Under the pieces are notes generated by a model, which was not told the DNA's origin, made no database searches, and saw only the letters and a list, made by a program, of their open reading frames with translations. Made by a program: the position numbers and the translations under genes. Below, in pieces: positions 1-64,000 of a stretch of 64,000 nucleotides of DNA. Every line of letters begins with the position of its first letter. The first letter of the stretch is position 1. The DNA comes from Ciceribacter lividus (GTDB lineage Bacteria > Pseudomonadota > Alphaproteobacteria > Rhizobiales > Rhizobiaceae): contig NZ_QPIX01000002.1 of assembly GCF_003337715.1 (NCBI RefSeq), forward strand, positions 310,001 through 374,000. The letters are read 5' to 3'.

Positions 1-1
1 C

Positions 2-1303
2 GCCTGGCTCGGAACCGGCATTTCCTACCATGTCGGCGTCGACGGCATCTCGATGCTGTTCGTCATCCTGACGACGCTGCTCATGCCCTTCTGCATCCTC
101 GCGAGCTGGGTCTCGGTCGAGAAGCGCCTGAAGGACTACATGATCGCATTCCTGCTCCTCGAAACCCTGATGATCGGGGTGTTCGTGGCGCTCGACATCG
201 TGCTGTTCTACGTCTACTTCGAGGCAGGCCTGATCCCGATGTTCATCATCATCGGCGTCTGGGGCGGCAAGGATCGCGTCTACGCGTCCTACAAGTTCTT
301 CCTCTACACGCTCGCCGGCTCGGTGCTGATGCTGATCGCCATCATGGCGATGTACTGGGATGCCGGCACGACCGACATCACGCAGCTGCTCGCCCACAAG
401 TTCCCGGCGCAGATGCAAACCTGGCTGTGGCTCGCCTTCTTCGCCTCCTTCGCGGTGAAGATGCCGATGTGGCCGGTCCACACCTGGCTGCCGGATGCGC
501 ACGTGCAGGCCCCGACGGCCGGCTCGATGATCCTGGCGGGCATCCTGCTGAAGCTTGGCGGTTACGGCCTGCTGCGCTTCTCGCTGCCGATGTTCCCGCT
601 GGCGTCGGACTATTTCGCGCCGCTCGTTTACACCATGTCGGTGATCGCGATCATCTACACCTCGCTGGTGGCGATGATGCAGGAGGACATGAAGAAGCTG
701 ATCGCCTATTCGTCGATCGCGCACATGGGCTATGTCACCATGGGTACGTTTGCGGCGAACGTGCAGGGCGTGCAGGGCGCGATCTTCCAGATGCTGAGCC
801 ACGGCTTCGTATCGGCCGCGCTCTTCTTCTGCGTCGGCGTGATCTACGACCGCCTGCATACCCGCGAGATCGCGGCCTATGGCGGGCTGGTGAACAACAT
901 GCCGAAATACGCCGTCGCCTTCATGGTCTTCACCATGGCGAATGTCGGCCTTCCGGGCACGTCGGGCTTCATCGGCGAGTTCCTGACCCTGATCGGCGTC
1001 TTCCGCGCCAACACCTGGGTTGCGCTCTTCGCTGCGACCGGCGTCATCCTCTCGGCCGCTTACGCGCTCTGGCTCTATCGCCGGGTCGTGTTCGGCGCGC
1101 TCGAGAAGGAAAGCCTGAAGGCCATGCTCGACCTCTCGCTCCGCGAGAAGTTCATTCTCTATCCGCTGATTGCGCTCACCATTTTCTTCGGCGTCTATCC
1201 GGCTCCGATCTTCGATGCCACGGCCGCTTCGGTCGAGCTTCTGGTGAACAACTATTCGGCAGCATTGCAGGCGGCGCAGAACGTTGCGCTCACGGTGAAT
1301 TGA
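2..1303 (+). CDS. nuoM: NADH-quinone oxidoreductase subunit M (5' end cut off)
   Basis: Proton-pumping membrane subunit of respiratory complex I, in the inner membrane. The reading frame is open from base 2, upstream of the first ATG (53), and those codons look coding, so the gene begins outside the window; 433 residues are visible. The antiporter-like fold shows as many hydrophobic helices. The conserved TM5 glutamate lies in [12 protein letters not shown] and the lysine-bearing helix follows [13 protein letters not shown]. nuoN starts 18 bases after the stop, so this is the end of a nuo operon. Identification is secure; only the N-terminus is missing. Confidence 0.97.
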
Positions 1304-1321
1304 CGACAGGACCCTTTGGAC

Positions 1322-2767
1322 ATGAACGCTGAAACACTCGTTGCAAGCCTGCATCTCGTCACACCGGAACTGATCCTCGCGGTCGGTGCCCTGGTGCTGC
1401 TGATGATTGGCGTATTCTCCGGAGACAAGTCCACGCCGACGGTGACCGGACTTGCCGTGGCGCTGCTGATCGCCTCGGGCCTGTGGATGGTGCTGGTACC
1501 CGCGGAAGGTTCTGCCTTCGGCGGCGCCTATCTGGCGGACGGCTATGCCCGCTTCATGAAGGTTCTCGCGCTGATCGGTTCGGTGACGGCGATGATCATG
1601 GCGGTCGGCCACGCCCGCTTCGACCATCTCGACCGTTTCGAATTCCCGGTCCTCCTGGTGCTGGCGACGCTCGGCATCATGCTGATGATTTCGGCGAACG
1701 ATCTCATCTCGCTTTACCTGTCGCTGGAACTGCAGTCGCTGGCGCTCTACGTCGTTGCGGCGATCAACCGTGACAGCTTGCGCTCGACGGAAGCCGGCCT
1801 GAAGTATTTCGTCCTCGGCGCACTGTCGTCCGGCATGCTGCTCTACGGCATGTCGCTGGTCTACGGCTTCACCGGCAACACCGGCTTCGACGAGATCGCC
1901 AAGGTCCTGATGGCGGGCAAGCCGCAGCTCGGGCTGATCTTCGGCCTCGTCTTCATCCTCGCCGGCCTCGCGTTCAAGATTTCCGCCGTGCCGTTCCACA
2001 TGTGGACGCCGGACGTCTACGAAGGCGCGCCGACGCCGGTCACCGCCTTCCTCGCCGCCGCCCCGAAGATCGGTGCGATGGCGATCTTCGTCCGTCTGGT
2101 CATCGGTGCCTTCCAGCCGGTCTTCGTCGAATGGCAGCAGGTCGTCGTCTTCATCTCGCTCGCCTCGATGCTGCTCGGTTCGTTCGCCGCGATCGGCCAG
2201 CGCAACATCAAGCGACTGATGGCCTATTCCTCGATCGGTCACATGGGCTACGCGCTCGTTGGTCTTGCCGCCGGCTCGAAGACGGGTGTGACGGGCGTCA
2301 TCGTCTACCTGGCGATATATCTCATCACCACGCTCGGCACCTTCGCCTGCATCATGGCGATGCGCGTCAAGGAAGGCGGCAATGTCGAGAACGTCGACGA
2401 TCTCGCTGGCCTTTCCACCACCAAGCCGTTCATGGCCGTGGTGCTGAGTGCGCTGATGTTCTCGCTCGCCGGCATCCCGCCGCTGGCCGGCTTCTTCGCG
2501 AAGTACTTCGTCTTCGTCGCAGCGGTCGAGGCGCAGCTCTATGGTCTCGCCATCATCGGCGTGCTCTCGTCGGTCGTCGGTGCCTACTACTACCTGCGCG
2601 TCGTGAAGGTCATGTGGTTCGATGATGCGAAGGTCGAGTTCACCCGCATCGCCGGCGAGCTTCGCCTGGTCTTCGGTCTGTCGGGTCTCTTCGTCGTCGG
2701 CTATCTGCTGGTCGGCGGTCCGCTCGACGTCATGGCCGAGGCTGCAGCCAAGACCCTCTTCTATTGA
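1322..2767 (+). CDS. nuoN: NADH-quinone oxidoreductase subunit N
   Basis: Third antiporter-like, proton-translocating membrane subunit of complex I. 481 residues, full length for the family, hydrophobic throughout. The conserved glutamate is in [12 protein letters not shown] and the lysine helix follows [23 protein letters not shown] chose ATG 1322 because an AGGA lies about ten bases upstream; an in-frame TTG at 1316 would be too close to it. It follows nuoM by 18 bases, and its TGA overlaps the TTG start of birA, which suggests coupled translation. Confidence 0.97.
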
Positions 2768-3531
2768 GCGGGAACGGCACGTGCCGTCGGTTGTCGGTCG
2801 ACGACTTCCGGCACGAGGCGCATCGCGTCCTCGCCTCCACCAACAGTGAATGTCTCGCCCGCGCTCGCGCGGGCGATTCCGGTTTTCTGTGGCTGACCGC
2901 CGAAAGCCAGACGGGCGGACGCGGCCGGCGCGGCAGGGCATGGGTCTCCGAGCCGGGAAACCTCTACGCCTCGCTGCTTCTCGTCGATGCGGCACCGATG
3001 GAGCATATCTCGTCACTGCCGCTTGCCGTTGCCCTTGCCGTGCACGACGCAATCCGTGCCGTGCTGCCGGCGGATGCGCTGCCGCTCGAGATCAAGTGGC
3101 CGAACGACATCCTGATCGGCAGGGCGAAGACCTGCGGCATCCTGCTGGAAGGGGAGGCGCTGCCCGACGGGCGCCATGCGATCGCGATCGGGATCGGCAT
3201 CAACATTGTCCGGAAACCGGAGGGTACGGCCTATCCCGTCACCTCGCTTTCGGAGCACGGGGTGGCGGTTTCCCCGGAAGAACTCTTCGCGCGATTGTTC
3301 TCTTCTATGGCCGAGGTGCTGAACCTCTGGAACGCGGGACGGGGAACGGCGGCGGTCGTCGAACGCTGGCGCCGGCATGCCTGCGGGATCGGCGAAAAAA
3401 TCACCGTGAACCTGCCGGACCGGTCGATTTCCGGTTACTTTGCAGGAATTGATGATAAAGGCTATCTCCTGCTCGATCGCGGCCCGGAAGGGCAGATGGC
3501 GATCGCGGCCGGTGACGTATTCTTTGGTTGA
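2764..3531 (+). CDS. birA: Biotin--[acetyl-CoA-carboxylase] ligase
   Basis: Activates biotin with ATP and transfers it to the lysine of the biotin carboxyl carrier protein, here AccB, encoded at 48773-49243. 255 residues. The biotin/ATP loop GRGRRGR is at residues 52-58 and KWPND at 111-115. There is no N-terminal helix-turn-helix, so this is the monofunctional enzyme and not the E. coli-type repressor. The start is a TTG overlapping the nuoN stop (TTGA); a second in-frame TTG lies at 2791, so the exact start is uncertain. birA after nuoN is a common alphaproteobacterial order. Confidence 0.93.
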
Positions 3532-3548
3532 ACTGGTACAAGGGAAGA

Positions 3549-5216
3549 ATGGCAAAGCAAGAAGAACTGGTGTTCCTGCCGCTCGGCGGCGTCGGCGAGA
3601 TCGGCATGAACCTCGCACTATACGGCTATGGAACGCCGTCGAACCGCCAATGGATCATGGTCGACTGCGGGGTCACTTTCCCCGGGCCGGACCTGCCGGG
3701 CGTCGACCTCGTGCTTCCCGACATACGCTTCATCGAGGCGCAGAAGCGCAACCTCAAGGCCATCATCATCACCCATGCCCATGAGGACCACTACGGCGGC
3801 CTGAACGACGTCTGGCCGGGCCTCAACGTTCCGGTCTATGCCTCTGCCTTCACCGCCGGGATGCTGGAAGCCAAGCGCGACTACGAGGGTAGCCGCGCTG
3901 ATATTCCGGTAACGCCCTTCAAGGCGGGCGACCGGATCAATGTCGGGCCGTTCAGCATCGAGGCGGTCGGCGTCAACCATTCCATTCCCGAACCGATGTC
4001 GCTGGTGATCCGCACGCCGCTCGGCAATGTGATCCACACGGGCGACTGGAAGATCGACCATGCGCCCTCGCTCGGGCCGCTGACCGACGAGACGCGTTTC
4101 CGCGAGCTCGGCGACGAGGGCGTGCTGGCGCTGATGTGCGACAGCACGAACGCCATGCGCGACGGCGTATCGCCGTCCGAGCAGCAGGTGTCCGACGGTC
4201 TCCGCCAGATCATCGAGACGGCGGAAGGGCGCGTCGCGATCACCACCTTCTCGTCGAATGTCGGGCGCATCCGCTCGATCGCGCAGGCCGCGGAAGCGGC
4301 TGGCCGCGAGGTTCTCCTGCTCGGCAGTTCGCTGAAGCGCGTCGTCGCCGTCGCCGCCGATATCGGGCTCATGGAGGGTGTGAAGCCTTTCATCGCCGAA
4401 GACGAGTTCGGCTATATTCCGCGCGACAAGGTGGTGGTCATCCTGACCGGCAGCCAGGGCGAACCGCGGGCGGCGCTCGCAAGGATCGCCCGTGACGAAA
4501 TGCGCAATGTCGCCTTCGCCGCCGGCGATACGATCGTCTTCTCCTCGCGGACCATTCCGGGCAACGAGAAGGCGATCCAGGACATCAAGAACGGCCTGGT
4601 CGACCAGGGCCTCCACATCGTCACCGACAGCGAGGCGCTGGTCCATGTCTCCGGCCATCCGCGGCGTAACGAATTGCTGCAGATGTACGAATGGACCCGG
4701 CCGCAGATGGTCGTGCCGGTGCATGGCGAGGCAGCGCACCTGACGGCGCAGGCCGAGCTTGCCCTGCAGTCTGGCGTCAAGACAGTTCCGAAAGTGCGCA
4801 ACGGCGACATGCTTCGCCTGGCACCCGGTCCGGCCGAGGTCGTCGACCAGGCGCCGTTCGGCCGCGTCTACAAGGACGGCAAGCTCGTCGGCGACTTCGA
4901 AGAGATGGGGATCGGCGAACGCCGCAAGCTTTCCTATGTCGGCCATGTCTCGGTCAACGTGCTGCTCGACAGCCGTTACGACTTCCTTGGCGATCCGGAC
5001 GTTGTCGCCTGCGGGCTGCCGCAAGTGGACGAGGAGGGTGAGGACATCGAAGACACCCTCTATGACGCCATCCTCGGCGCGGTGGAAAGCATCCCGCGGG
5101 TCCGGCGCAAGGACCTCGATGTCGTGCGCGAGAGCATCCGTCGCGCCGTTCGTGCCGCCGCCAACGAAGCCTGGGGCAAGAAGCCGGTGGTGACCGTTTT
5201 CGTGACGAAAGTCTGA
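3549..5216 (+). CDS. rnj: Ribonuclease J
   Basis: Metallo-beta-lactamase/beta-CASP ribonuclease with 5'-3' exo- and endonuclease activity in mRNA decay and rRNA maturation. 555 residues. The zinc-binding HAHEDH is at residues 76-81. The beta-CASP domain (with FSSNVGR and SSRTIPGNE) and the C-terminal domain follow. ATG 3549 has AGGGAAG just upstream and lies 18 bases after birA; an in-frame TTG at 3528 would overlap birA and lacks support. This window also encodes RNase E and RNase R, the combination usual in alphaproteobacteria. Confidence 0.95.
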   Translation: MAKQEELVFLPLGGVGEIGMNLALYGYGTPSNRQWIMVDCGVTFPGPDLPGVDLVLPDIRFIEAQKRNLKAIIITHAHEDHYGGLNDVWPGLNVPVYASAFTAGMLEAKRDYEGSRADIPVTPFKAGDRINVGPFSIEAVGVNHSIPEPMSLVIRTPLGNVIHTGDWKIDHAPSLGPLTDETRFRELGDEGVLALMCDSTNAMRDGVSPSEQQVSDGLRQIIETAEGRVAITTFSSNVGRIRSIAQAAEAAGREVLLLGSSLKRVVAVAADIGLMEGVKPFIAEDEFGYIPRDKVVVILTGSQGEPRAALARIARDEMRNVAFAAGDTIVFSSRTIPGNEKAIQDIKNGLVDQGLHIVTDSEALVHVSGHPRRNELLQMYEWTRPQMVVPVHGEAAHLTAQAELALQSGVKTVPKVRNGDMLRLAPGPAEVVDQAPFGRVYKDGKLVGDFEEMGIGERRKLSYVGHVSVNVLLDSRYDFLGDPDVVACGLPQVDEEGEDIEDTLYDAILGAVESIPRVRRKDLDVVRESIRRAVRAAANEAWGKKPVVTVFVTKV

Positions 5217-5289
5217 GTGACGGGCGAACGGTTCCCGGTATAGGGTCCGCCGCGTCCGCAATCTCTGTTTCGTTCGAAGGGAGTATTCC

Positions 5290-5694
5290 ATGCTTGGACG
5301 GGTCAATCACGTCGCCATCGCCGTACCGGATCTCGAGGCCGCGACGGCGTCCTATCGCGACATGCTGGGCGCTACCGTCTCCGCGCCGCAGTCCCTGCCG
5401 GAACATGGCGTCACCGTCGTCTTCGTGGAACTGCCGAACACCAAGATCGAGTTGCTCGAGCCGCTCGGCGCCGACTCGCCGATCGCGGCCTTTCTCGCGA
5501 AGAACCCCGCCGGCGGCATGCACCACATCTGTTACGAGGTCGATGACATTCTCGCCGCGCGTGACCGGCTGACGGAAAGCGGTGCGCGCGTGCTCGGTGG
5601 CGGCGAACCGAAAACCGGCGCTCACGGAAAGCCAGTACTCTTCCTTCATCCGAAGGATTTCAACGGAACGCTGATCGAGCTCGAACAGCTCTGA
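5290..5694 (+). CDS. mce: Methylmalonyl-CoA epimerase
   Basis: Interconverts (R)- and (S)-methylmalonyl-CoA in propionyl-CoA metabolism. 134 residues, the usual size, with two vicinal-oxygen-chelate repeats. Metal ligands are visible in the N-terminal VNHVAIAV, in GMHHICYEVDD and in the C-terminal glutamate of TLIELEQL. A purine-rich GAAGGGA precedes the ATG by about seven bases. It lies 73 bases after rnj on the same strand, and the same neighbours are found together in many rhizobia. Confidence 0.93.
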   Translation: MLGRVNHVAIAVPDLEAATASYRDMLGATVSAPQSLPEHGVTVVFVELPNTKIELLEPLGADSPIAAFLAKNPAGGMHHICYEVDDILAARDRLTESGARVLGGGEPKTGAHGKPVLFLHPKDFNGTLIELEQL

Positions 5695-5754
5695 CCTTTC
5701 TGCTTTTGTGCCTTCCGGCCGCGCGAAGCGCCCCGGCGATCATTGCCTCGGGGG

Positions 5755-5783
5755 TTTGTGCCGGCGATCCGTTCGGCCTATAA
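5755..5783 (+). promoter_or_regulatory. Predicted sigma-70 promoter for the DUF1467 gene
   Basis: A TTTGTG box at 5755-5760 and CTATAA at 5778-5783 are separated by 17 bases, matching the rhizobial housekeeping pattern. The following leader carries a GACACCC/GGGTGTC hairpin (5821-5838) just before the start codon at 5853. Confidence 0.45.
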
Positions 5784-5852
5784 GGTGCCGACGCGGCGTG
5801 CCGCGGCTCGAAAAAATGACGACACCCGGGCGGGTGTCCCGGAGTTCTCGAC

Positions 5853-6122
5853 ATGCCCTTTCTCTCGTCCTTTGCCGTCTATTTCATCATCTGGTGGATC
5901 ACCCTGTTCGCTGTTCTGCCGATCGGGCTGAAGACGCAGGACGAAGAGAAGGATGTGGTGCCCGGCAGCGTCGGGAGTGCGCCGGCCCGGTTCCGCGGTG
6001 GCCGTGTCGTCCTTCTGACGACGGTGATCTCCGGCGTCATCTACGCGGGGTGGTTCATCGCCTCGACCTATTTCGGGATCAGTGTCGACAGCCTGCCGCA
6101 GATCATGCCGCGTTTCGATTGA
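5853..6122 (+). CDS. DUF1467 family small membrane protein
   Basis: 89 residues with two hydrophobic segments: an N-terminal helix with the motif YFIIWWITLF followed by LPIGLKTQ, and a second helix near residues 50-70. This is the typical length and pattern of the DUF1467 family, a widespread alphaproteobacterial inner-membrane protein of unknown function. It is placed between mce and proS as in other rhizobia. An RNA hairpin (5821-5838) lies just upstream of the start, which could affect translation. Confidence 0.85.
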   Translation: MPFLSSFAVYFIIWWITLFAVLPIGLKTQDEEKDVVPGSVGSAPARFRGGRVVLLTTVISGVIYAGWFIASTYFGISVDSLPQIMPRFD

Positions 6123-6206
6123 GGTGTCTGGCGTCCGAGGGCGAGCTTGACAGCCCTGGAAGCGTGCTTTCGAGCATCTTCGGCTCGTGCTCGTTGTCTG
6201 GAAAGC

Positions 6207-6235
6207 AAAAAAAAACAAGGTCGTATGACCTTGTT
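6207..6235 (-). terminator. Intrinsic terminator of the sRNA
   Basis: Nine-base-pair perfect stem with a GTAT/ATAC loop and a nine-base T run on the minus strand. On the plus strand the T tract is only two or three bases, so it acts mainly for the minus strand. Confidence 0.8.
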
Positions 6236-6354
6236 TGAAAGTATCGCGTGATCCTTAACCTGTTACGGGGCAGCGAACGGGCGCGCCAAAGATCTGATCC
6301 TCCCAAGATTTAACCGCGAGTACGGCAAGAATTTAAGCTCCTTGCCTGTTTTGT
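6207..6354 (-). ncRNA. Probable alpha-r9 (Smr9C-like) trans-encoded sRNA
   Basis: A canonical intrinsic terminator is visible in minus orientation: nine-base stem AACAAGGTC/GACCTTGTT with a four-base loop at 6214-6235, then a run of Ts (A-run 6207-6215 on the plus strand). Upstream on the same strand there is GTGACA (plus 6384-6389), 16 bases, then CTAGCG (plus 6362-6367), placing the start near 6354. That gives an RNA of about 148 nt. From memory, the S. meliloti sRNA Smr9C (about 149 nt) lies in this same interval beside proS. No reading frame fits, and neither neighbour is on the minus strand. Confidence 0.7.
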
Positions 6355-6361
6355 GGGCTCA

Positions 6362-6389
6362 CGCTAGCCCAAAGTTTGAACGTTGTCAC
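6362..6389 (-). promoter_or_regulatory. Predicted promoter of the alpha-r9-like sRNA
   Basis: On the minus strand GTGACA (plus 6384-6389) and CTAGCG (plus 6362-6367) are separated by 16 bases, close to the rhizobial sigma-70 pattern. The expected start, about seven bases further on, gives an RNA ending exactly at the terminator at 6207. Confidence 0.45.
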
Positions 6390-6666
6390 GTCCAATTTTT
6401 GTATTTTTGCTACAGTCCGTGAAAAAATTCGATGATGCCCAAATGTCGCAGGCCGAGCGGGCAAAACAGGCCCGCCGACAGCCTGTGGACGCCGCGCAGA
6501 CAGGCGATGTGGCGGGTGCAGGTGCCGACGGGCAGGCGCGTCGGATGGCAGGCGGGTTGCGGGTTTTCATCCCATCCGGAAACAGCTATGAACGCAGCCA
6601 CACCAACCGTTGTCACGGCTGATTCCGCGAAAATGCGCGGGCGCCACTACCTGTCTGGAATTCGTT
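6390..6666 (+). other. proS leader region, no gene seen
   Basis: The 277 bases between the sRNA promoter and proS hold no convincing reading frame in frame with proS and no T-box-like or other riboswitch I recognise. They must contain the proS promoter. The first part is AT-rich (TTTTTGTATTTTTG near 6397); the second is ordinary high-GC sequence. Confidence 0.4.
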
Positions 6667-7989
6667 ATGCGTCTGTCACGCTATTTTATGCCCATCCTCA
6701 AGGAAAATCCGAAGGAAGCGGAGATCGTCTCGCACCGCCTGATGCTGCGTGCCGGCATGATCCGACAGCAGAGCCAGGGGATCTATTCCTGGCTGCCGCT
6801 GGGCAAGCGCGTGCTCGACAAGGTCAACAAGATCATCCGCGAGGAGCAGAACCGCGCCGGCGCCATCGAGATCCTGATGCCGACGCTGCAGTCGGCCGAA
6901 CTCTGGCAGGAGAGCGGTCGCTATGATGATTACGGCAAGGAGATGTTGCGCATCAAGGACCGGCAGGACCGGCCGATGCTCTACGGCCCGACCAACGAGG
7001 AGATGGTCACTGACATCTTCCGCTCCTACGTCAAGTCCTACAAGGACCTGCCGCTGAACCTCTACCATATCCAGTTGAAGTTCCGCGATGAGATCCGTCC
7101 GCGCTTCGGCACCATGCGCTCGCGCGAATTCATGATGAAGGACGCCTATTCCTTCGACCTCACCATGGAAGCGGCCGTGCACTCCTACAACAAGATGTTC
7201 GCGGCCTATCTGCGCACCTTCGACCGGCTCGGCCTCCGGGCGATCCCGATGCGCGCCGACACCGGCCCGATCGGCGGCAATCACAGCCACGAGTTCATCA
7301 TTCTCGCCGAGACCGGCGAGTCGGAAGTCTTCTGCCACAAGGATTTCGTCAATTTCGACATTCCGGGCGTAGACACCGACTTCGACGATGTCCGGGGCCT
7401 GCAGGCGATCTTCGACAAGTGGACCTCGCTCTACGCCGCGACCTCCGAGATGCATGACGAGGCGGCCTTCGCCGCCGTTCCGGAAGGCGAGCGCCTTTCC
7501 GCGCGCGGCATCGAGGTCGGCCATATTTTCTACTTCGGCACCAAGTATTCCGAGCCGATGGGCGCGAAGGTTCAGGGCCCCGACGGCAAGGAGCATACCG
7601 TGCACATGGGATCCTACGGCATCGGCCCGACGCGCCTCGTCCCGGCGATCATCGAAGCCTCGCACGACGACACCGGCATCATCTGGCCGGCCTCGGTCGC
7701 GCCCTTCGATGCGGTCGTGATCAACATGAAGGCCGGCGACACGGCCTGCGACGCCACCTGTGACGCGATCTATGCTGCGCTTTCGAACGCCGGCACGGAC
7801 GTGCTGCTCGACGACACCGATGACCGCGCCGGTACCAAGTTCGCCACCGCGGACCTCATCGGCGTTCCCGTCCAGGTCATCGCCGGCCCGCGCTCTGTCG
7901 CCAACGGCGAGGTCGAGCTCAAGGACCGCAAGACCGGCGCGCGTGAAACAATGACGGTAGAAGCGGCCATCAACAAGCTGGTCGGCTGA
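6667..7989 (+). CDS. proS: Prolyl-tRNA synthetase (short bacterial type)
   Basis: Charges tRNA-Pro with proline in the cytoplasm. 440 residues: the short alphaproteobacterial form that lacks the large editing insertion of the E. coli enzyme. Class II motif 2 is seen in [17 protein letters not shown], motif 3 in [10 protein letters not shown], and a C-terminal anticodon-binding domain begins near residue 345. The start is ATG 6667 (MRLSRYF); upstream in-frame codons to 6610 are not conserved in style. lolC begins 20 bases after the stop. Confidence 0.96.
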
Positions 7990-8009
7990 TTGCCGGTCGA
8001 GGAGGCGAG

Positions 8010-9317
8010 ATGACAAGCGCAGTCGAAGGCCGCGAGGCGGACAAGGTCACCCCGAGCCCGTCGGCGCGGCCGTTCTCCGCCTTCGAGCGCATCGTCGCCT
8101 GGCGCTATTTGCGCGCCCGGCGGAAGGAGGCGTTCATTTCGGTGATCGCCGGCTTCTCCTTCGTCGGCATCATGCTCGGCGTCGCGACGCTCATCATCGT
8201 CATGGCGGTGATGAACGGCTTCCGCACCGAACTCATCTCGCGAATCCTCGGCATCAACGGCCACATGATCGTGCAGCCGGTCGACGGACCGCTCGACAAC
8301 TATGCGGAGCTTGCCGACAAGTTCTCCGGCATCGCCGGTGTCACGATGGCGCTGCCGCTCGTCGAGGGGCAGACGCTTGCCTCCGGCCGTGGCGGGGCGG
8401 GAACCGGTGCGCTGGTGCGTGGCATCCGCGCCGACGACCTCACCAAGCTCAAGACGGTCTCGAACAACATCCGTGCCGGCGACATGGTCGGCTTTGCGGC
8501 GGGGCAGGGCGTCCTTATCGGCTCGCGCATGGCGAACGAACTCGGGCTCACGGCCGGCGATACGATCACGCTCGTCTCGCCGGAAGGCGATGTCACGCCG
8601 CTCGGGGTCAATCCGCGGGTAAAATCCTATACCGTCTCCGGCATCTTCGAGATCGGCATGTCGGAATACGACGCCTCGATCATCTACATGCCGCTCGAGG
8701 AGGCGCAGCTCTATTTCAATGCCGAGGGCATCGTCCAGTCGATCGAACTTTTCGTCGCCGATCCGGACCTCGTCGACGAGCTGCGGCCGAAGGTCGAGGA
8801 AGCGGCCGGGCGACAGATCTTCATCACCGACTGGCGCCAGCGCAACCAGACCTTCTTCTCGGCCCTGCAGGTCGAGCGCAACGTGATGTTCATGATCCTG
8901 ACGCTGATCGTGCTCGTCGCCGCGCTCAACATCATCTCGGGCCTCATCATGCTGGTGAAGGACAAGGGAAGCGACATCGCGATCCTGCGCACCATGGGTG
9001 CGACCGCCGGTTCGATCATGCGCATCTTCTTCATGACCGGCGCGGCGATCGGCGTCACCGGCACCTTCGCCGGGGTGGCCCTCGGTGTCGTCGTCTGCCT
9101 CAACATCGAATCGATCCGCGGCTTCTTCTCCTGGGTCAGCGGCACGGTGCTCTTCGATCCTGAACTCTACTTCCTGAGCCAGCTTCCGGCCGATATGAAC
9201 GTCGGCGAGACGATGTCCGTCGTCATCATGGCGCTGACGCTCTCCTTCCTGGCGACGCTCTTCCCCGCCTGGCGCGCCTCGCGGCTCGACCCCGTACAGG
9301 CCCTCCGCTACGAATAA
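8010..9317 (+). CDS. lolC: Lipoprotein-releasing ABC transporter permease LolC/LolE
   Basis: Inner-membrane permease that, with LolD, hands outer-membrane lipoproteins to the periplasmic carrier LolA. 435 residues: one N-terminal transmembrane helix near residues 45-70, a large periplasmic domain, then three C-terminal helices (about 290-425) ending [18 protein letters not shown], the MacB/FtsX family signature. GAGGAG precedes the ATG. Only one permease gene is present here, as in many alphaproteobacteria where a single protein serves for LolC and LolE. It is co-oriented and nearly contiguous with proS and lolD. Confidence 0.94.
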
Positions 9318-9319
9318 GG

Positions 9320-10021
9320 ATGCCGCTTTCCATGGCCACCGACAAAGTCCTCGCGCTTACCGGGATCGATCGCAATTACGGGCAGGGCGAGACGCTGCTG
9401 AGCATCCTGAAGGGTGCCGAATTCAGCCTCGAGAGCGGCGAGACGGTGGCGCTTGTCGCCCCGTCGGGAACGGGCAAGTCGACGCTTCTGCACGTCGCTG
9501 GCCTGCTCGAGCATCCCGACGCCGGCGAAGTCGTGATCGGCGGGGAAGCCTGTTCGGGGCTCTCCGAGGACCGCCGTACCGCCGTGCGGCGGCGCTCGAT
9601 CGGCTTCGTCTACCAGTTCCATCACCTGCTGCCGGAATTCTCCGCGCTCGAGAACATCATGATGCCGCAGCTCATCGCCGGGCTTTCCATGGCCGAGGCC
9701 AAGGAGCGGGCCACGCAGCTTCTCGACTACATGCGGATCGGCCACCGTGCCGACCATCGGCCGGCGGAGCTATCGGGCGGCGAACAGCAGCGCGTGGCGA
9801 TTGCCCGCGCCGTCGCCAACGCGCCGCTCGTGCTGCTCGCCGACGAGCCGACTGGCAATCTCGACCCGGAGACGGCATCCTACGTCTTCTCCGCTTTGCG
9901 TGCGCTGGTCCGCCAGTCGGGGCTCGCCGCGCTGATTGCCACCCATAATCACGAACTGGCCCAGCGCATGGACCGCTGCGTGACGATCGTCGACGGCAAA
10001 ATCGTCGATTACGCGGTCTGA
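9320..10021 (+). CDS. lolD: Lipoprotein-releasing ABC transporter ATPase LolD
   Basis: Cytoplasmic ATPase that powers lipoprotein release through LolC/E. 233 residues from ATG 9320. The Walker A motif is APSGTGKST, the ABC signature [13 protein letters not shown] and Walker [12 protein letters not shown]. The start is ambiguous: ATG 9320 lies two bases after the lolC stop with no room for a ribosome site, while ATG 9332 (MATDKV) has AAGGA eleven bases upstream and would give 229 residues. Confidence 0.94.
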
Positions 10022-10197
10022 GACGCTTCCGGACGGCCGCGGCGACGACAGCCGCGGTGCCGGCGCAAACTGCCGCCAACGTTCCCGCTCCTTTGTCTTC
10101 GCCCGGCGAGAGCCCCTGCAGGGGCGCGCCGTAGTCGCGTTGCCCCTATGTTCGCGCGCATTCGCGTCGTTGATCGAACCATATGACCCTTTTTGGG

Positions 10198-10226
10198 TTG
10201 ACAAAGGAACAAAGAGGGAACAAAAT
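10198..10226 (+). promoter_or_regulatory. Promoter with embedded LexA (SOS) box
   Basis: A perfect TTGACA (10198-10203) and a CAAAAT -10 (10221-10226) are separated by 17 bases. Between and overlapping them lies GAAC-AAAGAGG-GAAC (10207-10221), the exact direct-repeat LexA box of alphaproteobacteria. A repressor bound here would block RNA polymerase, so the downstream small gene should be induced by DNA damage. The site and spacing are seen directly; regulation is inferred. Confidence 0.8.
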
Positions 10227-10253
10227 AAAAACATAACGAGTAAGGAGTGAGCC

Positions 10254-10340
10254 ATGACTGATGTTTTCCGTGATGTCGCCGCATTCGCCTCGATCCTCAT
10301 GTTCGTCACCGGCTTGTCGGTGATCGTCTCGGCGATTTGA
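10254..10340 (+). CDS. 28-aa SOS-controlled membrane peptide (SidA-like)
   Basis: A short frame of 28 codons preceded by TAAGGAG seven bases before the ATG. Residues 1-8 are polar (MTDVFRDV). Residues 9-28 form one uninterrupted hydrophobic helix ending VIVSAI, so a single-pass inner-membrane peptide is expected. It is the first frame after a promoter holding a LexA box (10207-10221). Caulobacter SidA is a 29-residue, SOS-induced membrane peptide that blocks division; size, topology and control match, though I cannot check homology. It lies about 100 bases upstream of dnaE1, with no terminator seen between them. Confidence 0.8.
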   Translation: MTDVFRDVAAFASILMFVTGLSVIVSAI

Positions 10341-10444
10341 GGTTCCTGCGCCTATCCTGTAGAGAGTGACCCGTATCCGGCCGACAAGGCTGGACTTCCC
10401 TGTCGGGGCGACCGAAAATCGCGCCGATTCATCGGATGCGGGCA

Positions 10445-13942
<3,498 letters not shown>

Positions 13943-13972
13943 CCGCCGCTGTTTGGCGACAGCGTGACTGGG

Positions 13973-15217
13973 TCAGCCGCGCGGTACCTCGCGCGTCACG
14001 GTGATGAAGTCGGTTCCGTCGCCGGTCTCCGGCCCAACGCCTGCGTCGGAAATGGTGATCGAGCTGCCTTCGCCGAGCATCGGCTCGATCTTGCGGCGCA
14101 CCGCGTCGGGGATCGAGATGCGGTCGAGCGTCTCCGCAAGCGTCGGCGTGAGCTCAGCGGCCACGGGGGCTTCGATGCCGAGGCGCTTCATCGTCTGACT
14201 GGAGAGATGGTTCTCGAGCGTGACACCACGCCATTCGGCGCTGCCGGCGAGCATGTCGACATGCGTCGCCTCGATGAAATGGGTGCCGAGCGGCTTCTGC
14301 GGATCGGCGATCGAGACCGCAGCCTCGAAGACCGGTTTGAATTTCTGCCGCACCATGATCTGGCCGAGCGGCGGTGCACCCTTTCCGGCGCTTGCATAGA
14401 TCCGAGTCAGGAATTCGGGCGACAGGATTTCGCCCCTGGTTTCCAGTCCCTTCCACCGCTTGTAGCCGTCAATGGCCGAGATCGTCTGTCGGCCGAGATA
14501 GCCGTCGACGGGACCGGCGTCGAAACCGAGCTCGGTGAGCATCGCCTGCACGTCCATCAAGGTCTCGCGCTGGCCGCGCCGGGTGATGAGGATGCGCACC
14601 GGCGGAATGTCGGCGAAGACGTCGGCTGACTGCACCGGGCTCGTCGCCTCCTTTTCGACCATGGCGACCTGCACAGGCCTCCGTCCCGCCTCTATGGTGG
14701 ATGGCCGCAGTTCGGCGTCGGAAAGCAGCTGTCCTTCATCGATCGCCCTGCGCGGCTGAAAGAGCGTTGCGTGCCGGACAGGCGCCGGGGTGACCGGTTC
14801 GTCGGTGATGATCACGTGGGCGCCGCGCTCGGTCATCTGGTAGAGCGCTTTGGCGAAGGCGCGCGGCAGGCGGACGCAGCCGTGCGAGGCCGGATAGTTC
14901 GGCACACTGTTCGATTCGTGGAGCGCGACTCCGGACCAGGTGAGTCGCTGCATCCACGGCATCGGAGCGCTCGAGTATAGGTTGGACTCGTGGTAGCGCT
15001 GCTTCTCCAGGATCGAGAAGATGCCGGATGGCGTCGAGTGTCCGGGTTTGCCGGTCGAGACATGGGAGGTGGCGACCACCTGGTCGCCGTCATAGACCGT
15101 CAGGCTCTGTTCGGCCTTGGACACATAGATCTGCAGCGAGCCGCCGTCCCCGGCGAGACTCTGGGAGGCAAGCGTTGTCGCGGAAAGCAGACACGCGACG
15201 TGCAGGAACTTCAGCAT
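13973..15217 (-). CDS. Secreted L,D-transpeptidase with peptidoglycan-binding domain
   Basis: YkuD-type enzyme that forms 3-3 peptidoglycan cross-links or attaches proteins to the wall in the periplasm. 414 residues. A signal peptide is clear at 1-22 (MLKFLHVACLLSATTLASQSLA). The YkuD domain follows with the catalytic motif HGCVRLP. A PG_binding_1 domain (RETLMDVQAMLTELGFDAGPVDGYLG) lies near residues 215-260, then a C-terminal region of unknown fold. GAGGAC precedes the ATG. It converges on dnaE1 with 30 bases between the stops. Rhizobia carry many YkuD paralogues, so the precise role cannot be stated. Confidence 0.9.
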   Translation of the reverse strand: MLKFLHVACLLSATTLASQSLAGDGGSLQIYVSKAEQSLTVYDGDQVVATSHVSTGKPGHSTPSGIFSILEKQRYHESNLYSSAPMPWMQRLTWSGVALHESNSVPNYPASHGCVRLPRAFAKALYQMTERGAHVIITDEPVTPAPVRHATLFQPRRAIDEGQLLSDAELRPSTIEAGRRPVQVAMVEKEATSPVQSADVFADIPPVRILITRRGQRETLMDVQAMLTELGFDAGPVDGYLGRQTISAIDGYKRWKGLETRGEILSPEFLTRIYASAGKGAPPLGQIMVRQKFKPVFEAAVSIADPQKPLGTHFIEATHVDMLAGSAEWRGVTLENHLSSQTMKRLGIEAPVAAELTPTLAETLDRISIPDAVRRKIEPMLGEGSSITISDAGVGPETGDGTDFITVTREVPRG

Positions 15218-15218
15218 G

Positions 15219-15494
15219 CGATTTCGTCCTCAACGCGAAACTGACCGGGCGAGTATTGATGCAGGTCTCTATAATAACGGCCGAAGTTTAAGGAAGGTTT
15301 TCTTCCTTGGAAGGTGCCGATCACAAGTTTGTGTGGCTCCGGTCGTCGCATGACACGATGTCCGGGGCGAATGCCGGTCGTTATCGCCCGACCGACGGAA
15401 CCGCACTTCCGCAGCCGCAGAAGCCGGTGCTGCAGCGGCCCGCGCGGCGTTCGGGAACGTTCGGCATTCCCCGGCACCTGCGCGCCTGGGTATC
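15219..15494. other. Intergenic region between L,D-transpeptidase and dinB
   Basis: 276 bases without a credible gene. It must hold the L,D-transpeptidase promoter on the minus strand (TATAGA-like box at plus 15270-15275). An imperfect hairpin AAGGAAG/CTTCCTT is at 15290-15308. No T-rich terminator is seen for dinB. Confidence 0.4.
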
Positions 15495-16778
15495 CTACTT
15501 TCGCCGCCCGAAGGTGTAGCCGGTCTCGACCGTCGACTTGCCGAACTTGTCGCGCAGCGTGTCCATTGCAGCCTCGGCGGCAGCACGTCGGCCGGCCTGC
15601 TCGTCGACGAGGTCCGGCGGGTCGGCGACAGAGGCTTCCTTGAGGTCGGTGACGCCGATGCCGATCAGCCGGAAGCGCGTGCCGTCCGTCTCCTTTTCGA
15701 GCAGCGTCAGGCCGGTGCGGAAGATGCGGTCGGCGAGCTGGGTCGGATCCTCCAGGCGCCGGTTGCGCGTGCGGCCCTTGAAGTCCGCCGTCTTGAGTTT
15801 CAGGACGACGGTTTGCCCCGATATTCCGTGCTTCTTCAGCCGCCAGGCGACCTTTTCCGAGAGTGCCCGCAGGTGGATGACGAGATCGTCGTGGCGGCTG
15901 ATGTCCTCGAAGAATGTGGTTTCGGCGGAGACGCTCTTCGCCGCCTCGTTCGGGTGGACATCGCGATCGTCGATACCGCGGGAAAGCCTGTAGAGCCGCT
16001 GGCCGATCGAGCCGTAGCGGCGCATGAGATCGGTTTCCTCCATGGTCTGCAACTGCCCGACGGTGCGGATGCCGTCGCTTTCGAGCGTCGCCGCGAAGGC
16101 CTTGCCGACGCCCCAGATCGTCGTCACCGGGCGCGGGGCGAGGAAATCCAGCGCCTCCGCCTGGCCGATCACGGAAAAGCCGCGCGGCTTCTGCAGGTCG
16201 GAGGCGACCTTCGCCAGAAACTTGCAGTAGGAGAGGCCGACGGAGACGGTTATGCCGACCTCCTGCTCGACACGATGGGCAAAACGGGCAAGCACGCGTG
16301 CCGGCGGATCGTGGTGGAGCCGCTCGGTGCCGGAAAGCTCGAGAAAGGCCTCGTCGATCGAGAGGGGTTGAACGAGCGGGGTCAGTTCCTCCATCATCGC
16401 CCGCACCTCGCGTCCGACGCGGGCGTATTTCTCCATGTCCGGCTTGATGACGACGGCCTGCGGGCAGGCCTCCAGCGCCTTGAACATCGGCATCGCGGAA
16501 CGCACACCATGGATGCGCGCGATATAGCAGGCGGTCGAAACCACGCCGCGCTTGCCGCCGCCGATGATCACCGGCTTGTCGGCGAGTTCCGGATTGTCCC
16601 GCTTCTCAATGGAGGCATAGAAGGCGTCGCAATCGATGTGGGCGAGCGTGAGCCTGTAGAGTTCCGGATGATAGACGAGCCGGGGGCTGCCGCAGCCGCT
16701 GCAGCGACGATTGCCCTGCGGCTGCCCTCTGAAGCAGTCGCGGCAGAAGCCTGGATACGCGGTCGGGTCGGTTGTCAT
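15495..16778 (-). CDS. dinB: DNA polymerase IV with N-terminal zinc-ribbon-like extension
   Basis: Error-prone Y-family polymerase for lesion bypass. 427 residues. It starts with an extension carrying C12, C15, C26 and C29, a probable zinc ribbon absent from E. coli Pol IV. The palm motif [21 protein letters not shown] and the catalytic [11 protein letters not shown] follow, then the little-finger domain. I do not see an obvious QLxLF-type clamp-binding tail at the very end. A perfect LexA box lies six bases upstream of the ATG, so SOS control is expected. Confidence 0.93.
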
Positions 16779-16783
16779 CGCTG

Positions 16784-16798
16784 GAACAAATGTTGAAC
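16784..16798 (-). promoter_or_regulatory. LexA (SOS) box upstream of dinB
   Basis: On the minus strand GTTC-AACATTT-GTTC (plus: GAAC-AAATGTT-GAAC), a perfect direct repeat with seven-base spacing. It ends six bases before the dinB start codon, so LexA would cover the transcription start. Confidence 0.82.
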
Positions 16799-16850
16799 AT
16801 TCGCACGCTTAGCGTTACTCTTCCCCGACTCGGCTGGCAAGGGAAATGCG

Positions 16851-17432
16851 ATGTATGAACGATTCCGTGCCCAACCTCTCACCACCGACCGCTGGGACGA
16901 CTTCGAGGCCGTCATGGGGCCACGAGGCGCCTGCTACGATTGCTGGTGCACCTATTTTCGCCTGTCGCCTGCCGAGCGGAAGAGCTTCGCCGGCAGCGAG
17001 AAGAAGGATTTCATGCACCGGCGCGTGAGCGCAGGGCCGGCGCCGGGCCTCATCGGTTACCTCGGTGATCGGCCTGTCGGCTGGGTGCAGGTGGGGCCGC
17101 GCGCCGACGTGCCGAACTGGAATTCGCCGCGCACCGTCTCGCGCCCGCTCGATGAGGCGGACGCGGAAGACCGGACCATATGGGCGGTGAGCTGCTTCTT
17201 CATCGTGTCGAAGGAGCGCGGCAAGGGCTTGAGCCATCAGATGCTGGCCGCCGCCGTTGTCCATGCCCGTGCTGCTGCGGCGCGTGTCGTCGACGCCTGT
17301 CCGATCGACCGAACGAAACAATCGAAGTCGGTCGGGCTTTATGTCGGATCAAGGCGAATTTTCGAAGCCGCCGGATTTGCGGAGGTGGCATCGCGAAAGG
17401 AGGGAAGGCCTCTGATGCGGCTGGTGCTCTGA
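16851..17432 (+). CDS. GNAT family N-acetyltransferase
   Basis: 193 residues. The acetyl-CoA-binding region is recognised in VSCFFIVSKERGKGLSHQML, followed by the helix and strand typical of GNAT proteins. The N-terminal half has cysteines in GACYDCWCTYF, as in a rhizobial GNAT subgroup of unknown substrate. It is divergent from dinB: the starts are 72 bases apart, with the dinB LexA box between them. The substrate cannot be inferred. Confidence 0.8.
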   Translation: MYERFRAQPLTTDRWDDFEAVMGPRGACYDCWCTYFRLSPAERKSFAGSEKKDFMHRRVSAGPAPGLIGYLGDRPVGWVQVGPRADVPNWNSPRTVSRPLDEADAEDRTIWAVSCFFIVSKERGKGLSHQMLAAAVVHARAAAARVVDACPIDRTKQSKSVGLYVGSRRIFEAAGFAEVASRKEGRPLMRLVL

Positions 17433-17455
17433 AGGTCTCAACTTCGGGTGCCGTC

Positions 17456-17749
17456 TCAATACTCGCCCGAATCAAGTCCGGGGCCGGAATAGTGCCGCCA
17501 CGCCTTCACGACGGTCTCAGGCGCGATGCCGGAGGCCTCGCAGAACGCAATGAGCGTGGGCTCGTGGCCCATGAGGAAGTCCAGCATACCGGCGAGAAAG
17601 CCGGGATCGTCGACCGCCTGGCGAAGCTGATCGGCTCTTGTTCCGGTCAGCGCCAGGAAGCGACCGAGCATTTCCGGTTCGCCCGCCAGCCAGGCGAGGA
17701 CGGCAATCGCGGTTTCTTCCGGGCCGGGCGGCAGTTCGAGAGGTTTCAT
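17456..17749 (-). CDS. DUF3572 family protein
   Basis: 97-residue soluble, mostly helical protein, hydrophobic-acidic, without membrane segments. Sequence style (PEETAIAVLAWLAGEPEML, RFLALTG) and position next to divK match the alphaproteobacterial DUF3572 family, whose function is unknown. It is divergent from divK across about 120 bases that must hold both promoters. Confidence 0.82.
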   Translation of the reverse strand: MKPLELPPGPEETAIAVLAWLAGEPEMLGRFLALTGTRADQLRQAVDDPGFLAGMLDFLMGHEPTLIAFCEASGIAPETVVKAWRHYSGPGLDSGEY

Positions 17750-17872
17750 GTCGTGTTCCGAGTTACCTTTTTCTCAACCAAATGAACTTAATATGCCATC
17801 GAGGGGAAGGTGCAACAGCCAACCGCATTTACCGCGGCGGCTGGGACCGCCGGGACTGAAGGGTCGTATCGT

Positions 17873-18244
17873 ATGCCGAAGAAGGTCATGATCGTCGAAG
17901 ACAACGAGCTCAACATGAAGCTCTTCCGCGATCTCATCGAGGCTTGCGGCTACGAGACCATCCAGACCCGCAACGGCATGGAAGCGCTTGATCTTGCGCG
18001 CCGCTACCGGCCCGATCTCATCCTGATGGATATCCAGTTGCCCGAAGTCTCCGGCCTCGAAGTCACCAAGTGGCTGAAGGACGATCCGGAACTCCATGTC
18101 ATTCCCGTCATCGCCGTTACTGCTTTCGCCATGAAGGGGGATGAGGAACGCATTCGCCAGGGTGGCTGCGAAGCCTATGTATCAAAACCCATTTCTGTGC
18201 CAAAATTTATCGAGACGATCAAAGTCTATCTCGGTGATGCCTGA
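17873..18244 (+). CDS. divK: Cell-cycle response regulator DivK
   Basis: Single-domain receiver protein of 123 residues. The phosphoacceptor is D53 ([10 protein letters not shown]), with the acidic pocket in VEDNE, threonine in AVTAF and lysine in VSKPIS. In alphaproteobacteria DivK, phosphorylated by DivJ and dephosphorylated by PleC, controls the CckA-CtrA pathway and asymmetric division. ATG 17873 was chosen because the receiver fold starts at once; the open frame back to 17810 looks non-coding. pleD begins 18 bases downstream, so the pair is an operon as in Caulobacter. Confidence 0.95.
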
Positions 18245-18262
18245 AACACCGGACAAATTGTC

Positions 18263-19636
<1,374 letters not shown>

Positions 19637-19665
19637 TTTCACAGCACCTCGATAAGTGGTCACCG

Positions 19666-19686
19666 GGCGCCGGAGGCATTGCCTCC
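19666..19686 (+). other. Hairpin after pleD
   Basis: Perfect inverted repeat GCCGGAGGC/GCCTCCGGC with a three-base ATT loop, 30 bases after the pleD stop. No T run follows, so it is at most a 3'-end stabilising or Rho-dependent structure. Confidence 0.4.
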
Positions 19687-19783
19687 GGCCGTATGCATAT
19701 CCGGGACGACTGCGAAATCTGACCCGCTTCCGCACATGATTGCCGCATCAACCGGGGATCAAGACAATGGAAGTATTCGTCTT

Positions 19784-19812
19784 TTGTTGTTCTGTGCCGC
19801 GCCCGGTATAGT
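19784..19812 (+). promoter_or_regulatory. Candidate orphan promoter between pleD and rpmG
   Basis: TTGTTG (19784-19789), 17 bases, TATAGT (19807-19812). It points towards the structured region ending at 20118 and lies far beyond pleD, so it may drive a non-coding RNA. The -35 match is moderate. Confidence 0.35.
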
Positions 19813-19854
19813 CGAACTCACTGCTATTATTTGCCCCACGTGAATTTGCAGGTT

Positions 19855-19910
19855 TTAACCATAGTTTCCGACAAAGAAGGAAACGGTTAAGAAAATGTTG
19901 CTTTTTTTTT
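19855..19910 (+). other. Bulged hairpin with TTAACCAT motif and T tract
   Basis: TTAACC-ATA-GTTTCC pairs with GGAAAC-GGTTAA (19855-19890) around a nine-base loop. A nine-base T tract sits at 19902-19910, eleven bases after the stem, too far for a standard intrinsic terminator. The left arm contains TTAACCAT, a CtrA-type half-site. It could end a short RNA or be a regulatory site; I cannot decide. Confidence 0.3.
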
Positions 19911-19989
19911 CGAGTTGCGCGAGTTTGACGTCACCGAAGAACAAGGCCTCGGGAGAGGCCGGATATACCCCATGATGCTCAGGTCCGCC

Positions 19990-20118
19990 GCATCTCCTGG
20001 GTCGTGGGGTCGGTCGGTTGGCATGCTACAAACGCGGTTCCTCGTACCGCAGGCATGCTGGCCGACCCCCAATCGAACGAGAAAGCACCGCGATCCGGTT
20101 ACGGAGCGGTGCTTTTTT
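19990..20118 (+). ncRNA. Structured sRNA between pleD and rpmG (EcpR1-like?)
   Basis: A long nested hairpin is seen: GGGGTCGG (20006-20013) with CCGACCCC (20062-20069), GCATGC (20021-20026) with GCATGC (20053-20058), and GCGGT (20034-20038) with ACCGC (20046-20050). A strong intrinsic terminator follows at 20082-20118. No gene on the plus strand explains that terminator. The S. meliloti cell-cycle sRNA EcpR1 (about 100-125 nt, regulating dnaA and gcrA) is, as far as I recall, encoded in this part of the chromosome; the size fits. The 5' end is not fixed. Confidence 0.6.
20082..20118 (+). terminator. Intrinsic terminator of the pleD-rpmG sRNA
   Basis: AAAGCACCGC (20082-20091) pairs with GCGGTGCTTT (20106-20115), followed by T residues to 20118. 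It is a textbook rho-independent terminator for the plus strand. Confidence 0.85.
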
Positions 20119-20209
20119 GCTGGCGGAAAGGGAACGTCGAGATAACGGAAAACGAAAAAGGCGCGGGGCCGGAGCCGCGCGCCTTCTAAGGTACGGAAGG
20201 GATCAAGTC

Positions 20210-20377
20210 TTACTTGATCTTGGCTTCCTTGAATTCGACGTGCTTCTTGACGATCGGATCGTACTTCGTCTTCGTCATCTTGTCGGTCATCGTGCGGCTG
20301 TTCTTCTTGGTAACGTAGAAGAAACCGGTGTCGGCTGTCGACAGCAGCTTGATCTTGATCGTGGTCGCTTTCGCCAT
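20210..20377 (-). CDS. rpmG: 50S ribosomal protein L33
   Basis: 55 residues, beginning [20 protein letters not shown] and rich in lysine, the full length of alphaproteobacterial L33. It lacks the CxxC pairs of the zinc-binding form, so it is the zinc-free type. Start ATG 20377 follows GGCAGGA; the longer frame to 20434 is the leader. A near-perfect promoter lies upstream (20446-20474). It converges on the sRNA terminator. Confidence 0.97.
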
Positions 20378-20445
20378 GGTCGTCCTGCCTTTAATAACAA
20401 TCAAGCCGTGGACGACCAGAGCAGCCCACGGCAAATTCTGGCGCG

Positions 20446-20474
20446 AAACTACAAATCACGCCCGAAAAGTCAAG
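20446..20474 (-). promoter_or_regulatory. rpmG: rpmG promoter
   Basis: On the minus strand CTTGAC (plus 20469-20474), 17 bases, TAGTTT (plus 20446-20451): the rhizobial sigma-70 consensus -35 with optimal spacing. The -35 box overlaps the last codons of the upstream MFS gene by a few bases. Confidence 0.65.
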
Positions 20475-21654
20475 CCTGTTTCGGTTTAAAAAGCAGTCTC
20501 GCCACCGAAACGAGGACATAGAGGCCGAAGAAGCCGGCAATCGCCCATGCGAAACCGTGGTTTCCGGCGAGATCGATGGCGGCGCCGATTCCCTGCGGCC
20601 CCGCGACAGTGCCAACGGCATAGCAGAAAACGAAGGCGGCGTTGGCGGCTGCCAGATCCGCGCCGGTGAGTCGCGAGCCGAGATGGCTGAGACCGACCGT
20701 GTAGAGACCGGAGACGCAGCCACCCCAGAAGAGCAGCACGAGCGCCATCAGTGCCCAGCTCTGTGACAGCCAGGGCAGCGCCAGCGATCCGCAGAGACCG
20801 ATGACCGCCATGATCGAGAGCAGGAGCCGGCGGTCCTTCAGCTTGTCGGAGAGCATTCCGAGCGGGATCTGGAACACCATGTTGCCGATCCCCATCACCG
20901 TCAGCAGCAGGGCTGCCTGGGCCTCGGTGAAGCCGGTGCGCGTCGCATAGATCGGGAAGAGCGACAGGCCACCCGCTTCCACGGCGCCGAACACGAAGAC
21001 CGCGACGGTTGCTGTCGGCACCAGGAAGATATAGCGGAAGAAGTGCTGTTCCGGCTTGCTGTCGAGGACCGGGCTCTCGCGGCGGGCGATGAAGATCGGC
21101 ACGGCGGCGACGAGGATCGCCAGCGCGCCGACGACGAAGGGCAGTACGCCCTCACTGCCGAGCACGGAGAAGAGCAGGGGGCCGCAGGCGAAGCCGACCG
21201 AAAGCACCGTCGCATAGATCCCGAGAACGAGACCGCGGCGGGAGGGCGGGGCTGCCGCATTGATCCAGAATTCGGACAGGATGAAAAGCGTGGTCGTTGC
21301 GCCATGGAAGACGAGGCGCAGCGGAAACCACATCCAGTAGGCCTCTGCGTAGTAGAAGCCGAGCGCGCTCGCAGCGGAGAGCACCACCGCCCAGAGCATG
21401 GTGCGGGCGACGCCGACATCGTGGGCGAGCTTGGTCGTCACCGGTGCCGCAACCATGGCGGCGATGCCCGCCATGGCGGAGTTGAGCCCGATCAGCGTCG
21501 AGGAAATGCCCCGTTTCTCCAGGATGATGCTGAGGAGCGGAAGACCGAGGCCGATCGCGATGCCGACCGCCGTGATGGCCGAGATGGCGGCGACCAGCGA
21601 GGGCCAGTGAATGTCTTCGCGGTGACCGTTGGCGCCGTTCTTCGGCTTGGACAT
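20470..21654 (-). CDS. MFS transporter
   Basis: 394 residues with twelve predicted transmembrane helices and the MFS loop motif GMLSDKLKDRR between helices. It resembles the YcaD/UMF-type permeases of rhizobia, whose substrate is unknown. It starts with a short polar N-terminus (MSKPKNGANGHREDIHW). It lies ten bases after the NUDIX gene stop, within a minus-strand run topA-rnr-DUF983-NUDIX-MFS, so it is probably the last gene of that unit. Confidence 0.85.
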   Translation of the reverse strand: MSKPKNGANGHREDIHWPSLVAAISAITAVGIAIGLGLPLLSIILEKRGISSTLIGLNSAMAGIAAMVAAPVTTKLAHDVGVARTMLWAVVLSAASALGFYYAEAYWMWFPLRLVFHGATTTLFILSEFWINAAAPPSRRGLVLGIYATVLSVGFACGPLLFSVLGSEGVLPFVVGALAILVAAVPIFIARRESPVLDSKPEQHFFRYIFLVPTATVAVFVFGAVEAGGLSLFPIYATRTGFTEAQAALLLTVMGIGNMVFQIPLGMLSDKLKDRRLLLSIMAVIGLCGSLALPWLSQSWALMALVLLFWGGCVSGLYTVGLSHLGSRLTGADLAAANAAFVFCYAVGTVAGPQGIGAAIDLAGNHGFAWAIAGFFGLYVLVSVARLLFKPKQA

Positions 21655-21663
21655 GGCATTTCC

Positions 21664-22353
21664 TCAGATGTCGCCGCGGAACGTGTGTCCGCGGCGGCTG
21701 TAGTAGAAGGGACCCGGGCTTCCGAATGGCAAGCACGGATCGGCTTTGATCCGGCCGACGACGTCTTCGAGAATGGTCCTGGTGATCAGCGGCATGTTCA
21801 GACCCGATGACGCCTCGATGTCAAGCCATGTGAGGTCGTGCAGTTCGGCCGAGTCGCGAACATGCTGCGGGTCGATACCCGCCTCGTCCGTGAAGGTCAG
21901 AAAGAACCGTGTGTCGAAACGGCGGACATTGCCGGGGGGCGTGATGGCGCGTGCGACGTAGCGCAGGCTAGCGAGATCGGCGGCGGTATCGCCATCCGAC
22001 AGCCTCCCTATGTGCAACCCCGTTTCTTCCCGGAGCTCGCGTACGGCCGCGAGCGCGAGCGCACGGCCACGCCGCAGTGCCGCGGGATCGGTACGGCCGG
22101 CGGCGAGCCTTGCAAGCACCTGCGGATGGAGATCGTGGGTGTAGGGGAGGGCGTGGTCACCCCGATCCCTCCGTCCCCCCGGAAAGACGTAAAGGTTCGG
22201 CATGAAGACGTGGCGCTCGCCACGCCTGCCGAAGAGCACGCGCAGGCGTCCGTCCGTGCGGTCGACCACGATCAGGGTCGCCGCGTCCTTGGGCGTCAGG
22301 CGCGGCGCCGGCGAAACGGCGGCAGTCGGGTCGGGAAATGCGGTACGGCTCAT
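21664..22353 (-). CDS. NUDIX hydrolase
   Basis: 229 residues. The Nudix box core REL-REETGLHIG is present, giving the catalytic REUXEEXGU part. The glutamate six residues after the box's first glycine is replaced by alanine (GRALALAAVRELREETGL), as in NUDT7/8/19-like relatives. Substrate unknown; CoA- or nucleotide-diphosphate derivatives are typical of this group. Its ATG overlaps the stop of the DUF983 gene by four bases (ATGA), so the two are translationally coupled. Confidence 0.85.
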   Translation of the reverse strand: MSRTAFPDPTAAVSPAPRLTPKDAATLIVVDRTDGRLRVLFGRRGERHVFMPNLYVFPGGRRDRGDHALPYTHDLHPQVLARLAAGRTDPAALRRGRALALAAVRELREETGLHIGRLSDGDTAADLASLRYVARAITPPGNVRRFDTRFFLTFTDEAGIDPQHVRDSAELHDLTWLDIEASSGLNMPLITRTILEDVVGRIKADPCLPFGSPGPFYYSRRGHTFRGDI

Positions 22354-22802
22354 TGATCCTTCGGCAGCGGATCGTATTCGGCCGGATCGTCACTCTCGCC
22401 ACCAAAGCCGTGCATGCGCAGCGCCCATTGCAGGCCGATGACGCCGCCCTTGATCGGCTGGATGGCCAGTAGCGTGGTGATGATGCCGAGAGGCGCCCAG
22501 ATGGCAAGGTGCACCCAGTCCGAGGCGGGGAAGATGAGATCCGTCATCATGAAGCCACCGAGCAGCACGTGGCCGAGAACGAGGATCGCCAGATAGGGCG
22601 GCAAGTCGTCGGCGCGATGATGGAACATCTCCTCCTGGCAGGCGGCGCAGCGGTCGACGGGCTTCAGGAAGGCCCGGAAGAGCTTGCCGCCGCCACAGGC
22701 GGGACAGGTGTTCAGCATTCCGCGCATGATCGATTGTCCGACAGGGCGGTTCGCTTCCTGTCCGCCGAGGTGAAGCACCGTATCGGCCGCGTTGTCTTGC
22801 AT
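22350..22802 (-). CDS. DUF983 family membrane protein
   Basis: 150 residues. The N-terminal half carries two CxxC pairs, CPACGGGKLFRAFLK and CAACQEEMF, a likely zinc ribbon. The C-terminal half has two transmembrane helices (about 70-115). This is the DUF983 layout, of unknown function and common in alphaproteobacteria. It lies 28 bases downstream of rnr on the same strand and overlaps the NUDIX gene. Confidence 0.88.
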   Translation of the reverse strand: MQDNAADTVLHLGGQEANRPVGQSIMRGMLNTCPACGGGKLFRAFLKPVDRCAACQEEMFHHRADDLPPYLAILVLGHVLLGGFMMTDLIFPASDWVHLAIWAPLGIITTLLAIQPIKGGVIGLQWALRMHGFGGESDDPAEYDPLPKDQ

Positions 22803-22830
22803 GTCGAGCTTCCTTTCTCGTCGGGCGCCG

Positions 22831-25182
22831 TCAGTGCCGCCCGCGCCGTGCCCGCGTGCCCGGCTGCTTCTTGCCGCGACGGGTGGTCTTGTGGAACGAG
22901 CGGATTGCCGTCGGCATTTCGCGACCCTCGCTCAGCATTTCGAATCGCAGCGCGCCGGCGAGCGGCACCGCTTCGACGAGCTTCACCAGGACTGCGTCTC
23001 CGAGCCGGTAGCCGAGACCGGTCTTCTCACCGGAGAGCGCCTGGTGTGCCTCGTCGTAGATATAGTAGTCCCGCCCCAGCGTTGACACCGGCACGAAACC
23101 ATCGGCGCCGAACTGCGGCAATGTGACAAATAGGCCCGCCTTGGTCACACCCGAGACGCGGCCGTCGAATTCCTGGCCGATGCGGCCCGCGAGGTGGTGG
23201 GCAATGAGCCGGTTCACGGTATCGCGCTCCGCCGCCATTGCCCGCCGTTCGAAGGTGGAGATCTCGGCGGCGATATCGTCGAGCGCAGCCTCCTCGTCGG
23301 GGCTGATGCCCCCTTCGCCGAGACCGAGAGAACCGATCAGCGCACGATGCACAATGAGGTCGGCATAGCGCCGTATGGGCGAGGTGAAGTGCGCATACTT
23401 CAACAGGTTGAGGCCGAAATGTCCGATATTTTCCGGACTGTAGATCGCCTGGCTCTGCGAGCGCAGCACCATCTCGTTGACCATGGTCTGGTGCGGCGTG
23501 TCGAGGGCGCTCGCCAGGATGCCGTTGAAGCTGTTGGAGCGCAGCTGCCCGCCCTTCGCCATGTTGATGCCGATGGTCGCCAGGAATTCGCGAAGCGCCT
23601 CCTGCTTGGAAAGCGCCGGCGCGTCGTGGATACGGTAGACGAGCGGCTGGCGCTTCTTTTCGAGCGTCTCGGCCGCGGCCACGTTCGCCTGGATCATCAT
23701 CTCCTCGATGAGCTTGTGCGCATCGAGCCGTTCGGGAATGAAGACGCGATCGACGGTGCCGTCGGGCTTCAGCAGGATCTTGCGCTCAGGCATGTCGAGT
23801 TCGAGTGGCTGGCGGCGGTCGCGACCGCGCTTCAGCACCTCGTAGGCGTGCCAGAGCGGCTTCAGGATCGTGTCGAGAAGCGGTCCGGCCTTGTCGTCCG
23901 GCGCGCCGTCGATCGCCGCCTGCGCCTGCGCGTAGGAGAGCTTGGCCGCACTTCTCATCATGATCCGGTGGAAGGTGTGGCCGGCCTTGCGGCCTTCCTT
24001 CGAGAAGACCATGCGGACGGCGAGTGCCGGCCGGTCGACACCCTCCCTGAGCGAGCAGAGATCGTTCGAGATGCGTTCGGGCAGCATCGGAACGACCCGG
24101 TCGGGGAAGTAGACCGAATTGCCGCGCTTCAGCGCCTCGCGGTCGAGCTGCGATTTCGGTCGCACGTACCAGGAGACGTCGGCGATCGCGACGGTGACGA
24201 TCACGCCGCCGGGATTGTCCGGCGAGGTGTCGGGCTCGGCATAGACCGCATCGTCGTGGTCCTTGGCGTCGGCCGGGTCGATGGTGATCAGCGGCAGATC
24301 GCGCCAGTCCTCCCGATGCGACATGCCGGCGAGCTTCACCGTTTCGACCTCGGTGAGGACGGCGGGCGGAAAGATGTGCGGGATGCCGTGCGCGTGGATC
24401 GCGATCATCGAGATCGCCTTTTCGGACGCGACGGAGCCGATCACCGAAAGCACACGGCCGCGCGGCAGGCCGAACCGGCTGCTGCGGGCGATTTCCGCCT
24501 CGACGAGATCGCCGTCCTTTGCCTCGGCCCGGTCGGCACTGTCGATCAGCATTTCCGCGTCGCGCCGGTCGATCGGCATCAGCCGTCCGCCGCCGCCCGG
24601 CGTTTCGCGGAAGACGCCGAGCATGGCGTTGCGACGCTTGTCGAGTATCTTGATGACCCGTGCGGTGTAGGCGGGGCCTGCACGATCCTTCGCCGGAAAG
24701 ATCTTGGCGAGAACCCGGTCTCCGAGCCCGCCGACGGGCGCCTTGCCCTTGGCGCGATCGGAGCTCGACTGGCGGATTGCGACGGCAGGTGCGACACCGA
24801 GCTCGTCCGCCCATTCGGCGGGCCGGGCGATCAGCTCGCCGTCCTTGTCGCGGGTGGTGATGTCGAGAACCGCGACCGAGGGCAGGGCGCCGGGACGCAT
24901 CAGCGTTTTGCGGTTCTTCTCGACGAGGCCGTCGTCCGCGAGCGCGCGCAGCACGTCCTTCAGCTCGACACGCGCCTCGCCCTTGAGGCCGAAGGCCTTG
25001 GCGATCTCGCGCTTGGAGGCACGATCCGGGTTCTCCGCGATGAAGCGCAGCAGCACTTCGCGCGAGGGAACGGCTCCGTGGATGATCGGCAGGTCATCGC
25101 CTGACGTCTCAGTCTCTCCCCGCTGGGTCTTGCCTCGGCGGGTGGTTGCGGAGCGGCTCGTGTCGCGCGTTGGCTTCTTCAA
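22831..25182 (-). CDS. rnr: Ribonuclease R
   Basis: 783 residues. 3'-5' exoribonuclease that degrades structured RNA. Domain order: N-terminal winged helix, cold-shock domain, catalytic RNB domain with the metal-binding ITIDPADAKDHDDAVYAE, then an S1 domain (FDGRVSGVTKAGLFVTL) and a basic tail. It begins four bases after the topA stop, so the two are one unit. Length and motifs are complete. Confidence 0.95.
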   Translation of the reverse strand: MKKPTRDTSRSATTRRGKTQRGETETSGDDLPIIHGAVPSREVLLRFIAENPDRASKREIAKAFGLKGEARVELKDVLRALADDGLVEKNRKTLMRPGALPSVAVLDITTRDKDGELIARPAEWADELGVAPAVAIRQSSSDRAKGKAPVGGLGDRVLAKIFPAKDRAGPAYTARVIKILDKRRNAMLGVFRETPGGGGRLMPIDRRDAEMLIDSADRAEAKDGDLVEAEIARSSRFGLPRGRVLSVIGSVASEKAISMIAIHAHGIPHIFPPAVLTEVETVKLAGMSHREDWRDLPLITIDPADAKDHDDAVYAEPDTSPDNPGGVIVTVAIADVSWYVRPKSQLDREALKRGNSVYFPDRVVPMLPERISNDLCSLREGVDRPALAVRMVFSKEGRKAGHTFHRIMMRSAAKLSYAQAQAAIDGAPDDKAGPLLDTILKPLWHAYEVLKRGRDRRQPLELDMPERKILLKPDGTVDRVFIPERLDAHKLIEEMMIQANVAAAETLEKKRQPLVYRIHDAPALSKQEALREFLATIGINMAKGGQLRSNSFNGILASALDTPHQTMVNEMVLRSQSQAIYSPENIGHFGLNLLKYAHFTSPIRRYADLIVHRALIGSLGLGEGGISPDEEAALDDIAAEISTFERRAMAAERDTVNRLIAHHLAGRIGQEFDGRVSGVTKAGLFVTLPQFGADGFVPVSTLGRDYYIYDEAHQALSGEKTGLGYRLGDAVLVKLVEAVPLAGALRFEMLSEGREMPTAIRSFHKTTRRGKKQPGTRARRGRH

Positions 25183-25185
25183 TCG

Positions 25186-27846
25186 TCAGCTCTTCTTCGC
25201 TTTCGAGGCCGTCTTGGCCTTCGGTTTCGCCGCTGTCTTCGTCTTGGTGGCCTTGGTGCCGCCTTCGGACTTTGCCACCTTGGTCGAGGTCTTTTTCGCC
25301 TTGGTGCCGGCCTTGCCGCCGGACTTGCCGGCCTTTTCGGCGATCAGCACCAGCGCTTCCTCGACGGTGACAGACTGCGGGTCCTTGCCCTTCGGCAGGG
25401 TGGCATTCACCTTACCCCAATTGACGTAAGGACCATAGCGTCCGTCGCGGACGGTGATCGCGCCGCCATCGGGATGCTCGCCGAGCTCCTTGAGTGCCGC
25501 CTGGGCGGTTCGTCCGCGGCCTCCGGGTCCCTTGCTCTGCTTTTCCGCCAAAACTGTGACCGCACGGTTGAGGCCGATCGAGAACACGTCCTCGATGCTG
25601 TCGAGATTGGCGTAGGTGCCGTCATGCAGGACGAACGGTCCGTAGCGGCCGAGGCCGGCCGAAATCATCTTGCCGCTCTCGGGATGCTTGCCGACGTCGC
25701 GCGGGAGCGAAAGCAGGGCCAGCGCCTTCTCGTAGTCGATGGCTGCCGCAGTCCAGCCCTTCGGCAGGGAGGAACGCTTGGCCTCCTTGCCTTCTCCGCG
25801 CTGGACGTAGGGGCCGAAGCGACCGCTGCGAAGCGTGATCTCCTCGCCGGTAACGGGGTCCTTGCCGAGGTTCTTCGTCTCGGGCACGCCCGAAGCCTCG
25901 GCGTCGGCACCACCCTCGGAGGAGAGCTGGCGGGTGTAGTTGCACTCCGGATAGTTGGAGCAGCCGACGAAGGCGCCATACTTGCCGAGCTTCAGCGACA
26001 GCTGGCCGGTACCGCAGACCTGGCAGATGCGCGGGTCCGAACCGTCGTCGCGCTTCGGGAAGACCAGCGGCGCGAGAGCCTCGTTCAGCGCGTCGAGTAC
26101 GTTGGTGACGCGCAGTTCCTTGGTGTCTTCGATCTGGGAGAAGAAATCGCGCCAGAAGTCCCGGAGCACGTCCTTCCAGTTCAGCTCGCCGGCGGAGATC
26201 TGGTCCAGCTTCTCTTCGAGATCGGCGGTGAAGTCGTACTCGACATACTTGGTGAAGAAGCTCTCTAGGAAGGCCGTCACCAGCCGGCCCTTCGCCTGGG
26301 GGATGAGCTTGCGCTTGTCGATCGTCACATAGTCGCGGTCGCGGAGCGTGGCGAGCGTCGCCGCGTAGGTCGACGGGCGGCCGATGCCGAGCTCTTCCAT
26401 CTTCTTGATCAGCGAGGCCTCCGAATAGCGCGGCGGCGGCTCGGTGAAGTGCTGGCTGGCATTCACCTTGCGCTTTTCCAGCATTTCGCGGGCATTGATT
26501 TCCGGCAGGCGACCGCTTTCGTCGTCGTCCTCGCCGGTCTCGTTCTCGTCGCGCTGATCGGTATAGGCGGCCAGGAAGCCGTCGAAGCGGACGACGGAGC
26601 CGACGGCGCGCAGGCCCGCCTTCTCGCCGTTGCGGTCGGCGAGGATTTCCGCGGTCGTGCGCTCGATCTCGGCCGAAGCCATCTGGCTGGCGATGCCGCG
26701 TTTCCAGATCAGTTCGTAGAGCCGCAACTGGTCGGAATCGAGATGGCTGCGGACCTTGGCCGGAATCCGGTTGAAATCGGTCGGACGGATCGCCTCGTGG
26801 GCTTCCTGCGCATTCTTCGCCTTGGTCGAGTAGAAGCGGGCCTTCTCGGGCAGGTAGCGGGGACCGAACTGGTCGCCGATCGCGTGGCGTGCCGCGTCGA
26901 TCGCTTCCGGTGCCATCTGCACGCCGTCGGTACGCATATAAGTAATGAGACCGACCGTCTCGCCGCCGATGTCGATACCCTCGTAGAGTCTCTGGGCGAC
27001 CTGCATGGTACGCGAGGCGGAGAAGCCGAGTTGGGATGAGGCAGCCTGCTGCAGCGTCGAGGTCGTGAAGGGCGGTCCCGGATTGCGCTTGACGGGCTTT
27101 GCCTCGACACTTTCGACGACGTAGCGGGCGCCTTCCAGCAGGTCCTTGATCCGTCCGGCGGCTTCGCCGTTCTTGATCGAGTTCGTCTGGATGCGCTTGC
27201 CGTCGGCGGAAACGAGGCGCGCCTCGAACTCGTCGCCGCGCGGCGTCTTCAGGAGCGCCGAGATCTGCCAGTATTCCTCGGCGACGAAGCGCTCGATTTC
27301 CGTTTCCCGGTCGCAGACGAGGCGAAGCGCCACCGACTGCACGCGGCCGGCCGAACGTGCGCCCGGAAGCTTGCGCCAGAGAACCGGCGACAGGTTGAAG
27401 CCGACGAGATAGTCCAGCGCCCGGCGGGCGAGATAGGCATCGACCAGTGCCTCGTCGATGTCGCGCGGCTGCGCCATCGCGTCGAGCACGGCCTTCTTGG
27501 TGATCGCGTTGAAGACGACGCGCTTGACCGGCTTGCCGTTCAGCACCTTCTTCTTCTTCAGAAGATCGAGAACATGCCAGGAAATAGCTTCCCCTTCGCG
27601 ATCCGGGTCGGTCGCGAGGAAGAGGCCGTCGGAGTTCTTGACCGCGTCGGCGATGTCCTTCATTCGCTTCGCGGAGGCACCGTCAACCTCCCACACCATT
27701 TCGAAGTCGTCGTCCGGTCGCACAGAACCGTCCTTGGCCGGCAGGTCGCGGACGTGACCGAAAGAGGCGAGGACCTTGTATCCGGAACCGAGATACTTGT
27801 TGATCGTCTTGGCTTTGGCTGGAGATTCAACGACTACGACATTCAT
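25186..27846 (-). CDS. topA: DNA topoisomerase I
   Basis: 886 residues. Type IA topoisomerase that relaxes negative supercoils. The Toprim domain begins MNVVVVESPAKAKTINKYLG. The catalytic tyrosine is in GLITYMRTDGVQ. One four-cysteine zinc ribbon (CQVCG...CSNYPEC) follows, then several zinc-free topoisomerase C-terminal repeats with GRYGPYV-like motifs and a lysine-rich tail ending KAKTASKAKKS. It precedes rnr by four bases. Confidence 0.96.
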   Translation of the reverse strand: MNVVVVESPAKAKTINKYLGSGYKVLASFGHVRDLPAKDGSVRPDDDFEMVWEVDGASAKRMKDIADAVKNSDGLFLATDPDREGEAISWHVLDLLKKKKVLNGKPVKRVVFNAITKKAVLDAMAQPRDIDEALVDAYLARRALDYLVGFNLSPVLWRKLPGARSAGRVQSVALRLVCDRETEIERFVAEEYWQISALLKTPRGDEFEARLVSADGKRIQTNSIKNGEAAGRIKDLLEGARYVVESVEAKPVKRNPGPPFTTSTLQQAASSQLGFSASRTMQVAQRLYEGIDIGGETVGLITYMRTDGVQMAPEAIDAARHAIGDQFGPRYLPEKARFYSTKAKNAQEAHEAIRPTDFNRIPAKVRSHLDSDQLRLYELIWKRGIASQMASAEIERTTAEILADRNGEKAGLRAVGSVVRFDGFLAAYTDQRDENETGEDDDESGRLPEINAREMLEKRKVNASQHFTEPPPRYSEASLIKKMEELGIGRPSTYAATLATLRDRDYVTIDKRKLIPQAKGRLVTAFLESFFTKYVEYDFTADLEEKLDQISAGELNWKDVLRDFWRDFFSQIEDTKELRVTNVLDALNEALAPLVFPKRDDGSDPRICQVCGTGQLSLKLGKYGAFVGCSNYPECNYTRQLSSEGGADAEASGVPETKNLGKDPVTGEEITLRSGRFGPYVQRGEGKEAKRSSLPKGWTAAAIDYEKALALLSLPRDVGKHPESGKMISAGLGRYGPFVLHDGTYANLDSIEDVFSIGLNRAVTVLAEKQSKGPGGRGRTAQAALKELGEHPDGGAITVRDGRYGPYVNWGKVNATLPKGKDPQSVTVEEALVLIAEKAGKSGGKAGTKAKKTSTKVAKSEGGTKATKTKTAAKPKAKTASKAKKS

Positions 27847-28012
27847 GCTTTTTCTCTGTACAAGCCAGCGGACCTTTGATCTTCAGCACGGCTGAAACCG
27901 GTACGTTGCGTTATAGGCTCCCCGACATGGACAGGGATTCGCCTCCGGTCAAGGGGGAGGTGTCATTTTCTCAAGTTCAACGCAGTGCAACCAAAGGGAG
28001 CAATCGTTAAAG

Positions 28013-28040
28013 TTGCAATTCTAGATAAATTGTCTATCCT
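28013..28040 (+). promoter_or_regulatory. Candidate promoter of the 70-aa gene
   Basis: TTGCAA, 16 bases, TATCCT, in an AT-rich stretch (TAAAGTTGCAATTCTAGATAAATTG region) between topA and the small gene. Confidence 0.4.
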
Positions 28041-28103
28041 CGTCTTTGTTGATGTGCAGCCGTCCGGCGTGACCGGGCATTTTTGGATCTGGGGGATAGG
28101 ACA

Positions 28104-28316
28104 ATGGTTCCGAATTTTCTTGACGGCAACGGGGACGGCTTGCGGGTACGCGAAAATATGGCCTATGTCCGCCAGATACTTGGCGAACTGCGCAACGTGG
28201 CGCAGCGGGAAGGTGCAGACATGCTTTGCTACCTGATCGAGATGGCCTATCTGGAGGCGGGCGACATTCAGGCCGGGCGAAGGGGCCTTTCAGTCCGTCA
28301 TGGCCAGGGAGACTAG
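28104..28316 (+). CDS. Conserved-looking 70-aa protein in the topA-dprA gap
   Basis: 70 residues, start ATG 28104 with GGGGATAGGA just before it. Amphipathic helices ([36 protein letters not shown]) and no membrane segment. A promoter-like TTGCAA-16-TATCCT lies about 70-100 bases upstream. The gene is divergent from topA, and its last 27 bases overlap the 3' end of dprA on the other strand. I do not recognise the family; codon use and the ribosome site support a real gene. Confidence 0.65.
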
Positions 28317-29444
28317 ACCGCCGGCATGGCGATGAAGCCGTCCGGCGATATCGAGTTCCAGCAGCACCAGATAGACGGATGACGCCGATAGCCCGGTGTG
28401 GCGGATGATGTCGTCGATCTCGACAGGTGTCGGGCCCAAGGCGTCGATGATGCGTGTCCGTTCGTTCTCGGTCGGTGGCGGCTGCAACGCCTTCTCCTCT
28501 CCATCTCCTTCCGGCTCGTCGGCTCGTGGCGGCGTGGCGTTCTCCACGCCCGCGATCGGCGCGAGCGCCTGCAGGATGTCCTCGGGGCCGGTGGTGACGA
28601 TTGCTCCATCCTTGAGAAGCCCGTTGGTGCCGTGACATCGAGGATCGAGGGGGGAACCGGGCACTGCGAAGACGAGCCGACCGAACTCGCCGGCAAGCCG
28701 TGCCGTTATCAGCGAGCCGGAGCGGCTCGCCGCCTCGATGACGACGGCGCCGAGCGCTGCGCCGGCTATCAGGCGGTTGCGGCGGGGGAAGTCGCGCGCC
28801 CGCGCCTCCCAGCCGAACGGCATCTCGCTGATGGCGAGCCCGCGGCCGTTACAGATTTCGTCGAGAAGAGCGGCGTTTTCGGGAGGGTAGGGGCGATCGA
28901 GCCCGCCGGCCATGGCGGCAATCGTTCCCGTGTCGAGGCTTGCGCGATGGGCGGCGGTATCGATGCCGCGCGCCAGTCCGGAAATGATGCCGTAGCCCGC
29001 CCTGCCGAGTTCACGCGCGATCAGGCTCGCGAACTTGACGCCGGCGATCGAGGCATTGCGCGAGCCGACGATGCCGACATAGGCAAGCCGGGTCGCCGAA
29101 AGGTCGCCGCGTGCCGCAAGGAGGGGCGGTGCGCCGTCGATCTGTCGCAGTGCCGGCGGATAGTCCGGCTCGCCGATGCCGATGAAGGTGGCGCCGAGGC
29201 GCCGGGCCGTTTCGAGTTCGCGGACTGCATCGGCCTCGCTGGCGATGCGAATAGGCCGCGCCGAGCCGCCGCGGCGTGACAGCTCCGGCAGGGCGGCGAG
29301 CGCCGCCTCGGCATTTCCGAAATGGTTGATGAGGTCGCGAAAGGTCGCGGGCCCTACATTATCGCTTCGGATCAGCCGCAGCCAGGCGATCCGTTGTCTT
29401 TCCGTCAGCGCAATCCCGTTCCGTCTTGCGCTGCGCTCGGGCAT
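28290..29444 (-). CDS. dprA: DNA-processing protein DprA
   Basis: 384 residues. Binds incoming single-stranded DNA and loads RecA in natural transformation; widely conserved in non-competent bacteria too. An N-terminal SAM-like region is followed by the Rossmann fold with [25 protein letters not shown] and [19 protein letters not shown]-terminal winged helix (near 320-375) ends the protein. It starts four bases from the plsY stop, completing a pyrB-pyrC'-plsY-dprA unit. Confidence 0.94.
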
Positions 29445-29448
29445 GCGC

Positions 29449-30066
29449 CTATCCCTTTTGTCCGATCCGGCTTTCCGTTCCCGCGATCAGGCGCTCGATA
29501 TTGGCCTTGTGCCGCCACCAGGAAACGACGGTCATGATCGCGGTCACGATGGCGGCTTCCTCGGCGCCAGTAATCCACAATACAACCGGAATGACAAGGG
29601 TTGCGACCAAGGCGGACAACGAGGAGTAGCGAGTCAGGAAGGCGATCGACAGCCACACGACCGCGAAGACGGCGACCATCAACGGCATGACTCCGAGCAG
29701 CGTGCCGATATAGGTTGCGACACCCTTGCCGCCCTTGAAGCCGAGCCACACCGGGAAGAGGTGCCCGATGAAGGCGGCAAAACCGGCGAGGAGCCCCGCA
29801 TTGGCGCCGAACACCGCCTGGGCGGCCACTGCGGCCGCGGTCGCCTTCAGCGCGTCGAGCAGCAGGGTCGCCGCCGCGAGCTTCTTGTTGCCGGTCCTGA
29901 GCACGTTGGTGGCGCCGATATTGCCGGACCCGATCTGCCGCAGGTCGCCGTGGCCCGCCATACGGGTGAGGATGAGGCCGAAGGGGATGGAGCCCAGGAG
30001 ATAGCCCAGACTCAGCACCGCGATCAGCGCCGGCAGGCCGATTTGCAGGAAATTAACGTTCGCCAC
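29449..30066 (-). CDS. plsY: Glycerol-3-phosphate acyltransferase PlsY
   Basis: 205 residues, about five to seven membrane helices. It acylates glycerol-3-phosphate from acyl-phosphate in the inner membrane, the first step of phospholipid synthesis. Family motifs are seen: [28 protein letters not shown], and [13 protein letters not shown]. It sits between pyrC' and dprA with short gaps, the usual alphaproteobacterial arrangement. Confidence 0.95.
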
Positions 30067-30087
30067 GGTGTCCCCCCGTCTTTTGTT

Positions 30088-31386
30088 TTAGAGCGAATGC
30101 ACGCACCGACCGCGGACATAGGTCGACACTGCCCGTCCGGAAAAGCGCGCGTCCTCGAACGGCGTGTTCTTGGAACGCGAAACGATCGCTTCCTTGGAGA
30201 CGAGCCAGGGCTCGTCGAGGTCGATGAGCGTGATGTCGGCCGGAGCTCCCGGCTTCAGTGTGCCCGCTTCGAGCCCGAAGATACGGGCCGGCCGCGTCGA
30301 CATGGCATCGATCAGCCGCATCAGCGACACCTGGCCGCTATGGTGCAGGCGAAGGGCGGCGGACAGCATCGTTTCGAGCCCGATCGCACCGTCGGCGGCG
30401 TCGGAGAACGGCAGGCGCTTGGTGTCGACGTCCTGCGGATCGTGCGAGGAAACGATGATGTCGACGGTGCCGTCGGCAATCGCCTCGACCATGGCCATGC
30501 GGTCGTCCTCCGAGCGCAGCGGCGGCGACAGCTTGAAGAAGGTGCGGTACTCGCCGATGTCGTTCTCGTTCAGCGACAGGTGGTTGATCGAGACGGCGCA
30601 GGTAACATTCGCCCCGCGCTCGCGGGCAACCCGGATCGCCTCGGCCGACTCGGGGACGGAGATCTTTGCCGCATGATATTTCGCGCGGGTCAGCGTCGCG
30701 ATCCTGAGGTCGCGTTCGAGCGGGATGATCTCGGCCTCCTTGGGAACGCCGGAAAGCCCGAGCCAGCTCGCAAGCAGGCCCTCGTTCATCACGCCGTTGG
30801 CACCGAGATACTTGTCCTTCGGCTCGAGTGCGATGACGGCGGAAAATTCCCGCGCATAGGTCATAGCGCGCCGCAGGACCTGCGTGTCGTGGAGCCCGTG
30901 ACGACCGTTGGTGAAGGCGACGGCGCCTGCTTCCTGCAGGAGGCCCATCTCGGTCATTTCGACGCCATCAAGCCCCTTCGTCAGGGCCGCCGCCGGATAG
31001 ACATTGACGAGGGCGGTGTCGCGGGCGGTCTTGCGTACGAATTCGAGCAAAGCAATGTCGTCGATCACCGGGTCGGTGTCCGGCATCACGATGAAGGAGG
31101 TGACACCGCCCGCGGCCGCCGCACGGCTGGCCGAGGCAATGGTTTCGCGGTGTTCCGCGCCCGGTTCGCCGGTGAAGACGCGCGCGTCCACGAGACCCGG
31201 AACTGCGGTGAGCCCGCGGCAGTCGCGCACCTCCGCGCCGTCGGGTGCACCCTGGTTCAGCGCGTCTGCGCCGGCCGCGGCGATGCGGCCGTCGGCCCCG
31301 ACGATGATCGTCCCGACCTCGTCGATGCTGCGGGACGGATCGACGATCCGGACATTCTTCAAGACGAGGGGCGTGGTCGTGCTCAT
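30088..31386 (-). CDS. pyrC: Dihydroorotase-like protein, predicted catalytically inactive (PyrC')
   Basis: 432 residues, amidohydrolase fold. Nearly all metal ligands of active type I dihydroorotase are lost. The HxH of DxHxH is RxF in DARVF (67-71). The bridging-site D is N160 in FTNGRHG. The H of MAHCED is replaced in IALEPKD (185-191). The catalytic TDHAPH is SSHDPQ (313-318). Only H269 (INHLSL) remains. It overlaps pyrB by four bases (ATGA). In Pseudomonas such a PyrC' is a structural partner needed by PyrB; I infer that role here, which implies an active dihydroorotase elsewhere in the genome. Confidence 0.88.
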
Positions 31387-32339
31387 GCGCCCATTCCTTC
31401 CGTTCTCGGACCCTGGTTGCCGGAGACGAGCAGGGCCTCCATCACAGCCATGCGCACCGCGACGCCCATTTCCACCTGCTGCTCGATGACGCTCTGGGGG
31501 CCGTCGGCGACTTCCGAAGCGATTTCGACGCCGCGGTTCATCGGTCCGGGATGCATGACGAGCGCGTCTTCCTTCGCGGCTTTCAGCTTTTCGGCGTCGA
31601 GCCCGTAGAAGTGGAAATATTCGCGGATCGACGGCACGAAGGCGCCCGACATGCGCTCGCGCTGCAGGCGCAGCATCATCACGACGTCGGCATCCTTCAG
31701 GCCTTCCTTCATGTCGTGGAAGACTTCGACGCCCATCTGGGCGATGCCGGCGGGCAGCAGCGTCGCCGGCGCCACGACCCGCACGCGGGCGCCCATGGCG
31801 TTCAGCAGCAGGATGTTGGAGCGGGCGACGCGCGAATGCAGAACGTCGCCGCAGATCGCGACGATGATGCGCGAAAGCTTGCCCTTGGCGCGACGGATCG
31901 TCAGCGCGTCGAGGAGCGCCTGCGTCGGGTGCTCATGCTGGCCGTCGCCGGCGTTGACCACCGAGCATGCGACCTTCTGCGAGAGGAGAGCGGCGGCACC
32001 GGCGGTGGAGTGGCGGATGACCAGCACGTCCGGCCGCATGGCGTTCAGTGTCATCGCAGTGTCGATCAGCGTCTCGCCCTTTTTGACCGAGGACGTGCTG
32101 ACGGACATGTTCATGACGTCCGCGCCGAGCCGCTTGCCGGCAAGCTCGAACGAGGACTGCGTCCGCGTCGAGGCTTCGAAGAAGAGATTGATCTGGGTGA
32201 GGCCACGCAGCGTCGAGGTCTTCTTTTCCCTCTGGCGGCTGATCTTGACGGCGTCGTCGGCCTTGTCGAGCAGGTAGGTGATATCCTGCTCGGTGAGGCC
32301 CTTGATGCCAAGGAGGTGGCGGTGGGGAAAGAAGACCAT
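31383..32339 (-). CDS. pyrB: Aspartate carbamoyltransferase catalytic chain
   Basis: 318 residues. Joins carbamoyl phosphate and aspartate in pyrimidine synthesis. The carbamoyl-phosphate loop is [15 protein letters not shown]; the C-terminal [12 protein letters not shown] is also typical. The start ATG is preceded by AGGAGGA. A promoter-like CTTGCC-17-TTATAG is seen on the minus strand near 32365-32395. No pyrI is present, consistent with a PyrB-PyrC' complex. Confidence 0.96.
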
Positions 32340-32463
32340 GGGACTGTCCTCCTGAGATAGTCACGCGGTCTATAAAGATTGCCAGCCGGGGGGGCAAGCA
32401 TGTGCTATGTGGATCGGACTTTGTTCCCCATGTTAAACGAATCACATCTTCCAAAAGACAAAA

Positions 32464-34116
32464 ATGAGCGAAATGAGCCGGACAGAAGACAAACTCGCTG
32501 AACTGAACCAGCCGAAACCCTGGTCCGGCGTCAACGCCTACCGGTCGGATCCGCTGATCGTCGATCTGAGCTCTGGGCTTCATCGTTCGCTTCGGGAAGA
32601 ATATGACGCGCTCGGCCGTTATGTAACCTCGCCGGAGGCGCAGGAACTGGCGCGCATGGCGAACCAGAACGTGCCGCAATTGCGCACCCACGGCGTGCGC
32701 GGCGAACGGCTGGACGTCGTCGAGTTCCATCCCGCCTGGCATGCGCTGATGCGCCGCTCGATGGCGAACGGGTTGCATTCGTCGGCCTGGGAGAGCCATC
32801 CCGATACCCGCGGGAACGAGCACAGGGCCCGCGCGGTCCGTTTCTTTCTGACAGCCCAGCTCGAATGCGGGCACCTCTGCCCGCTGACGATGACGAGCGC
32901 TTCCGTCGCTGCCCTGATGGCTTCGCCGCAGGTGCAGAAAGAGTGGGTGCCAAGAATCCTCTCCCGCAAGTACGACTCTTCCAACAAGCCGCCGATGCAG
33001 AAGACCGGAATCACGCTCGGCATGGGCATGACGGAGAAGCAGGGCGGCACAGACGTCCGCGCGAACACTTCGCGCGCCGAGCGGGCGGGCGAGGGCATCT
33101 ATCGCCTTTCCGGTCACAAGTGGTTCATGTCCGCGCCGATGAGCGATGCCTTCGTGATGCTCGCGCAGACGCCGGAGGGGCTTGGCTGCTTCCTTGTGCC
33201 GCGCCTTCTTGAAGACGGCTCGGCCAACGGGCTCCAGTTCCAGCGTCTGAAGGACAAGATCGGAAACCGCTCGAACGCCTCCTCGGAGGTCGAGTTCGAA
33301 GGCGCGTTCGGCTATATCCTCGGCCAGCCCGGCGACGGCATCCGTACGATCCTCGACATGGTGACGCTGACCCGGCTCGACTGCGCCGTCGCATCCGCCG
33401 GCATCATGCGCGCCTCGATGGCGGAAGCCGTCCACCATGTGCGCGGCCGCAGCGTCTTCGGCAAGATGCTGATCGACCAGCCGATCATGACCCGTGTGCT
33501 CGCCGACATGGCGCTCGACGTCGCCGGCGCGACCGCACTCGTCTTCCGGCTCGCGCAATCCTTCGACCAGGCCCGCGACAACCCGGCCGATGCCGCCTAT
33601 GCGCGGGTGATGACGCCGGTCGTCAAGTACTGGGTGTGCAAGATGGCGCCGGCGCTGATCTACGAGGCGATGGAATGCATCGGCGGCAGCGGCTACATCG
33701 AGGAGCGAGCGATCGCCCGCCACTATCGCGAAGCCCCGGTCAACGCGATCTGGGAAGGGTCGGGCAATGTCATGGCGCTCGACGTGCTGCGGGTGCTGAA
33801 CCGCGGCAAGGATCTCTTCGAGACGATCTTTGCCGGGCTTGAACGCGATCTCGGCGCTTCGGGAAGGAAGACCGTCGAGGTGCTGCGGGCGGCGACGGCT
33901 CTGGCTGAGCGCGACGAGGCCGCGGCAAGGCTGCTCGTCGAGCAACTGGCGCTCGCGGCCGCAGCGGCGGAACTCTACCGGCTGGGCGCGGGCAAGATCG
34001 CCGACGCTTTCCTTGAGACGCGCCTCGCTGGCGGCTGGCGCCACACCTATGGCGTCATCGATGCCCGCTTCGACGCCCGCTATGTCCTCGACCTCCTCTA
34101 TCCGGCAGCAGGGTAG
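32464..34116 (+). CDS. aidB: AidB-type acyl-CoA dehydrogenase
   Basis: 550 residues. Flavoprotein of the acyl-CoA dehydrogenase superfamily, AidB branch, linked in E. coli to the response to alkylating agents. AidB features: the N-terminal region NQPKPWSGVNAYRSDP, GITLGMGMTEKQGGTDVRANT in the FAD region, and AMECIGGSGYIEE near the C-terminus. The upstream ribosome site is weak; ATG 32464 and 32473 are both possible. It is divergent from pyrB across 125 bases, with no gene partner nearby. Confidence 0.88.
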   Translation: MSEMSRTEDKLAELNQPKPWSGVNAYRSDPLIVDLSSGLHRSLREEYDALGRYVTSPEAQELARMANQNVPQLRTHGVRGERLDVVEFHPAWHALMRRSMANGLHSSAWESHPDTRGNEHRARAVRFFLTAQLECGHLCPLTMTSASVAALMASPQVQKEWVPRILSRKYDSSNKPPMQKTGITLGMGMTEKQGGTDVRANTSRAERAGEGIYRLSGHKWFMSAPMSDAFVMLAQTPEGLGCFLVPRLLEDGSANGLQFQRLKDKIGNRSNASSEVEFEGAFGYILGQPGDGIRTILDMVTLTRLDCAVASAGIMRASMAEAVHHVRGRSVFGKMLIDQPIMTRVLADMALDVAGATALVFRLAQSFDQARDNPADAAYARVMTPVVKYWVCKMAPALIYEAMECIGGSGYIEERAIARHYREAPVNAIWEGSGNVMALDVLRVLNRGKDLFETIFAGLERDLGASGRKTVEVLRAATALAERDEAAARLLVEQLALAAAAAELYRLGAGKIADAFLETRLAGGWRHTYGVIDARFDARYVLDLLYPAAG

Positions 34117-34278
34117 GACCGCGGTCGGCGGCCATGCTCACGATGGCTGGGTGGCGGGATACGTTTCGTCAAATTGGTAATTAGCTTTGCAGCTAAATAA
34201 TTAATTTCACCTCGTGCCGATCTCGCTGGAGGGCCGTGCGGGAGGCGATACTCCTGTTATCCCCAGGGCGCGTTAACC

Positions 34279-34294
34279 TTAACAAATGGTTTAC
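34279..34294 (+). promoter_or_regulatory. CtrA-like box upstream of the small membrane genes
   Basis: TTAA-CAAATGG-TTTAC at 34279-34294, one base from the CtrA consensus TTAA-N7-TTAAC. Further TTAAC-type half-sites cluster nearby: GTTAACC at 34272, GGTTAAC at 34318 and ATGGTTAAC at 34356. An AT-rich inverted repeat TTAGCT/AGCTAA lies at 34181-34196. Regulation by CtrA is inference only. Confidence 0.4.
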
Positions 34295-34355
34295 GTTGCG
34301 CGAGGCCGGTTAACGCGCCAGTTTCGGGCCGGATAATGCCGGAGCCGATGGCAAG

Positions 34356-34526
34356 ATGGTTAACAGCGTCGCACGAATTGCGAGAATGCTGATGGTGATG
34401 ATGTTCTTCGCCGGCCTGGCGCTCGACATCGCCGTGCCTGCCGTAGTGCTCAGCGCGATGGCTCTGGTGACATGGCTCGTTCGCAACTGGGCGCCGCCGC
34501 AAGAGTGGAGGGGGAGGCCCGCATGA
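34356..34526 (+). CDS. 56-aa single-pass membrane protein
   Basis: 56 residues, starting MVNSVARIARMLMVMMFFAG. One hydrophobic helix spans about 12-42 and the tail is basic and proline-rich ([13 protein letters not shown]). The stop overlaps the start of the next gene (ATGA at 34523-34526), a strong sign that both are translated together. The start codon itself lies in an ATGGTTAAC motif. I do not recognise the family. Confidence 0.6.
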   Translation: MVNSVARIARMLMVMMFFAGLALDIAVPAVVLSAMALVTWLVRNWAPPQEWRGRPA

Positions 34527-34858
34527 AGACGTTCCTGATTTTCTGGGCGACGCCGATCGTGCTGCTCGGAGGCTGGTACGGCCTTTCCTACAACGACATC
34601 AGCTTCGGCTACTTCATGCTGACCCGTCAGGCGCATGACATGGTCTTCCAGATCTACGGGAGCATCCTCGGCATCCCGCCGGAAACCATTCCGCCGCTGG
34701 TCGCACGCGCGATCGTGTTCGATAGCCTGTTCGTCTTCGCGATCATCGCCTTGCGCAAGCGTCGCGCGATTGCCGGCTGGTGGCGGGCGCGTCAGGGCGC
34801 GTCCGTGTCGGAAGCGCCCATTCTCGATAGCGCGGAAAGCCTGTCGAGGGCACCCTGA
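34523..34858 (+). CDS. DUF6105-like small membrane protein
   Basis: 111 residues, with a hydrophobic N-terminal helix ([20 protein letters not shown]) and a second one near 65-85 ([15 protein letters not shown]). Length and pattern fit the rhizobial DUF6105 family of unknown function. ATG 34523 follows GGAGGGGGAGG and overlaps the preceding small gene. Its 3' end overlaps the 3' end of ruvX by 67 bases on the opposite strand. Confidence 0.75.
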
Positions 34859-35289
34859 AGAATGAAGGCGGCGGCGGCCGAGTCGATGCGCTCGGCGCGC
34901 TTGGCCCGTGAGACGTCCATTTCGAGAAGCGCACGTTCCGCCGCGACCGTCGAAAGCCGCTCGTCCCACAGGATGAAGGGAATATCCGTCTTCTCCGACA
35001 TCGTGCGCACGAAGGCCCGTGTTGCCTGAACGCGTGGTCCCGACGAGCCGTCCATGTTCATCGGCAGGCCGATGACGAAGGCGGCCACCTTTTCCCGCGC
35101 CGCGAAATCGAGCAGCACCTCGGCGTCCTTGGTGAACTTGACGCGCTTGATGACGGGACGGGGTGTGGAGAAGCGGCGACCGAGGTCCGACATCGCGACC
35201 CCGATCGTCTTGGTGCCGAGATCGAGGCCGGCAATCGCCTGGCCGGGCTTCAGGAAGCCTGCGAGTTCCTCGATCGTCAGCGTGGCCAT
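34792..35289 (-). CDS. ruvX: Holliday junction resolvase-like RuvX (YqgF)
   Basis: 165 residues with an RNase H-like fold. Motifs: [17 protein letters not shown] near residue 20, [15 protein letters not shown], and [15 protein letters not shown]; the terminal acidic residue is in [13 protein letters not shown]. Implicated in pre-16S rRNA processing and in junction resolution. The last 18 or so residues ([13 protein letters not shown] region) extend past the conserved domain and overlap the DUF6105 gene. Confidence 0.93.
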
Positions 35290-35298
35290 GCTGTTCTC

Positions 35299-35595
35299 TT
35301 ACCGCTTGCGCAAGAATTCGGTGCGCAGCACGAGGCCCTTGATGGCGTCGTGGCGGCAGTCGACCTCCTCCGGATTGTCGGTGAGGCGGATCGATTTGAT
35401 GACGGTCCCCTGCTTCAGGGTCGTGCTGGTGCCCTTGACCTTGAGGTCCTTGATGAGGGTGACGGAATCACCGTCGGCGAGCACGTTGCCGGCGCTGTCG
35501 CGAACCTCGGCCGCGGCTGCGGCCTGCGCCGCCATTTCGGAGGCCGGCCGCCATTCGCCGGTTACTTCGTCGTATACATAATCATCGTCGGACAT
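35299..35595 (-). CDS. PhnA/YjdM C-terminal domain protein without zinc ribbon
   Basis: 98 residues. The C-terminal part matches the PhnA/YjdM domain: [23 protein letters not shown] and [15 protein letters not shown]. The N-terminal zinc ribbon of typical YjdM is absent, replaced by [18 protein letters not shown]. Function unknown; despite the old name it is not shown to act in phosphonate metabolism. It ends ten bases before ruvX on the same strand. Confidence 0.82.
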
Positions 35596-35815
35596 TCTTG
35601 CCTCCTTGCGGCCATCACGCGAAAACCCGATGAATGGCGCCGCTTGCGCCGCAAAGTCCGTCCATCGGGGGATGATGTCGCATATCCTACCGGGCAGGGC
35701 AGCGCAATACGAGCGCGGAAGGCGTCGGCGGACTTGCCCTGCTGCCGCCGTCGGTCAAAATACACTAATGAGATCGTCGGCCATACCGCAGAAGATTCGA
35801 AAGGAAGAGACGACA

Positions 35816-36520
35816 ATGAAAATCACCTGGCTCGGACATTCCGCCTTCCGCATCGAAACAGGCAAGGCCCGCATCCTCATCGACCCCTTCTTCACCGGCA
35901 ATCCGGGCTTTGGGGGTCTCGATCTCAAGGAGGCCGCTGCCGACGTCACCCATATCCTGTTGACCCACGGCCACGGCGACCATGTCGGCGATACGCTTGC
36001 GATCGCGAAGGAGAGCGGTGCGACCGTCGTCGCCAATTTCGACCTTTGCATGTGGCTCGCCCACAAGGGGCTCGAAGACTATTCGCCGGGCAACACCGGC
36101 GGCACCATCGACATGGATAGCTTCACCGTTACCTTCACCAACGCGCTGCATTCCTCCGCCTCGATCACCGAGGACGGCGTCTCTCACTCGCTCGGCAATC
36201 CGAACGGGCTGATGCTGCACTTCGACGACGGCGCCTCGCTGCTCCATATGGGTGATACCGACATCTTCTCCGACATGGCACTGATCAACGAATTGCACCG
36301 CCCCGACATCGGCATCGTGCCGATCGGCGACCGCTTCACCATGGGCGGTGCCGTGGCCGCGCTCGCCTGCCAGCGCTTCTTCAACTTCGAGGTCGCGCTA
36401 CCCTGTCATTACGGTTCGTTCCCGATCATCGACCAGACGCCGGAGAAGTTCGTCGCCGGCATGGAGGGAACGAAGACCAGGGTCGCCACGCCGAAGCCCG
36501 GCGAGAGCCTCTCGCTATGA
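35816..36520 (+). CDS. UPF0173 metal-dependent hydrolase
   Basis: 234 residues, exactly the UPF0173 length. Metallo-beta-lactamase fold with the metal motif [12 protein letters not shown] near residue 50 and later conserved [13 protein letters not shown] and LPCHYGSFP. Substrate unknown. ATG 35816 follows AAGGAAGAG. The stop overlaps the start of the next gene (ATGA at 36517-36520). Confidence 0.92.
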
Positions 36521-37131
36521 TTCAAACGCTTTCCGAGGAGGACTTGCGACGGCGTCACGCGGAGAACTCCGTCCTGCGGGAAACCATTGTCGAACACCTT
36601 TTCGTTGGCGATCTGCTACGGCGCCTCTGGCAATGCGGTATTCTCGACGCCGAAGTCCTGAAAAGCGAGTTCGATGCCGGCGGCTATGATCTCGTGCTCA
36701 CCTGCCGGGGCGTCACACGCCACATCCAGCTCAAGGTGACTCGCGTCGGCGGTGCCCGGTCGAAGATCAATGTCAACTTGAGGCTCTCCGAAAAGCCAAG
36801 TGGCTGCGTGGTTTGGATCGCTGTGGACGACGAGTTGAACCTGAAGAAATACCGCTGGTTCGGCAATGAGCCGGGTCGGCCGTTGTCGCAGGTGGCTGAA
36901 ATGGGCGCAGTCAAGCATACCAAAGGTGACGCGAAGGGTATCAAAGCGGTGCGGCTAGGTCAGCGTAGCGTGAAGGCCGGCGTATTCACTCCAGTCGAGA
37001 ATCTGGACGATTTGCTGCATCGGCTGCTCGGATCGGAAATTCTGACCGTTGCGCATGCGTCCCGCGGCCATTATAGCGGGGGAAACAGTCTGTCTGGAGA
37101 ATGCCCATGTCCGTTGATCTCGCCACCGTGA
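36517..37131 (+). CDS. Orphan PD-(D/E)XK nuclease-like protein
   Basis: 204 residues of no family I can name. The N-terminal 80 residues show a PD-(D/E)XK-like pattern: E26 in a helix ([14 protein letters not shown]), D58 in GYDLVL, and Q71-x-K73 in IQLKV, flanked by strands. The remainder is alpha/beta with a basic middle. It overlaps the upstream hydrolase by four bases, and its 3' end runs 25 bases into gatC. No methyltransferase or immunity partner is next to it. Nuclease activity is inference. Confidence 0.65.
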
Positions 37132-37394
37132 AGCGTGTTGCGCATCTTGCCCGCATTGCCCTCAGCGATGAGGAAGCGGAGCGGATGATGGGTGAGCTGA
37201 ACGGCATTCTCGGCTTCGTCGAGCAGCTTTCCGAAGTCGATGTCAGCGGCGTCGAGCCGATGACCTCGGTGACCCCCATGACGATGAAGAAGCGCAAGGA
37301 CGAGGTCACCGACGGCAGCAAGGCGGACGATATCGTCGCCAATGCGCCGGAGACCGATCGCAATTTCTTCCTCGTGCCGAAGGTCGTGGAATAA
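37107..37394 (+). CDS. gatC: Asp/Glu-tRNA(Asn/Gln) amidotransferase subunit C
   Basis: 95 residues. Small linker subunit of GatCAB, which amidates misacylated Glu-tRNA-Gln and Asp-tRNA-Asn. Begins [19 protein letters not shown] and ends with the conserved LVPKVVE. ATG 37107 has GGAG seven bases upstream; the ATG at 37101 would be one base from it. gatA follows 92 bases on. Confidence 0.95.
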
Positions 37395-37486
37395 CCGCGG
37401 TCCCAGTCTCGAGGTGGTGTCTGCGGACGCCGCACCCTGCATTGATGCGCTGCCAAGGCGCCTTTCATTTTTGAAGTGAACCGATC

Positions 37487-38965
37487 ATGAGCGAACTGAC
37501 CAGCCTGACCATTGCCGAAGCCCGCGCCAAACTGGCGGCGAAGGAATTCAAAGCCGTCGAGCTGACCGAAGCCTATCTGCAGGCGATCGAGACCGCGAAC
37601 GATGCGATCAACGCCTATGTGACGGTCACGCCGGAAAAGGCGCTGGAGATGGCGAAGGCCTCCGACGAACGCATCGCCGCCGGCAAGGCCGGGGCGCTCG
37701 AGGGCATTCCGCTCGGCGTCAAGGACCTGTTCGCGACCCGCGACGTCCATACCCAGGCCTGCAGTGCGGTCCTCAGCCGGTTCAAGCCGAAGTATGAATC
37801 GACCGTCACCCAGAACCTCTGGGACGACGGTGCCGTCATGCTCGGCAAGCTCAACATGGACGAATTCGCCATGGGCTCGTCGAACGAGAGCTCCCACTAC
37901 GGGCCGGTGACCAACCCGTGGAAGGCGAGCGGCTCCGATCAGCGGCTCGTTCCCGGCGGGTCCTCGGGCGGCTCGGCGGCTGCGGTCGCGGCCCATCTCT
38001 GCGCCGGCGCGACGGCCACCGACACCGGCGGCTCGATCCGCCAGCCTGCAGCATTGACCGGCACCGTCGGCATCAAACCGACCTATGGCCGCTGCTCGCG
38101 CTGGGGCGTCGTGGCCTTCGCCTCCTCGCTCGACCAGGCCGGCCCGATCGCCCGCAACGTGCGCGATGCCGCGATCCTGCTGAAGTCGATGGCGAGCGTC
38201 GACGACAAGGACACGACCTCGGTGGATATTCCGGTTCCGGACTACGAAGCCTCGCTTGGTCAGTCGCTCAAGGGCATGCGGATCGGCATTCCGAAGGAAT
38301 ATCGTGTCGATGGCATGTCGGATGAAATCGAGAAACTCTGGAGCCAGGGTGTGGCCTGGCTGAAGGACGCCGGTGCCGAGATCGTCGACATTTCCCTGCC
38401 GCACACCAAATACGCGCTGCCGGCCTATTACATCGTCGCGCCGGCGGAAGCCTCGTCGAACCTCGCCCGTTATGACGGCGTCCGTTACGGCCTGCGCGTC
38501 GACGGCAAGGACATTGCCGACATGTATGAAAAGACCCGCGCCGCGGGCTTCGGCACCGAGGTCAAGCGGCGTATCCTCATCGGCACCTATGTGCTGTCGG
38601 CCGGCTATTACGACGCCTATTACCTCCGGGCCCAGAAGGTCCGCACGCTGATCAAGCGCGATTTCGAACTCGCCTTCAACAAGGTGGACACCGTGCTCGC
38701 GCCGATCACGCCGTCGTCCGCCTTTGCCATCGGCGACAAGGAACTCGCCGCCGATCCGGTCAAGATGTACCAGCAGGACGTCTTTACGGTCACGGTGAAC
38801 ATGGCCGGGCTTCCGGGCCTTTCCGTTCCCGCCGGCCTCGACGCCAAGGGCCTGCCGCTCGGCCTGCAGCTCATCGGCCGGCCGTTCGAGGAAAGCACGC
38901 TCTTCAAGGCCGCCCACGTTATCGAACAGGCCGCCGGCACCTTCCGCCCGGCGAAGTGGTGGTAA
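37487..38965 (+). CDS. gatA: Asp/Glu-tRNA(Asn/Gln) amidotransferase subunit A
   Basis: 492 residues. Amidase subunit that releases ammonia from glutamine. The Ser-cisSer-Lys signature is complete: GVKDLF, then [32 protein letters not shown]. The last 28 bases of the gene (38938-38965) reappear imperfectly at 39471-39498 beyond the next gene. The stop is overlapped by the GTG start of a GNAT gene. Confidence 0.96.
38938..38965 (+). repeat. Direct repeat, left copy (3' end of gatA)
   Basis: The last 28 bases of gatA, including its TAA. 24 of 28 positions match the copy at 39471-39498. The two copies bracket the GNAT gene. Confidence 0.6.
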
Positions 38966-39441
38966 GCCGGGTCCTGATCCGGCCGATGACCGAGGCTGAC
39001 GCCGAGAGCGTCGGCGAAGTCGGATTTGCCGCATGGGCGGCAAACCGCATCTTGAACGACTTCGGCACCGAGATGCCGGAGCGCGTACACCGTGCCTTCT
39101 GTGATTTCGCCGCGACCGGTTCGCCGGTCATTCTTGTTGCCGAATGTGAAGGCGAGATCGTCGGCTGGACCGCCCGCGATGGCGGGCCCGACTATGTCTC
39201 GGACCTGTGGGTTCGTCCCGATCATCAGGGAAAGGGCGCCGGCAGGGCGCTTCTCGAACACGTCTTCTCCTTGATGCGGAGCGAGGGAACAGAGCGCGCG
39301 CGCATCGCCACCCATGCCCGCAACATCGGCGCCATTCGACTGTACGAGCGCTGCGGCTTCGTCCTCGTCTGGCGTGGTATGGAGCGGTCGGAGGCAATGC
39401 AGATGGACGTCGAAAAGGTCCACCTGGAAAAGGCGCTGTAG
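38956..39441 (+). CDS. GNAT family N-acetyltransferase
   Basis: 161 residues from GTG 38956; GTG 38959 and ATG 38986 (MTEADAESV) are other possible starts. The acetyl-CoA site is [15 protein letters not shown], with [16 protein letters not shown] in the C-terminal strand-helix, as in RimI-like proteins. It overlaps the gatA stop, so its translation is probably coupled to gatA. Direct repeats of the gatA end flank it. Substrate unknown. Confidence 0.85.
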
Positions 39442-39817
39442 CTGCCGGCCTTCGCGAGGAAGGCCGGAGACACCTTCCTCCCGGCGTAGTGGCGGTGACT
39501 GACTGACTGAATAAGCGCCGGCGCCGGAAGGCAAAGCCCCTGACCCGCATGCTATCGTGACCGCCTGAAACGCCTTCTGGCTGCGGTCCGGAGAGCGCGG
39601 ACGGCACGCCACCACCCACTTGTTCGCAGTCCTCCGCGTTCGGCGTAGATCTCCGCCCCCTCGAACGCGATCTCGGACGTCCTGAATCGCGTTCCAGGGC
39701 GAACCTGGCTGTTTTCCTATCGATTGTGAGCCTGAACACGAACGATCCGATCGGCCTTGATCCGGGTTGCGGCGCGGCAGGGGATTGTTCGAGCGTGAAC
39801 GTCATAGGAGGACGGCT
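39442..39817. other. Intergenic region before the alpha/beta hydrolase gene
   Basis: 376 bases. It contains the inverted repeat CCGGCCTT/AAGGCCGG, the decayed gatA-end copy, and a TGAC triplication (39497-39509). The rest shows no credible gene on either strand; long antisense frames here cross the known genes and look like shadows. The hydrolase promoter must lie in the second half. Confidence 0.4.
39471..39498 (+). repeat. Direct repeat, right copy (decayed gatA end)
   Basis: CACCTTCC-T-CCCGGCG-T-AGTGG-C-GGT-G-A: it differs at four positions from the gatA terminus at 38938-38965. It lies 29 bases after the GNAT stop and immediately after an inverted repeat CCGGCCTT/AAGGCCGG (39445-39467). 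Confidence 0.6.
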
Positions 39818-40870
39818 ATGAAAGAACTGACGACAATGGTGATAGCGCTTTGCACCATCGTTTCTTCGACGCTGATGACGTACTATCCGGCCGTTGCCGG
39901 CGACTATGTCGGGGTGCGTGAGATTGCGGTTCCCTCCAGGGAACGGGGCCGCGATCTTGCCGTTACCGTCTGGTATCCTGCGAACGCGGAGGGCGATCCT
40001 GTGACGCTTGGCGAGAGCATCTTCTTTGTGGGGACGCCCGCCTGGCTCGACGGTCCGATCTCGGATGGAAGATTTCCTTTGATACTGCTTTCCCACGGTG
40101 CCGGCCTCGCGGGAAACGCGCAAGCCTTGAGCTGGATTGCTGTGCCCTTGGCGCAGCAGGGTTTCATCGTGGCGGCTCCCACGCACCCCGGAAACTCAGG
40201 TGCCAGCAGGTCTGCGGCGGAAACGATGAAGCTCTGGCTGCGCCCAGCCGATATCACCGAAACACTGAATGCGATGGAGGACGCCCCTCTCTTCAAAGAA
40301 CATCTCGAGTTCGATAAGACAGGTATCCTCGGGCTCTCGATGGGAGGCGGCACGGCGTTGGCGATCGCCGGTGCTCGTATCGACCCTGAACGCTTGGCAA
40401 GCTATTGCGATACGGATGCTCTCAACCCTTCGCTTTGCGATTGGGTCAGGCAAAGTGGTGTCGATCTGCACGCGATGGATCTGCGATCGGCCGGACGGGA
40501 TAACCATGACGCGCGCATCGGATTTGCCATGGCAATTGATCCGGCGCCTGCCGATGTCTTCGAAATCGACAGCCTTTCTCGAATCTCAATTCCCGTCGCG
40601 CTCGTGAATCTGGGTCAGCCGGGCAAAATCCCTCCCACCCTGCGGGCGGACGAAATCGCAAATGTCATTCCAAACGCAAAATATTCCACGATCGAGGATG
40701 CAAGCCATTACAGCATGTTTGCCGAATGCAGACCCGGGGCGGCCGAGATAGCCGAATCCGAAAAGATAGGCGATCCAATCTGCTCGGATGGCGGGGGACG
40801 CTCACGCCGCGAAATCCACGTGCAGCTCATCGATATGGTCGTTGCCGCTTTCAGCCGAGCATTGAAATAG
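39818..40870 (+). CDS. Secreted alpha/beta hydrolase (dienelactone hydrolase-like)
   Basis: 350 residues. N-terminal signal peptide about 1-28 (TTMVIALCTIVSSTLM, then AVAGDY). Alpha/beta hydrolase fold: oxyanion region LLSHGAGLAGN, nucleophile S174 in GLSMGGG, and histidine in EDASHYSMF. This resembles predicted periplasmic dienelactone-hydrolase/platelet-activating-factor-hydrolase-like esterases. ATG 39818 has AGGAGG upstream. Base composition looks less GC-rich than in neighbours (codons such as ATA, TTG and TCT are frequent), suggesting acquisition. A strong terminator follows. Confidence 0.8.
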   Translation: MKELTTMVIALCTIVSSTLMTYYPAVAGDYVGVREIAVPSRERGRDLAVTVWYPANAEGDPVTLGESIFFVGTPAWLDGPISDGRFPLILLSHGAGLAGNAQALSWIAVPLAQQGFIVAAPTHPGNSGASRSAAETMKLWLRPADITETLNAMEDAPLFKEHLEFDKTGILGLSMGGGTALAIAGARIDPERLASYCDTDALNPSLCDWVRQSGVDLHAMDLRSAGRDNHDARIGFAMAIDPAPADVFEIDSLSRISIPVALVNLGQPGKIPPTLRADEIANVIPNAKYSTIEDASHYSMFAECRPGAAEIAESEKIGDPICSDGGGRSRREIHVQLIDMVVAAFSRALK

Positions 40871-40964
40871 GGTCCTTAAGCGCGCTTGCCGGACGTTATT
40901 TCACACTTTCGCCAGGGTGCGTCGGATCTCTGCTGTCGAGCGCGTTCAATACTCAGGTTGGAGA

Positions 40965-40990
40965 GCGGCGCCGGAAGGCGCCGCTTTGAG
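40965..40990. terminator. Hairpin terminator between hydrolase and yjhX
   Basis: GCGGCGCC (40965-40972), loop GGAA, GGCGCCGC (40977-40984), then TTTGAGTTT. It lies between two convergent genes and can serve both strands, better on the plus strand. Confidence 0.65.
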
Positions 40991-40997
40991 TTTATAG

Positions 40998-41255
40998 TCA
41001 CCTGTTGTCCAGTTCCGCCCTCACCAGCTGCAGACCTCTTTCGGTGATCCGGTAGGGGCGTCCGGCCTTCGAACTGATCGCCTTCAGGCGCTTCAGTTTT
41101 CGGAAGAGGAGAAGATCGAAGCCGGGATAGAGCCAGCCGTCGCGCGAGAAGCACCGGGCGTTCTCGATCTTGCGGCTGTCATTGCGGGAAATTTCGATCC
41201 GCCCGCCTTGGGCGAGCAGGTGAAGGATGCGCTGTTCGGTGCGCGAAATGTCCAT
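40998..41255 (-). CDS. yjhX: YjhX family toxin homologue
   Basis: 85 residues, the full length of the YjhX/UPF0386 family: MDISRTEQRILHLLAQGGRI at the start, DGWLYPGFDLLLFRKLKRLKAI, and a GRPYRITERGL winged-helix end. E. coli YjhX is the toxin of a pair whose antitoxin YjhQ is a GNAT-like protein. Here the nearest GNAT gene (41666) is divergent and about 410 bases away. Many rhizobial YjhX genes stand alone, so toxin activity is uncertain. Confidence 0.85.
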   Translation of the reverse strand: MDISRTEQRILHLLAQGGRIEISRNDSRKIENARCFSRDGWLYPGFDLLLFRKLKRLKAISSKAGRPYRITERGLQLVRAELDNR

Positions 41256-41665
41256 TGTCGTTGATCCGGTGTTCGCGTCCTTCGGAAGGACGCACGAAAA
41301 CGTATCCGGTGCCGGTCAGGCATCGGGGTTCTGTTCTCGTCGGGCCCATGCGCGCAGATCGTAATCGATCGCGGGCAGGGCCTTCACCGGGTCTGTGACA
41401 AACCGTACATCAACACTCCATCGTGCGGAGCTGTTTTTGCCGCATGCCTATGGGCACGTCAAGCGCACGGCGACATCCGCCTCTCAATCCTTTGGCGAAT
41501 CAGGCAATCGCTCTTCCAAGGATCCCGTAACGTAATGCACGGATGCAAAAGGGAGCGTAGAGAATTGTTTATAAAGGATATTCGCTAACTCAACATCAGC
41601 CACTGGCGGTGGACTGGTAAATCTGCATCGGCGGTGTTCTACTGATGCAAAGCGGGGGGCACTTC
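41256..41665. other. Intergenic region between yjhX and GNAT
   Basis: 410 bases. Besides the possible gene remnant at 41316-41447 on the minus strand, it holds an AT-rich segment (41561-41590, GAATTGTTTATAAAGGATA) suited to a promoter for the GNAT gene. I see no terminator and no LexA box. Confidence 0.4.
41316..41447 (-). pseudogene. Possible 3' remnant of a lost gene
   Basis: On the minus strand 43 codons stay open to a TGA at 41316-41318 and read like real coding sequence (residues such as RWSVDVRFVTDPVK, then IDYDLRAWARRE). The frame is closed upstream by TAG at 41448-41450 and has no ATG. It may be the tail of a decayed gene; it could also be chance. Confidence 0.3.
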
Positions 41666-42175
41666 ATGATCACGATCCGCAGTGCACGGCAGGACGAGGC
41701 GGCGATCCTTGCCGATGTGGGGCTGCGCGCCTGGGAAAAGGCGATGATCCCCGTCGGCGAAACGAAAGCCATGGTCGAGAATGCGCGCGCCGCCTTCTGG
41801 AACTTCGTCAGCTCGGACTGGCTCACGATCACCGTGATCGAGCAGAACGGCGACGTCGCCGGCTGGGCAGCGCGCGAAAACCTGGACGAGGACATCACGG
41901 ACTTCTGGATCGATCCGGTCTTCCAGGGGCAGGGCCTCGGCACGGCACTGCTCGAAGCCGTCGAGAAGGAAATTCGTCACCTCGGCTTCGAAAAGGCGAC
42001 GCTCGAGACCCACGCGATGAACCGCGAGGGGCTGCATTTCTTCGAGAAACACGGCTATTCCGTGCACTGGCTGACGGTCGCCTACAACCCCAAGCTCGAT
42101 CGCGACATTCAGACGGTCGGTCTAGCAAAGCTCTTTGTCGCGCCCGACCCGGTCGGCTACGGCCAGGAATTCTGA
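41666..42175 (+). CDS. GNAT family N-acetyltransferase
   Basis: 169 residues from ATG 41666, with a GGGGGG nine bases upstream; an in-frame ATG at 41645 would add seven residues. The acetyl-CoA site is DPVFQGQGLGTALL, with HAMNREGLHFFEKHGY near the C-terminus. Substrate unknown. It could be related to the nearby yjhX as in the E. coli yjhQ-yjhX pair, but the orientation and the gap argue for caution. Confidence 0.82.
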   Translation: MITIRSARQDEAAILADVGLRAWEKAMIPVGETKAMVENARAAFWNFVSSDWLTITVIEQNGDVAGWAARENLDEDITDFWIDPVFQGQGLGTALLEAVEKEIRHLGFEKATLETHAMNREGLHFFEKHGYSVHWLTVAYNPKLDRDIQTVGLAKLFVAPDPVGYGQEF

Positions 42176-42288
42176 ACTTGCCCCGAGGCGTCGCTTAACG
42201 ACGGTCGCGACCGCGTCGAGCCTTGCGCCGCCGCGCCATTTGCTCTACCCAACGGGGTCAGAAATCCCAAGCATGACAAGAGCTCCAG

Positions 42289-43791
42289 ATGACCATTGTT
42301 GACACGCGCACGCCTGACCCGAAACGCTTGATCCCCGGCGCCACCGGCGATTGGGAAGTGGTGATCGGTATGGAAGTCCATGCCCAGGTGACCAGCAACG
42401 CCAAGCTCTTCTCGGGGGCCTCGACCACCTTCGGCAATGCGCCGAATTCCAATGTCTCGCTCGTCGATGCGGCGATGCCGGGCATGCTGCCGGTGATCAA
42501 CGAGGAATGCGTCAAGCAGGCGGTCCGCACCGGCCTTGGCCTCAAGGCCAAGATCAACAACCGCTCGATCTTCGACCGCAAGAACTATTTCTATCCGGAC
42601 CTGCCGCAGGGCTACCAGATCTCGCAGTTCAAGGACCCGATCGTCGGCGAGGGCAGGATCGTGATCTCGCTCGGCCCCGACCGTCAGGGCAATTTCGAGG
42701 ATATCGAGATCGGCATCGAGCGCCTGCATCTCGAGCAGGATGCCGGCAAGTCGATGCACGACCAGCATCCGACCATGTCCTATGTCGACCTGAACCGCTC
42801 TGGCGTCGCGCTGATGGAAATCGTGTCGAAGCCCGATATGCGTTCCTCCGACGAGGCCAAGGCCTACATGACCAAGCTGCGCTCGATCGTGCGTTACCTC
42901 GGCACCTGCGACGGCAACATGGACGAAGGCTCGATGCGCGCCGACGTCAACGTTTCCGTGCGCAAGCCGGGCGGCGCCTTCGGCACGCGCTGCGAGATCA
43001 AGAACGTCAACTCCATCCGCTTCATCGGTCAGGCGATCGAATACGAGGCCCGTCGCCAGATCGCCATCCTCGAGGACGGCGGCGAGATCGACCAGGAAAC
43101 CCGCCTCTTCGACCCCGGCAAGGGCGAAACCCGCGCCATGCGGTCGAAAGAAGAGGCGCATGACTATCGTTACTTCCCGGATCCGGACCTCCTGCCGCTC
43201 GAATTCGACGATGCCTTCGTCGAGGCCCTGAAGAAGGACCTGCCGGAACTGCCCGACGACAAGAAGGCTCGCTTCGTCGCCGACCTCGGCCTCTCGGTCT
43301 ATGACGCTTCTGTGCTCGTCTCGGAAAAGGCGATCGCCGACTATTTCGAGGCCGTGGCCGAGGGCCGCGACGGCAAGGCCGCTGCCAACTGGGTCATCAA
43401 CGACCTGCTCGGTGCTTTGAACAAGGCCGGCAAGGGCATCGAGGAGACGCCCGTCTCGCCCGCCCAGCTCGGCGGCATCATCGACCTCATCAGGGACGGC
43501 ACGATCTCCGGCAAGATCGCCAAGGATCTCTTCGAGATCGTCTGGAACGAGGGCGGTGACCCGGCGGCGATCGTCGAGAGCCGCGGCATGAAGCAGGTGA
43601 CCGACACCGGAGCGATCGAGAAGGCGGTCGACGAGATCATCGCCGCCAACCCTGACCAGGTTGCCAAGGTGCTCGCCAAGCCGACACTTGCCGGCTGGTT
43701 CGTCGGCCAGGTGATGAAGGCGACCGGCGGCAAGGCCAATCCGCAGGCCGTGCAGGCGCTCGTCAAGCTGAAGCTCGGAATCGAGGAGTGA
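42289..43791 (+). CDS. gatB: Asp/Glu-tRNA(Asn/Gln) amidotransferase subunit B
   Basis: 500 residues. The kinase/amidotransferase subunit of GatCAB that phosphorylates the tRNA-linked acid and channels ammonia. The signature is [12 protein letters not shown] near residue 25, then [15 protein letters not shown] and LRADVNVSV-type [12 protein letters not shown]; a C-terminal YqeY/tail domain is present. It is separated from gatCA by 3.3 kb of accessory genes. Confidence 0.96.
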
Positions 43792-44297
43792 TGGCAGCGA
43801 TGTTCTTCGTCCGCACGGCCAGCGAGCGCGATGTCGAAGCGCTACGCGGCCTGCTGGCCGAGACCTTCCATGCCACCTATGACGGCTTCTACGGGCCGGA
43901 GAAGGTGCAGCAGCTCGTCGATGCCTGGCATTCGCTGCCGGCGCTGAGAGCCCGCGTCGCCCAGAAGGAAGGCGAGTTCCTCGTCGCCGACGATGGCCGG
44001 CGGCTCGGCGGCATGGCCTATGCCGCCATGTCGAAGACGATGACCAAGACCGCCATGCTGCACCAGCTCTACGTGCGTCCGTCCTGCCAGCGCGCGGGGA
44101 TTGGCCGCGATCTCTTTGCCGAGCTGGAAACCTGCTTTCCGGATGCCGAGATCATGCGTCTGGAGGTCGAACCGCGAAACGCTGCGGCGATCGCCTTCTA
44201 CGAGGCGCACGGCTTCGTCGAGGTCGACCGCACGACGAGCTGCGGCGGCCCCGATTCGGGACTGCCGGCGATCATTATGGAAAAGCCGCTCGGCTGA
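43791..44297 (+). CDS. GNAT family N-acetyltransferase
   Basis: 168 residues from ATG 43791, whose first base is the last base of the gatB stop; a GTG at 43788 is also in frame. Acetyl-CoA site VRPSCQRAGIGRDLF and C-terminal EPRNAAAIAFYEAHGF. Overlap with gatB implies coupled translation, parallel to the GNAT gene overlapping gatA. Substrate unknown. Confidence 0.85.
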   Translation: MAAMFFVRTASERDVEALRGLLAETFHATYDGFYGPEKVQQLVDAWHSLPALRARVAQKEGEFLVADDGRRLGGMAYAAMSKTMTKTAMLHQLYVRPSCQRAGIGRDLFAELETCFPDAEIMRLEVEPRNAAAIAFYEAHGFVEVDRTTSCGGPDSGLPAIIMEKPLG

Positions 44298-44303
44298 GCG
44301 ACG

Positions 44304-44741
44304 TCACTGTTCGGAAGGCGCGTCCTCGCTGTTGCCATCCTCGTCATAGAGGAGGACGGCCGAGCATTCGGAAAGATCGGGACGCCGCTCCCGGTCGCAG
44401 GCGACCTTGGCGGCGGCGAGCGCCGCCTCCTTGCTCTCCCAACCGCAATAGAATTCCTGCCAATGGAGGCCTTCGGTGTGCAGGATCGAGACCTGGACGC
44501 TGTAGAGCGCCGGGAAACAGTAGGTCATCGCGACGCAATCTTCTTCGGTGCCGCCGCCGTCGACGCACTGCTTCCGGGCGCAGGCAAAGGCCGCGTCGGC
44601 ATCCGCTCCGGTGCAGACGCCGCTACTCATTTCCGGCGCCTGCACGAAGGCGATCCCCATGCGGCCGCCTTCCTCCGCAAGAGCCGCCGGCATGGACAAA
44701 ACTAGCGCAAGAAAGAGCGTGCAAGCGCTGCGACAGATCAT
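44304..44741 (-). CDS. Secreted cysteine-rich hypothetical protein
   Basis: 145 residues from ATG 44741. A signal peptide (MICRSACTLFLALVLSMPAALAEE region) is followed by a mature part with several cysteines spaced in pairs (CARKQCVDGGGTEEDC, FYCGWESKEAALAAAKVACD), probably disulfide-bonded in the periplasm. The pattern is faintly like DUF4189 but I cannot assign a family. It ends seven bases from the GNAT gene, convergent. Confidence 0.7.
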   Translation of the reverse strand: MICRSACTLFLALVLSMPAALAEEGGRMGIAFVQAPEMSSGVCTGADADAAFACARKQCVDGGGTEEDCVAMTYCFPALYSVQVSILHTEGLHWQEFYCGWESKEAALAAAKVACDRERRPDLSECSAVLLYDEDGNSEDAPSEQ

Positions 44742-44799
44742 GTAAGTCTTCCCCCCGTTCCACTGATTTGCAGGAAGTCCCGCACGCGAAGGACCATAC

Positions 44800-45267
44800 A
44801 TGGATACCGAGTCTGTCACCATCAGGAAGGCCGTGCACGGGGATGTGCCGGCGATCGTCGCGATGTTCGCAAGCGATTCGCTGGGTGGCCACGGCGATAC
44901 GACGGACCCGGCGGCGCTCCCCGCTTATATGGCGGCTTTCCGCCGCATCGAGCAGTCCCCGAACGAGACCCTCTACGTGGCCATGAAAGACGGGGAGGTG
45001 GTCGGAACCTGCCAGACCCTGATCACCACGACCCTGACCGGGCGCGGTGGCTCCTCGATGATCATCGAGGCGGTGCATACGCGCACGGATTGCCGGGGGC
45101 AGGGGATCGGCGAGGTGATGATCCGTTTCTGCCTCGACGAGGCGCGCCGGCAAGGCTTGCGGAAGGTTCAACTGACCTCCAACGCCAAGCGAACGGACGC
45201 CCACCGCTTCTACGGGCGGCTCGGTTTCGAGGCGAGCCATCTCGGCTTCAAGTTGACGCTGAAATGA
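44800..45267 (+). CDS. GNAT family N-acetyltransferase
   Basis: 155 residues. Acetyl-CoA site TRTDCRGQGIGEVM, then LTSNAKRTDAHRFYGRLGF, the standard GNAT end. The N-terminus is VTIRKAVHGDVPAIVAMF. It is divergent from the secreted cysteine-rich protein across 58 bases. Substrate unknown; this subgroup is sometimes annotated as aminoalkylphosphonate or general aminoacyl acetyltransferase, without support here. Confidence 0.85.
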   Translation: MDTESVTIRKAVHGDVPAIVAMFASDSLGGHGDTTDPAALPAYMAAFRRIEQSPNETLYVAMKDGEVVGTCQTLITTTLTGRGGSSMIIEAVHTRTDCRGQGIGEVMIRFCLDEARRQGLRKVQLTSNAKRTDAHRFYGRLGFEASHLGFKLTLK

Positions 45268-45372
45268 CGGTTGACGAGCCGCGAAACACTGGACAATCGG
45301 TCCCCGAGGCGGCATAAGCGGGGAACTGTTGAACCCGAGCGCCGTTCGGGCGTCGGAGCCGAAGGACGAGAC

Positions 45373-45771
45373 ATGAAGCAGCTTCTGTTGCAAATTTTCA
45401 CCTGGTGGAACGGCCAGACCCTGGGCACGCGCTTCTTCACCTGGCGCAATGGCAAGCGCGTCGGCGAAGACGAGTTCGGCAATGTCTACTACGAGGGCGG
45501 TATGACCTCTTTCGGTCTTCCGCGCCGCTGGGTCATCTACAACGGCTATGCCGAGGCTTCGACGATTTCGGCCGACTGGCACGGCTGGATGCATCACCGC
45601 ACCGACGTTCCTCCGACCAAGGAGGACTACAAGGCGCGCGAGTGGCAGAAGCCCCATCGCCCGAACTACACCGGTTCCTCGCTCGCCTATCGTCCGCAGG
45701 GCTCGATCGCCGTTCCGGGCGAGCGTCCGCGCGTCACCGGCGACTACGACGCCTGGACGCCCGGCAACTGA
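45373..45771 (+). CDS. NDUFA12-type complex I accessory subunit
   Basis: 132 residues. Homologue of the mitochondrial B17.2/NDUFA12 subunit, a supernumerary complex I protein shared with alphaproteobacteria. Family pattern: WWNGQTLGTRFFTWRNGKRVGEDEFGNVYYE, RRWVIYNGYAEAS, and WHGWMHH. ATG 45373 follows AAGGACGAG. It assembles with the Nuo subunits whose operon ends at the left of this window. DUF2155 follows, as in most rhizobia. Confidence 0.94.
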   Translation: MKQLLLQIFTWWNGQTLGTRFFTWRNGKRVGEDEFGNVYYEGGMTSFGLPRRWVIYNGYAEASTISADWHGWMHHRTDVPPTKEDYKAREWQKPHRPNYTGSSLAYRPQGSIAVPGERPRVTGDYDAWTPGN

Positions 45772-45866
45772 CACCGGTTTTGGCCACAATTGACGTTTAG
45801 CCGCTTTGGTGGGCGTTGCCTTCTCCCGGAGGAGCAGCGTCGGCAGGACGGCTGGAGACTGGAGAT

Positions 45867-46766
45867 ATGAAGCTTTTCGGAAACGGCATCGGGCTTGGCG
45901 CGGCCTCCTTTCTTGCGCTGACGACCGCCGTTTCCCTGCTGTCGGCCGCAAGTGCGGCGAGAGCGGAGCGTATCGCCAATCCGGTTGCGCAGTTCGCCGG
46001 CATCGACAAGATCACCGGGCGCATCACCTCGTTTGATGTCTACGTCAACGAGACCGTGCAGTTCGGTGCACTGCAGGTGACGCCGAAGGTCTGCTATTCC
46101 CGTGACGACGCGGAGGCCCAGAAGATCGATGCGTTCATCGAGGTCGATGAGATCACCCTCGACCGCAAGATTCGTCGCATTTTTTCCGGCTGGATGTTTG
46201 CCGACAGCCCGGCGCTGAACGCCGTCGAGCACGCGATCTACGACGTGTGGCTGACCGGCTGCAAGTCGTCGTCGGACGTTCCGGCGCCAGAGGGCGTCGA
46301 GGCTGCTCATCCCGCTCCCGTGCCGGTTTCGGAGGCACAGAAGGCCAACGAGACGCAGAAGGCGACCGCAAGCTCTGAAAGTCAGGCGGTTGCGCCGGTG
46401 AGCGAACAGCCGCAGCCGGCAGGCGAAAGTGCCGTAGCGCCAGCAGAAACTGCGCCCGCCCCGCAGGACAGCGGCACGCTGCAACCGCCGCAGCAGGACG
46501 CCATTCCGCCGCTCGGTGCCCCGCGGGAAATCCCGGACAACGCACCCGGCGACGCCTTGCCGCCGCTCGATGATTCTCAGCAGATACAGGGTGTCGCGCC
46601 GGACGAAGCGTTGCCGTCGCTCGAAGAACTCCGACCGGTGCCGGACAATGCGCCGGGAGACCTCCTGCCGCCGCTCGATATTCCGCAGGGTGCCGAAGAG
46701 ATGCCGCAGGGGCAGCCCGTGCCGCAGGCCCCGGTGACGAAGCCGGGAAGTGTCGGGCTGTTCTGA
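45867..46766 (+). CDS. DUF2155 domain-containing secreted protein
   Basis: 299 residues. Signal peptide about 1-33 (AASFLALTTAVSLLSAASAARA). The DUF2155 domain covers about 35-135 (FAGIDKITGRITSFDVYVNETVQFG ... FSGWMFADSPALNAVEHAIYDVWLTGC), the usual cysteine pair included. A low-complexity Ala/Pro/Gln region follows, with a near repeat of PDNAPGD-LPPLD at the C-terminus. Start ATG 45867 has CTGGAGA upstream. Function unknown, but it neighbours NDUFA12 and aat in rhizobia. Confidence 0.9.
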   Translation: MKLFGNGIGLGAASFLALTTAVSLLSAASAARAERIANPVAQFAGIDKITGRITSFDVYVNETVQFGALQVTPKVCYSRDDAEAQKIDAFIEVDEITLDRKIRRIFSGWMFADSPALNAVEHAIYDVWLTGCKSSSDVPAPEGVEAAHPAPVPVSEAQKANETQKATASSESQAVAPVSEQPQPAGESAVAPAETAPAPQDSGTLQPPQQDAIPPLGAPREIPDNAPGDALPPLDDSQQIQGVAPDEALPSLEELRPVPDNAPGDLLPPLDIPQGAEEMPQGQPVPQAPVTKPGSVGLF

Positions 46767-46790
46767 CGTCCTGATGCCCGCGTCGCCGCG

Positions 46791-47408
46791 TTAGACGAAC
46801 GCGATATCCGGTCCGGCCACCGCCTTTTCCAACAATTGCCCATACTGGTCCTTCGGCACGTCGATCGCGCCGAAGGTCTTCAGGTGCTCTGTGGTGAACT
46901 GCGTGTCGAGCAGCGTGAAACCACGTTCCTTCAGGCGTTCGACGAGGTGGACGAGGCAGATTTTCGAGGCGTTGGTGCGCCGGGCGAACATGCTCTCACC
47001 GAAGAAGGCAGAGCCGAGAGAGACGCCGTAGAGCCCGCCGACGAGTTCGTCGCCCTCCCAGGCTTCGACGCTGTGGGCATGGCCCATCCGGTGGAGCGCG
47101 CGGTAGAGATCCTTGATCGTCTGGTTGATCCAGGTGCTCGGCCGGTCTTCGGCCGCTTCGGCGCATTTGTCCAGGACGAGGTCGAAGGCGGTATCGTAAC
47201 GGATGTCAAAGGGCCTGTGGCGGATCGCTTTCGCAAGGCTCTTCGAAACGTGGAACTGGTCGAGGGGAATGATGCCGCGGAGTTCCGGCTCGACCCAGAA
47301 GATTTCCGGATCGTCCGCCGATTCCGCCATCGGAAAGAGGCCGATGGAATAGGCGCGCAGCAGGATCTCCGGAGTGATCGAATGGTCTCTGCTGCGCGGC
47401 CCTGCCAT
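46791..47408 (-). CDS. aat: Leucyl/phenylalanyl-tRNA--protein transferase
   Basis: 205 residues. Adds Leu or Phe to N-terminal Lys/Arg of proteins, marking them for ClpSAP (N-degron pathway). Family motifs: [37 protein letters not shown], and [19 protein letters not shown]. It is the last gene of an aroQ-accB-accC-aat cluster, nine bases after accC. Confidence 0.95.
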
Positions 47409-47417
47409 TGGCGTTCT

Positions 47418-48767
47418 TCAGGCGGAGGTTCTGGCCAGATAGTCCTCCAGCCAGTGGATGTCGTAGTCGCCATTCGCGATGTCCTGATTGGCGATCAGGT
47501 CCTGGAACAGCGGCAGGGTTGTCTTGATGCCGTCGATGACGAATTCGTCGAGCACGCGGCGCAGGCGCATCATGCATTCGACGCGGGTACGCCCGTGCAC
47601 GATCAGCTTGCCGATCAGGCTGTCGTAGTAGGGCGGGATCTTGTAGCCCTGATAGGCACCCGAATCGACGCGCACGCCGAGACCGCCCGGTGCATGGAAG
47701 TGCGTGATCGTGCCGGGGGAGGGCACGAAGGTGCGCGGATCCTCGGCGTTGATACGGCATTCGATGGCGTGGCCGGAGAAGGTGACCTCGTCCTGCGTCA
47801 CCGAGAGACCGGCGCCCGACGCGATGCGGATCTGCTCGTGCACGAGGTCGATGCCGGTGATCGCTTCGGTGATCGGATGCTCCACCTGCAGACGGGTGTT
47901 CATCTCGATGAAGTAGAATTCGCCGTTCTCATAGAGGAATTCGACCGTGCCGGCGCCACGATACTTCATCTTCTTCATGGCGTCGGCGCAGATCTGGCCG
48001 ATCCTCATGCGCTGCTCGACGTTGAGGGCCGGAGAATTCGCCTCTTCCCAGACCTTCTGGTGGCGACGCTGCAGCGAGCAATCGCGTTCGCCGAGGTGGA
48101 TCGCGTTGCCTTCACCGTCGCCGAGCACCTGGATCTCGATGTGCCGCGGCTTGCCGAGGTACTTTTCCATGTAGACGGCCGGGTTGCCGAAGGCAGCCGC
48201 CGCTTCGCTCCGGGCGGTGTTGAAGGCTTCTTCGAGCTCGCCTTCGGTCTTGGCGACCTTCATGCCACGGCCGCCGCCGCCGGCGGTCGCCTTGATGAGA
48301 ACCGGAAAGCCGATCCGGTGCGCGGTGGCCATCAGGTTGTCTTCGGTCACCTCACCGTCGGAACCCGGAACGACCGGAATGCCGAGTTCCATCGCCGTCT
48401 GCTTGGCGGTGATCTTGTCACCCATCAGGCGGATGTGCTCGGCCGTCGGCCCGATGAAGGTGATGCCGTGCGCATCGAGGATATCGGCGAACTTGGCGTT
48501 TTCCGAAAGGAAACCGTAGCCCGGATGGACAGCGTCGGCACCGGTGATCTCGCAGGCCGCGACGATCTGGTGGATGTTGAGATAGCTTTCGCGCGAGGGC
48601 GGCGGGCCGATGCAGACGCTCTCGTCGGCGAGACGGACATGCATTGCGTCCGCATCCGCCGTCGAGTGTACGGCCACCGTGGCGATGCCGAGCTCCTTGC
48701 AGGCGCGCAGGACGCGCAGGGCGATTTCGCCGCGATTGGCAATCAGGATCTTCGAAATACCGCTCAT
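47418..48767 (-). CDS. accC: Acetyl-CoA carboxylase biotin carboxylase subunit
   Basis: 449 residues. ATP-dependent carboxylation of biotin on AccB, the first half-reaction of malonyl-CoA synthesis. ATP-grasp fold: N-terminal [19 protein letters not shown], glycine-rich ATP loop [12 protein letters not shown], and catalytic [16 protein letters not shown] 48767 lies six bases after the accB stop; the frame upstream to 48776 runs into accB. Confidence 0.96.
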
Positions 48768-48772
48768 GGGCC

Positions 48773-49243
48773 TCACTCGATGATCAGCATGGGCTCGCCG
48801 TACTCGACGGGCCGGGCATCCTCGATCAGAATTTCCACGACCTTGCCGGAACGCGGGGCCGGGATCTGGTTCATCGTCTTCATCGCTTCGATGATGAGAA
48901 GTGTCTGGCCTTCCTTGACGATCGAGCCGACCTCGACGAAGGGACGGGCGCCCGGGGCGGGGGAGAGATAGGCGGTGCCGACCATCGGCGCGGTGACCGC
49001 ATTCGCAAGATTGCGTGCCGGCTCGGCGGCAACTGCCGGAGCGGCGGCAACCGGGGCCGGGGCGGCCGCGGGAACCTGGTAGGCCGGGGCCTGCTGCATG
49101 GCGACCATCTGTGGACCGGAGCGCGAGACGCGGATTCTCAGGTCGTCCTGTTCGACTTCGATCTCGGTCAGATCGGTCTCGTTGAGGATGTTCGCGAGGT
49201 CACGGATCAGCGCCTGATCGATTCCCGATTTCTTTTCAGCCAT
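48773..49243 (-). CDS. accB: Biotin carboxyl carrier protein of acetyl-CoA carboxylase
   Basis: 156 residues. Carries biotin on K122 in EAMKTMN, the substrate of BirA (2764-3531). An N-terminal domain is followed by an Ala/Pro linker (about 50-80) and the lipoyl-like biotinyl domain with the thumb sequence [17 protein letters not shown]. It precedes accC by six bases. Confidence 0.96.
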
Positions 49244-49264
49244 GGATGAGGTCCTATATTCTTG

Positions 49265-49702
49265 TTATTGCGTGATGTTTTTCAGCGCGTGCAGCGCCAG
49301 GATGTAGCTGTGGGGGCCAAAGCCGCAGATCATGCCCTTGGCGGCCGGCGCGATCATCGACTTGTGGCGGAATTCTTCCCGCGCGTGGATATTGGAGATG
49401 TGCACTTCGACGACCGGCACAGAGATCGCGCGGATGGCGTCGTGCAGTGCGATCGAGGTATGTCCGTAGGCGCCGGGATTGATCGCGACGCCGACCGCCG
49501 CGTCATTGGCCTCGTGCAGCCAGTCGACGAGCCTGCCCTCGTGGTTGCTCTGGCGGAAGTCGACATGGAAGCCGAGCGCGTCACCCGCTTCCTTGCAGTC
49601 GGCCTCGATATCAACGAGGGTCTTGCCGCCATAGATGCCGGGCTCGCGTTTGCCGAGCATGTTCAGATTGGGGCCGTTCAGCACGAAGATCGTTTTGCTC
49701 AT
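49265..49702 (-). CDS. aroQ: 3-dehydroquinate dehydratase, type II
   Basis: 145 residues. Shikimate pathway, cytoplasmic dodecamer. Catalytic Y24 lies in the lid GKREPGIYG, catalytic H101 in VEVHISNIHAREEFRHKS, and the substrate site is NPGAYGHTSIALHDAI. ATG 49702 opens the conserved domain; the longer frame upstream belongs to another context. accB follows 22 bases on. Confidence 0.96.
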   Translation of the reverse strand: MSKTIFVLNGPNLNMLGKREPGIYGGKTLVDIEADCKEAGDALGFHVDFRQSNHEGRLVDWLHEANDAAVGVAINPGAYGHTSIALHDAIRAISVPVVEVHISNIHAREEFRHKSMIAPAAKGMICGFGPHSYILALHALKNITQ

Positions 49703-49743
49703 GAGGGGTCCGTCTCTCTTCAACCGCCTCCTATAGACTGAGA

Positions 49744-49772
49744 GGCCCGCAAGGGAAAGCCCCCTGCGGGCC
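49744..49772. other. Hairpin between DsbA-like gene and aroQ
   Basis: GGCCCGCA (49744-49751) pairs with TGCGGGCC (49765-49772). A second small hairpin, CCCCG/CGGGG, lies near 49787-49802. No clear T run on either strand, so termination or mRNA stabilisation after the DsbA-like gene is only possible. Confidence 0.35.
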
Positions 49773-49832
49773 AGACGCTGGAGTTCCCCCGACTTTGCGG
49801 GGGAGAGAGGGGCTGAGACGTCTCTCCGGCAC

Positions 49833-50594
49833 TCAGCAGGCGGTGCGGCCGCAGCTGCGGACGTTCGCGACCTTCTCCTCGATCGCGTTCGAGCCGATGG
49901 CGCCGAACACCGCTTCGTTGCCGACGATGTAGGAGGGGGTGCCGGTGATGCCGAGGCTGGTCGCGAGCTGATAGGCCTCGCGGACGGATTCGTCGTTCGG
50001 GCTCTCGGCCATCTTCTTGCGGATATCGGCCTCTTCGACACCGAGCGAGGCGGCGACTTCGATCGCGCGCGCCTCATTGGCGCGGCCCTCGCCACCGAGC
50101 AGCGCGCGGTGGAACTCACCGTACTTTTCCGGCGCGATCTTCCGGAAGGCATCCGAGACCTTGTGCGCGGCTTCCGAATCCGGCCCGAGGATCGGGAATT
50201 CCTTCAGCACGAAGCGCACGTTCTTGTCGCCGGCAATGATCGAGTCCATGTCGGAAAGGGCGCGCTTGCAGTAGCCGCAATTGTAGTCGAAGAACTCGAC
50301 GATCGTGATGTCACCCTGCGGATTACCGAGGGAGAGATCGTACTTCGAGGCAAAGAGCGCCTCCTTGTTGCTGTCGACTGCGGCCGAAGCCTGCCGCTGC
50401 CGCGCCTCCTGCTGCTTCTTTTCGAGCGCGTCCTGCACGTCGAGCATGATCTCGGGGTTCTCGATCAGGTATTCCTTGATGAACTCGCCGAATTCCTTCT
50501 TCTGCTGTTCGTCGAGCGCATTCACCGTCGTCGGCAGTGCTGCGGGCAGGAGGGCGAGGGCCGCAACAGCGAGATGTTTGAACGTCAGGGGCAT
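49833..50594 (-). CDS. Periplasmic DsbA-family thiol-disulfide oxidoreductase
   Basis: 253 residues. Signal peptide about 1-26. An N-terminal helical region rich in Lys/Gln (about 28-75) could mediate oligomerisation as in ScsC. The thioredoxin/DsbA domain follows with the redox CGYC (C106, C109) in VEFFDYNCGYCKRAL, and cis-Pro in ITGTPSYIVGN. Two further cysteines close the protein (SCGRTAC). It is probably an oxidase or isomerase of envelope proteins. Confidence 0.9.
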   Translation of the reverse strand: MPLTFKHLAVAALALLPAALPTTVNALDEQQKKEFGEFIKEYLIENPEIMLDVQDALEKKQQEARQRQASAAVDSNKEALFASKYDLSLGNPQGDITIVEFFDYNCGYCKRALSDMDSIIAGDKNVRFVLKEFPILGPDSEAAHKVSDAFRKIAPEKYGEFHRALLGGEGRANEARAIEVAASLGVEEADIRKKMAESPNDESVREAYQLATSLGITGTPSYIVGNEAVFGAIGSNAIEEKVANVRSCGRTAC

Positions 50595-50758
50595 GTCATT
50601 CCTCGTAAGGACCGTCGGGGCGCTGCCGACAGCCGGCTGGTTCCATCGGAACCGATTGGATTCGTCATCAATGTAGTGTCTGGAGCACGGAATGGAAGGT
50701 CGAAAAATGGCCCCTCCGCACCAATCTCACCATTGTGAACACTGCAATAATACGGCAA

Positions 50759-51961
50759 ATGTCGGGCGCCCCTCCCGATGCGAGAGAATTGCCCGTGGTC
50801 ACCATCTCCAAACGCAGTGCCGTCGAACCCTTCCACGCCATGGATGTGCTCGCCGAAGCCACCAGGCGCCGGCAGGCCGGCAAGCCGGTCATCTCCATGG
50901 CCGTCGGCCAACCCGGTCATCCTGCTCCGCAAGCGGCTCTTGCCGCGGCCCGGACAGCCCTCGATCATGGCCGGATCGGCTACACCGACGCGCTCGGCAC
51001 CGGCGAACTGCGGCAGGCGCTTGCCGACTATTATCGCCGGCGGCACGGTGTTGCCGTCGATGCCGGACGGATCATCGTCACGACGGGCTCGTCGGCCGCC
51101 TTCAATCTCGCCTTTCTCGGTCTTTTCGACGTGGGCGATGCAGTGGCGATTGCAAGGCCCGGATACCCTGCCTACCGCAACATCCTGAAGGCGCTCGGCC
51201 TGACTGTCGTTGAAGTGCCGGTCAATGCCGGAACGCACTTCACCCTGACGCCCGAAAGCCTCGAAAACGCGCAGCGCGAAGCGGGGCTGCGGCTGAAGGG
51301 CGTTCTGCTCGCAAGCCCCGCCAATCCGACCGGGACTGTGACCGGCAAGGCGCAGCTCGGAGACCTGGCGCGCTATTGCGAGGGGGAGGGGATCAGTCTC
51401 ATCTCCGACGAGATCTACCACGGCCTGACCTTCTCCGGCGACGAGGCGAGCGCGCTGGAGATCGGCGACCGCGCGGTCATCATCAACTCCTTCTCGAAAT
51501 ACTACTGCATGACCGGCTGGCGCGTGGGCTGGATGGTGGTTCCGCCGGAACTCGTCCGCCCGCTCGAATGCCTGGCGCAGAGCCTGTATATTTCGGCGCC
51601 AGAGCTCTCGCAGATCGCGGCGGTTGCGGCTCTGGGCGCCGGCGAAGAACTGGAGCACTACAAGGCGAGCTGCCGCGCCAATCGCGACTATCTCATGGAG
51701 AGGCTGCCGACGCTCGGACTGCCCTTGCTTTCGCCGATGGACGGAGCCTTCTACGCCTATGTCGACGTCAGCCGTCACACCAATGACAGCATGGCCTTTG
51801 CCCGCGAGATGCTTTCGGCAATCGACGTCGCGGCAACGCCAGGCCTCGACTTCGATCCGGTGGAGGGCCACCGCGCGATGCGTTTCTCCTATGCCGGCAC
51901 CATGGCGGAAATGGTCGAAGCGCTCGACCGCATCGAGCACTGGCTGAAGGCCAGGTCGTGA
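50759..51961 (+). CDS. PLP-dependent aminotransferase (class I/II)
   Basis: 400 residues from ATG 50759; an in-frame GTG at 50735 would add eight, and neither has a good ribosome site. Fold type I: SMAVGQPGHPAPQ near the N-terminus, GSSAAFNLAFLGLF, LASPANPTGT, and the PLP lysine in NSFSKYYCMTGWRVGW. This is typical of aspartate/aromatic or alanine-type aminotransferases; the amino donor cannot be told. It is divergent from the DsbA-like gene. Confidence 0.9.
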   Translation: MSGAPPDARELPVVTISKRSAVEPFHAMDVLAEATRRRQAGKPVISMAVGQPGHPAPQAALAAARTALDHGRIGYTDALGTGELRQALADYYRRRHGVAVDAGRIIVTTGSSAAFNLAFLGLFDVGDAVAIARPGYPAYRNILKALGLTVVEVPVNAGTHFTLTPESLENAQREAGLRLKGVLLASPANPTGTVTGKAQLGDLARYCEGEGISLISDEIYHGLTFSGDEASALEIGDRAVIINSFSKYYCMTGWRVGWMVVPPELVRPLECLAQSLYISAPELSQIAAVAALGAGEELEHYKASCRANRDYLMERLPTLGLPLLSPMDGAFYAYVDVSRHTNDSMAFAREMLSAIDVAATPGLDFDPVEGHRAMRFSYAGTMAEMVEALDRIEHWLKARS

Positions 51962-52061
51962 AAACGGCTGGAGAACAACGCTTCCGGAGGTTTGCGCAAT
52001 CAATTTGCAAGACCTACGGCCGGAAGAAGCATCCACCTATTTGCAGCACAAGGACCTGAGA

Positions 52062-52619
52062 ATGTCAGATTATCTCGTGTGTGACCCGGTCTTCTCCGCG
52101 CCGGAACTCCTGACGCCACGCACCCGCATGCGCGGCCACCGCGTGGACGACTTCCATGCGATGGTGCGCATGTGGAGTGACGAAGCGGTGGTTCGCTTCA
52201 TCTCGGGCAGGCCGTCGACACCCGCGGAGACCTGGTCGCGACTGCTCCGCTATATCGGTCACTGGCGAGCGCTCGCCTTCGGCTACTGGGTGGTGGAGGA
52301 TCGCGAGACGGGTGCCTATCTCGGCGAGGTGGGATTTGCGGACTTCAAGCGGGATATGGAACCGTCCCTCGACGGAATTCCCGAGGCCGGCTGGGCGCTC
52401 GTTCCCGATATCCACGGCAAGGGGATTGCGACCGAGGCGGTGCGCGCCGCCCTCGGCTGGGCCGACGCCCATTTCGTCGGCAGCAAGACAGCGTGCATTC
52501 TCAATCCGGATCATACAGCATCCGTCCGTGTCGCGGAGAAATGCGGGTTCGTGTCATGCGGAAGCGCAACAATCGGGACCGCACCGGTTCTTCTGATGGA
52601 AAGGGAGAGAGACGGCTGA
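52062..52619 (+). CDS. RimJ/RimL-type GNAT acetyltransferase
   Basis: 185 residues from ATG 52062, with AAGGA twelve bases upstream. N-terminal LTPRTRMRGHRVDDFHAM, the RimJ/RimL style, then WALVPDIHGKGIATEAVRAAL for acetyl-CoA and NPDHTASVRVAEKCGF. Such enzymes acetylate ribosomal protein N-termini or small amines; the substrate here is unknown. It ends at the shared terminator with rne. Confidence 0.86.
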   Translation: MSDYLVCDPVFSAPELLTPRTRMRGHRVDDFHAMVRMWSDEAVVRFISGRPSTPAETWSRLLRYIGHWRALAFGYWVVEDRETGAYLGEVGFADFKRDMEPSLDGIPEAGWALVPDIHGKGIATEAVRAALGWADAHFVGSKTACILNPDHTASVRVAEKCGFVSCGSATIGTAPVLLMERERDG

Positions 52620-52714
52620 TCGCGCCAGCCGGAAGGCCTTGCTGGGGGAGTTGTCGATAGGAATACGCCCGACAAAGAGCCTCTCGCAAGCGACGCTGGC
52701 CTCGCCGGAAATGC

Positions 52715-52743
52715 GAAACGGCCGCCCAATGGGCGGCCGTTTC
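52715..52743. terminator. Bidirectional terminator between GNAT and rne
   Basis: A thirteen-base perfect stem, GAAACGGCCGCCC (52715-52727) with GGGCGGCCGTTTC (52731-52743), around a three-base loop. It lies between two convergent genes; T/A residues at the stem base allow function on both strands. Confidence 0.8.
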
Positions 52744-52768
52744 GTGTTCAGACCTGGGAGCGGCTATC

Positions 52769-55594
52769 TCAGAAGAAGCCGCGCTTCTGCCACCAGCCAC
52801 CCTTTTTCGGCTTTTCGCCTTCGCCTTCCGGCGTCGACGATTTCACCGATGTGACGACTGGTTCGGAGGAGGCGACGTTCGACTGGCGATTGGCACGAGC
52901 CGGCTTTGCCGGTTCCGCAGCCTCTTCGGTGACAGGTTCCTCGGTGACTGCCTCTTCGGCAACAGGTTCCTCGGCGAGCGCTGCGCTCTTCTCCGCGACC
53001 TCGGGTTCGACCGGCGCCGCTTCGGCGAGGATCGGCTCCTCGACCGGCGAGACGGCGACCTTGGCCTTGCGGGTGCGGCGCGGCTTGCGGGCTGCAGGCT
53101 CCTCGACCGACTCGATCGCCGCCATGGCGGACGATTCTTCGGTCACCGTTTCTTCGGCGATCGCCTCGCTCACTTCGGCGGTGGTTTCTTCATCCTCCGC
53201 CTCCGTTTCGTCGCCTTCTGCGCCTGCGGCTTCCGCCGCGCCTTCCTCGCCCGGACGGCTGCGGCGGCCACCACGCTTGCCGCGGCGGCGACGCTTGCGC
53301 TTCTGACCTTCTTCGGAGGTCTGCTCATCAACCTCGGCGGAGGCGGCTACGGCGCCTTCCTCTTCGCCCTCATCCTCGTCTTCGTCCTCGTCGAGGCCGT
53401 TGTGCGCGGATGCAGAGGCCGTTTCACCGTTACCGTTTCCGTTGCGGCCACGCCGGCGGCGACGGCGCTTGCGCTTGCGGCCCTGTTGCTCCTCGCCGGC
53501 GCCTGCCTGCGGGGCCGAGGCCGCTTCCATAGCTTCCTCTTCTTCCTCTTCCTCCGGCTCGATGTAGATTTCCTCCTCCTCTTCGGGTTCGGAGATCACC
53601 GGCATCAGGCTTTCGATCTTGACGGGATTGAGAACCGGCTCGCCACGGTCGATCGCAAAATGCTGTGATCCGACGCTGTCGTCGGAGTCAACCACGATCG
53701 AAACGCCGAAGCGGTGTTCGTAATCGACGATGGTGCCGCGCTTGTGGTTCAGGAGGTAGAGCGCCGTTTCCGGCGTCGTGCGCACGGTGATGTCGTGCGT
53801 CGTGCTCTTCAGGAGGTATTCCTCGATGCCGCGCAGGACATGCAGCGCGACGGAGGACTGCGACCGGATGAGGCCGGTGCCGCCGCAGTGCGGGCAGAGC
53901 TGCGTCGTCGATTCGAGAACCGAGGCGCGGATGCGCTGGCGCGACATCTCGAGCAGACCGAAATGCGAGATCCGTCCGACCTGGATGCGGGCACGGTCGT
54001 TCTTCAGGCAATCCTTCAGCTTCTTCTCGACGGCGCGGTTGTTGCGCTTTTCTTCCATGTCGATGAAGTCGATGACGATGAGGCCGGCAAGGTCGCGCAG
54101 ACGGAGCTGACGCGCGACTTCCTCGGCCGCTTCGAGGTTCGTCTGCAGAGCAGTGTCCTCGATCGAGTGCTCGCGCGTCGAGCGGCCGGAGTTGACGTCG
54201 ATCGCTACCAGCGCTTCGGTCTGGTTGATGATGATGTAGCCGCCGGACTTCAGCGTCACCTGCGGCTGCAGCATGCGGTCGAGCTGGGCCTCGATGCCGG
54301 AGCGCGAGAAGATCGGGTGAATGTCGCGATAGGGCTGTACGACCTTTGCATGGCTCGGCATCAGCATCTTCATGAAGTCTTTCGCTTCACGATAGCCGTC
54401 TTCGCCGGCGACGACGATCTCGCCGATATCCTTGTTGTAGAGGTCGCGGATCGATCGCTTGATGAGCGAGCCTTCCTCGTAGACGAGGCAGGGCGCGGTC
54501 GAACTCAGCGTCAGCGTCCGGACGTTTTCCCAAAGCCGCATCAGGTATTCGAAGTCGCGCTTGATCTCGACCTTGGTGCGGTTGGCGCCGGCCGTGCGCA
54601 GGATGACGCCCATGCCCTGCGGCACTTCGAGACCGCGGGCGATTTCCTTCAGCCGCTTGCGGTCGGCCGGGTTGGTGATCTTGCGGGAGATGCCGCCGCC
54701 ACGTGCGGTGTTCGGCATCAGCACGGAATAGCGACCGGCGAGCGAAAGGTACGTGGTGAGGGCCGCGCCCTTGTTGCCGCGTTCTTCCTTGGCGACCTGC
54801 ACGAGCAGGATCTGCCGGCGCTTGATGACTTCCTGGATGCGGTACAGCTTGCGGGGCTTGCGCACGACGCGATCCGGAACCTCTTCCATCGCGTCCTCGG
54901 CGCCGACGGATTCGATTTCTTCCTTTTCACCGTCGTTGTCGCCGTCATCGTCATCGTCGAAATCGTCACGGCCGCGGCGACCGCCGGCTTCTTCGGAGAT
55001 TTCGTCCATGTCGACCATGGCGGCCATGGTGTTGCCGCCTTCGCTGCCGCCGTCTTCGTCCGTCGCCTGCGCACCGGCTTCTTCCGGCTGCTCGGCTGCG
55101 GCCTCCGTGGCTTTCTTGCCGCGCGGCTTGCGGGCACGCCGCGCCTTCGGCTTGGCGGCAGGCTCCTCGGCGGCCTCGGCCGGGGCTTCTTCCGCCGCGG
55201 CCGGTTCAGCGGCGAGTTCCGCCTCTTCGGCCGAAGAGGAGGCTTCCGCGGCTTGCGCTGCGGCCGGCGCTTCTTGTTCCGCATCGCCTTCGTCGGCGCG
55301 GCGGTGCTCTTCTGCCTCGGCGCTCAGGAGCGCCTGGCGATCCGCGAGCGGGATCTGGTAGTAATCGGGATGGATTTCGGCGAAAGCCAGGAAACCGTGG
55401 CGGTTGCCGCCGTAATCGACGAAGGCGGCCTGCAGGGAGGGCTCGACCCGCGTAACCTTTGCCAGATAGATGTTGCCCCTGATCTGCTTCTTATGCTGGG
55501 ACTCGAAGTCGAATTCTTCTATCCGGTTACCACGAACGACGACAACGCGAGTCTCTTCCTCGTGAGACGCGTCGATAAGCATTCTGTCTGCCAT
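52769..55594 (-). CDS. rne: Ribonuclease E
   Basis: 941 residues. Main endoribonuclease of mRNA decay and rRNA processing. The N-terminal S1 domain is split by a long acidic/alanine-rich insertion (about 85-280), an alphaproteobacterial feature. The catalytic DNase I-like part has AIDVNSGRS and VIDFIDMEEKRNN, and the zinc link is CPHCGGTG. The C-terminal third is disordered, with arginine-rich blocks (RKRKRRRRRRGR) and Glu/Ala repeats that would scaffold a degradosome. ATG 55594 has AGGAG upstream. A structured leader precedes it. Confidence 0.94.
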   Translation of the reverse strand: MADRMLIDASHEEETRVVVVRGNRIEEFDFESQHKKQIRGNIYLAKVTRVEPSLQAAFVDYGGNRHGFLAFAEIHPDYYQIPLADRQALLSAEAEEHRRADEGDAEQEAPAAAQAAEASSSAEEAELAAEPAAAEEAPAEAAEEPAAKPKARRARKPRGKKATEAAAEQPEEAGAQATDEDGGSEGGNTMAAMVDMDEISEEAGGRRGRDDFDDDDDGDNDGEKEEIESVGAEDAMEEVPDRVVRKPRKLYRIQEVIKRRQILLVQVAKEERGNKGAALTTYLSLAGRYSVLMPNTARGGGISRKITNPADRKRLKEIARGLEVPQGMGVILRTAGANRTKVEIKRDFEYLMRLWENVRTLTLSSTAPCLVYEEGSLIKRSIRDLYNKDIGEIVVAGEDGYREAKDFMKMLMPSHAKVVQPYRDIHPIFSRSGIEAQLDRMLQPQVTLKSGGYIIINQTEALVAIDVNSGRSTREHSIEDTALQTNLEAAEEVARQLRLRDLAGLIVIDFIDMEEKRNNRAVEKKLKDCLKNDRARIQVGRISHFGLLEMSRQRIRASVLESTTQLCPHCGGTGLIRSQSSVALHVLRGIEEYLLKSTTHDITVRTTPETALYLLNHKRGTIVDYEHRFGVSIVVDSDDSVGSQHFAIDRGEPVLNPVKIESLMPVISEPEEEEEIYIEPEEEEEEEAMEAASAPQAGAGEEQQGRKRKRRRRRRGRNGNGNGETASASAHNGLDEDEDEDEGEEEGAVAASAEVDEQTSEEGQKRKRRRRGKRGGRRSRPGEEGAAEAAGAEGDETEAEDEETTAEVSEAIAEETVTEESSAMAAIESVEEPAARKPRRTRKAKVAVSPVEEPILAEAAPVEPEVAEKSAALAEEPVAEEAVTEEPVTEEAAEPAKPARANRQSNVASSEPVVTSVKSSTPEGEGEKPKKGGWWQKRGFF

Positions 55595-56099
55595 GTAAGT
55601 TGTGCTCCTCGGCGCCTTCGCGGCAAGATCGAGTCGCACGTTGCTGGAACGGGCGAGAGATATCTTGGGGATGCGCCGGATATAGATGTCTTCGTCCGGT
55701 GGGGTGAGCGAGCAGCAACTGAACAGCTTCCGGGGCGCCGAGCGCTCCAAATCCGCTGATGTTTCTGACTACCTGCTGCAACGACATCAAAGACCGAACA
55801 AAAACGACAATGCCATAGGCCCTTGGGCCCGATGAATGCTCACAAAGAGCGTTTGGTGGTTACCCACCAGTAGACGAAACCGGCCGAATGCCGGCTTGTG
55901 ATCCAGTTTCAGGACAAAGCTGCAGAGACGACGGATGAATGTCCGGCAAGCTGGCGCCAAACCTTTTGTGGTTGGCAGCCGCGGCGATGATTCTATCCCG
56001 TGGGCATCTCTATCCCTCGGTTGCGTTGTATGTTTTCTCCACCGCAATAGCAAGGGAAAACCCATTTGTGCCATAATACCCATGGATTAGTAGTGTTTA
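55595..56099 (-). promoter_or_regulatory. Long structured leader of rne
   Basis: About 500 bases without a credible gene lie between rne and the amiC start. On the minus strand a TATTAT box (plus 56075-56080) could start a leader of this length. Small hairpins are seen: CCGGC/GCCGG (near 55888-55905), TGGTGG/CCACCA (55854-55869) and GGCCC/GGGCC (55818-55830). RNase E of other bacteria is autoregulated through its 5' leader; that this leader does so is inference. Confidence 0.45.
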
Positions 56100-56165
56100 G
56101 CACGCCGAGGTGATTCTCTTGTGGAGGATGGGCGGCGGGCTCTGCCATATCATCGAAAGGGGTGG

Positions 56166-57458
56166 GTGTTGCGTCAGTCTGGAATCGGTGGACGATGGTC
56201 GCGCCGGAGTGCGTCGCTGTTCTGGTTCCTGGTCGCGGCGCTGCTGTCGCTGACGGTGCCGCAGCGGGCGCCTGCCGCCGACGAAGACCGGGAGCCGCCC
56301 GTGCTTGCCTACGCCGCGAGGATCGCCGGCGACCGTGCCCGGACCCGCATCGTCATCGATCTCGACCGCAAGCCGACCTTCGAGGTTCGCTATCTGGAAA
56401 GACCGGACCGGATCGTCGTCGATCTGCCGGCGTTCACCTTCGCCTTCGCCGCGGACGACCTCAAGGCGCGCGGTCTCTTCAAGGACGTCCGCTTCGGCGC
56501 GGTCGACGCTCACTCCGCACGAATCGTGCTGACGACCGAACGTCCGGCGCAACTCGCGCTCGCGGAAGTCCAGGCCGACGAGGCAGGCAAGGGCTTTCGC
56601 CTCGTCCTCGATGCCGAAATGGTGAAGAGGGAAGTCTTTGACAATCTCGTGAAGCGTCAGGCCTGGAGCGGCGGCAAGGCGGCAGTCGGCGCGGAAGCCT
56701 CCGAGGCGGCGGTCGCGGCCGCGCGCGGGGACCGGCTCGGAACGTCGAGCCCGGAGCCGGGCGGCGCCTTCGTGATCGCGATCGATGCCGGCCATGGCGG
56801 CATTGATACCGGTGCGATCGCCAGCGAGACCAAGACGCCGGAGAAGGACATCACGCTCGCCTTCGCAAAGGCTCTGCAGCGGCGCCTCGCCAGGGAGCCG
56901 GGGATATTCGCCTTCCTGACGCGCGAGGGCGACGAGTTCCTGTCGCTGTCCGAGCGGGTGACGATCGCCCGTCAGCACCACGCGAACCTCTTCGTCTCGC
57001 TCCACGCCGACAAGCTGCGGCAGGACAACATCCGTGGCGCGACGGTCTACACGATCTCCGACAAGGCTTCCGACCGTATGGCCGCCGAACTCGCCGAGCG
57101 GGAAAACCTCGCCGACGCGATCGGCGGCGTCGGCCTCGCCAGCGAGCCGGCCGAAGTCACCGACATCCTTCTCGATTTCACCCGACGCGAAACCCAGGCC
57201 TTCTCGGTCGCGATGGCCGACTCGGTGGTGTCGTCCTTCGAAGGACAGGTCGCCCTCATCAACAATCCGCATCGTTTCGCCGGTTTCCGCGTCCTGCAGG
57301 CCCACGACGTCCCGTCGATCTTGCTCGAGCTCGGTTTCCTCTCGAACAAGGAGGACGAGAAGGTGCTTCTCGACGAGAGCTGGCGGGAGAAGATCGCCGA
57401 ACTGCTGACCGCGGCGATCAGGCGATATCGCGAGCCGGTGCTCGCAAACGGTGGCTGA
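56166..57458 (+). CDS. amiC: N-acetylmuramoyl-L-alanine amidase with AMIN domain
   Basis: 430 residues from GTG 56166 (AAAGGGG upstream); TTG 56169 and GTG 56121 are alternatives. A signal-anchor (SASLFWFLVAALLSLTV) is followed by an AMIN domain (about 45-150) for septal targeting and an Amidase_3 domain (about 200-425): zinc motif AIDAGHGGIDTGAI, LFVSLHAD, and catalytic ILLELGFLSN. It splits septal peptidoglycan for daughter-cell separation. The PBP1a gene follows on the same strand. Confidence 0.93.
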   Translation: MLRQSGIGGRWSRRSASLFWFLVAALLSLTVPQRAPAADEDREPPVLAYAARIAGDRARTRIVIDLDRKPTFEVRYLERPDRIVVDLPAFTFAFAADDLKARGLFKDVRFGAVDAHSARIVLTTERPAQLALAEVQADEAGKGFRLVLDAEMVKREVFDNLVKRQAWSGGKAAVGAEASEAAVAAARGDRLGTSSPEPGGAFVIAIDAGHGGIDTGAIASETKTPEKDITLAFAKALQRRLAREPGIFAFLTREGDEFLSLSERVTIARQHHANLFVSLHADKLRQDNIRGATVYTISDKASDRMAAELAERENLADAIGGVGLASEPAEVTDILLDFTRRETQAFSVAMADSVVSSFEGQVALINNPHRFAGFRVLQAHDVPSILLELGFLSNKEDEKVLLDESWREKIAELLTAAIRRYREPVLANGG

Positions 57459-57734
57459 GGTGAACACTCGCCGCGCCGCGGCTATACGGCACGGCGCGGG
57501 TGGTGGCGAAATTTGCTGCCCTCCATGCGGAATGAATGCGGGACGGAAGGCGCCCGGCCCTATTTTCCTCACAATCGCACCTTTACTCCGGGGAGGTTTC
57601 GAGGAGTGCGGCCATAGCGGCCGCCTGTCCGTCCCCGAAGCCTTGCCAATGGGCGCCCGACGTGCAAAACGCGACGACATGTGCGATGTTTGCCATTGCG
57701 CGCCGAACCGAAAGCGAACGCCGGTAGCTCGATT
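57459..57734 (+). other. Gap between amiC and PBP1a gene
   Basis: 276 bases with no credible gene and no clear terminator. A short palindrome GCGGCC-ATA-GCGGCCGC lies near 57609-57625. It probably contains the mrcA promoter. Confidence 0.35.
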
Positions 57735-60194
57735 ATGATCAGACTGATTGGATACTTCTTCGGACTTGCCTCCGTGCTCGCGCTCGCCGTGGCGGTGGTG
57801 GTCGCCATCTATCTGACCAATCTCACGAGGGATCTGCCGGACTTTGCGGTCCTGTCGAGTTACGAGCCGCCGGTCGCAACGCGCATCCATGCCGACGACG
57901 GCTCGCTGATGGCCGAATATGCGCGTGAACGTCGCCTCTTCCTGCCGATCCAGGCGATACCGGACCGTGTGAAGGCAGCGTTCCTTTCGGCTGAAGACAA
58001 GAATTTCTACAATCACCCGGGCGTCGACATTTACGGTCTCGGCCGCGCGATCTTGGTCAACCTGCAGAACTTCGGTTCCGGCCGCCGTCCCGTCGGCGCC
58101 TCGACGATCACCCAGCAGGTCGCGAAGAACTTCCTGCTGAGTTCGGACCAGACGATCGACCGCAAGGTGAAGGAAGCAATCCTCTCCTTCCGCATCGAGC
58201 AGGCCTATTCGAAGGACAAGATTCTCGAACTCTATCTGAACGAGATCTTCTTCGGCATGAACGCCTACGGCATTGCCGGGGCGGCGCTCACCTATTTCGA
58301 CAAGTCGGTGACCGAGCTTACGGTCGCCGAGGCGGCCTATCTCGCCTCACTGCCGAAAGGCCCGTCCAACTATCATCCGTTCCGCCACCCCGACGCCGCA
58401 CTCGAGCGCCGCAACTGGGTCATCGACCGCATGGTCGAGAACGGTTTCGTCTCGCAGGAGGATGGTGCGGAGGCGAAGAAGCAGCCGCTCGGCGTCACCC
58501 TGCGCCGTACCGGCTCCCATCTTTTCGCGTCGGACTACTTCGCCGAAGAGGTCCGTCGACAGATCATCGAACGTTACGGTGACAAGGCACTTTACGAAGG
58601 CGGGCTCTCTGTCCGCACCTCGCTCGATCCGAAGATGCAGGTCTTTGCACGCAAGGCCTTGCAGAAGGGGCTGATCACCTATGACGAGCGCCGCGGTTAT
58701 CGCGGCCCCGTGAGCCAGATCGACATTTCGGCCGACTGGGGTGCGCCGCTCGCCAAGGTGGCGGGCTTGAGCGACGTTCCGGAATGGAAGCTGGCCGTCG
58801 TGCTGGCGGTCTCCAGTGATCGCGTGGACATCGGCCTGCAGCCGGCGACCGAAGCCGGCGGCAAGGTGGCGACCGAGCGCCAGACGGGCAAGATCATGGC
58901 CGAGGACATGGACTGGGCCTATCGCTCCGCGACCGGCGATCGCAAGACGGCAAAGTCTCCCGAGGGCGTGCTGAAGTCCGGCGATGTCGTTTACGTCGAA
59001 GCGCTCGAAGGGGAAGGGAACAAGGATCGTTATCGCCTGCGCCAGCCGCCGAAGGTACAGGGTGGCCTCGTGGCGATGGACCCGCATACCGGCCGCGTCC
59101 TCGCCATGGTCGGCGGCTTCTCCTACGCACAGTCGGAATTCAACCGTGCCACCCAGGCGATGCGCCAGCCCGGTTCGTCGTTCAAGCCGTTCGTCTATGC
59201 CGCCGCGCTCGACAACGGCTATACCCCGGCTTCGGTCATCATGGACGCTCCCATCGAGATCGTGCAGGGCGGCCAGGTCTGGCGCCCGCAGAACTACGGC
59301 GGCGGTTCGGCCGGCCCGTCCACGCTCCGGCTCGGCATCGAAAAGTCGCGTAACCAGATGACCGTGCGCCTTGCCAACGACATGGGCATGAACCTTGTCG
59401 CGGAGTATGCCGAACGCTTCGGCGTCTACGACAAGATGAACCCGGTTCTGGCGATGTCCCTCGGCTCGGGCGAAACGACGGTGCTGCGCATGGTCTCGGC
59501 CTATGCGGTGCTTGCCAACGGCGGCAAACAGATCAAGCCGACGCTGATCGACCGCATCCAGGATCGCTACGGCAAGACGATCTTCCGTCACGAGGAGCGC
59601 GTCTGCGAAGGCTGCAATGCCGACGGCTGGAACAATCAGGAAGAGCCGACGGTGGTCGACAATCGCGAACAGGTGCTCGATCCGATGACGGCCTACCAGA
59701 TCACCTCGATCATGGAGGGGGTTATCACGCGCGGCACCGCAGCCGGCAAGGTCAAACTCGACCGCCCCGTTGCCGGCAAGACCGGCACCACGAACGACGA
59801 GAAGGATGCCTGGTTCGTCGGCTACACCCCAGATCTCGTCGCGGGTCTCTACATCGGCTACGACAATCCGGCTCCGCTCGGCCGCGGCGCGACCGGCGGC
59901 TCGCTGTCGGCCCCGATCTTCAACGAATTCATGCAGGCGGCCGTCGCTGGCACGCCGCCGGGCAAGTTCCACATTCCGGAAGGCATGAGTCTGATTGCGA
60001 TCAACCGCAAGACCGGCATGGCGGCGGTTCAGGGCGAGCCGGATACCATCATCGAAGCCTTCAAGCCCGGCACCGGCCCGGCCGACAGCTTCTCGGTCAT
60101 CGGCATGGACGAATACATGGCGCCCGAGGAAATCCTTCGCACGTCGCCGCAGGCGAACGAGGCAGTGACCTCTGGCTCGGGCGGTCTCTTCTAA
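57735..60194 (+). CDS. mrcA: Penicillin-binding protein 1A
   Basis: 819 residues. Bifunctional peptidoglycan synthase. N-terminal membrane anchor (LIGYFFGLASVLALAVAVVVAIY region). Glycosyltransferase domain with EDKNFYNHPGVD and GASTITQQVAKNFLL. An OB-like insert (about 330-450) follows, then the transpeptidase domain with SSFKPF (active serine), SRNQ and KTGTTNDEKDAWFVGY. ATG 57735 sets the short cytoplasmic start; the frame upstream to 57681 is the gap. It is co-oriented with the amidase, which acts on the same polymer. Confidence 0.95.
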   Translation: MIRLIGYFFGLASVLALAVAVVVAIYLTNLTRDLPDFAVLSSYEPPVATRIHADDGSLMAEYARERRLFLPIQAIPDRVKAAFLSAEDKNFYNHPGVDIYGLGRAILVNLQNFGSGRRPVGASTITQQVAKNFLLSSDQTIDRKVKEAILSFRIEQAYSKDKILELYLNEIFFGMNAYGIAGAALTYFDKSVTELTVAEAAYLASLPKGPSNYHPFRHPDAALERRNWVIDRMVENGFVSQEDGAEAKKQPLGVTLRRTGSHLFASDYFAEEVRRQIIERYGDKALYEGGLSVRTSLDPKMQVFARKALQKGLITYDERRGYRGPVSQIDISADWGAPLAKVAGLSDVPEWKLAVVLAVSSDRVDIGLQPATEAGGKVATERQTGKIMAEDMDWAYRSATGDRKTAKSPEGVLKSGDVVYVEALEGEGNKDRYRLRQPPKVQGGLVAMDPHTGRVLAMVGGFSYAQSEFNRATQAMRQPGSSFKPFVYAAALDNGYTPASVIMDAPIEIVQGGQVWRPQNYGGGSAGPSTLRLGIEKSRNQMTVRLANDMGMNLVAEYAERFGVYDKMNPVLAMSLGSGETTVLRMVSAYAVLANGGKQIKPTLIDRIQDRYGKTIFRHEERVCEGCNADGWNNQEEPTVVDNREQVLDPMTAYQITSIMEGVITRGTAAGKVKLDRPVAGKTGTTNDEKDAWFVGYTPDLVAGLYIGYDNPAPLGRGATGGSLSAPIFNEFMQAAVAGTPPGKFHIPEGMSLIAINRKTGMAAVQGEPDTIIEAFKPGTGPADSFSVIGMDEYMAPEEILRTSPQANEAVTSGSGGLF

Positions 60195-60285
60195 GATGCT
60201 GGACGCGTGCTCGCCGCCCCTTTACAGGAGCGGCGGCCGCAACTATGCACGGGGCTCCTTTTCAGCGAGGTGAAAAAGCAAGCAC

Positions 60286-61417
60286 ATGCGTACGGAAATC
60301 GAGAACGTCGTCGACGAAATCAAGCAGGCCATAAGCCTGCTGAGGAGGCATCTTTGACTGGGACCAGGCGATAAGACGACTGGACTGGTTGAACAACAGG
60401 GCAGAGGACCCGAACCTCTGGAACGACGCCACCGAGGCACAGAAGCTGATGCGCGAGCGCCAGCAGCTTGACGACAGCGTCAACGGCGTGAAGGCGCTCG
60501 AGCGGCAGCTCACCGACAACGTCGAACTCATCGAAATGGGTGAGGAAGAGGGCGATCAGGAGATCGTCACCGAGGCCGAGAACGCGCTGAAGGCACTGAA
60601 GACCGAGGCCGGCCGGCTCCAGGTCGAGGCGATGCTGTCGGGCGAAGCCGACGGCAACGACACGTATCTCGAAGTCCATTCGGGCGCCGGCGGCACGGAG
60701 AGCCAGGACTGGGCCAACATGCTGCTGCGCATGTATATCCGCTGGGCCGAGAAGCAGGGCTTCAAGGTCGAGGTCCTCGAAGTGCACGAAGGCGAAGAAG
60801 CGGGCATCAAGTCGGCGACGATCCACGTCAAGGGCCATAACGCCTATGGCTGGCTGAAGACGGAATCGGGTGTGCACCGCCTGGTGCGCATCTCGCCTTA
60901 TGATTCGAACGCACGGCGCCACACGTCGTTCTCGTCTGTCTGGGTCTATCCGGTGGTGGACGATTCGATCCAGATCGACATCAATGAAGGTGATTGCCGC
61001 ATCGATACCTACCGCTCCTCGGGTGCCGGCGGACAGCACGTCAACACCACCGACTCGGCGGTGCGCATCACGCACATTCCGAGCGGCATTGTTGTTGCCT
61101 GCCAGCAGGAACGCTCGCAGCATAAGAACCGCGCCAAGGCCTGGGACATGCTGCGTGCCCGTCTTTACGAAGCGGAACTCAAGAAGCGGGAAGAAGCGGC
61201 GAACGCCGAAGCCGCGTCGAAGACCGATATCGGCTGGGGACACCAGATCCGCTCTTACGTGCTGCAGCCGTACCAGTTGGTCAAGGACCTGCGCACCGGC
61301 GTCGAGAGCACCGATCCGGACACAGTGCTGAACGGCGACGTCAACGAGTTCATGGAGGCGGCACTCGCCCATCGTATCTCGGGTGGCGCCGACGTCGAAG
61401 TCGCGGACATCGATTGA
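60286..61417 (+). CDS. prfB: Peptide chain release factor 2, with programmed +1 frameshift
   Basis: RF2 reads UGA and UAA stops. Translation starts at ATG 60286; after 23 codons an in-frame TGA (60355-60357) is met at CTT TGA C, preceded by an AGGAGG (60342-60347). A +1 slip continues at 60356 to a TGA ending at 61417, giving 376 residues. This is the classic autoregulatory site. GGQ is in [14 protein letters not shown]. The stop-recognition tripeptide is SPY, not SPF, in [16 protein letters not shown] strong terminator follows. Confidence 0.95.
60342..60358 (+). promoter_or_regulatory. prfB: RF2 programmed frameshift site
   Basis: AGGAGG, three bases, then CTT-TGA-C. Spacing between the Shine-Dalgarno-like element and the slip codon equals that of E. 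coli prfB. Low RF2 makes ribosomes pause at TGA and slip +1, raising RF2. Confidence 0.92.
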
Positions 61418-61442
61418 GGTTCGGCAGTTTGCAGAAATGAAG

Positions 61443-61478
61443 AGGCGGCGGGACGAAAATCCCGCCGCCTTTGCGTTT
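61443..61478 (+). terminator. prfB terminator
   Basis: AGGCGGCGGGA (61443-61453), loop CGAAAA, TCCCGCCGCCT (61460-61470), then TTGCGTTT. An eleven-base perfect stem between prfB and the convergent exporter gene. Confidence 0.85.
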
Positions 61479-62689
61479 CAGGGGCGTTCTTCTGCCGGCT
61501 GGGCAGCTGCTGCCGGCCGCAATGTCAGTGCGGCAAGGAAGAGCACCATGAGCGAGCAGGCGGCGATGGTGGTTACCATCGGCAGGGCCGTGCCGTCGAA
61601 GAACAGGCTCGCCACCCCGATCACGCTTGATGCCGTGACGAATTGCAGCGTCCCCATGAGCGCCGAGGCGGTTCCGGCGATCCGTCCGTGGCTTTCGAGC
61701 GCGAGCACCGCCGAGGTCGGGATCACCATGCCGAGGAAGCCGTAGGCGACGAAGAGCAACGCGGAGAGAACTGGCAGGCCGCCGAAGCCGGAGGCAAAGG
61801 CCGCGAAGAGCGCTGTCGAGGCGAGCGCGAAGCCGGCGACCGCGAAGCGGATCAGCCGCCTCAGGCCGAACCGGCGCGAGAGCCGGCCGTTCATCTGCGA
61901 TGCGCCGATGAAGGAGACGGCGTTCATCGAAAAGACGACGCTGTAAAGGCTGGGTGAGAGCCCATAGTGCTCGATCAGCACGAAGGACGAGTTGGCGACG
62001 TAGATCATGTAGCTCGCCATGCCGAAGGAGGCGATGAGGACGAGCCCGAGGTAATAAGGATCGCGCAGAAGAGTTCCGTAGGAGGCGAGGGCGCTGCCGA
62101 TGCTGCTCTGGCTGCGGGCTTCTTCGGAGCGGGTTTCCGGGAGCAGTAGTGTGACAAGCACGGCCCCGAGGGCGGCGGCGAGGACCATCACCCAGAAGAT
62201 GGCGCGCCAGCTTGCTGCGAGCGTCACGCCACTGCCGGCGAGCGGCGCCAGAATCGGCGACACGCTGAAGACCAGCAACAATCGCGACATCAGCTGGGCT
62301 GCCGCCACGCCGGTGAAGAGGTCACGGACGATCGCGCGGCAGATGACGGCTCCGGCGCAGGCGCCGACGCCCTGAAGCGCGCGGAAGCCGACGAGCCATT
62401 CGATCGAGGGGGAAAGCGCGCAGCCGACCGCCCCGATGGAGAAGAGCGAAAGGCCAAAATAAAGCGGCTTCTTGCGGCCGATCATGTCCGAGACCGGGCC
62501 GTAGACGAGCTGGGAGAGCGCCATGGCGACGAAGAAGGAGACGAGGCTCGCCTGCACGGCGCCGCTGCCGGCGTGGAGCCCTTCGCCAATCTCGGGAAGT
62601 GCCGGAAGATACATGTCGATCGCGAAAAGGCCGATGGCGGTGAGCAGGCCGAGGACGACGGGGAAGGATGCCTTGATGTTCTGCTGCAT
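61478..62689 (-). CDS. Bcr/CflA family multidrug MFS exporter
   Basis: 403 residues, twelve membrane helices. Bcr/CflA signatures: LFAIDMYLPALPEIGEGL in the first helix, GPVSDMIGRKKPL in loop 2-3, and RALQGVGACAGAVICRAIVRD. It exports drugs or other small molecules using the proton gradient. A TetR regulator is transcribed divergently, with a palindromic operator in the shared promoter region, so it is probably the regulator's target. Confidence 0.92.
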   Translation of the reverse strand: MQQNIKASFPVVLGLLTAIGLFAIDMYLPALPEIGEGLHAGSGAVQASLVSFFVAMALSQLVYGPVSDMIGRKKPLYFGLSLFSIGAVGCALSPSIEWLVGFRALQGVGACAGAVICRAIVRDLFTGVAAAQLMSRLLLVFSVSPILAPLAGSGVTLAASWRAIFWVMVLAAALGAVLVTLLLPETRSEEARSQSSIGSALASYGTLLRDPYYLGLVLIASFGMASYMIYVANSSFVLIEHYGLSPSLYSVVFSMNAVSFIGASQMNGRLSRRFGLRRLIRFAVAGFALASTALFAAFASGFGGLPVLSALLFVAYGFLGMVIPTSAVLALESHGRIAGTASALMGTLQFVTASSVIGVASLFFDGTALPMVTTIAACSLMVLFLAALTLRPAAAAQPAEERP

Positions 62690-62794
62690 GGAAAAAACCT
62701 TCGTTGCTCCGCGGCATGCGCCGCGAGGAGGTTGAATCGGATGCGGAATGAATGAATGAGGCGCGTCGGGCTATGCCGAGCGATTACTGTAATG

Positions 62795-62841
62795 TATAAA
62801 TTGTTGGACACAATTGTCCAATTCGTCAAGCCCCCTTATGG
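62795..62841. promoter_or_regulatory. Divergent promoters with a shared TetR-type operator
   Basis: A perfect inverted repeat TTGGACA-CAAT-TGTCCAA lies at 62804-62821. On the minus strand its left arm is a TTGGAC -35 with TATACA 17 bases on (exporter). On the plus strand TTGTCC (62814-62819), 16 bases and TTATGG (62836-62841) fit a promoter for the regulator. A bound TetR dimer would block both. Confidence 0.7.
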
Positions 62842-62847
62842 TGAGGC

Positions 62848-63501
62848 ATGGATCAGATCTCGGATCATCGAAAATCATCGGATGGGCACCGCGCCGGCGC
62901 GCCGGGCAAGCGCGCCGCAATTATCGACGCGGCGGCGGCGATTTTTGCCGACAGCGGGTATTCGAGCGCCAGCATCGATGCGATCGCGGCCCGCGCCAAG
63001 GTCTCCCGCCAGACCGTCTACAATCAGATCGGCGACAAGGATAAGGTTTTCAAGGCAGTGGTGGAGGACGTCACGCAGCGCTCCAGCGCCCGCTTTTTCG
63101 CCGTTCTCGATAGCTTCCCCGACGCGCCGACGGACATCGAGGCGGATCTCGCCGCCTTCGCCAAGCGGCTGCTGAAGGTTGCGATCTGCGAGGACTGCGG
63201 GCGCTGGCTTTTCCGCATCCTGTCGCTCGAGGGCGCGCGCCACCCGGAGCTTTTCACGAGTTGGAAGGAATATGGGCCCGGACGCAAGTACCCCGCGCTT
63301 GCCGCCCGTTTCGCGCAGCTCGCCCACGGCGGCTATCTCCAGCTCGATGATCCGTCGCTCGCGGCGCGCCAGTTCATGGCGCTCGTCATGGCCGACGTGC
63401 GCGCCGACCTGCAGCTCGGCCTGCCGATCGCGGAAAGCAAGCTGGACGGGCTCGCACGCAATGCCGTGCAGACCTTCCTCAAGGCGTTCGCAAAGCGCTG
63501 A
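62848..63501 (+). CDS. TetR family transcriptional regulator
   Basis: 217 residues. N-terminal helix-turn-helix about 20-65: RAAIIDAAAAIFADSGYSSASIDAIAARAKVSRQTVYNQIGDKDKVF, a standard TetR DNA-binding domain. The C-terminal helical ligand domain resembles the AefR-like TetR_C_7 group. The start ATG 62848 lies just seven bases after the -10 box, so the mRNA may be almost leaderless. It probably represses the adjacent exporter and itself. Confidence 0.92.
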   Translation: MDQISDHRKSSDGHRAGAPGKRAAIIDAAAAIFADSGYSSASIDAIAARAKVSRQTVYNQIGDKDKVFKAVVEDVTQRSSARFFAVLDSFPDAPTDIEADLAAFAKRLLKVAICEDCGRWLFRILSLEGARHPELFTSWKEYGPGRKYPALAARFAQLAHGGYLQLDDPSLAARQFMALVMADVRADLQLGLPIAESKLDGLARNAVQTFLKAFAKR

Positions 63502-63534
63502 GGGCGAGGCGCCTGCCGCGCTATTCGCGGCCGG

Positions 63535-64000
63535 TCAGTTCGTGGCCTTCTCGATCTTGATCTCGCCGAACTCGTCGATCAGCACCGTCCAGCTCTCCGG
63601 TTCGGTCGCTGCCGGATCGGTCTTCAGGTAGACGGTGGCAAAGAGCCCGGGCTGCCGGCTGATGCCGGTCGAATCCTCCGGCCGGATGTCGGTGACATAG
63701 GGTTTGATCGCCGTGAATTCTTCGAGTTCGACGCTCTCGACCACTTGCGGGCCCGTCTCGTCGAGCGCGATCTGCTGCAGGTAGACCTTGGCGGTGCGAT
63801 CCGGCTGGCGAATGGCGACGAGCTTGTAATAGCCGCGGCGCGTTGCTGTGCCGGCTGCGGTGCTGTCCGTGCCGGTCGCACTCTTGGCTTCGGCCTTGCC
63901 ACTCGGCTCGCCGCCGGCCTCCTCCCAGAATCCCGTGCTGACGACGAAGGTCGCCGTGACTGGAAGCTCGTCGATGTCCCCGGCGAAAGCAGGGGCGGCG
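63535..64000 (-). CDS. Secreted hypothetical protein, 5' end outside the window
   Basis: The frame is open on the minus strand from the window edge to the TAG/TGA-type stop at 63535, about 154 residues visible. The first visible residues (AAPAFAGDID) look like the end of a signal peptide, so little is missing. A low-complexity Ala/Gly/Thr/Lys stretch (about 30-55) is followed by RGYYKLVAIRQPDRTAKVYLQQIALDETGP. No family recognised. A GTG at 63744 is internal, not the start. Confidence 0.7.
   Translation of the reverse strand, partial: AAPAFAGDIDELPVTATFVVSTGFWEEAGGEPSGKAEAKSATGTDSTAAGTATRRGYYKLVAIRQPDRTAKVYLQQIALDETGPQVVESVELEEFTAIKPYVTDIRPEDSTGISRQPGLFATVYLKTDPAATEPESWTVLIDEFGEIKIEKATN

Follow-up and report, generated by a model that had tools for sequence, protein, structure and literature searches.

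A SidA-like membrane peptide gene with a predicted LexA operator lies directly upstream of dnaE in Ciceribacter lividus

Does the short open reading frame in front of dnaE in Ciceribacter lividus encode a rhizobial counterpart of SidA, which, according to the available text of PMC4211646, inhibits cell division in Caulobacter by acting on FtsW? We addressed this question in a window of 64,000 nucleotides, i.e. the whole stretch of C. lividus DNA analyzed here, together with genomes of the same genus, family, order, and class. The original prediction, made from the letters of the window, had proposed that dnaE is linked to an SOS peptide resembling SidA.

A sigma-70-type promoter was located at positions 10198–10226 of the plus strand, with TTGACA at 10198–10203 and CAAAAT at 10221–10226 separated by a 17-nt spacer. 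It scored 10 of 12 consensus matches and was the sole promoter-like site within 9900–10700 (shuffle mean, 0.1). The promoter had been described as perfect, which is correct for the −35 element but not for the −10 element, as CAAAAT is weak. GAAC-N7-GAAC was found in the spacer as described, at 10207–10221 of the plus strand (GAACAAAGAGGGAAC); it occupies most of the spacer and shares one base with the −10 element. The ribosome binding site TAAGGAG (10241–10247, plus strand; AGGAG in the genus consensus) and a 28-codon frame with one membrane helix were likewise present. This frame runs from ATG to TGA at 10254–10340 of the plus strand and translates as MTDVFRDVAAFASILMFVTGLSVIVSAI. The peptide has one hydrophobic stretch at residues 10–28, with a best 19-residue Kyte-Doolittle mean of 2.27, and is charged at positions 3, 6, and 7 only, so that the helix is uncharged. 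The gene for the DNA polymerase III alpha subunit, dnaE (10436–13942, plus strand; NCBIfam NF004226, 1528.1 bits), starts 95 nt after the peptide stop and is probably transcribed together with the peptide gene, as the downstream part of one unit. The only terminator-like match within 9900–10700 was inside dnaE (10482), and an Rfam scan detected no RNA family at the peptide locus. The upstream neighbor, lolD (9320–10021, plus strand), which lies outside the unit, scored 257.5 bits with TIGR02211, under the cut-off of 307.75. It marks a conserved locus, as it was present at all 30 genus loci checked (of 63) and also near the Caulobacter locus.

GAAC-N7-GAAC occurs five times in the 64-kb window (shuffle mean, 1.99), and a lone site is weak evidence because five or more were reached in 9 of 100 shuffles. 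The window also contains eight ATG frames of 20–40 amino acids with a membrane-like stretch, among which the frame at 10254–10340 alone is closely preceded by AGGAG or GGAGG. Since it is the sole such frame, and since promoter, box, and frame are all kept across 63 genomes, their combination goes beyond chance.

The conservation of the locus was investigated in the genus. A search with the window peptide gave a match in all 63 genomes, and all 63 loci were included in the analysis. The ATG start and the length of 28 amino acids were invariant. The box was exact at 46 loci, and matched in 7 of 8 bases at 14 and in 6 of 8 at the remaining 3. TTGAC was observed 54–57 nt upstream of the ATG at every locus, at −56 or −57 in 61 of them, and as exact TTGACA in 44. 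dnaE was identified downstream at 62 loci; the remaining one (L264) ends at a contig edge. The frame and its linkage to dnaE, for which the original prediction had suggested a conservation check, were therefore both confirmed. The mean pN/pS of the 54 different ORF sequences was 0.34 when read in frame, and 0.88 and 3.9 when the frame was shifted. Among 34 loci (one per distinct peptide), codon position 2 carried 1.84 bits and position 3 carried 0.87. An unconserved frame between conserved flanks had been named as the pattern that would speak against the peptide; the opposite was observed, as conservation dropped from 1.33 bits per column within the ORF to 0.13 in the 92 columns downstream, these being ungapped columns in which indels deepen the drop. 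The 28-codon frame is a real gene under purifying selection as a protein. Peptide and dnaE are separated by about 93–366 nt, and none of the 63 loci showed a perfect stem of at least 6 pairs with a T-run in this gap. This gap (10341–10435 in the window) is otherwise little conserved, and CTGGACTTC was found within 150 nt downstream of the peptide at 43 of the 63 loci.

We then consider the control of the gene. The source genome encodes LexA, and its lexA gene carries GAACACATATGGAAC, which is also GAAC-N7-GAAC and begins 62 nt upstream of the ATG. The same motif read on the opposite strand, GTTC-N7-GTTC, is the published Caulobacter LexA motif in the available text of PMC12700426. The box before the peptide is a predicted LexA operator, to which LexA would bind. 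A regulon study listed dnaE among the genes reported to be SOS-regulated in Caulobacter (PMC3323433); the text available from this study names dnaE by itself and makes no mention of the peptide that separates it from the box. A paper on transcription start sites of Sinorhizobium meliloti (PMC3616915) contained no text on dnaE or LexA. Elsewhere in the window, a GAAC-N7-GAAC at 16784–16798 lies just before the minus-strand gene of an IMS-family (DinB/Pol IV type) polymerase (15495–16778), and at this position it is likely to be another target of LexA, some 6.6 kb away from the box of the peptide gene. In nine relatives (L018, L297–L299, L302, L310, L311, L320, and L321), the box is doubled, with two copies that overlap at a spacing of 11 nt (GAAC-N7-GAAC-N7-GAAC), which could provide a tighter LexA switch.

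A peptide of 29 amino acids was also identified upstream of dnaE in Caulobacter (L125). It matched the NCBIfam model NF033228 (div_inhib_SidA) with 72.3 bits against a cut-off of 35, spanning residues 1–29 of 29. The genus of this locus, g417, was assigned to Caulobacter because the DnaE of locus L154, labeled 'uncultured Caulobacter sp.', is 94% identical to the DnaE query from g417. At L154, a divergent inosine-uridine nucleoside hydrolase gene (PF01156) adjoins the peptide gene. In the available texts, sidA is CCNA_02004 (PMC10769358), CCNA_02005 is an inosine-uridine nucleoside hydrolase (PMC3667746), and Caulobacter dnaE is CC1926 in another numbering scheme (PMC1839093). As the CC and CCNA numberings differ, the adjacency of sidA and dnaE comes from the loci and not from print. 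Based on the NF033228 match, the hydrolase neighbor, and the locus numbers, the Caulobacter peptide was identified as SidA. Within the genus, 72 of 75 genomes encode it. The original SidA paper is reportedly Modell 2011.

The Caulobacteraceae, the family of G711, were reached through a ParB chain, PDB 6t1f, which we take to be ParB of C. vibrioides. A dnaE-upstream peptide was present at all 30 loci of this family, although several peptides escaped the hydropathy filter and were recovered by the motif or by reading the DNA. The exact box lay within 800 nt of dnaE at 20 loci and was absent from this range at the other 10. NF033228 proved to be narrow, as its score within the family drops from 72.3 bits to 45.7, 35.3, 22.2, and 20.5 for four other peptides. 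The two lowest scores, both under the cut-off, belong to peptides of one genus (g186), whose five loci (L141, L148, L151, L152, and L153) encode dnaE-linked peptides of the SidA type. They are probably variants of SidA that would escape the model.

The window peptide itself gave no match with NF033228 (cut-off 35 bits) even at E 10, and none of the 18 members of the window-type profile A2 or of the 13 members of profile A4 matched. Relationships were nevertheless detected when profiles were compared with hhalign. The window-type profile A2 aligned with the SidA profile A3 with a score of 24.3 and a probability of 86.5%, and none of 200 column shuffles scored as high (best, 22.7). The scores were 21.3 for A1 with A3 (best shuffle, 18.1), 29.0 for A4 with A3 (17.1), and 37.1 for A2 with A4 (19.9), again with no shuffle among 200 as high; reversed-alignment controls scored 8.7–10.1. 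For so short a peptide, the relationship of A2 with A3 is suggestive, with a thin margin, and the margin is wider via A4. The g186 peptides below the cut-off, e.g. MARWVREMLSLASCGGFVWMAWQAALLAY, bridge the window form and the SidA form. In a hmmscan search, the window peptide also gave a sub-threshold match to DUF6405 (E 0.026), which was judged to be chance.

Both the window peptide and SidA are single-helix peptides (28 and 29 amino acids, respectively) encoded directly upstream of dnaE, and their residues R6, D/E7, A10, S13, and F17 coincide in an ungapped alignment, giving the pattern R-[DE]-x2-A-x2-S-x3-F. They also share GAAC-N7-GAAC in front of the gene, in the window and at the 20 Caulobacteraceae loci. 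In contrast, SidA has an FVWMM stretch that the window peptide does not have, and the flanking gene is the divergent nucleoside hydrolase at the L154 sidA locus and lolD in the window. Judged by position and distant similarity, the window peptide is a SidA-like counterpart outside the curated family as drawn. The proposal made in the original prediction was supported in that the dnaE-upstream peptide of Caulobacter is SidA by the NCBIfam model and the peptide groups match as profiles.

The distribution of related peptides was investigated at several taxonomic levels. In the family of C. lividus, 78 of 199 genomes, spanning 43 of 109 genera, matched at E 0.01, so that many genomes of the family have either lost the gene or carry a copy too diverged to match. 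Among 25 additional family loci, one of which (L312) is from the same genus, dnaE was linked in all 25 and the exact box preceded the peptide in 22; the L316 peptide was missed by the pattern search. Searches of the order (297 genomes) and of the class (385 genomes) were run at E 10 and 1. Their raw tallies, 196 of 297 and 158 of 385, do not represent prevalence, since most weak matches are chance, and linkage to dnaE was used as the filter. Sixteen of 29 new loci from the order search lay upstream of dnaE, with the exact box nearby in 14 of these, and 2 of 29 did so in the class search, one of which pointed to the order of Tepidicaulis. In this order (40 genomes), which we take to be Parvibaculales, a related peptide was observed at 26 of 30 dnaE loci, and the exact box was likewise counted at 26 of 30; the peptide was not found at L092, L098, L101, and L110, among which L098 and L110 are shorter than all other loci. 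The peptide of Tepidicaulis marinus (L156) is identical to that of L117.

Of at least 80 further dnaE loci, 37 were examined, and such a peptide was present at 6 (L154, L156, L157, L158, L174, and L185). No such peptide passed the filter at the other 31, which include Azospirillum and several other alphaproteobacteria, and some of which have little DNA upstream of dnaE or are non-alphaproteobacterial. The distribution is therefore wide, not universal. The dnaE-upstream peptides of Oceanicaulis sp. (L157, MRDLVQDITSATVIIGFITTALTLGAALVG) and Maricaulis sp. (L158, MRQMIKDVSAATAVLGFAWMVTVWGSVLAAV) look like additional members and have no NCBIfam match. None of the phage records matched a genus peptide. 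In a search of mobile elements, one Shinella record matched; it is a 4.6 Mb replicon with two annotated features in all, and its empty gene table is uninformative.

Translation at this position has been reported in a relative. In a ribosome profiling study of S. meliloti, sORF25 was found to be translated and to lie in the dnaE1 5'-UTR; the available text of PMC10117765 assigns no function to it. It occupies the same place as the window peptide and, from this position, would be the same gene; its report as a translated ORF located there speaks for translation and a shared transcript in S. meliloti. No publication connecting SidA with rhizobia or with dnaE was found in the open-access literature as available to us, where sidA, dnaE, LexA, and Caulobacter all appear in a single review, which treats them separately in its available text. 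Among the matches listed, none stood out as describing an SOS division inhibitor in rhizobia or Agrobacterium. The linkage of sidA and dnaE may already be known in the subscription literature.

Based on these results, we consider it likely that the window peptide gene is the rhizobial counterpart of sidA, i.e. a LexA-repressed gene whose product halts division after DNA damage and whose promoter probably feeds dnaE as well. LexA binding, induction, division arrest, the FtsW target, and cotranscription with dnaE are steps that we infer from the analysis as a whole. In the proposed model, LexA would occupy GAAC-N7-GAAC between the −35 and −10 elements and repress transcription. Upon DNA damage, RecA would trigger the cleavage of LexA and free the promoter, and a joint transcript of the sidA-like gene and dnaE would be produced. 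The peptide would then enter the inner membrane and keep the FtsW/FtsI septal wall synthase inactive, while extra replicase from dnaE would serve repair and restart. Similar actions have been proposed for two products of different genes, namely DidA, which acts on FtsW/FtsI/FtsN and whose control is LexA-independent (PMC4211646, available text), and YneA, a small-membrane-protein division inhibitor (PMC13396833, available text).

The action on FtsW was compared at the residue level. In Caulobacter, FtsW A31K suppresses SidA but not DidA, according to the available text of PMC4211646. A genome search identified one FtsW/RodA-family protein in the source genome, and in the alignment A31, F145, and A246 fall at their published numbers. 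F145 and A246 are conserved, whereas residue 31 is T, which counts against a simple carry-over of SidA action. This substitution and the differing helix sequence could mean that the peptide descends from a common ancestor with SidA but is no longer a division inhibitor in rhizobia, having acquired another membrane partner, e.g. in the polar growth machinery. That the genome search identified one FtsW/RodA-family protein and that Rhizobiales grow from the pole (PMC8546619, available text) fit such a change. We regard it as unlikely, as the core pattern R-[DE]-x2-A-x2-S-x3-F, the box, and the locus have all been kept, and FtsW F145 and A246 are conserved.

The proximity to dnaE raises another explanation, that the frame serves as a leader or upstream ORF; its translation would adjust dnaE expression in cis, and the peptide would be dispensable. 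The frame ends 95 nt from dnaE, and some sORFs of the kind found in the S. meliloti dnaE1 5'-UTR were suggested to be uORFs in the available text of PMC10117765. However, the amino acids themselves are under selection (1.84 bits at codon position 2, 0.87 at position 3), conservation drops after the stop in ungapped columns, to which indels contribute, and a distance varying from about 93 to 366 nt is ill-suited to translational coupling. With a Caulobacter counterpart that is a known FtsW-acting inhibitor (PMC4211646, available text), this explanation appears quite improbable. The length class and the SOS control resemble those of TisB and DinQ of Escherichia coli, and would suit a LexA-controlled membrane-active toxin of their type. 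Such toxins carry charges within the helix and are paired with an antisense RNA. Rfam lists no RNA at the locus. The charges of the window peptide are confined to positions 3, 6, and 7 outside its helix, and the gene belongs to the core of the genus, lies next to dnaE, and has no match in phage records. We regard a toxin of this type as highly improbable.

Returning to the sidA counterpart, we lean slightly towards the broader view that sidA-dnaE is an ancient SOS unit across much of Alphaproteobacteria, in which one LexA switch would stop septation and raise the replicase; by this range we mean the order of the window, the order of Tepidicaulis, and Caulobacterales and relatives. If this is true, rhizobia and their relatives have an SOS division inhibitor that has been concealed in the 5'-UTR of dnaE, and SidA shifts from a Caulobacter case to a principle across much of the class. 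The window peptide is a concrete, tiny candidate for the SOS division inhibitor of rhizobia, and its gene offers an explanation for a LexA site credited to the essential dnaE. Its likeness to SidA also suggests a function for the translated, unassigned sORF25 of Sinorhizobium, and a brake on division paired with the replicative polymerase provides a hypothesis on damage checkpoints.

Two RNA families were detected by Rfam on either side of the locus, ar9 (RF02343) at 6207–6354 of the minus strand and EcpR1 (RF02500) at 19965–20072 of the plus strand. The latter is a rhizobial cell-cycle sRNA according to the available text of PMC4414408.
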